Both the position numbers and the translations under genes were made by a program. The notes under the pieces were generated by a model. It did no database searches. It was given only the letters and a program-made list of their open reading frames with translations, and was not told where the DNA came from. Shown here one piece after another: positions 1 through 33,961 of a stretch of 33,961 nucleotides of DNA; the stretch's first letter is position 1; each line of letters begins with the position of its first letter. This stretch comes from Opitutia bacterium (GTDB lineage Bacteria; Verrucomicrobiota; Verrucomicrobiia; Opitutales; T3Sed10-336), in NCBI GenBank assembly GCA_003566375.1, contig PXDN01000412.1:1-33961 (forward strand), read 5' to 3'.

Positions 1-2
1 TC

Positions 3-1286
3 CCCATCGAAATCAGTTGCACGGACCGCGTGGTCTCCATTCTCCCCGTGTGGCACATTTTTGAACGCGTTTTCGAAATGCTGGCCATCAGCCGGGGAGC
101 CTGCACCTATTATTCCGGCATCCGCACCCTGGCCGAGGATTTGGAAAACGTGGAACCGACGTTCATGGGCTCCGCGCCGCGCCTGTGGGAGAGCCTGCAC
201 CACCGCATCCTCAAGCGCGCCCGCGAGGCCCACCCGGTCCGCCGCGCGCTGTTTCACATCGCCTATTTTCTGGCCCACCACTACAAGGAATCGGTGTTTT
301 TCCTCACCCGCCGTCAGATCCGCCTGGAGAAGCCGTCCCGCGTCCGCGAAATTTCCGCCACCGTGTTTCACGCCGCGCGGTGGCTCGTTCTGCTCGCCCC
401 GTACGGGTTTTTCAACGCCGCCGTGCTGGAACGCCTGCGGCTGGTGGTGGGCGGGGCCTTCAAGGGGTCCGTCTCCGGCGGCGGGGCGTTGCCGCGCGAG
501 GTGGACCAGTTTTTCAACTACCTCGGCATTCCCGTCCTTGAGGGCTACGGGTTGACGGAAACCGCGCCGGTGGTGGCGGTGCGGACACCCCGCAAACTGG
601 TCATCGGCACGGTCGGACCGCCACTGCCGGACACGGAGATCCGTATCGTGGATGTTGATACTGGAGAAATTCTGTTTCCCGATCCGCGGGCGCCGGGAGA
701 AGGCCGCGGCCGCCGGGGGGAAATCCATGTCCGCGGTCCCCAGGTGATGAAAGGCTACTACAAGGATTCGGAGGGGACGGCGAAAAGTTTGGAGGGCGGC
801 TGGTTCCGCACGGGGGATCTCGGGGTGATGACCCACAACGACTGCCTGCGGATCGCCGGCCGCTGCAAGGACACCATCGTGCTTTCGAGCGGCGAAAACC
901 TGGAACCCCGTCCCATCGAGGAACGCCTCGGACAAAGCCCCCTGATCGAGCATTGCATGGTCATCGGCCAGGACCGCAAGTTTCCGACCGCCCTGATCAC
1001 GGTCACGGAGGAGGCGGCGGCGGGGGAAAACGGGGCGCGGGCGCCGGAAAGCGTGGTGCGGGAACGGATTCGGCGGGAGATCCGCGACCGGATCTCCGCG
1101 CAAAACGGATTCAAGCCGCATGAGCGCATCCACGATTTCCGGATTCTCCCGCGGTCTTTTGCGGTGGGCGGCGAATTGACGAGCCTGCACAAGCTGCGCC
1201 GCCATGTGGTGGCTGAAAAACACGACGCCCTCATCGAATCCATGTATTCACGGGAAACCGACAAACGCGGGAGGGCCGGACGGTGA
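3..1286 (+). CDS. AMP-dependent acyl-CoA ligase (long-chain type), 3' part
   Basis: This is an adenylate-forming enzyme that would activate a fatty or other carboxylic acid to its acyl-AMP and then its CoA thioester. The frame is open to the first bases of the window (from base 3), and the conserved stretch SILPVWHIFERV lies directly at the edge. The gene therefore starts upstream, and the in-frame GTG at 30 is not a credible start. About 427 residues are visible. They include the adenylation motif GYGLTETAPVV near 544-576, the GEIHVRGPQVMKGYY block near 718-762, the hinge region GWFRTGDLG near 799-825, and the C-terminal GRCKDTIVLSSGENLEP block near 859-906. The sequence resembles FadD15-like long-chain ligases more than acetyl-CoA synthetases, but the acyl specificity cannot be read. 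The stop overlaps the start of the following transporter gene, so the two are probably translated together and may act on the same imported acid. Confidence 0.88.
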   Translation, partial: PIEISCTDRVVSILPVWHIFERVFEMLAISRGACTYYSGIRTLAEDLENVEPTFMGSAPRLWESLHHRILKRAREAHPVRRALFHIAYFLAHHYKESVFFLTRRQIRLEKPSRVREISATVFHAARWLVLLAPYGFFNAAVLERLRLVVGGAFKGSVSGGGALPREVDQFFNYLGIPVLEGYGLTETAPVVAVRTPRKLVIGTVGPPLPDTEIRIVDVDTGEILFPDPRAPGEGRGRRGEIHVRGPQVMKGYYKDSEGTAKSLEGGWFRTGDLGVMTHNDCLRIAGRCKDTIVLSSGENLEPRPIEERLGQSPLIEHCMVIGQDRKFPTALITVTEEAAAGENGARAPESVVRERIRREIRDRISAQNGFKPHERIHDFRILPRSFAVGGELTSLHKLRRHVVAEKHDALIESMYSRETDKRGRAGR

Positions 1287-2320
1287 TGGAGATCGAACGG
1301 GAGTTGCTCAACGCGGTCGACCAGGCGTTGCTGGCCGTCATGATTCTGATCATCATGTTCGGCATGGGCGCGAGCCTGACCCCGCGCGATTTCAAAGAGG
1401 CGCTGCAACGCCCCCGCGGCATGTTCATCGGCTTCGTTTCTCAATTCGGGTTCATGCCCCTGATCGCGCTGGGCCTGGCCCTGGCGCTCAAGCTCCCGCC
1501 GCCCCAGGCCATCGCCCTGATCATGGTGGGATGCCTGCCGGGAGGGACCACCTCCAACATGTTCACCTACTTCGCCCGCGGCTCGGTGGCGCTGAGCATC
1601 TCCATGACCGCGGCCTCAACCCTGCTGGCGCTCGTCATGATGCCGCTGTTGCTGGACCTTTACGCCTCGGGCTTCGCCCGGCAAATCGACGAGGCTCTGC
1701 TGGCGGCGGGGGCGGAAACCGGGTTTGTCATTCCGCACGTGAACATTGTCATCTCGCTGCTGCTGGTGCTGGTGCCGGTGGGGGCGGGGATGATCCTGCG
1801 CGCGAAATCACCCGGCTGGGCCAAGGCGGCGGAGGACACCGCCGGTTTCATGGCCATCATCGTGATTCTCTTTTTGGTGGGATCGGTGACCGTCCGCCAC
1901 ACCGGCTTGTTTTTGGCCACGCCGTGGCAACTCTACACCGCCTGCGTCGGGGTGGGGGTGGCCGGGTTTGGGTTCGGCTACGTTTTTGCCGGGTTGTGCC
2001 GGACGCCGCCGCGGCAGCAGCGGGCCATCAGTCTGGAAACCGGCATTCAAAACGGTCCCATCGCGTTTGCCATCATTCTGCTCAGTTTTGAGGAGCCCTT
2101 GCGCAGCCAGATGCTGTGGCTGCCGATCCTGTATTCAACTTTTGTCGTCATGACCTCCTCCGGCATCACGTTGTGGTATCGCAAAATCGGCCGCGCCGAT
2201 GACGAAATTTACCGCAACAACCGCGTGCACCGTCGCCTCTTCGGGGCGGATTACGCGACCCGTTATCCGGACGCGGTTGTTCCCCGGCGGTTGAAAAGAA
2301 CGGAAACATTCGGAGAGTGA
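1286..2320 (+). CDS. Bile acid:sodium symporter family (BASS) transporter
   Basis: This is an inner-membrane secondary transporter of about 344 residues with nine to ten hydrophobic segments. It belongs to the family that imports bile acids or other organic anions with sodium. The family signature is seen as MVGCLPGGTTSNMFTY (near 1525-1572), where the sodium-site Gly/Asn-rich loop lies. A second helix-break region is near EETGIQN-like residues (ISLETGIQNGPIA, near 2028-2066). The start is taken as the ATG at 1286, which shares its A with the TGA stop of the acyl-CoA ligase (TGATG overlap). A GTG at 1283 is in frame and also possible. The tight overlap with an acid-activating ligase suggests uptake of an organic acid followed by CoA activation. 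This is inference, and the substrate is unknown. Confidence 0.85.
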   Translation: MEIERELLNAVDQALLAVMILIIMFGMGASLTPRDFKEALQRPRGMFIGFVSQFGFMPLIALGLALALKLPPPQAIALIMVGCLPGGTTSNMFTYFARGSVALSISMTAASTLLALVMMPLLLDLYASGFARQIDEALLAAGAETGFVIPHVNIVISLLLVLVPVGAGMILRAKSPGWAKAAEDTAGFMAIIVILFLVGSVTVRHTGLFLATPWQLYTACVGVGVAGFGFGYVFAGLCRTPPRQQRAISLETGIQNGPIAFAIILLSFEEPLRSQMLWLPILYSTFVVMTSSGITLWYRKIGRADDEIYRNNRVHRRLFGADYATRYPDAVVPRRLKRTETFGE

Positions 2321-2349
2321 TCCGCGTCCCCGGGGGCCGGGGAGGAGAG

Positions 2350-2379
2350 TCCCCGTGCGGGGAAAACGGGGAATCCCCG
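2350..2379 (+). promoter_or_regulatory. Two adjacent GC-rich hairpins between transporter and umuD
   Basis: TCCCC-GTGC-GGGGA (2350-2363) is followed by CGGGG-AAT-CCCCG (2367-2379). The inner arms can also pair with each other, so two alternative folds exist. No T-tract follows, so this may be a weak terminator or an mRNA structure ahead of umuD. I see no clear LexA-type operator in this gap. Confidence 0.3.
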
Positions 2380-2443
2380 GAAAGGGAACATAATTTCACC
2401 TGTTTGGCTTGCGGAACCAGCGGGGCGGGGATTCTTTGGAGGC

Positions 2444-2872
2444 ATGAACGTGACCACCATCCATCCGTCCCGCGCCGCGGCGGCGTTGCCGCTGCCGCGG
2501 CCCTTGATGCTCTCCCGCGCCCCGGCCGGGTTTCCCTCGCCGGCGGAGGATCACTGCGACCGGCGGCTCGATCTCAACGAACACCTGATCCGCCATCCCG
2601 CCGCCACCTTTTTTGTGCGGGCCGAAGGCGATTCCATGACCGGGGCCGGCATTCTCAGCGGGGCGCTGCTGATCGTGGACCGTTCCGAGGAGGCGGCCGA
2701 CGGGCGCGTGGTGATCGCCCTGGTCGAGGGTTGCCACACCGTCAAGCGCCTCCGCCGCGGGGGAGGGCGCTGCTGGCTGGAGGCGGCCAACCCCGACTAT
2801 GCCGACATCGAAATTCTCGACGATGATTCCCGCGTCTGGGGTGTCGTCACCCACGTGATCAACCGCCTTTGA
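2444..2872 (+). CDS. umuD: UmuD-like self-cleaving SOS protein (peptidase S24)
   Basis: This is the subunit of the error-prone DNA polymerase V complex that is activated by RecA-stimulated self-cleavage. At 142 residues it has the usual UmuD length. The cleavage site is seen as PAGFPSPAED (Ala28-Gly29). The catalytic serine is in EGDSMTGAGI (Ser64) and the lysine in HTVKRL (Lys101). All three sit four residues later than their E. coli counterparts (24/25, 60, 97). The ATG at 2444 has a GGAGG only one base upstream (2438-2442). An in-frame GTG at 2450 would have a spacing of seven bases and may be the true start. The gene lies 12 bases before umuC, giving a canonical umuDC operon. SOS control is expected from the family, but no LexA box was recognised. 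Confidence 0.92.
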   Translation: MNVTTIHPSRAAAALPLPRPLMLSRAPAGFPSPAEDHCDRRLDLNEHLIRHPAATFFVRAEGDSMTGAGILSGALLIVDRSEEAADGRVVIALVEGCHTVKRLRRGGGRCWLEAANPDYADIEILDDDSRVWGVVTHVINRL

Positions 2873-2884
2873 GGAGCCGCCGCC

Positions 2885-4150
2885 GTGTTCGCCCTGGTTG
2901 ACGGCAACTGTTTTTACGTCTCCTGCGAGCGGGTCTTCGATCCGGCTCTCGAAGGCCGGGCGGTGGTGGTGCTTTCCAACAACGACGGGTGCGTGGTGGC
3001 CCGCAGCGACGAGGCCAAGGCGCTCGGCATTCCGATGGGCGCGGTCTGGCACCTCCAGCCGGCTTCCGTCCACGCCGCCACCGAGGCGTTTTCCTCCAAT
3101 TACGCCCTCTACGGGGACATGAGCCGCCGGATGATGGAGACCTTGCGCGGGTTCTGCGAAAAACTGGAGGTCTATTCCATCGACGAGGCGTTTCTCGGGT
3201 TTGACTCGACCGGAGACTGGGCGGCGCTCGGGACGCTTGTCCGCGGCACCGTCCGCCGCCACACCGGCATCCCGGTTTGTGCCGGGTTCGGGCCGACCCG
3301 CGTGCTGGCGAAACTGGCCAACCGGCTGGCCAAGAAAACCCCGGGGACGGGCGGGGTGTTTGTCTGGCCGGAGGGTTCGGAGGAGAGCGCCGCGCTGCTG
3401 GCATCGCTTCCGGTGGAGAGTGTGTGGGGGATCGGTCGCCGGCTGACCGCGCGGCTGGCCGGCCGCGGGGTGAAAACCGCCGGCGATCTGCGCGGGATGG
3501 ACAATGAAACCGCCCGCCGCCTGATGGGGGTGACCGGCCTGCGCCTCGTTTGGGAACTGCGGGGCGTGCCCTGCGCCGGGTTGGAGGAACTGGCGCCGGC
3601 GAAGAAGGCGATTTGCTGCGCCAAAGGATTCGGGCAACCGCTCTCGACCTTGGAGGAATTGGGCGAACCATTGGCCGCCTACACCTGCCGGGTGGCGGAG
3701 AAACTCCGGGAGCAAGGGAGCGCGGCGGGGTTTTTGCAGGTTTTTCTCGAAACCAATCCCCACGCGGCGGGAGAGTCCCAATACAACCCGTCCGCTTCCC
3801 GCAACCTGACCGCGCCGACCAATCACAGCGGCGATCTGTGCGCGGCGGCCGGCGAATTGCTGCGCCGGATTCACCGGCCCGGCCACCGGTTTATCAAAGT
3901 CGGGGTGCTGGTTTCGGAGTTCTCCCCCGAGCGCGAAAGCCAGGGCGCTTTCGACTCGCCGCCGCCGGAAACCGCTGCCCGCCGCCGCGCGCTCATGGCC
4001 GTGATGGACCGGCTCAACCGCGAAATGGGACGGGGTACCGTCCGGCCCGCCTCCGCCGGGGGAAACGCCCCGCGTTGGCGCATGCGCCAGGCCCGCCTGA
4101 GCCCCCGCCGCACGACCTGCTGGGCGCAACTGCCGGTGGCGCGAAGCTGA
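2885..4150 (+). CDS. umuC: UmuC, Y-family translesion DNA polymerase V subunit
   Basis: This is the catalytic subunit of error-prone polymerase V, which inserts bases opposite DNA lesions together with cleaved UmuD. Its 421 residues match the family length. The metal-binding acidic residues are visible: Asp6 in ALVDGNCFY, and Asp100-Glu101 in [10 protein letters not shown]. The [10 protein letters not shown] fingers motif follows residue 31. A helix-hairpin-helix region lies around [18 protein letters not shown], and the little-finger domain and C-terminal UmuC extension follow. The start is GTG at 2885, with GGAG at 2874-2877 seven bases upstream. An ATG-initiated alternative would remove the first catalytic Asp. 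It is co-transcribed with umuD. Confidence 0.94.
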
Positions 4151-4230
4151 CCCCCCCGCTCCATCGGCAACACCGCGCCGGAATGTTTCGCCATCGGGGG
4201 AGAATCCTTTAAAGAAGGAGCACAACAGTG

Positions 4231-5286
4231 ATGAAGACAATCCGATTGGGAATCATCGGGGCCGGCGGGATCGTCGCGAAGATGCACCTGCCCTCCCTGC
4301 AAAACGAATCCTCCCGCTGCCAGGTGTCGCTGGTCGCGGGCCGCAAGGAATCCCGCCTCCGCGTGTTTCGCGACCGTTTCGGGATCCCGCGGTCCACCAC
4401 GCGATACGAGGACGTGATTGAGGATCCTGAAATCGACGCCGTGCTGATCGCCACTCCCCATCCGCTGCACGTTCCGTGGGGGCTGCGGGCGATTCAGGCG
4501 GGGAAACACGTGTTGATTGAAAAACCGCTCAGCGGTGATTTGGATTCGGCGGGCCGATTGGTCGAGGCCGCGGAAAAGACCGACCGCACCGTCATGTGCC
4601 TGCCGCATTTTCCTCCCGTCATCCACACCATTCGAAAAATGATCCGCGATGGCGTCCTGGGCGAAGTCTCCTCCGCCCGTTGCCGGGTGAGCCACGGGGG
4701 GCCGGAAGTCTATTACCGGGAGATCAGTTCGCTGTTCGGAGAGCCCGAACCGGAGGATCTCTGGTTTTTCGACGCCTCCAAGGCGGGCGTGGGCGCCTTG
4801 TTTGACATGGGGGTCTATGCGGTTTCCCACCTGATCGCGGTCGCCGGATCGGCCACCGAAGTCACGGCCCTGGCCGGCACCGTTGGCAAGCCGACCGATT
4901 TGGAGGACACCGCCGCCATTCTCCTGCAAATGGAAAACCGCGCGGTCGCCGTGGCCGAGACCGGCTGGTGCGACCCGGCCCGCACCTGGGCTTTGTCGGT
5001 CACCGGAACCGCCGCCAATTTGGAAACATCCGACCGCGGCGAAAACCGTCTCCTCAAGCGGCCCACCGCCCTTGACCGCGACAACGCTCCGGTCGAATCG
5101 GCGGTCTTTGACCTGAGCGGGGATCCCGGTTCGATTCACGGGCATTTTCTGGATTGCGTGGCGGAGGGCCGCCAGCCCCCGCTCGCCAACGCCCGCACCG
5201 CGCGCCATGTGACCGAGATTCTCCTCGCCTCCATGGAATCGGTGAAAACCGGTCGGCGGGTGGCGGTCTCCTCCCGCCTGGCCTGA
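4231..5286 (+). CDS. Gfo/Idh/MocA-family NAD(P)-dependent oxidoreductase
   Basis: This is a dehydrogenase of about 351 residues of the family that oxidises or reduces sugars and sugar derivatives (inositol, glucose-fructose, amino-sugars). The N-terminal Rossmann fold shows RLGIIGAGGIVAKMHLPSL at the start. The family lysine motif is IEKPLSGDLDSA (EKP near 4522-4530). The C-terminal half is the alpha/beta substrate domain, with HGG and GALFDMGVYAVSHL (near 4792-4833), which carries the conserved D-x-G-x-[YH] helix. ATG at 4231 is chosen, with AAGGAG at 4215-4220. A GTG directly before it (4228) is also possible. The gene stands alone between umuC and the decayed island, so the context does not reveal the substrate. 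Confidence 0.88.
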   Translation: MKTIRLGIIGAGGIVAKMHLPSLQNESSRCQVSLVAGRKESRLRVFRDRFGIPRSTTRYEDVIEDPEIDAVLIATPHPLHVPWGLRAIQAGKHVLIEKPLSGDLDSAGRLVEAAEKTDRTVMCLPHFPPVIHTIRKMIRDGVLGEVSSARCRVSHGGPEVYYREISSLFGEPEPEDLWFFDASKAGVGALFDMGVYAVSHLIAVAGSATEVTALAGTVGKPTDLEDTAAILLQMENRAVAVAETGWCDPARTWALSVTGTAANLETSDRGENRLLKRPTALDRDNAPVESAVFDLSGDPGSIHGHFLDCVAEGRQPPLANARTARHVTEILLASMESVKTGRRVAVSSRLA

Positions 5287-5470
5287 GACTTTTTAAGGGC
5301 ATCGTAACCGCCAAACCTTATCTCCAGATTCTCTATCCAGCAGATACATTGAGCCATTTGACGAACCAACGTAAGCCATACCGCGACAAGCAAAAAGCAT
5401 GGAAACTTGGCACACTTTCCCCCTTTCCCCTTCGCGGGCATGGACCCCTTACGACCTTCTCTTCATGTAG

Positions 5471-5566
5471 CAAATGCTTGGACACGCCCGCTTGGACACG
5501 ACGCAGATGTACACCGAAGTCAGCATCGGGCAGTTGAAGGAAGTCCACGCCTGGACGCATTCCGGC
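5471..5566 (+). pseudogene. Tyrosine recombinase / integrase, C-terminal remnant
   Basis: The translated stretch begins QMLGHARLDTTQMYTEVSI and continues to KEVHAWTH. This is the extreme C-terminus of phage-type integrases: LGH is the second catalytic histidine box, and the Tyr of QMYT is the nucleophile that attacks DNA. A TAG lies in frame just before it (5468-5470), and no recombinase core is seen upstream, so about nine tenths of the gene is missing. Reading continues past the normal end (usually THP plus a few residues) into unrelated sequence. It is a fossil of a mobile element beside ssrA. Confidence 0.6.
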
Positions 5567-5896
5567 AACCGCGCCGGAATTGTTGGAACCTGGGCGCTGG
5601 ACAGGCTCACCTTTTTAGAGGCGCATCGTTTTCCCAACGCCTTCCAATATCCGGAGCCTGTTGATCGTTTCTCCCCCGGTATCCAGCATTTCCCTTGCGA
5701 ACTCGCCAAAGAATCAGAACCATGAGTTTTTAAAATCCACTCATCCTATGCCGTTAAAATCCTGAAGTTGGATTGTTCGCGAAAATCAGATTGAAGAGGC
5801 CTTTAACAAGATGATCCGGAGTCAGAAGTTCACCATTCGCCCAAACCGTGAGCCCGGTCTGGACGCCAGCGACGACACGCATCTTTTTCCAATCCC

Positions 5897-6148
5897 ATGC
5901 CCACTGCCACAAATCCCGAATTGATGCACCATGCCGAGGAGGTCTGCGCCCTGGCGAAAGGGGTGGCCTCGGCTCACTTCCGATTGGTCTGGCTGGCAGG
6001 TGGGACGGCGTCCATACGGACACAGTTGCTCCGAGTTGTCGCACAACGATTGGGCTGCCCTTATCTTTCCGTCGGCACGCGCCTTTCGTCGGCTCTCTTG
6101 GAAGTGTCCCAAAATTTGAGGGCGGTCTCGGCGATATTAAATCTTTAG
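5897..6148 (+). pseudogene. Truncated P-loop protein resembling BrxF (BREX-3)
   Basis: The 83 codons start MPTATNPELMHHAEEV. They continue with a strand-loop-helix unit FRLVWLAGGTASIRTQLLRV, then AQRLGCPYLSVGTRLSSALL. The order hydrophobic strand, P-loop position, helix, GxPYLxxGxxLSxxLL matches my memory of BrxF, the small P-loop protein encoded first in type 3 BREX phage-defence loci (about 150 residues). The Walker A motif is destroyed: GGTASIRT stands where GxxxxGKT is expected. The frame ends after about half the family length. It is therefore read as a broken remnant of a defence island. The family assignment is from pattern recall only; a different P-loop family is possible. Confidence 0.35.
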
Positions 6149-6205
6149 TTTTTTACGGTATTTACCCATCAGTTTTGGCAAATATCGACAAAAATTAAGT
6201 TTAGA

Positions 6206-6566
<361 letters not shown>

Positions 6567-6595
6567 AAACAATCAGGAGCTTGGTCAACCAAGCC

Positions 6596-6612
6596 AGAGC
6601 CGTGACGGCTCT
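6596..6612. promoter_or_regulatory. 17-bp palindrome between ssrA and the UPF0145 gene
   Basis: AGAGCCGT-G-ACGGCTCT is a perfect 8-bp inverted repeat around one base. It is located 30 bases upstream of the tmRNA 5' end (- strand) and about 108 bases upstream of the divergently read UPF0145 gene. It could be a repressor/activator operator or a short hairpin. No known binding motif was recognised. Confidence 0.3.
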
Positions 6613-6719
6613 TAAAGAACAAGACTTCATTTTCGCACGGTTTGGCGCTTTGGCAAGGGGATTTTGCGGGGAATTTCCATTTTGCACAAATGGAAAAAAA
6701 TCCTCATGCTCGGCGGGTA

Positions 6720-7043
6720 ATGACTGCTCTATTACGATCAACAACCAACGAAATTCCGGGCCGTGAAATTGCCAACGTTCTGGATGTGGTGATGGGAAAC
6801 ACGGTTCATTCCAAACACATGGGGCGCGATTTCATGGCCGGTCTGAAAGGAATGATCGGCGGAGAAATCAAGGGCTACACCCAAATGATGACGCAGGCCC
6901 GCAACCAGGCTTTGGAGCGCATGGAACAGGAGGCGGCGCGTTTGGGCGCCGACGCCGTGATCGGATTCCGTTTCGCCTCCAGCAGCATTGGCAGCGAAAT
7001 GTGCGAGGTGTTGGCCTACGGCACGGCGGTCAAGCTGCGGTAA
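6720..7043 (+). CDS. UPF0145 (YbjQ-like) heavy-metal-binding-type protein
   Basis: This is a small cytosolic protein of unknown biochemical function from the YbjQ/UPF0145 family (usual length 100-110 residues). The conserved core is seen as STTNEIPGREI, then VVMGNTVHSKHMGRDF, GGEIKGYTQMM, RNQALERM and GADAVIGFRF. It ends with the typical EVLAYGTAVKL strand. ATG at 6720 is preferred because it gives 107 residues, matching the family. In-frame ATGs at 6642 and 6690 would add an unrelated Phe/Lys-rich leader. Homologues form pentameric rings in structural work on the family. The role here is unknown, and the neighbours do not help. Confidence 0.85.
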   Translation: MTALLRSTTNEIPGREIANVLDVVMGNTVHSKHMGRDFMAGLKGMIGGEIKGYTQMMTQARNQALERMEQEAARLGADAVIGFRFASSSIGSEMCEVLAYGTAVKLR

Positions 7044-7162
7044 GTTACGAAACGTACACCCTGAGGCAGGGCGTGCCTTTTGCCTGGGCCGGGTCCGGAG
7101 TGGAGGGGAATTCCCACGCGCCGACCGTTGCCTTTGCCGCCGTTTCCATTTTGGTAGAGCCC

Positions 7163-8551
<1,389 letters not shown>

Positions 8552-8576
8552 GCGGGTATGCTCACTTTCTGTTTCC

Positions 8577-9983
8577 ATGATTGTATCCATTCTCCAACGC
8601 CATGCCGGGGCCGTGCCGCCGGCGCTTCTGCTTTTCTTTTCGGCAACCGCGGCCGTTGTTTCCGCGCGGGCCGACACCGCCGATCTGTTTGCCGAACGGG
8701 TCGCTTCGGTGGTGGCGGTGGAATATTACATCGAGAGCGAGACGGACCGCCGTCCGGCCAGCGAGGTCGGGGTGGTGGCCGACGGGGACGGTTTGATTCT
8801 TTTGCTGGACCGTTCCGTCCCCGGCTGGGTGCCGCCGGTCCGCTTGAAGGAGTTCAAGGTGTCCACGCTCGGCAAACGCGAGGAATTTTCCGCCGAGTAT
8901 CTGGGGCAGGATTCCCTCAGCGGTTTTCATTTTCTGCGGGTGGCGGAGGAGGGCCGGGACGGGCTCGTTCCGGTGACAAACTGGGAACCGGGCGATCCCC
9001 GGCTGGGCGGGGATTTGTTTGGCATCGGGGTGATGGGAAAAGAGGTCGATTTTGAACCGTATTATTTGGCCAGCCGCTTTTCCATGCTCCGGGAACTTCC
9101 CCAGCATCTCGGCTTCGCGGTCGAGCCGGTGGCCAGCCCGGGATCCCTGGTGTTTCTCGCCGACGGGCGGCTGGCGGGCTGGGCGACCGGCGCCTACGCC
9201 TTGGAACACATGCTGCACGCGGGCGACGACCGGTTTCCGGTGGTGTTGCAGGAGATGCGCCGCACGGCGGTTTTTCTTCCGCACGGGGAGGTGCTGCCCT
9301 ACCTGGACCGCGTGCCGGCTTCTCCGGACCGTTTGGAAAACGCCTGGATCGGGGTGACCAGCCTCCAGCCGGTGGAGCGGGAGGTGGCCCGGTTTCTCGG
9401 CTTGGAAGGGCGGGGAGCGGTGGTGGTGAGCGAGGTGGTGCCGGGCGGTCCGGCGGACGAAGCCGGCTTGAAACAAGGGGACATCGTGGTCGGAATCGAC
9501 GGCGAGGAGTTGCCACGGTTTCGTCCGGATCAGGCGGTGGTTCAGTATTTCCAACGGGCGGTGACGCGCGCCGGCGCGGGCGCGAAACTGACGGTGGCCC
9601 ACATGCGGGGGGACGAGCTTTTGGAAACCGTGGTGGAGACCGCTCCGCAACCGCTGACGGCGCGGGATGCCCGCCGCGAGTATCTTTCCAAGCTCGGCGC
9701 CACCTTTCGGGAGTTTCTGGTTTTCGACGGCATGGCCCGCCGCGAAGGTCCCGAGCCAGACCGGGGAGCGGTGGTGCAGTTCGTTCGCCCCCACGCCCCG
9801 GCGTCGTCCGCCGGCTTGCAGGCGGGAGATTGGATCCGCGAGGTGGACGGGCGCGAAGTGGTCGATTTTGAAGAAACCCTCGCCATGCTGAAAGAGGCTG
9901 AAGAAAGCGCCGTCCGGGACGAGTTGGTGTTGCTGGTCAGGCGCCAAAGCGAAACCTCCGTGGTCCGCATCAACCTGCGCTGA
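8577..9983 (+). CDS. Secreted HtrA-like pseudoprotease with two PDZ domains
   Basis: This 468-residue protein has a clear signal peptide (hydrophobic run to ARAD, cleavage near residue 31). Its layout is the same as the upstream protease: a protease-like domain at about 40-230, a PDZ at about 255-360 (GLKQGDIVVGIDGEELP) and a second PDZ at about 375-468 (LQAGDWIREVDGREVVD). None of the triad is kept. Where the active enzyme has TNAHVV this protein reads ILLLDRSVPG; the Asp region is LSGFHFLRV; the serine loop GNSGGPL is replaced by ASPGSLVFLADGR. It is thus probably a non-catalytic substrate-binding partner or regulator of the neighbouring protease. ATG 8577 is preferred to the earlier TTG at 8535, which overlaps the upstream gene. 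Homology to the neighbour is judged by eye. Confidence 0.82.
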   Translation: MIVSILQRHAGAVPPALLLFFSATAAVVSARADTADLFAERVASVVAVEYYIESETDRRPASEVGVVADGDGLILLLDRSVPGWVPPVRLKEFKVSTLGKREEFSAEYLGQDSLSGFHFLRVAEEGRDGLVPVTNWEPGDPRLGGDLFGIGVMGKEVDFEPYYLASRFSMLRELPQHLGFAVEPVASPGSLVFLADGRLAGWATGAYALEHMLHAGDDRFPVVLQEMRRTAVFLPHGEVLPYLDRVPASPDRLENAWIGVTSLQPVEREVARFLGLEGRGAVVVSEVVPGGPADEAGLKQGDIVVGIDGEELPRFRPDQAVVQYFQRAVTRAGAGAKLTVAHMRGDELLETVVETAPQPLTARDARREYLSKLGATFREFLVFDGMARREGPEPDRGAVVQFVRPHAPASSAGLQAGDWIREVDGREVVDFEETLAMLKEAEESAVRDELVLLVRRQSETSVVRINLR

Positions 9984-10007
9984 GGTTGCGGTTGGCGAAG
10001 GCCGTTC

Positions 10008-11402
10008 TCACAATCCCCGCACGCATTTGGCGTGGAGGTCGCGAAGGCGGTTGTCGGGATCGTAGCGGCGTTTCAGTTTCTCATAGGCCGGCCGGTTGTA
10101 AATTTCCCAGAACTCCTTCTCGGGAAAATGGGAGGTCGAGTAGAGCGACTTTTTCCCGGCCAGGTTGCGGACGGTTTCCTCGATGAGGCGGTTGTGAAAA
10201 CCATCCGGATGGCGGCCGGGCACGCTGCCCCAAAATCCAAAATTAAAATACAGTTGGCGGGGATCGACCTCGAAAAGAGAAAAGGCGGCCGCCGGGTCGG
10301 GAGATTTCGCCGGGCAAATCCAGACCGGCAGAATGCCGATGCGCCGGTTGAAAAAATCGAGAAAAGCGGCGGCGTTGCGGGCGGGGATTTCCACATCCTG
10401 AATCACGAATTCCGCCGGACGGAGGCGGAGCAGGAGAGCCAGGAGACCGGTTTTTTCCAGAAAGGCCCGGAGTTTCCAGTAGGTGGTGGAACGGAGCAAT
10501 CCCAGCGCGGCCAGCGGGGCGCGCACCAGCGGGTTTTCCATGCCGAAGGCCCGCGAACACCAAAACCAGTCCGTGTCCCATCGCCAAAGGTAATCCGACA
10601 CCGACAGGCAGTCATCGGTTTTTCGCAGAATGGACCGGTGATAGATCCGCATCCCCGTGTAGTTGGAAACCCGGTCGGCGCGGTCGGTGAACGCGCCGGT
10701 TGTGATCACCATGCCCTCTTTATCGCCGAACCAGCAGGCTTCGATGAAATCGACTTCGCTTCCCGGTTCTCGGTTGGCCGCGCACAATTCCGCCAGGCGT
10801 TCCAGCCCGTCGCGCGGGTCCGGGTGGGCGAGGTGGCGCAGGCGGACGAACGGTTTCACCGGGATGATCCGCATCCACGCCCGCAGCAGGTAGCCCAAGG
10901 TGCCGTAGGAGTTGGCGAAACCGTAAAAGAGATCCCGGTGTTCGTTGTGGGGCGTGCAAAAAACCACTTCGCCCCGGGCGGTGGCGATTTCAAAAGCCAG
11001 AGCGGTTTCGTGCGCGTATCCATGGCGAAAGGACGAAGACTCCACCCCGCCGCCCGCCAGCGCCCCGCCGACGGTGATGGATTTCAGTTCGGGCACCACG
11101 GCGGGCATTTGTCCGAAAGGAAGGGTTTCGCGAACGAACGTTTCGTAGGGGGTCATGCCGCCGACCTCCGCCCACCCCCCCTCCGGTTCCACCCGGAGAA
11201 CGCGGTTGAGGCCGACCCGGGGGAGTCGGCGGGAGTGGCGGCGGTCGCGCGGGCGGAACAAGTTGGAGGTCGTTTTGGAGAGGGCGGGCGGCGCTTGTCC
11301 GGCGGGGCCTCCCAGGGCGGCGGCCAGCCGGGTTTTGTCGGCCTCGAACTCCCGGCGGGCGGGCGTTTCGGGAGCGTTCAAGAACTCACCGCACCGACTC
11401 AT
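10008..11402 (-). CDS. FAD-binding oxidoreductase, DHCR24/TmsA (BfaA)-like
   Basis: This is a 464-residue flavoprotein of the FAD-binding-4 (VAO/PCMH) superfamily, the group that includes eukaryotic delta-24-sterol reductase and the actinobacterial TmsA/BfaA enzymes, which reduce a 10-methylene fatty acyl chain to 10-methyl. Visible features are KTTSNLFRPRD (41-53), LNRVLRVEPE, the FAD-binding PELKSITVGGALAGGGVESS (104-123), SSFRHGYAHET and DLFYGFANSYGTLGYLLRA. The start at ATG 11402 lies inside the 3' end of the upstream methyltransferase gene, a 17-base overlap. The open frame continues further upstream, but that stretch is Arg-rich and antiparallel to nothing conserved. The overlap implies translational coupling to the fatty-acid methyltransferase and supports a lipid role. 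The exact reaction is inferred. Confidence 0.85.
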   Translation of the reverse strand: MSRCGEFLNAPETPARREFEADKTRLAAALGGPAGQAPPALSKTTSNLFRPRDRRHSRRLPRVGLNRVLRVEPEGGWAEVGGMTPYETFVRETLPFGQMPAVVPELKSITVGGALAGGGVESSSFRHGYAHETALAFEIATARGEVVFCTPHNEHRDLFYGFANSYGTLGYLLRAWMRIIPVKPFVRLRHLAHPDPRDGLERLAELCAANREPGSEVDFIEACWFGDKEGMVITTGAFTDRADRVSNYTGMRIYHRSILRKTDDCLSVSDYLWRWDTDWFWCSRAFGMENPLVRAPLAALGLLRSTTYWKLRAFLEKTGLLALLLRLRPAEFVIQDVEIPARNAAAFLDFFNRRIGILPVWICPAKSPDPAAAFSLFEVDPRQLYFNFGFWGSVPGRHPDGFHNRLIEETVRNLAGKKSLYSTSHFPEKEFWEIYNRPAYEKLKRRYDPDNRLRDLHAKCVRGL

Positions 11403-12498
11403 AGCCGCCCTCCAGTCCGTTTTGGGAAAACACGAATTGAAACAGCTGGAGCCGCCGGGCGCGGAACGCTCCCGCGCAAGAGAGCAGATAATACCGCCAC
11501 ATGCGCCGAAACCGTTCCCCGAACGCGTCGCGGTGGCGCGGCCAGGCCTTTTCAAAACGGTCGTGCCACGCCGTCAGGGTCAGGTCGTAGTGGGCGCCGA
11601 AGTTGTGCAGATCCTCCGTCACCAGCAATCCGTCGGCCGCCCCGGCCAGTTGGGCAAGGGAGGGGAGAAAGCCGCCGGGAAAGATGTAGCGGGTGAACCA
11701 TGGGTCGGCGGTGGTTTTGGAGTGGTTGCACCCGATGGTGTGCAGGAGGATCAAGCCCCCGTCCTTGAGGCGTTCCTTTTGCAGGAGCAGAAAATCCCGG
11801 TAATTTTTCCGGCCCACGTGTTCGCAGATGCCGATCGACACCACCTTGTCGAAAACCCCGCGGGCTTCCCGGTAATCCCGGTGGTGGATGGTCACCGGCA
11901 ACCCCCGGCAATACTCCCTCGCGTGCTCCACCTGTTGTTTGGAAATGTTGTAGGATTCGACCACGCACCCGTACCGTTCGGCCGCGAACCGGGCGAAACC
12001 GCCCCAGCCGCCGCCCAGCTCGAGCACCCGTTCGCCGGAACGCAGGCGCAGTTTGCGGCAAATCAGGTCGAGTTTCCGTTCCTGCGCCGTTTCCAGGTCT
12101 CCGGTCCCCTGGAAATAAGCGCAGGTGTATTGCATGCGGGAGTCGAGCATGTCAGCGTAGAAAGGGTTGCCGAGGTCGTAGTGGACTTCGTCCACCCGGC
12201 GGACGCGGCCCGCGTCGCGGACCAACCGCGCCTTGGCCTGGAGGCGGGCGGACCATTTCCACACCGGGGCCAGCCGGGCATCGGCATCACCGCGGGTCAG
12301 CCGGTGAAAAAAGCCGGACAAATCCCCGCAATCCCAATCGCCGTTCATGTAGCTTTCGCCCAAGGCGAGCGATCCCCCGGTGAGCCATCCGGGGAAAACC
12401 CGATCCCGGTGAACGCGCGGATCCCAGGGGCGGGAGCCGTTCACCTCTATATCCGTCTCCGCCAGCGCGGACGTGATCAATCTTCGGGCAAAAGACAT
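11386..12498 (-). CDS. cfa: Cyclopropane-fatty-acid synthase family SAM methyltransferase
   Basis: This 370-residue enzyme transfers a methylene/methyl group from S-adenosylmethionine to the double bond of phospholipid acyl chains. It aligns by eye with E. coli Cfa along its whole length, including the N-terminal lipid-binding domain (about 1-90). The SAM loop is LELGGGWGGFARF (159-171). Active-site residues are kept: Cys126 in MQYTCAYF, Glu226 in CEHVG, His253 in LLHTIG, and Tyr304 in GAHYDLTL. These correspond to E. coli C139, E239, H266 and Y317 with a constant offset of 13. It begins at ATG 12498. Its end overlaps the TmsA-like flavoprotein, so the product may be further reduced to a methyl-branched acid instead of remaining a cyclopropane. 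Confidence 0.93.
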   Translation of the reverse strand: MSFARRLITSALAETDIEVNGSRPWDPRVHRDRVFPGWLTGGSLALGESYMNGDWDCGDLSGFFHRLTRGDADARLAPVWKWSARLQAKARLVRDAGRVRRVDEVHYDLGNPFYADMLDSRMQYTCAYFQGTGDLETAQERKLDLICRKLRLRSGERVLELGGGWGGFARFAAERYGCVVESYNISKQQVEHAREYCRGLPVTIHHRDYREARGVFDKVVSIGICEHVGRKNYRDFLLLQKERLKDGGLILLHTIGCNHSKTTADPWFTRYIFPGGFLPSLAQLAGAADGLLVTEDLHNFGAHYDLTLTAWHDRFEKAWPRHRDAFGERFRRMWRYYLLSCAGAFRARRLQLFQFVFSQNGLEGGYESVR

Positions 12499-12650
12499 GG
12501 TTGCGTAACGATCCCAATCTGCGCGCGGCTTCCCGGAAAAACAATCAAAAGTTCATGCGGCGGAAAGAGGGCGCACGCGCGGGACCAATTTTCCAAACAA
12601 ATTCTTGCCATGGCCGGACGGTTGGGCATGTTCTTGTTTTTTCCATCCAA

Positions 12651-12726
12651 GCCTCTCTAGCTCAATTGGCAGAGCAGTTGACTCTTAATCAATTGGTTCC
12701 GGGTTCGAGTCCCGGGGGGGGCACCA
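12651..12726 (+). tRNA. tRNA-Lys (anticodon CUU)
   Basis: The cloverleaf is complete. Acceptor GCCTCTC pairs with GGGGGGC (with G-T pairs). The D-arm is AGCTCAATTGGCAGAGC. The anticodon stem GTTGA/TCAAT carries loop CTCTTAA, so the anticodon is CTT. The T-arm is CCGGG-TTCGAGT-CCCGG, and CCA is encoded (12724-12726). Two acceptor G-T wobbles are a little unusual. Confidence 0.95.
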
Positions 12727-12930
12727 TTTTGGGAAACCGTTCGCCACCGGACAAACGGACTGACTGGAGTTCGTCTCATAAAAAATTTGAGAACTGAGCC
12801 CCCGGCCGTGTCACCTCGCAACACGGCATGGAAAAAATTTGAATTCTATGTTGACGAGTGAACTCCGGTTATCAAATCTTCTCCCTTTATTCTCATTAAC
12901 GGGCGTCCAAGAGTGTTCGCGTGCTCAACC

Positions 12931-13006
<76 letters not shown>

Positions 13007-13071
13007 CGCAGGCATTCTTGCATTCTCCGCGATTTCGGCAAAACGAATCCAAACAACACAGTAAAAAGCAA

Positions 13072-14262
13072 ATGGCTAAAGGAACATTCGAAAGAACAAA
13101 GCCACACGTCAACGTGGGCACAATCGGTCACGTCGACCACGGCAAGACCACGCTCACCGCGTCCATTTTGGCGGTGCAATCCGGCAAGGGTTTGGCTGAG
13201 GTCAAGTCCTATTCGGACATCGCCAAGGGCGGCACCGTGCGTGACGCTTCCAAGATCGTGACCATCGCGGTCTCCCACGTCGAGTATGAGACGGATAACC
13301 GTCACTACGCGCACGTCGACTGCCCGGGGCACGCCGACTTTGTGAAGAATATGATCACCGGCGCCGCGCAGATGGATGGAGCCATCCTGGTGGTCAGCGC
13401 CGCCGACGGCCCGATGCCGCAGACCCGCGAGCACATCCTTTTGGCCCGCCAGGTCGGTGTGCCGAACATCGTGGTGTTCCTGAACAAAGTCGATTTGATT
13501 GACGATCCGGAACTGCTCGACCTGGTCGAGATGGAAATCCGCGAGTTGCTCTCCAAATACGATTTCCCGGGTGACGACATCACCATCGTGCGGGGCTCCG
13601 CCACCGCCGCTCTCGAAGCCAAGGATGAAGGCAAGGCCGCGATCCAAGCTCTGATGGATGCCATCGACAAAGACATTCCCGAGCCGGAGCGCGAAATTGA
13701 CAAGCCGTTCCTGATGTCGGTTGAAGACGTTTTCTCGATCACCGGACGCGGCACCGTGGCCACCGGGCGCATTGAGCGCGGGATTGTCAAAGTTGGCGAC
13801 ACCATCGAAATCGTTGGCATCACCGACACCAAGAGCACCGTGGTGACCGGCGTGGAAATGTTCCGCAAGATGCTCGACCGCGGGCAGGCCGGTGACAACG
13901 TCGGCGTTCTCCTTCGCGGCGTTGAAAAGAGCGCCATTGAGCGCGGCCAGGTTTTGGCCGCTCCCAAGAGCATCACACCGCACACCCTGGCCCGCGCCGA
14001 AATCTACGTTCTTTCCAAGGAAGAAGGCGGCCGCCACACCCCGTTCTTCAACGGATACCGTCCGCAGTTCTACTTCCGGACCACGGACGTGACCGGCGTG
14101 GCCACTCTTCCCGATGGCGTGGAAATGGTGATGCCGGGCGACAACATCAACCTTGAGATCAGCCTGATCGTGCCGATCGCCATGGAAAAAGGCCAACGCT
14201 TCGCCATTCGCGAAGGCGGCCGGACCATCGGGGCGGGGCGCGTGACCGAAATCATCAAGTAA
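13072..14262 (+). CDS. tuf: Elongation factor Tu
   Basis: This GTPase of 396 residues delivers aminoacyl-tRNA to the ribosome. The GTP site shows GHVDHGKT (19-26), DCPGH (83-87, with the catalytic His87) and FLNKVD. Domains 2 and 3 are intact ([30 protein letters not shown], and the end [10 protein letters not shown]). Unusual is switch I (about 46-67). In place of the common APEEKARGITIN stretch it reads [19 protein letters not shown], about two residues longer. It keeps the magnesium-binding Thr (Thr64) and the following SHVEYE. The start at ATG 13072 ([12 protein letters not shown]) matches the family; the frame runs open upstream through tRNA-Thr but is not coding there. It sits between tRNA-Thr and tRNA-Trp. 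Confidence 0.98.
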
Positions 14263-14281
14263 ACCAATTTGCGACCCTTTC

Positions 14282-14310
14282 GCCGAAGCCTCCCCAGTGG
14301 AGGCTTCGGC
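14282..14310 (+). terminator. Hairpin terminator behind tuf
   Basis: A perfect 12-bp stem (GCCGAAGCCTCC at 14282-14293, complement at 14299-14310) with a 5-base loop is followed by ACCGTCGTTTTC. The T-tract is short and displaced, so it may be only partial, letting some transcripts continue to tRNA-Trp and secE 36 bases on. Confidence 0.7.
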
Positions 14311-14346
14311 ACCGTCGTTTTCATTCACCACCCGCAGGATTTATAG

Positions 14347-14422
14347 AGGACAGTAGCTCAATTGGTAGAGTAGCGGTCTCCAAAACCGTTGGTTGGGGGT
14401 TCGAGTCCCTCCTGTCCTGCCA
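14347..14422 (+). tRNA. tRNA-Trp (anticodon CCA)
   Basis: Acceptor AGGACAG pairs with CTGTCCT. The D-arm is AGCTCAATTGGTAGAGT. The anticodon stem GCGGT/ACCGT carries loop CTCCAAA, giving anticodon CCA. The T-arm contains GGGGGTTCGAGTCCCTC, and CCA is encoded at 14420-14422. It lies nine bases before secE, as in many bacterial tufB-secE-nusG clusters. Confidence 0.96.
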
Positions 14423-14431
14423 TTCGTCACA

Positions 14432-14641
14432 ATGAAAAATCCATTCCGCACCATCCGAATTTTCGCGGGCGAAACGATCACGGAGCTGAAGAAGGCCACC
14501 TGGCCGACCGCCTATGAGCTGAAGGACTCGACCATCGTCGTGATTATCGCGATTTTGATCCTCGGGACGTTTATCAGCATCGCGGACTTTTCTCTTTTCC
14601 AAGTCGTCTTTTTGTTCACGGAATTGGTCATCGGCACCTAA
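14432..14641 (+). CDS. secE: Preprotein translocase subunit SecE
   Basis: This small inner-membrane subunit of the SecYEG channel is 69 residues long, within the short single-helix SecE class. The amphipathic cytosolic region is ETITELKKATWPTAYELKDS, with the family motif ELKKVxWP seen as ELKKATWP. One transmembrane helix follows (TIVVIIAILILGTFISIAD), then a hydrophobic end. ATG 14432 is chosen, because the frame upstream is tRNA-Trp. nusG starts two bases after its stop. Confidence 0.93.
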   Translation: MKNPFRTIRIFAGETITELKKATWPTAYELKDSTIVVIIAILILGTFISIADFSLFQVVFLFTELVIGT

Positions 14642-14643
14642 GC

Positions 14644-15273
14644 ATGAGCGAATCCGCTTCAGATCAACCTAACTCCGAACCGGTTTCCACGGAAAACACC
14701 GAATCCTCTCCCCACCGGGAAGGGATGCGGTGGTATGTTGTGCAAACGCTCTCCGGGCGTGAGCAGCAGGTGAAAACCTACATCGACAAATTCAAACGGA
14801 TTGAGGATCTGGAGGAGTATGTGGGCGACGTTCTCATGCCGACCGAGGTGGTCTCTGAAGTCAAGCAGGGCAAGAAAACCCAGCGCACGCGGAAGTTTTA
14901 TCCGAACTACGTTTTCATTCAGCTCCGCCTCTATGACGACGAAGGGAAATTGATCAACCGGCCTTGGTATTTTGTCCGCGAGGCCCAGGGAGTGATCGGC
15001 TTGGTCGGGGGAGAACGGCCGACGCCGCTGCGCCAATCCGAGATCGAACACATTTTGGAGCAAGTTAACGCCGCCGTCGGCAAGGAAGTGCCGAAGGTTC
15101 GCTACGAGGTGGGAGAGGAAGTTAAGATCACCGACGGTCCTTTCATGAACCTGAACGGCCGCATCGACGAAATCGACCCCGAACGGGGCAAACTCAAAGT
15201 TTCCGTATCCATTTTCGGCCGGTTCACTCCCGTGGAGTTGGAGTATTGGCAGGTCGAGCGCATTACCAGTTAA
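14644..15273 (+). CDS. nusG: Transcription termination/antitermination factor NusG
   Basis: This 209-residue factor binds RNA polymerase beta' and couples transcription with Rho or the ribosome. After a polar N-terminal tail of about 27 residues it has the NGN domain (RWYVVQTLSGREQQVKTYI to VIGLVGGERPTPL). The C-terminal KOW domain (YEVGEEVKITDGPFMNLNG to YWQVERI) follows. The HNH-like start WYVVQT and the F-P-x-Y equivalent KFYPNYVFIQL are typical. The gene is tightly packed between secE and rplK. Confidence 0.97.
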   Translation: MSESASDQPNSEPVSTENTESSPHREGMRWYVVQTLSGREQQVKTYIDKFKRIEDLEEYVGDVLMPTEVVSEVKQGKKTQRTRKFYPNYVFIQLRLYDDEGKLINRPWYFVREAQGVIGLVGGERPTPLRQSEIEHILEQVNAAVGKEVPKVRYEVGEEVKITDGPFMNLNGRIDEIDPERGKLKVSVSIFGRFTPVELEYWQVERITS

Positions 15274-15279
15274 GAAAAC

Positions 15280-15705
15280 ATGGCAAAAAAGATCAAAGGC
15301 TACATTCGTCTTCAGCTTCCGGCTGGAGCGGCCAACCCGGCGCCGCCGGTCGGTCCCGCCCTCGGTGCCCAGGGCGTCAACATCATGGCGTTCTGTAAGG
15401 ACTTCAACGCGCGCACCAAGGACCAGGCCGGCATGATTCTCCCGGTTGTGATCACGGTTTACGCCGACAAGTCCTTCACGTTCATCCTGAAATCGCCGCC
15501 CGCCGCCGTGTTGCTGAAAAAGGCCGCCGGCATCGCCAAGGGATCCCCGGTGCCCAATCGCGACAAGGTCGGCAAAGTTTCCCGCAAGCAGTTGGTGGAA
15601 ATCGCCAAAACCAAAGTCAAGGACCTCAACTCCCGCGATGAGGACGCGGCGGTGAAAATCATCGCCGGCACCGCCCGCAGCATGGGGCTGGAGGTTATTG
15701 ACTGA
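15280..15705 (+). CDS. rplK: 50S ribosomal protein L11
   Basis: This 141-residue protein of the GTPase-associated centre binds 23S rRNA helices 43/44. It has the usual length and motifs: [20 protein letters not shown] with the proline-rich switch region, [15 protein letters not shown], and the C-terminal rRNA-binding domain ending TARSMGLEV. It starts six bases after nusG. Confidence 0.98.
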
Positions 15706-15758
15706 GCAATCGTTTAACCAGCAGGAGCCCTCACCCGGCGTTCGCACTGCGCACAACC

Positions 15759-16451
15759 ATGAAAAAACACAGCAAACGCTACCTACGGGCTTTGGAAGCC
15801 GGTGACCTGAAAAAGGGCCTGCCGCTCGCCGAAGCCGTTGACACTCTCTTCAAAACGCCCGCGGCGAAGTTTGACGAAACCGTCGAACTCTCTTTCCGCC
15901 TCGGGATTGATCCCCGCCAGAGTGACCAAATGGTCCGCGGCACCGTCCCCCTTCCGCACGGCAGCGGCAAACCGGTGCGGGTTTTGGTGTTCACCGAAAA
16001 TCCCGAAGCCGCCACCGCCGCCGGGGCCGAATTCGCCGGACTGGCGGATTACATGAAGAAAATTTCCGAAGGCTGGCTCGATTTCGACGTGGCCATCGCG
16101 ACGCCCGAAGCCATGAAGGAAGTCCGCACCCTGGCCCGCGTGCTGGGCCCTCGCGGTCTTATGCCGAACCCGAAATCCGGCACGGTGACCGAAAACGTGG
16201 AGCAGGCCATCAAGGAAGTGAAAGCCGGCCGGGTTGAGTTCAAGGTGGACAAAACCGCCAACATCGGCGTGGCCATTGGCAAGCGTTCCTTTAAACCGGA
16301 GCAGATTGTCGAGAACGCCGCCACCGTATTGGAGGCCATTGGGAAATCCCGTCCCGCCGCTTTCAAAGGCCGCTTCATAATGAATGTGACCGTAACCGCC
16401 ACCATGAGTCCGGGAGTCCGCGTGGATTCCGCTGACTTTGCCAAATTTTAA
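15759..16451 (+). CDS. rplA: 50S ribosomal protein L1
   Basis: This 230-residue protein forms the L1 stalk, which moves deacylated tRNA off the ribosome. Conserved blocks are [21 protein letters not shown], the RGTVPLPHG loop, and [17 protein letters not shown]. The C-terminal [19 protein letters not shown] and the end RVDSADF are also present. In many bacteria L1 represses its own rplKA mRNA; the 53-base gap before this gene could host such control, but I saw no clear mimic site. Confidence 0.98.
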
Positions 16452-16465
16452 CCGACCGAACGAAC

Positions 16466-16984
16466 ATGAGAGCTGAAAAAAAATATTTGGTGGAGGAAGC
16501 CTCCCGCCACTTGGAAAAGTCGGACTTCGTTTTTCTGGCCGACTACCGCACCGTCAACGTGGAAGAGATTGCCGAATTGCGCGGAAACCTTTCCGCCGAA
16601 CAGGCTGAATTTCACGTGGTGAAAAACAGCGCCCTGCGGGTGGCCGCCCGCGAGCGCAACCTTCCCGATCTGGAGGAGTGGTTGGCCGGACCGACCGCCA
16701 TCGTCATCGGTGGGGACAACCCTTCCGGGGTGGCGAAAATTCTCCGCAATTTCACCAAGGACAAAAAGAAGCTGGAACTGAAAACCGGCGTTTTGGGCGA
16801 CCGGACCTTGAGCGTGGAAGAAATCGAAGCCTTGGCCGAATTGCCATCGCTCGACGTGCTGCGAGCCCAGTTGCTCGGCCTGCTCTCCACGCCCGCGCAG
16901 CAGATGGTCCGCGTCCTCGCCGCCGCTCCGCAAGGTCTTCTCAACGTTTTGCAGGCGAAATCCCAGAAAGAGGAGGCGGCCTGA
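16466..16984 (+). CDS. rplJ: 50S ribosomal protein L10
   Basis: This 172-residue base of the L7/L12 stalk binds 23S rRNA and carries L7/L12 dimers on its C-terminal helix. It begins MRAEKKYLVEEASRHLEKS, followed by VFLADYRTVNVEEIAELR and FHVVKNSALRVAA, typical of the N-terminal domain. The C-terminal helix runs AQQMVRVLAAAPQGLLNVLQ. It follows rplA by 14 bases. Confidence 0.97.
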   Translation: MRAEKKYLVEEASRHLEKSDFVFLADYRTVNVEEIAELRGNLSAEQAEFHVVKNSALRVAARERNLPDLEEWLAGPTAIVIGGDNPSGVAKILRNFTKDKKKLELKTGVLGDRTLSVEEIEALAELPSLDVLRAQLLGLLSTPAQQMVRVLAAAPQGLLNVLQAKSQKEEAA

Positions 16985-17132
16985 ATCTTTTCGAATTTTG
17001 GGCGGACGCCGTTTCAGTCGAAAGGCGGCGGCGTTTTCCCAAGCAAACGGTAACTGGTTAGGAGCCGCGGCTCTTAAACCCGCTCTCCCGTTCCAACCGG
17101 GGGAGTGACTAACCTACCAACAACACAATACC
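16985..17132 (+). promoter_or_regulatory. Structured rplJ-rplL spacer
   Basis: This 148-base gap holds several inverted repeats. ACGCCG (17006-17011) pairs with CGGCGT (17029-17034) followed by TTTT, which looks like an attenuator. GAGCCGCGGCTC (17062-17073) is a self-complementary 12-mer. CTCCC (17085-17089) pairs with GGGAG (17101-17105) just ahead of the rplL leader. Such structures could help set the higher L7/L12 output, but this is inference. Confidence 0.4.
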
Positions 17133-17519
17133 ATGGCAGACATCAGCAAAGAACAAGTAATTGAATGGCTTAGCAATCAATCCGTCCTCGAGGTGGCCGG
17201 CTTGGTCAAAGACCTGGAGGAGAAGTGGGGCGTCAGCGCCGCCGCTCCCGTTGCCGCGGCCGCTCCGGCCGCCGGTGGAGCCGCTCCCGCGGCTGCCGCC
17301 GAGGAGAAGACCGAGTTTGACGTTATCCTTGTCGCGGCCGGAACCAATAAGATTGCCGCCATTAAAGAAGTGCGCGCCGCCACCGGCCTCGGCTTGAAAG
17401 AAGCCAAGGATCTCGTGGAAGGTGCTCCGAAGCCGGTCAAAGAAGGCATTGGCAAAGACGATGCCGAAGCTCTCAAGACCAAGCTCGAAGCCGCGGGCGC
17501 GAAGGTCGAAGTCAAATAA
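17133..17519 (+). CDS. rplL: 50S ribosomal protein L7/L12
   Basis: This stalk protein recruits translation GTPases. Its 128 residues show three parts: an N-terminal dimerisation helix ([20 protein letters not shown]), an Ala/Pro/Gly-rich hinge (about 37-58), and a C-terminal domain. The C-terminal domain contains [32 protein letters not shown] and [12 protein letters not shown], the factor-binding face. The end GAKVEVK is typical. Confidence 0.98.
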
Positions 17520-17887
17520 GACTCTCGTCTCCCGTTTCATACAAACTCAGTGGACAGATTGAACGATCCCGAAAGGCTTGAATTCCTATTTGCCGGAAAT
17601 TGAAGTTGCGCAATCGAAACATGAAAGACGCCGCCCCGCGGACCCGGTTTTTTTTCCGGGAACGAATAAAAGGTTGCGTTTCTTCAAAAGTTTGCGAAAG
17701 TAATCGTTTCTTCAGTTTCCAAGGTTTGCCGGGTTTCTTGCGAAATTCGGCCCCAAGTGAATTGTCGGCTTCGTGCTCACGGGGAGTTTATTTTGTCTTC
17801 ATCCACCTTTTTACGCGGTGCCCGGCCTGATGGCCGGGCAACCGCTTTCTGCATTTTTCACACCTGCGCCACCAAGAGAGGGTTTTT
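17520..17887 (+). promoter_or_regulatory. rplL-rpoB leader with hairpin
   Basis: This stretch of about 370 bases has no gene. It is AT-richer than its neighbours around 17640-17720, with runs of T. A strong hairpin GCCCGGCC-TGAT-GGCCGGGC lies at 17820-17839, about 48 bases before rpoB. There is no T-tract directly behind it, so it may be an RNase processing site or an attenuator that adjusts polymerase subunit output against ribosomal proteins. A promoter is plausible in the AT-rich part, but I could not assign convincing -35/-10 boxes. Confidence 0.4.
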
Positions 17888-20800
17888 ATGTCGGATCGCA
17901 TTAACTTTGGTAAGCTGAAAGAGGTTATCACGCCTCCCAATTTGATTCAGAATCAATTGGATTCCTATTTGGAATTCCTGCAAAAGGATATTCCGGCCAA
18001 CCAGCGCAAGCCGGTGGGGCTGGAGTCGGTGTTCCGGGAGGTTTTTCCGATCGAAAGTTACGACGGCCGCTCGGTTCTGGAGTATCTTTCCTATAACATC
18101 GTCGGGCCGAAAACGACTGAAATCGAGTGCATCCGCGAGGGAATGACCTATTCGGTTTCCCTTTATGTGAAACTTCGCCTGCGCGAAGAAGAATTCATTA
18201 AGGACGAGGAAATCTACATGGGCGAACTGCCCATGATTTCCGAGCGCGGTTCTTTCATCATCAACGGCGCCGAGCGGGTCGTGGTGAGCCAGCTGCACCG
18301 GTCGCCCGGGATCGCCTTTGAAAAGTCCCTCCACACCACCGGTAAGGAGTTGCACAGTTTCCGGATCATTCCCGACCGCGGCACCTGGCTGGAGTTGCAG
18401 TTCGACAACAACGACCTGCTCTACGTCTATCTCGACCGCCGCCGACGCCGCCGGAAATTTCTCATCACCACGTTGCTCCGTTCGATCGGTTACAGTTCCG
18501 ACATCGACATCCTCAACCTCTTTTACGAAATTCGCGACCTCCCCACCCAGGATGCGCTGGCGTATGACAACGTCAGCAACTTCGTGCTGGTGGAGGACGC
18601 CATCGACGCGCAGAAAGGGGTCGTTATCGCCCGCGCCTTTGAGCCGCTGACCAAAGCGATTGTCCGCCAATTTGAAAAGAGCGGCATCCCGACCTTGCGG
18701 CTCATCGACACGTCCATTGACGAGGGAGCGATCATCCGGGCCCTGAAAAAAGATCCGACCCGCAACGAGGAGGAAGCGCTCAAGGAAATTTACAAGCGTC
18801 TCCGTCCCGGTGAACCGCCGACCACCACCAACGCCAAGGCTCTTCTCAAGCGGCTCTTCTTCGACCCGAAGCGCTACGATCTGGGCCGGGTCGGCCGCTA
18901 CAAAATCAACCAAAAGCTCGGCTTGGATATCGATCTCGACGAGCGCACGGTCGGAGCGACCGACGTGGTTGAGGCGACCAAGTATTTGATCAAGCTTCGC
19001 CGGGGCGACGGATTTGTCGATGACATCGACCACCTTGGCAGCCGCCGCGTCCGCACGGTGGGGGAGTTGCTCGCCAACCAGTGCCGCATTGGCCTCGCCC
19101 GCACCGAGCGGTTGGTGCGCGAGCGCATGACCCTCTACGATCAAAGCGCCGATTCCATCACTCCCCAGAAATTGATCAATCCGAAGGCGTTGAGCACGGT
19201 GGTGCGCGATTTCTTCGCCCGCAGCCAGCTCTCCCAGTTCATGGATCAGATTAATCCGCTGGCCGAGATCACCCACAAGCGCCGCCTGAGCGCTCTGGGA
19301 CCGGGCGGGTTGAACCGCGAGCGCGCCGGGTTCGAGGTCCGCGACGTGCATCCGTCCCACTACGGGCGGATTTGTCCGATCGAGACGCCGGAAGGGCCGA
19401 ACATCGGTCTGATCAATTCGCTGAGCATTTATTCCCGCATCAACGAATTCGGTTTCATTGAAACGCCCTACCGCAAGGTGGAAAAAGGCCGCGTGACCGA
19501 TGATGTTCATTATTTGACGGCCGACCAGGAGGAGCCAAACGTCATCGCGCAGGCCAATTCCGACATTGACGACAAGGGGAAATTCAAAGGAAGGGTCACC
19601 GTGCGTTACCGGGGCAACTTCCTCGAAGTCGATCCGTCCGAAGTCCACTACATGGACGTTTCGCCCAAACAGCTGGTCTCCATCGCCGCTGGCTTGATTC
19701 CGTTCCTTGAGCACGACGACGCCAACCGCGCGCTGATGGGGTCGAACATGCAACGGCAGGGCGTTCCCCTCCTCAAGGCCGAGGCCCCCTTCGTGGGCAC
19801 CGGAATTGAGGAGCGCGTCGCCCGCGACTCGAAGACCGTGGTCGTGGCCGAAGAGGACGGGGTTGTCGCCATGGTCGATTCGCGCCGCATCGTGACCAGC
19901 CGGGACGGCACTTTGCCGCCGCGTTTCCAAAAAGAGCCGAAGAACGACCCGAAAAACGGCATCCGGGTTTATGAATTGCGCAAGTTCATGCGCTCCAACG
20001 CCGGCACTTGCTTCAATCAGAAGCCGATCACCAAAAAAGGACAAAAGGTCAAAACGGGTGACATCATCGCCGACGGCGCCTGCACCGAAGAGGGCGAACT
20101 CGCCATCGGCCGCAACGTTCTGGTCGGTTTCATGCCGTGGAACGGGTATAATTTCGAGGACGCGATTCTCATCAGCGAGAAGGTCCAGAAACAGGACATT
20201 TTCACTTCCATTCACGTTGAGGAGTTCGAGGTCACCGCCCGCGACACCAAACTGGGGCCGGAAGAAATCACCCGTGACATTCCCAATGTCGGGGAGGACG
20301 CCCTCAAGAATCTCAACCATGACGGGGTCATCCGCATCGGGGCCGAGGTCAAGCCGGGCGACATCCTCGTGGGCAAAATCACGCCAAAGAGCGAAACCGA
20401 ACTGGCACCGGAAGAAAAGCTCTTGCGCGCCATCTTCGGGGAAAAGGCCGCCGACGTGAAGGACACCTCCCTGGTCGTTCCTTCCGGCGTGGCCGGCATC
20501 GTCATGGACGTGAAAATCTCCAGCCGCACGGAAGGGGAGCGGGAAAAACTCAGCCCCTCCGACCGGCGCCGCCAGGGCAAGCAGATCAACGAGGATTACC
20601 GCAACCAGATGGACAAGTTGCGCGAGGGTCTCACCGAATCCCTCTCCAACATCCTGCTCGGGGAAAAAATTCCCCTCGACGTGGTCAACTCCGAAACCGG
20701 CGAGGTGATCATTCCGGCCAACCGGAAAATCACCAAGACCTTGCTGCGCAAGCTTTCGGCCGTGGCCAAGCATATTGAGATCGATCCGTCTCCCGTGCGA

Positions 20801-21664
20801 ATTAAAATCATGGAGATCATCAACTCCTTCCAGACCAAATTCGACGAGATGGAGTCGGAGAAGGAGCGGAAAATCGCCGGCATTGAGGCCGGTCAAGATG
20901 TCGAGCAGGGGGTCATCAAGCAGGTCAAGATCTACATCGCCAAAAAGAGCAAACTCCAAGTCGGGGACAAAATGGCCGGCCGCCACGGCAACAAGGGGGT
21001 GGTCGCCAAAATCGTTCCCGAGGAGGACATGCCGTTTCTGCCGGACGGCACTCCGTTGGAAATCTGCCTGAATCCGCTGGGCGTGCCGTCGCGCATGAAC
21101 GTCGGCCAGGTGCTGGAAACCCATCTTGGCTGGGCTTGCAAAAAGCTCGGCCTGCGGGTGGCCACCCCGGTTTTCGACGGGATTCCCGAGGCGGCGGTGC
21201 GCGATTATTTGAAAAAAGCCAAACTTCCCGAAACCGGCAAAAGCGTCCTCTATGACGGGCGAACCGGCGAGTCTCTCGACCAGGAAGTGGTTGTCGGCTA
21301 CATCTACATGTTGAAACTGAATCACTTGGTTTCTTCGAAAATCCATGCCCGCGCGGTGGGGCCCTACTCGCTCATCACCCAACAACCGTTGGGCGGCAAG
21401 GCGCAGTATGGCGGCCAGCGTTTCGGGGAAATGGAGGTCTGGGCGCTCGAAGCCTACGGCGCGGCTTACACCTTGCAGGAACTGCTGACGGTGAAATCCG
21501 ACGACGTGCAGGGCCGCACCAAAATCTACGAGGCGCTCGTGAAGGGAGACAATTCCCTCCACGCGGGCACGCCGCAGTCATTTAACGTTTTAATGAAAGA
21601 AATGCAGGCATTGGGACTCGATGTGCGTCTGAAAAGGGGCAACGAGTTGGCCAACGGACTCTAA
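17888..21664 (+). CDS. rpoB: DNA-directed RNA polymerase subunit beta
   Basis: This 1258-residue catalytic subunit of RNA polymerase is full length. The rifampicin region is seen at about 446-470 as [20 protein letters not shown], then [20 protein letters not shown], with the drug-contact residues (Gln, Asp453, His463, Arg, Ser) kept. Downstream blocks are [48 protein letters not shown], and the [15 protein letters not shown] region that binds beta'. The C-terminal [20 protein letters not shown] also matches the family. The start ATG 17888 follows an AGAGAGG. It is followed by rpoC after 24 bases. Confidence 0.99.
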
Positions 21665-21688
21665 ACCGGACGGAGAGAACACACCAGC

Positions 21689-25810
<4,122 letters not shown>

Positions 25811-25853
25811 GGCGTTTCCGGTTTTAGCGAACCCATTCGCTCATCGATATTCA

Positions 25854-25886
25854 AGCCCCTCCGACCGTCAGGCGGAGGGGCTTTTT
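25854..25886 (+). terminator. Intrinsic terminator behind rpoC
   Basis: A 10-bp GC-rich stem AGCCCCTCCG (25854-25863) pairs with CGGAGGGGCT (25873-25882) over a 9-base loop and is followed directly by TTTTT. This is a textbook Rho-independent terminator that closes the tuf-rpoC cluster. Confidence 0.93.
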
Positions 25887-25962
25887 CGTCTACCTCAACG
25901 ACTCGGTTACCCGGAAATGTGAGATAAGTGGCTGCCCAAACGTGCAACGTTCAATGCCTTCC

Positions 25963-26018
25963 GCCCTCTGTCTTCCGTCCTCCGCTCCCCGCTCCCCGCT
26001 CCCCGCTCCCTGCTCCTT
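25963..26018. repeat. Degenerate 7-bp tandem repeat, eight units
   Basis: Eight consecutive heptamers of the form G-pyrimidine-rich: GCCCTCT, GTCTTCC, GTCCTCC, three perfect GCTCCCC units (25984-26004), GCTCCCT, and GCTCCTT. One strand is almost purely pyrimidine apart from a G every seven bases. This is a minisatellite-like array, likely length-variable by slippage. Confidence 0.75.
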
Positions 26019-26089
26019 GTTGCCCCCTGGAGGGACCGCCTCCATGCCACGCCGGGCAGGCGGGCGCGAGGCCGCTTGCCCAAAGTAGC

Positions 26090-26106
26090 GCAAGCTTCCA
26101 GCTTGC
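26090..26106. repeat. Short hairpin resembling a dispersed intergenic repeat
   Basis: GCAAGC-TTCCA-GCTTGC is a 6-bp perfect stem with a 5-base loop, embedded in AGTAGC...TCC. From memory, similar 'caagcttccagcttg' modules recur in intergenic DNA of Verrucomicrobia and Planctomycetes. Only one copy was seen here. Confidence 0.4.
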
Positions 26107-26298
26107 TCCTTGAGAACGTCCCTTCACCAAGCTTGACGCGGCAAAGATCACTTCTTATTGAAAAAGAACGATGATGGAATCGCGATTCAATCCCCATGCC
26201 CAAACGAATCTCCGGGTTCTTCCCGTTTGCGGAACCGGAAAAAACCAACTTTTGTTAGGGAACTTTTTTGACCCTCAAAAAAACTGTTCTCAAGAGAC

Positions 26299-27030
26299 AT
26301 GAAAGTATTTGAACAATTTCGTTGGCCAGTCCCTTTCGCATTCAAAGATGCGCTTGCGGTCTGTCGGTTTGAGAAAGGAGACATCCTTTACAGTGACGAG
26401 TGCGCGTACGATGAGACGTGGGGTGAAGCTCTTGAGAAGCTTCGGTATTCGATTCAGCTTGTTACTCCAGAGCGATCAGCTCAAGGCAAGACTGAGGCCG
26501 AAACAGGTCTATTCTCGTCGAACTGGAAATCAGCGGTCGTCGCTACGCTTTACAACCATCGAACCGGTTCGGTGGAAACTATCGAGACGAATCAAGGCGC
26601 AATCTATACCTGTTGGTGGAAAGGAGATATTTCGACATTGGATAGGACGATACCTCCAGAACAACCTAAGCTTATCAGAGAACTTCACAAAGATATTAAA
26701 GATTTCGATTTTCCGAAGGGTAAATTCCCAAGATTCTACATACTTGCAGACCGAACAAACGATCTTCAGGAAGGAAAAATCGAGAGAATCACCACCACCT
26801 TCAAGACACAGATAACAAAGAAGCAACGACTCCCCGCTTTTCGATTTCTCAGTTTGGCAGAGGAAGGAATCCTCCCAACCATTGAGATTTGCTATTTTGA
26901 GTTTTCTGAATCAGGAGATTTTATCCGGGATGGTTTAAAGAAAGCTCTATATACACCAGCGACGAACCGAAATAAAAAAGAAGATAGGTTCAGGCTCATT
27001 GAGCACGGTTACCTTCAAAAAGCAATTTGA
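26299..27030 (+). CDS. Hypothetical protein, first gene of an AT-rich two-gene cassette
   Basis: This soluble protein of 243 residues belongs to no family I recognise. It starts MKVFEQFRWPVPFAFKDAL and has no signal peptide or membrane segment. The middle is rich in aromatic and charged residues (NQGAIYTCWWKGDISTLDRT), followed by FDFPKGKFPRFYILADRTND, which looks like alternating strands. The C-terminal third has AFRFLSLAEEGILPTIEICY and ends in a basic tail (NRNKKEDRF). Its DNA is visibly AT-richer than the neighbours: 26701-26760 has 24 G/C of 60 by hand count, and codons ending in A/T are frequent. It stops three bases before the SWIM zinc-finger gene, so the two probably form an operon. 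Together with the integrase remnant downstream this suggests horizontal acquisition. The function is unknown; a mobile defence or stress role is conceivable but not shown. Confidence 0.75.
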   Translation: MKVFEQFRWPVPFAFKDALAVCRFEKGDILYSDECAYDETWGEALEKLRYSIQLVTPERSAQGKTEAETGLFSSNWKSAVVATLYNHRTGSVETIETNQGAIYTCWWKGDISTLDRTIPPEQPKLIRELHKDIKDFDFPKGKFPRFYILADRTNDLQEGKIERITTTFKTQITKKQRLPAFRFLSLAEEGILPTIEICYFEFSESGDFIRDGLKKALYTPATNRNKKEDRFRLIEHGYLQKAI

Positions 27031-27033
27031 AGT

Positions 27034-27366
27034 ATGGATTCTGTAAAATTTCTGGTTTCTGGTTCCAGTGAAGAGCCCTATGAGGTTCTCTTCACTTATG
27101 ATGGCAATAATTTGAATGCCTATTGCACCTGTCCAGCTGGGTCAAACGGGATGTATTGTAAGCATAGATTCCAGATTCTGAAAGGTGACTCTGCCAAGAT
27201 CGTCAGCCCCAACAAAGATCAGGTTGCATCTGTCGTAAAGTGGCTGGATGGTTCGGACATTCAAGAAGCTATGAAAAAGGTTGAGGAGCTGGAGCTTGAA
27301 ACTGAATTAATCAAGAACCGTCTTTCGGCTGCAAAAAAAAAATTGGCCAAATCAATGCGGAATTGA
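27034..27366 (+). CDS. Small SWIM-type zinc-finger protein
   Basis: This 110-residue protein carries a SWIM signature CxCx(n)CxH: Cys31, Cys33, Cys42 and His44 in AYCTCPAGSNGMYCKHRFQ. SWIM fingers bind zinc and mediate DNA or protein contact in helicases, transposases and recombination factors; here the finger is almost the whole protein. The N-terminal 30 residues form a likely beta-hairpin (VKFLVSGSSEEPYEVLFTYD). The C-terminal part (about 70-110) is a charged heptad-like helix (MKKVEELELETELIKNRLSA) that could form a coiled coil and dimerise. It follows the unknown 243-aa gene by three bases and shares its low GC. It probably acts as a DNA- or partner-binding subunit of that gene product. 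Confidence 0.7.
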   Translation: MDSVKFLVSGSSEEPYEVLFTYDGNNLNAYCTCPAGSNGMYCKHRFQILKGDSAKIVSPNKDQVASVVKWLDGSDIQEAMKKVEELELETELIKNRLSAAKKKLAKSMRN

Positions 27367-27387
27367 AAATCCACGGATGCGAACCCT

Positions 27388-27714
27388 TTACCTGCTGCGT
27401 GGTGAGCGTTTAGGCGTTGCTTCGCCCTTGTATTTCGGAATCTCGTAGACCGGATTTCGACGGCGTATTTTTCCCGCGCTCAGAATCGGAAGAACGTATT
27501 GAGAAGCCCGAGCCGGTTGTTCCAACCCTTCAAAGCCACCTTCCTCACGTTCATTGAGGAAGCGGATCTCGAGCTTTTGGCGAGCCTCTGCAGCCTCATC
27601 CCGCGAAGCGTGGTTTTCGCGGATGCGTTTGCCGCGGAGCATGCCGGAAACCCGGTAGACCTCTTGGCCGTTGGGGGTTTGGAATTTGGAGATCTTGAAT
27701 CGCTCCTTTGCCAT
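27388..27714 (-). pseudogene. Tyrosine recombinase / integrase, N-terminal remnant
   Basis: The 108-codon frame begins MAKERFKISKFQTPNGQEVY and RVSGMLRGKRIRENHASRDE, then EARQKLEIRFLNER. This matches the N-terminal arm-type domain of integrases common in Verrucomicrobia (pattern 'ISxFxxxxGxxxxRVSGxxxGxRIRENFxxxxEA'). The core-binding and catalytic domains are missing. After about residue 60 the sequence diverges and ends in a basic tail at 27388. ATG 27714 is the start. It lies 47 bases from the tRNA-Cys 3' end and points away from it, as island integrases often do. It is probably a truncated gene of the element that brought the AT-rich cassette. A standalone excisionase-like role is a less likely alternative. 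Confidence 0.55.
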
Positions 27715-27715
27715 A

Positions 27716-27737
27716 TTTGCCAATCAGAAGTGGCAAA
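27716..27737. promoter_or_regulatory. Inverted repeat upstream of the integrase remnant
   Basis: TTTGCCA (27716-27722) and TGGCAAA (27731-27737) form a perfect 7-bp inverted repeat with an 8-base spacer. It starts two bases upstream of the remnant integrase ATG. It could be an operator, or an arm-type recombination site. Confidence 0.35.
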
Positions 27738-27760
27738 TCACGACCGAATCGCGATAAAAG

Positions 27761-27835
27761 TGGAGGTGAGGGCGGGAATCGAACCCGCGTATAGGAGTTT
27801 TGCAGACTCCGGCCTTACCACTTGGCTACCTCACC
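27761..27835 (-). tRNA. tRNA-Cys (anticodon GCA)
   Basis: On the - strand, acceptor GGTGAGG pairs with CCTCACC. The D-arm contains AGCCAAGTGGTAAGGC. Anticodon stem GGAGT/ACTCC has loop CTGCAAA, giving GCA. The T-arm is CGGG-TTCGATT-CCCG, and the sequence ends TCCA with CCA encoded at 27763-27761. An integrase remnant lies on the 3' side, the usual side for tRNA-targeted insertion. The 5' end takes part in an inverted repeat with the leader (see 27830-27858). Confidence 0.96.
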
Positions 27836-27858
27836 TTGGGGAAAGATGCCAAGGTGAG
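27830..27858 (-). promoter_or_regulatory. 10-bp inverted repeat spanning the tRNA-Cys 5' end
   Basis: CTCACCTTGG (27830-27839) and CCAAGGTGAG (27849-27858) are exact complements with a 9-base spacer. On the tRNA strand the upstream arm lies in the 5' leader, and the downstream arm includes the first six bases of the mature tRNA. The leader could thus pair with the acceptor strand in the precursor. Confidence 0.5.
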
Positions 27859-28010
27859 CCGCCTCTGTTGGGGTTTCAAGTTTTTTTATCGAAATTGTCC
27901 GCGCCCGTCTTGGAAAGGAGCGTTTTTCAATTGATGCGGCGCCTTTCCCAACGCATGCCGAGCCGGTTTGGAAGCGGGAGGGTAGGGTGTTGTCAACCAA
28001 GGAGGTTATT

Positions 28011-29276
28011 GTGAAAGGACCCAAACAAACGGATGTGATTGTGGTTGGCGCCGGACCGGTCGGGATGATGACGGCCCTTTGCCTGAGGCGCAAAAATCTG
28101 AAAGTCCAGATTTTCGACACCATGCCCCATTCCAGCACCCACAGTTACGGGCTGGCTTTGCACGGAGAAACTCTCCGGCAGTTTCGCGAAATGGGGTTGC
28201 TGGACAGAGTCCGCGGGAGTCTTCATCCGTTGGATGAAATGGTGATCCACCGGGGCAATAGGGTTCTGGCCGGCGTAAAGTTGAAACCACCCGCCGGGGA
28301 TCCGGACATTCCGCCCATGGCCGTGGCGCCGCAATCCGCGTTGGAACAGGTTTTGCAGGAAGCACTGGCCGAAGCGGGGGTGGACATTCAGTGGAAGCAT
28401 CGGATTAGCCAGGTGGAGACGGCGGGCCGCCGGGTGCGCGCCGTGGCGTCGGAATTGGAGGAACGCACCCTCGGCTACGCCATTGGGCACACCGAGCAAT
28501 TCGTGAAGAAAAACCATGAATACGAGGCGGAGTTTTTGATCGGTGCCGACGGCCACGATTCCTTTGTTCGCCGGGCGTTGGACATCGACTTTCCCGAGGT
28601 CGGCCCGGCGCGGCGTTTCGCGGTTTTTGAGTTCATCAGCGGAGAGGTGGAGGATAGCGCCATGCGCGTGGTTTTTGACAACCGGGAGCGGACCAGCCTG
28701 CGGTGGCCGTTGGGGAAAGGGGCATGGCGCTGGAGCTTTGAAATTCCCGACCGCGCCGACCCAATCGGGGAGGAACGGGAGAAGGACCCGGACTTGGTGC
28801 AAATGGTCAACGACGCACCGTACCCGGTTTTAGGCGACAAACGGTTGGAGGAGTTTATCCGGGAGCGCGCGCCGTGGTGCTCCCCGTCGGTGGAGCGTGT
28901 TTACTGGCGGTTGCTGGTTCGTTTTGAGAAACGGTTGGTTTCCCGCTTTGGCGAGGGCCGGATTTGGCTGGCGGGCGATGCCGCCCATTTGACCGGACCG
29001 GTCGGGGTGCACAGCATGAATGTCGGCATGAAGGAGGGGTGCGATTTGGCGGCCCGCATTGCGGACGTGTTGGAGACCCGGGCATCCGCCGACGCCTTGG
29101 CCGAATACAACCGGGAACGAATGGCCGAGTGGCGTTTGCTGCTGGGGTTGGATGGCAAACCGGCCGGGGTCGAATCCGCCGGATTGGCCGGGGCCGAACC
29201 CCATTTGATATCCTGGCTTCCCGCTTCCGGGGAGGATTTGAGGGCCTTGGCGGGCCAGTTCGGCGTGAGCATGTGA
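28011..29276 (+). CDS. FAD-dependent aromatic-ring-type monooxygenase
   Basis: This is a single-component flavoprotein of 421 residues with the p-hydroxybenzoate hydroxylase fold; it would hydroxylate an aromatic or polyketide-like substrate using NAD(P)H and oxygen. The N-terminal FAD motif is DVIVVGAGPVGMMTALCLRR. The middle DG motif is FLIGADGHDSFVRR. The C-terminal GD motif is IWLAGDAAHLTGPVGVHSMN. The start is GTG 28011, because AAGGAGG (27999-28005) sits five bases before it. The TTG at 27987 would give an odd extension. The gene is solitary between tRNA-Cys and a convergent Fur gene, so its substrate is unknown. Confidence 0.87.
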   Translation: MKGPKQTDVIVVGAGPVGMMTALCLRRKNLKVQIFDTMPHSSTHSYGLALHGETLRQFREMGLLDRVRGSLHPLDEMVIHRGNRVLAGVKLKPPAGDPDIPPMAVAPQSALEQVLQEALAEAGVDIQWKHRISQVETAGRRVRAVASELEERTLGYAIGHTEQFVKKNHEYEAEFLIGADGHDSFVRRALDIDFPEVGPARRFAVFEFISGEVEDSAMRVVFDNRERTSLRWPLGKGAWRWSFEIPDRADPIGEEREKDPDLVQMVNDAPYPVLGDKRLEEFIRERAPWCSPSVERVYWRLLVRFEKRLVSRFGEGRIWLAGDAAHLTGPVGVHSMNVGMKEGCDLAARIADVLETRASADALAEYNRERMAEWRLLLGLDGKPAGVESAGLAGAEPHLISWLPASGEDLRALAGQFGVSM

Positions 29277-29325
29277 TGGTGCGGAGACCCGCGTGAAAGC
29301 GAAAATCCGTCCGGCCAACCCGGTT

Positions 29326-29340
29326 GGCGATTGAATCGCC
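29326..29340. terminator. Palindromic hairpin between convergent genes
   Basis: GGCGATT-G-AATCGCC, preceded by CCAACC-CG-GTTGG-type symmetry (about 29317-29327), lies between the monooxygenase (+) and the Fur-family gene (-). No T-tract is seen, so a bidirectional terminator is only suggested. Confidence 0.3.
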
Positions 29341-29399
29341 GCCGGTGAACGGTCGGTCGGTCAGGCAAACCCCGGGACGTGCCGGCCCGTTTCGCGGGA

Positions 29400-29879
29400 T
29401 CAGGGGTTTTTGGCGGGGTCCGGTTTTTCCGCGCAGGTGGAACAAACTCCGAAAAATTCCAGCATGTGGGAAACATCCCGGTAGCCCCGGTCCCGCACCA
29501 GCCGTTCCAGACCTTCCACCACGCAAAAATCGAGGGCTTCCACTTTTTGGCACTCGCGGCAGATGATGTGATGGTGATGATCTCCGCCGAGCGTGAACTC
29601 GTAGATGGCGGTCCCTTCCGAGAAATAAGAACGCCGGACGATCCCGATTTTTTCAAAAGCCGCCAGGCAGCGGTAAACGGTGGCCAGGTCGCAAACCCCG
29701 TTCGGCATCGACTGGTGGAGCACCTCGATGGCCACCGGTCCCTGGCGGGCGATCAACGCCTCCAAAATGGCCACGCGCGGGCGCGTGATCCGGTGGCCGT
29801 GCTCCCGCAATACCCCCAGCGCTTCTTCGAGCCGGGCGGGGGGGGCTTGATTGGAATCTGGCGTGTGATTGTGAACCAT
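29400..29879 (-). CDS. Fur-family metal-responsive transcriptional repressor
   Basis: This 159-residue regulator has an N-terminal winged helix (about 15-95: GHRITRPRVAILEALIARQG, then CDLATVYRCLAAFEKIGIVR). The C-terminal metal-binding and dimerisation domain contains GGDHHHHIICREC and two CxxC pairs (Cys107/Cys110 and Cys146/Cys149), the structural zinc site of Fur/Zur/PerR proteins. Sensing of iron, zinc or peroxide cannot be told apart by eye. It starts at ATG 29879 and is read divergently from the polyphosphate kinase gene, with 136 bases between them. The monooxygenase gene is convergent to it. No classic Fur box was recognised in the gap. Confidence 0.9.
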   Translation of the reverse strand: MVHNHTPDSNQAPPARLEEALGVLREHGHRITRPRVAILEALIARQGPVAIEVLHQSMPNGVCDLATVYRCLAAFEKIGIVRRSYFSEGTAIYEFTLGGDHHHHIICRECQKVEALDFCVVEGLERLVRDRGYRDVSHMLEFFGVCSTCAEKPDPAKNP

Positions 29880-30015
29880 GGTGGATACGGGTGAAGGTTA
29901 ACCTGAAGCAGCCTTGGAGATTCATCAACCCCAAAGGGGAATGGAAGGTAAAAGGTGGAAAGGACAATTCCCCGGCTTGCCTGCCTGGATTTTGTTCTCC
30001 AGTGTGCCGGGTCTT

Positions 30016-30738
30016 ATGGAACGTCTTTCGCAGCTCGATTTGTCCCTGGCCATCGAAAACCGCAAGGAATACAATGCCCGGCTGAAAGAACTGCAGCTCG
30101 AGTTGCTTCATTACCAGTATTTAATCAAGGATTTGCCCCGCACCTTGATTCTCGTTTTCGAGGGGCCCGACGCGGCGGGAAAAGGCGGGGGGATCAAACG
30201 CATGACCCAAAAACTCGACCCCCGTTACCTGAAGGTTTGGTCCACCGTTAAACCGACCGAGGAGGAAAAGGCGCACCATTACTTGTGGAGATTTTGGAAT
30301 CGCTTGCCGCGGCAGGGCCACGGAGCCATCTTCGACCGCTCTTGGTACGGCCGGGTGTTGGTCGAGCGGGTGGAAAAATTTGCTTCCGGGGAAGAGTGGA
30401 AGCGGGCTTTCCGAGAAATCAACGAATTGGAGCAGACGCTGGCCGACGGCGGGGCCATCATTCTAAAATATTATCTCCACATCAGTAAAAAGGAACAGCT
30501 CCGCCGTTTCAGATCCCGCGCCGCCGACCCTTACAAACACTGGAAAATCAGCGACGAGGACTGGCGCAACCGCCGGAAGTGGGACCGGCACAACGAAGCC
30601 GCCGAAGAGATGTTTGCCCGGACTGACCAGCAACACGCTCCCTGGCATCTGATCGAAGCCGAAAACAAGCGGCACGCGCGGGTGAAAAGCTTGGAAATCC
30701 TGATCGCCCGGCTGCGCAAGGAACTGGGGCCGCTTTGA
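30016..30738 (+). CDS. ppk2: Polyphosphate kinase 2 family (PPK2) phosphotransferase
   Basis: This enzyme of 240 residues moves phosphate between polyphosphate and nucleotides (usually making ADP/ATP or GDP/GTP from polyphosphate). Walker A is EGPDAAGKGGGIKRM (Gly50 to Lys56). The Walker B/lid motif is AIFDRSWYGRVLVERVE (Asp107), and FRSRAADPYKHWKISDEDW carries the conserved lid-module residues. It ends with an Arg-rich helix. ATG 30016 is preferred because the frame upstream (from 29914) lacks family similarity. The single-domain length fits class I or III PPK2; which nucleotide is used cannot be read. It is probably monocistronic. Confidence 0.9.
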   Translation: MERLSQLDLSLAIENRKEYNARLKELQLELLHYQYLIKDLPRTLILVFEGPDAAGKGGGIKRMTQKLDPRYLKVWSTVKPTEEEKAHHYLWRFWNRLPRQGHGAIFDRSWYGRVLVERVEKFASGEEWKRAFREINELEQTLADGGAIILKYYLHISKKEQLRRFRSRAADPYKHWKISDEDWRNRRKWDRHNEAAEEMFARTDQQHAPWHLIEAENKRHARVKSLEILIARLRKELGPL

Positions 30739-30754
30739 TCGGGCAGCCCCCCCA

Positions 30755-30771
30755 ATGCCTTCGGAAGGCAT
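30755..30771. terminator. Hairpin between convergent ppk2 and ADP-ribosylglycohydrolase genes
   Basis: ATGCCTT-CGG-AAGGCAT (7-bp perfect stem, with a stable UUCG-type alternative loop) lies 17 bases after ppk2 and 12 bases before the stop of the opposite gene. It would work on both strands, although no T-tract flanks it. Confidence 0.5.
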
Positions 30772-30782
30772 CCCGCCGCCCG

Positions 30783-31739
30783 TCAGGCCGGGGTTTCCAC
30801 CACCGCAAACCGCGGCGGCACGCCGTTGGCGGCTCCCAGCAGCGCTCCCACCACCGCCCCCCGGTGGCAACTGTCTCCGCCAACCATGGCGTTGGCGGTG
30901 ATTCCTCCCGCAAAATCACCGGCGTATTTCCATGACAAATACAAGGCGGCTGGCATCGACTCCGCGATGTAGCAGGCCGGGCTCAACCGTTGCCCTATGA
31001 CATAATCATCCGCTTCGGCCAGCCAGCGGCGGGCTTTCTCCGGCGGCAACCAATCCGCCGCTTCCGTTTCAAGGGCTTCCGTCAAGGAGAGGCCGCCCGC
31101 GACGGCCCCGAGGAGGCGCGTGAGGGTGTCAGCGGCCCGCAGAACGCCGGGGTGATCATGGGTGAGGGCAACGTGTTCCCGCACGGTTTCGCGCAGCACA
31201 TCGGCGGGACGGTCGGGGAGGGCGGCCAACAGGGCGGGCACGGTGGCGAGGCCACCGATGTGCTCATCGGCAGCGGCGCATTGGCGGGGTGGTTTTCCAT
31301 GGGCGAGTTGTTTGAAAAAATGGCGGAGCCATTCCTCCGCGTAGGTGTCCCGGTTCCATCCCGGTCGGAGCATAAGGGAAATGAGCCGTTCGAGCCAGGC
31401 GTCGGCGTCGTATCCGCCGGCTTCGGTCACAAAATTGTGCAGCTCCCGGGCAAGTTGAAAATTCAGAGTGTTTTCCCCGGCCTTGAGAAACTGGTGGTAA
31501 TGGACTCCGCGCCGTCCCCAGTAGCGGGCCTGTTCCCCCAGGAAGTCGAAGGGGCCGCCCGCGAGATCATAGCGGGAGCGCCAAAGAATGCTGTCCGGGT
31601 GGGGTGACTTGGGTTCGAGGAAACGGTCCACCACCCCGTAGTCACGCAAAAGCGCTTTTCGGTCATAATACCAATGAACAGGCATGGCGAGCGCGTCCGC
31701 CGCCAAGGATCCCGCATAAGCCGATTTCCAGATCGTCAT
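30783..31739 (-). CDS. ADP-ribosylglycohydrolase-like protein with altered metal site
   Basis: This 318-residue all-helical protein resembles the DraG/ARH family, which removes ADP-ribose from proteins using two magnesium ions. The N-terminus reads IWKSAYAGSLAADALAMPVH, matching the family start but lacking the usual GDALG spacing. The C-terminal motif reads GGDSCHRGAVVGALLGAANG, where classical enzymes have GGDTDTxAAIxGAIAGA. The central TDDT motif is not seen (GENTLNFQLARELHNF is at that place). This resembles an atypical J1-crystallin/ARH-like subgroup, so hydrolase activity is uncertain. ATG 31739 is chosen; the frame upstream is unconserved. It is convergent with ppk2. Confidence 0.75.
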   Translation of the reverse strand: MTIWKSAYAGSLAADALAMPVHWYYDRKALLRDYGVVDRFLEPKSPHPDSILWRSRYDLAGGPFDFLGEQARYWGRRGVHYHQFLKAGENTLNFQLARELHNFVTEAGGYDADAWLERLISLMLRPGWNRDTYAEEWLRHFFKQLAHGKPPRQCAAADEHIGGLATVPALLAALPDRPADVLRETVREHVALTHDHPGVLRAADTLTRLLGAVAGGLSLTEALETEAADWLPPEKARRWLAEADDYVIGQRLSPACYIAESMPAALYLSWKYAGDFAGGITANAMVGGDSCHRGAVVGALLGAANGVPPRFAVVETPA

Positions 31740-31931
31740 GCGTGTTCCTGTAATCCGAAACCGAACGTTTGGCAAACCTCCCCGGGTTTCCTTTTCAGTT
31801 GATAAGGGTGCATGAGGAAGACCGGCTTTCCGCACACCGGCCGCATCGCATGCCACATCGTCCGCTTTGATCGGGCAACCTCACGCAATTGCGGTTGACC
31901 CCGTTGCTGATGGAGGCGTTTTTTGAATGAC

Positions 31932-33134
31932 ATGGTGCAATGGATTCCTTCTGTCCCCCGCTGTACTTTTGCGGGGATCGTTTATTCGTTTGTCGGCAAT
32001 TTTCGCCCGGCGGCTTTGTTATGGGTTTTGCTCCTGGCGGCCGGTTGGTTTCCCGCCACCACCGCCCACTCCGGGGCGGTGACTTTGTCGTACGCCCCGC
32101 CGGAGGAGGCCGGGTTTGACCCGGTGGCGCTGGAGGAAGCGGTCGGTCTTTTCCGCATGGCCGTCGCCCGGGACGAGTTGCGCGGGGTGGTACTGCTGGT
32201 GGCCCGCAACGGAAAGGTGGTGGTGCACGAGGCCATCGGCTGGCGCGACCGCGAAAACGGGCGGCCCATGGAAAAAGACACCCTCATCCGCATGGCGTCG
32301 AACACCAAGGCGGTCGTCGCCATGGCCGCCCTGCTGTTGGCGGAGGAGGGCAAGCTCTCTCTGGAGGATCCGGTGGCCAAACACATTCCGGCTTTCGACA
32401 AGGAGGGCTTTCGCAAGATTACCGTCGCCCAATTGATGGCCAACAGCGGCGGGTTGCCCCGGAGCCCGATTTTTTTGCGGGGCGTGGCCGATGACTCGAA
32501 TCTGGTTTTGGAGGCCGAACGGTTTGCCAAGGCCCTCAAGATGGAGAGTGAGGCGGGTACGAAATACGGCTACAGCAACGCCGGCTACAACATTCTCGGT
32601 GGAGTGATCGAGGCGGTCTCCGGTGATCGGCTGGACCATTTTATCGACCAGCGTATTTACCGTCCGCTCGGCATGGGGGACAGCAATCACCATGAATCGA
32701 CCGCCGACCAGTCCCGCATGGCCAAGGTGTATGTGCGCCGCGGCGGGGAGTGGCGGGCGCGCTGGTCGCCCGGCGATGATCCCAGCTACCCGATTATTCG
32801 CGCCTCGGGCGGCATGATTTCGACCGCGCGGGATTTCGCTGTTTTTCTGCAATGCTGGCTCAACGGTGGTGCCTACGGCAATGTCCGGCTTCTGTCGCCG
32901 GAGTCGGTTCGCCTCGGCCTGACCGTGCAATCGCCCGACAACAGCTACGGCTATGGATGGCGGATAGGGGAGGACGGGGAATTCAGCCACGGCGGTTCCG
33001 ATGGCACATTTGCCTGGGGCGATCCGCGGCGGGGCATCATCGGTCTGGTCTTCACCCAAAGCCCGGGCGGGGATAATCCCCGTGATGAATTTCGCCGCAA
33101 AGTCACCGAAGCCTTGGCGGCGGTTTCCGATTAA
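31932..33134 (+). CDS. Secreted serine beta-lactamase/esterase family hydrolase
   Basis: This 400-residue protein is of the class C beta-lactamase-like (penicillin-binding, DD-peptidase or esterase) family. The N-terminus has a hydrophobic stretch (PAALLWVLLLAAGWF, about 26-40), a likely signal peptide or anchor with possible cleavage near residue 45-48. The active-site SxxK is Ser123-Asn-Thr-Lys126 in RMASNTKAV. The YxN motif is Tyr214-Ser-Asn216 in YGYSNAGYN. The third motif is HGGSDG, standing for KTG/HxG. The exact start is uncertain: ATG 31932 follows GGAGGCG (31914-31920) loosely, and TTG 31923 is an alternative. Such proteins often hydrolyse small esters or D-amino-acid peptides; no resistance role is implied by sequence. 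Confidence 0.87.
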   Translation: MVQWIPSVPRCTFAGIVYSFVGNFRPAALLWVLLLAAGWFPATTAHSGAVTLSYAPPEEAGFDPVALEEAVGLFRMAVARDELRGVVLLVARNGKVVVHEAIGWRDRENGRPMEKDTLIRMASNTKAVVAMAALLLAEEGKLSLEDPVAKHIPAFDKEGFRKITVAQLMANSGGLPRSPIFLRGVADDSNLVLEAERFAKALKMESEAGTKYGYSNAGYNILGGVIEAVSGDRLDHFIDQRIYRPLGMGDSNHHESTADQSRMAKVYVRRGGEWRARWSPGDDPSYPIIRASGGMISTARDFAVFLQCWLNGGAYGNVRLLSPESVRLGLTVQSPDNSYGYGWRIGEDGEFSHGGSDGTFAWGDPRRGIIGLVFTQSPGGDNPRDEFRRKVTEALAAVSD

Positions 33135-33221
33135 AAACCGGGGGGCGTTGAGGTTGGGAGTCGTCGGGATGCGATGGCAAGGGGCCGCCCGTCAAACGTA
33201 AGTTGGGGTCACGGGAAATTC

Positions 33222-33238
33222 ATCAGCTAAAAGCTGAT
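33222..33238. promoter_or_regulatory. Small hairpin upstream of serS
   Basis: ATCAGCT-AAA-AGCTGAT is a perfect 7-bp stem with a three-base loop in the 204-base gap before serS. It could be a weak terminator for the beta-lactamase gene or a leader structure. No T-box motif was recognised. Confidence 0.35.
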
Positions 33239-33338
33239 CATACCGGAAAACGTCAGCGCCGGTGACGGCGGCGGGTTCCCGCTATCTATCGGTTTTCCGC
33301 TTGCTTCCAAGGGGCTTTTCCCGTTTCTCAGGTCCGCT

Positions 33339-33961
33339 ATGATCGACACAAAACTCTTGCGGGACCAACCGGATTTGGTGCGCAAAGCCATTGCGGACAA
33401 GGGCAGCGACTGCGACGTGGACGCGGTGCTCGAACTCGACGCCCGCTGGCGTTCCCGGCTGGCCGGAGTGGAGCAAACCCGCTCCCGCCAAAAAGCGGCC
33501 AACAAGGAGATGGCGGCGTTGCCCAAGGGGTCACCGGAGTTTCTCGAAAAAGTGAAGGAAATGAAAGCGGTGGCCGCCGAGCTGAAAACGCTGGAGGCGG
33601 AGTTGCGTGAAACCGAGGAGGCTTGGCAGACCGCCATGCTGTCGATTCCCAACACGCCCCACCCGAGCGTGCCGGTGGCTCCCGACCCGGAAGGCAACGT
33701 GGTGCACGCCGCCTGGGGCGATCCGGACGCGGTCTCTTCCGCGGCGGTTCCGCATTATGACATTCCCGGTTTTGGCCATTTGTTTGATTTCGCGCGCGGA
33801 GTCAAAGTGACCGGGGGCGGCTTTCCGTTTTATGTCGGCGACGGGGCGCGGTTGGTGCGCTCCTTGATTCAGTTTTTCCTGGAGGAGGCCCATGTGGCCG
33901 GCTACCGCGAGGTGGCTCCGCCGTTGTTGGTCAACGCCGCCAGCGCCACCGCCACCGGCCA
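33339..33961 (+). CDS. serS: Seryl-tRNA synthetase, 5' part
   Basis: This class II synthetase charges tRNA-Ser. The start ATG 33339 gives MIDTKLLRDQPDLVRKAIAD, the standard N-terminus. The long antiparallel coiled-coil arm that grips the tRNA-Ser extra arm follows (about 25-100, Lys/Glu/Ala-rich), then MLSIPNTPHPSVPVAPDPEG, the conserved linker. The catalytic core begins with RGVKVTGGGFPFYVGDGARL. About 207 codons are visible, and the frame runs off the window end, so the gene continues beyond it. The window cuts near LVNAASATATG. Confidence 0.95.
   Translation, partial: MIDTKLLRDQPDLVRKAIADKGSDCDVDAVLELDARWRSRLAGVEQTRSRQKAANKEMAALPKGSPEFLEKVKEMKAVAAELKTLEAELRETEEAWQTAMLSIPNTPHPSVPVAPDPEGNVVHAAWGDPDAVSSAAVPHYDIPGFGHLFDFARGVKVTGGGFPFYVGDGARLVRSLIQFFLEEAHVAGYREVAPPLLVNAASATATG

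Follow-up and report, generated by a model that had tools for sequence, protein, structure and literature searches.

The actinobacterial bfaAB (tms) operon converts oleate to 10-methylenestearate and then to 10-methylstearate (PMC5660069, PMC7791843), the second step being the reduction of the 10-methylene group to a 10-methyl group by BfaA with NADPH (PMC7791843, PMC5660069). In E. coli Cfa, Glu239, His266, and Tyr317 hold a catalytic bicarbonate, and this bicarbonate deprotonates the methylated intermediate, closing the ring (PMC11387697). Fatty acids with 10- and 11-methyl branches are used as biomarkers, and 11-methyl 16:0 marks some Nitrospira sublineages and not others (PMC3660363): it is a marker for N. 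moscoviensis, N. calida, and N. bockiana and is not listed as one for N. marina and N. defluvii. The published accounts that we found place the BfaA-type pathway in actinobacteria; the comparisons below suggest that it extends across many phyla, in which the reductase was retained and its partner methyltransferase replaced.

The gene pair and the origins of its two products

The stretch of DNA analyzed here (the window, 33,961 nucleotides) corresponds to contig C123 in a metagenome-assembled genome of 3.6 Mb. On its minus strand, a Cfa-type methyltransferase gene (12498..11386, ATG start, 370 aa) is followed by the gene of a BfaA/TmsA-type FAD flavoprotein, a predicted methylene reductase (11402..10008, ATG start, 464 aa). 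The two ORFs share bases 11386..11402, in agreement with the 17-base overlap reported in the initial annotation, and a GGAGGG stretch that is Shine-Dalgarno-like by consensus only lies inside the cfa gene, 5 bases upstream of the flavoprotein ATG (11408..11413, minus strand). These are the only two genes between a plus-strand PDZ protein gene (8535-9983) and a tRNA-Lys gene (12651), and no sigma-70-like promoter was found adjoining the pair. The GC content is 0.63 in both genes, near the window's 0.60. The same two genes are found side by side in other genomes at protein identities of 52-61%, indicating that their pairing in the window is not due to chance.

Several other features of the window were recorded. 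The pair adjoins a classic tuf-rpo cluster at 12651-25810, with tRNA-Lys, tRNA-Thr, EF-Tu, tRNA-Trp, NusG-like, L11, and L7/L12 genes as well as two large ORFs of rpoB/rpoC size, and a tmRNA with the tag ANNEEMALAA is located at 6208-6566 on the minus strand. A PF01494 FAD monooxygenase-like protein encoded at 27987-29276, which has a weak geranylgeranyl-reductase family match far under the cut-off, gave no sign of a connection to the pair.

The flavoprotein carries the motif PELKSITVGGALAGGGVESSSFR and matches PF01565 over profile positions 53-138 of 139 only, i.e., the C-terminal part of the FAD domain. It can be aligned with BfaA homologues from end to end, and over most of its length it is about 47-51% identical to the proteins preceding a BfaB-type methyltransferase in actinobacteria (Amycolatopsis, Prauserella, Microbispora, and others). 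In a phylogenetic tree, its clade is the sister of the actinobacterial BfaA-type proteins (SH-aLRT 91) within a clade with a support of 99, where the actinobacterial members are all called BfaA-type by operon content and order. Judged by its sequence, the flavoprotein is thus an orthologue of the BfaA-type proteins, and its initial description as a TmsA-like FAD flavoprotein is upheld by both the full-length identity and the tree. Clustering with DprE-like or sugar-lactone oxidases had been put forward as a refuting test for that description, and no such clustering was seen. An identity as DprE1 or a lactone oxidase was rejected, as the FAD domain alone matches, the NCBIfam matches cover about 120 residues or less, and the scores (41 bits for DprE1 and 20 bits for FAD_lactone_ox) compare with cut-offs of 500 and 397, respectively. 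Solved structures, namely cytokinin dehydrogenases and DprE1, match the sequence only around the PF01565 part, and the AlphaFold model (pLDDT 88.7) has a VAO fold, the same overall fold as those structures (TM of about 0.6). The flavoprotein presumably also resembles the sterol reductase DHCR24.

The methyltransferase scores 486.9 bits against NF008686, the NCBI equivalog for E. coli-type Cfa (cut-off 400), and matches E. coli Cfa (PDB 6bqc) at 346 bits, which is also the best fold match (TM 0.92) of its AlphaFold model (pLDDT 92.3). In a tree of 74 family members, it branches within the E. coli-type Cfas, in a subclade of 23 enzymes (SH-aLRT 99 in a quick tree) that received lower support in a careful tree, where its monophyly was not rejected (p-AU 0.61). 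Twenty of these enzymes are encoded beside a BfaA-type gene or close to one. The remaining three are an unlinked one with a flavoprotein in the genome (G003), one truncated by a contig end (G503), and another unlinked one whose genome also has a flavoprotein (G619). The paired subclade spans Verrucomicrobiota, Nitrospirota, Acidobacteriota, Chlamydiota, Myxococcota, and candidate phyla. Paired methyltransferases of the BfaB and proteobacterial types branch elsewhere, the BfaB types as a separate clade, and a common clade of all flavoprotein-paired methyltransferases was rejected (p-AU 0.0002), which implies that one reductase family has gained methyltransferase partners from at least three lineages. 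The methyltransferase had initially been described as being of the Cfa type and not of the actinobacterial type, and both the NF008686 score and the tree agree with this; as far as sequence comparison can tell, it is not a BfaB orthologue and differs in origin from the actinobacterial partner.

Residues before the catalytic glutamate

The Cfa-type enzyme had been credited with a full active site. This is correct for Cys126 (E. coli Cys139; 12121..12123) and for the three bicarbonate ligands Glu226 (Glu239; 11821..11823), His253 (His266; 11740..11742), and Tyr304 (Tyr317; 11587..11589), all encoded on the minus strand and kept in the alignment, the ligand roles being those described for E. coli Cfa (PMC11387697). 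It is not correct for the two residues before the catalytic Glu, where residue comparison places Ile224-Cys225 (11824..11829, minus strand) at the positions of E. coli Met237-Phe238. In E. coli numbering, Glu239 and Tyr317 are kept in paired and unpaired enzymes, and His266 is kept in the paired ones where aligned.

All 81 methyltransferases that are linked to BfaA-type flavoproteins or group with them have another residue in place of Met237, and all 88 others retain it, with the unlinked L132, L184, and L227 counted as paired from their tree position and 43 of the 88 belonging to a Gln266 type that probably consists of furan synthesis enzymes. When only enzymes with all three bicarbonate ligands are considered, the replacement is found in 80 of 80 paired vs. 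0 of 45 unpaired enzymes. The residue at 237 is Ile, Leu, or Val in the 23 window-type enzymes, Leu in the 52 BfaB-type enzymes, and Thr or Val in the 6 proteobacterial ones, and five additional linked enzymes outside the 81 are all non-Met as well. At position 238, 21 of 22 unpaired E. coli-type Cfas have Phe, as do all five of the solved cyclopropane synthases that were displayed; Cys is present in 21 of the 23 window-type enzymes, and BfaB, whose product is known to be a methylene, has Leu-Thr at 237-238. Separately, a Patescibacteria record (L055) was observed to place the flavoprotein gene ahead of that of an E. coli-type Cfa, the reverse of the order in the window, and to have a Met at residue 238.

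Because a single origin of the paired enzymes was rejected (p-AU 0.0002), the replacement of Met237 is convergent, and the contrast represents three independent events only (sign test p 0.25). We tentatively suggest that residues 237-238 might be a switch between ring closure and methylene release, changed independently in at least three lineages upon each recruitment of the enzyme by a BfaA-type reductase. Met237 as a universal cyclopropane marker was rejected, given that CmaA1 and PcaA, two cyclopropane synthases of mycobacteria, carry Ala at this position, so that Met is not required for ring closure in these more distant relatives, and that Met is kept in UfaM-like enzymes. Thr138 was also considered as a unique mark of paired enzymes and rejected, as it is present in 12 unpaired enzymes. 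A convergent active-site change of this kind would offer a simple mutagenesis handle on ring vs. branch in the Cfa family, and a ring-or-branch determinant would also be useful for making branched lubricant fatty acids.

These residues bear on the possibility that this Cfa is simply a cyclopropane synthase, with the flavoprotein acting on another lipid, for instance through reductive ring opening or on an isoprenoid double bond. We regard this as unlikely. The enzyme does pass the NF008686 equivalog cut-off, keeps Cys139, Glu239, His266, and Tyr317, and has a model that overlays 6bqc, but the paired Cfas, in which Met237-Phe238 is replaced, group in a subclade of their own, and the flavoprotein is close to BfaA, the substrate of which is a methylene acyl chain (PMC7791843).

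Co-occurrence of the two genes

In the window's family (8 genomes), both genes are present in 5 genomes and neither in 3 (5/5 vs. 0/3). Adjacency is not universal in these records: the Cfa and flavoprotein genes of G003 lie on separate contigs, and those of G006 (L024 8085-13019) are separated by pncB-like and pncA-like genes of NAD salvage on the same strand. Among 77 Nitrospira genomes, a flavoprotein is found in 7 of the 8 that have an E. coli-type Cfa vs. 0 of the 69 that do not, the eighth carrier having a Cfa truncated at a contig end, and in 7 of 7 pairs the genes are adjacent, with the Cfa directly upstream of the flavoprotein. The nominal Fisher p for this association is 3e-9, a value without phylogenetic correction and inflated by relatedness. 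Co-occurrence in both groups, even when the genes are unlinked, bears out the initial proposal that the two form one unit. With the operon in 7 of the 77 sampled Nitrospira genomes, the gene behind the 11-methyl 16:0 marker becomes a testable question.

Where an E. coli-type Cfa falls outside the paired subclade, most of the genomes checked are without the flavoprotein, the exceptions being G442, G444, and G446, in which it is unlinked, and G554, with no more than a distant homologue. Two observations count against the pathway proposed below: unpaired E. coli-type Cfas also occur elsewhere in the phylum (G149 and G171), and in G619 the flavoprotein gene adjoins another methyltransferase gene and not that of the window-type Cfa. 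A search of 398 genomes of the phylum of G619 yielded one new carrier.

Gammaproteobacteria with a lone BfaA-type gene also carry a solitary methyltransferase of the Met237 type, with Leu at position 238, for which no TmpA-like neighbor was apparent by eye among the adjacent ORFs. If this solitary lineage is the partner of the BfaA-type gene, it may break the generality of the Met rule. Proteobacterial BfaA-type flavoproteins were seen alone at L040, L046, L051, L058, L071-L073, L075, and L086-L088, and the solitary methyltransferases in those genomes have YTCAYF/GMLEHVG/RLHYAKT-like motifs. These lone flavoproteins have either an unexplained partner or a different function.

Viral carriage was considered and rejected, the sole IMG/VR match (L253) having the actinobacterial bfaAB order and looking cellular. 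A plasmid collection gave six matches, two of which were examined further. In an annotated record of the Variovorax paradoxus VAI-C megaplasmid (L254 2617-5191), a gene for a proteobacterial-type SAM methyltransferase shares 17 bases with an FAD oxidoreductase gene, and stress-type genes (universal stress protein and PRC-barrel) surround the two. A 128 kb contig assigned to a Woesearchaeota archaeon (L031) also holds a complete Cfa and BfaA-type pair; acyl phospholipids would not be expected in archaea, which leaves a mistake in binning or an unusual transfer as explanations. Several of the carriers are metagenome bins, and those placed in Woesearchaeota and Patescibacteria may have been binned wrongly; the frequencies given here, drawn from sampled genomes with at least 80 loci listed, are rough.

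Proposed pathway and comparison with known systems

The operon probably encodes a two-step route to mid-chain methyl-branched membrane fatty acids. In the first step, the Cfa-type enzyme would bind an unsaturated phospholipid acyl chain and SAM, methylate one of the two double-bond carbons, and release a methylene-branched chain with no cyclopropane ring, this outcome being proposed because the pocket beside the catalytic Glu is changed from Met-Phe to Ile-Cys. The altered wall beside this Glu could shift the intermediate, with proton loss then giving an exocyclic methylene. In the second step, the translationally coupled BfaA-type flavoprotein, charged with NADPH, would reduce the methylene to a methyl branch. 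We infer both the product and the position of the branch, which would be set by the double bond of the substrate (10-methyl from a delta-9 chain, with other positions possible).

The methyltransferase might instead be an orthologue of TmpB from Desulfobacter/Marinobacter, in a tmp operon whose TmpA has been replaced by a BfaA-type reductase. This would alter the origin of the two-step route proposed above and not its product, and the order of methyltransferase then flavoprotein is indeed that of tmpBA and not of bfaAB, but TmpA is similar to geranylgeranyl reductases and has no homology to BfaA (PMC7791843), and we consider this origin improbable. A furan fatty acid route in which the pair acts as UfaM and UfaD is very improbable despite a Ufa-like operon on contig C372 of the same genome: UfaD is of the amine-oxidase/phytoene-desaturase type and UfaO is a DUF1365 protein (PMC7380195) while the flavoprotein of the pair belongs to PF01565, the window showed no DUF1365 gene, the UfaD/UfaO-type genes adjoin different Cfa homologues on C372 and not the window pair, and the first of those homologues has the EMLEAVG motif of the Gln266/Ala240 group (43 of 66 unpaired homologues) where the window enzyme has His266. 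The initial suggestion of a branched or furan fatty acid pathway therefore stands for its TmsA/BfaA flavoprotein, its Cfa-type enzyme, and their forming a single unit, but its furan alternative is disfavored. The C372 locus itself (L023, G000:C372, 3735-11079) consists of genes for a desaturase, an amine oxidase (UfaD-like), a DUF1365 protein (UfaO-like), a Cfa homologue, a DUF1295 protein, and a second Cfa homologue, adjoined on the opposite strand by a MerR/B12-binding regulator of the LitR/CarH type; this verrucomicrobial locus may serve a light-regulated synthesis of furan fatty acids.

Returning to the two-step route, the pair can be set against four known systems. The actinobacterial bfaAB (tms) operon has the same flavoprotein type, 47-51% identical over nearly the full length, and is likewise a tight two-gene unit with a Cfa-superfamily methyltransferase in which the Met before the catalytic Glu is replaced. 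Its methyltransferase, however, comes from another branch of the family, to which the window enzyme is not orthologous, its residues before the catalytic Glu are Leu-Thr instead of Ile-Cys, and its order is bfaA then bfaB, whereas the Cfa gene comes first in the window. The tmpBA genes of Desulfobacter, Marinobacter, and Thiohalospira share the gene order and the combination of a Cfa-type methyltransferase with a flavoprotein, but TmpA is geranylgeranyl-reductase-like and not BfaA-like (PMC7791843), in contrast to the PF01565 flavoprotein of the window. E. coli Cfa (6bqc) shares the family, the two-domain fold, and the bicarbonate ligands with the window enzyme, which differs in being paired with a reductase and in the changes of Met237-Phe238 to Ile-Cys and of Ser138 to Thr. 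The ufaM/ufaD/ufaO genes also combine a Cfa-like methyltransferase with a flavoprotein, but one of another family and with a DUF1365 partner. The pair in the window would work like bfaAB yet lies outside it by methyltransferase orthology and gene order, and it differs from tmpBA in reductase family; it is best called a third arrangement, one of which we found no published description.
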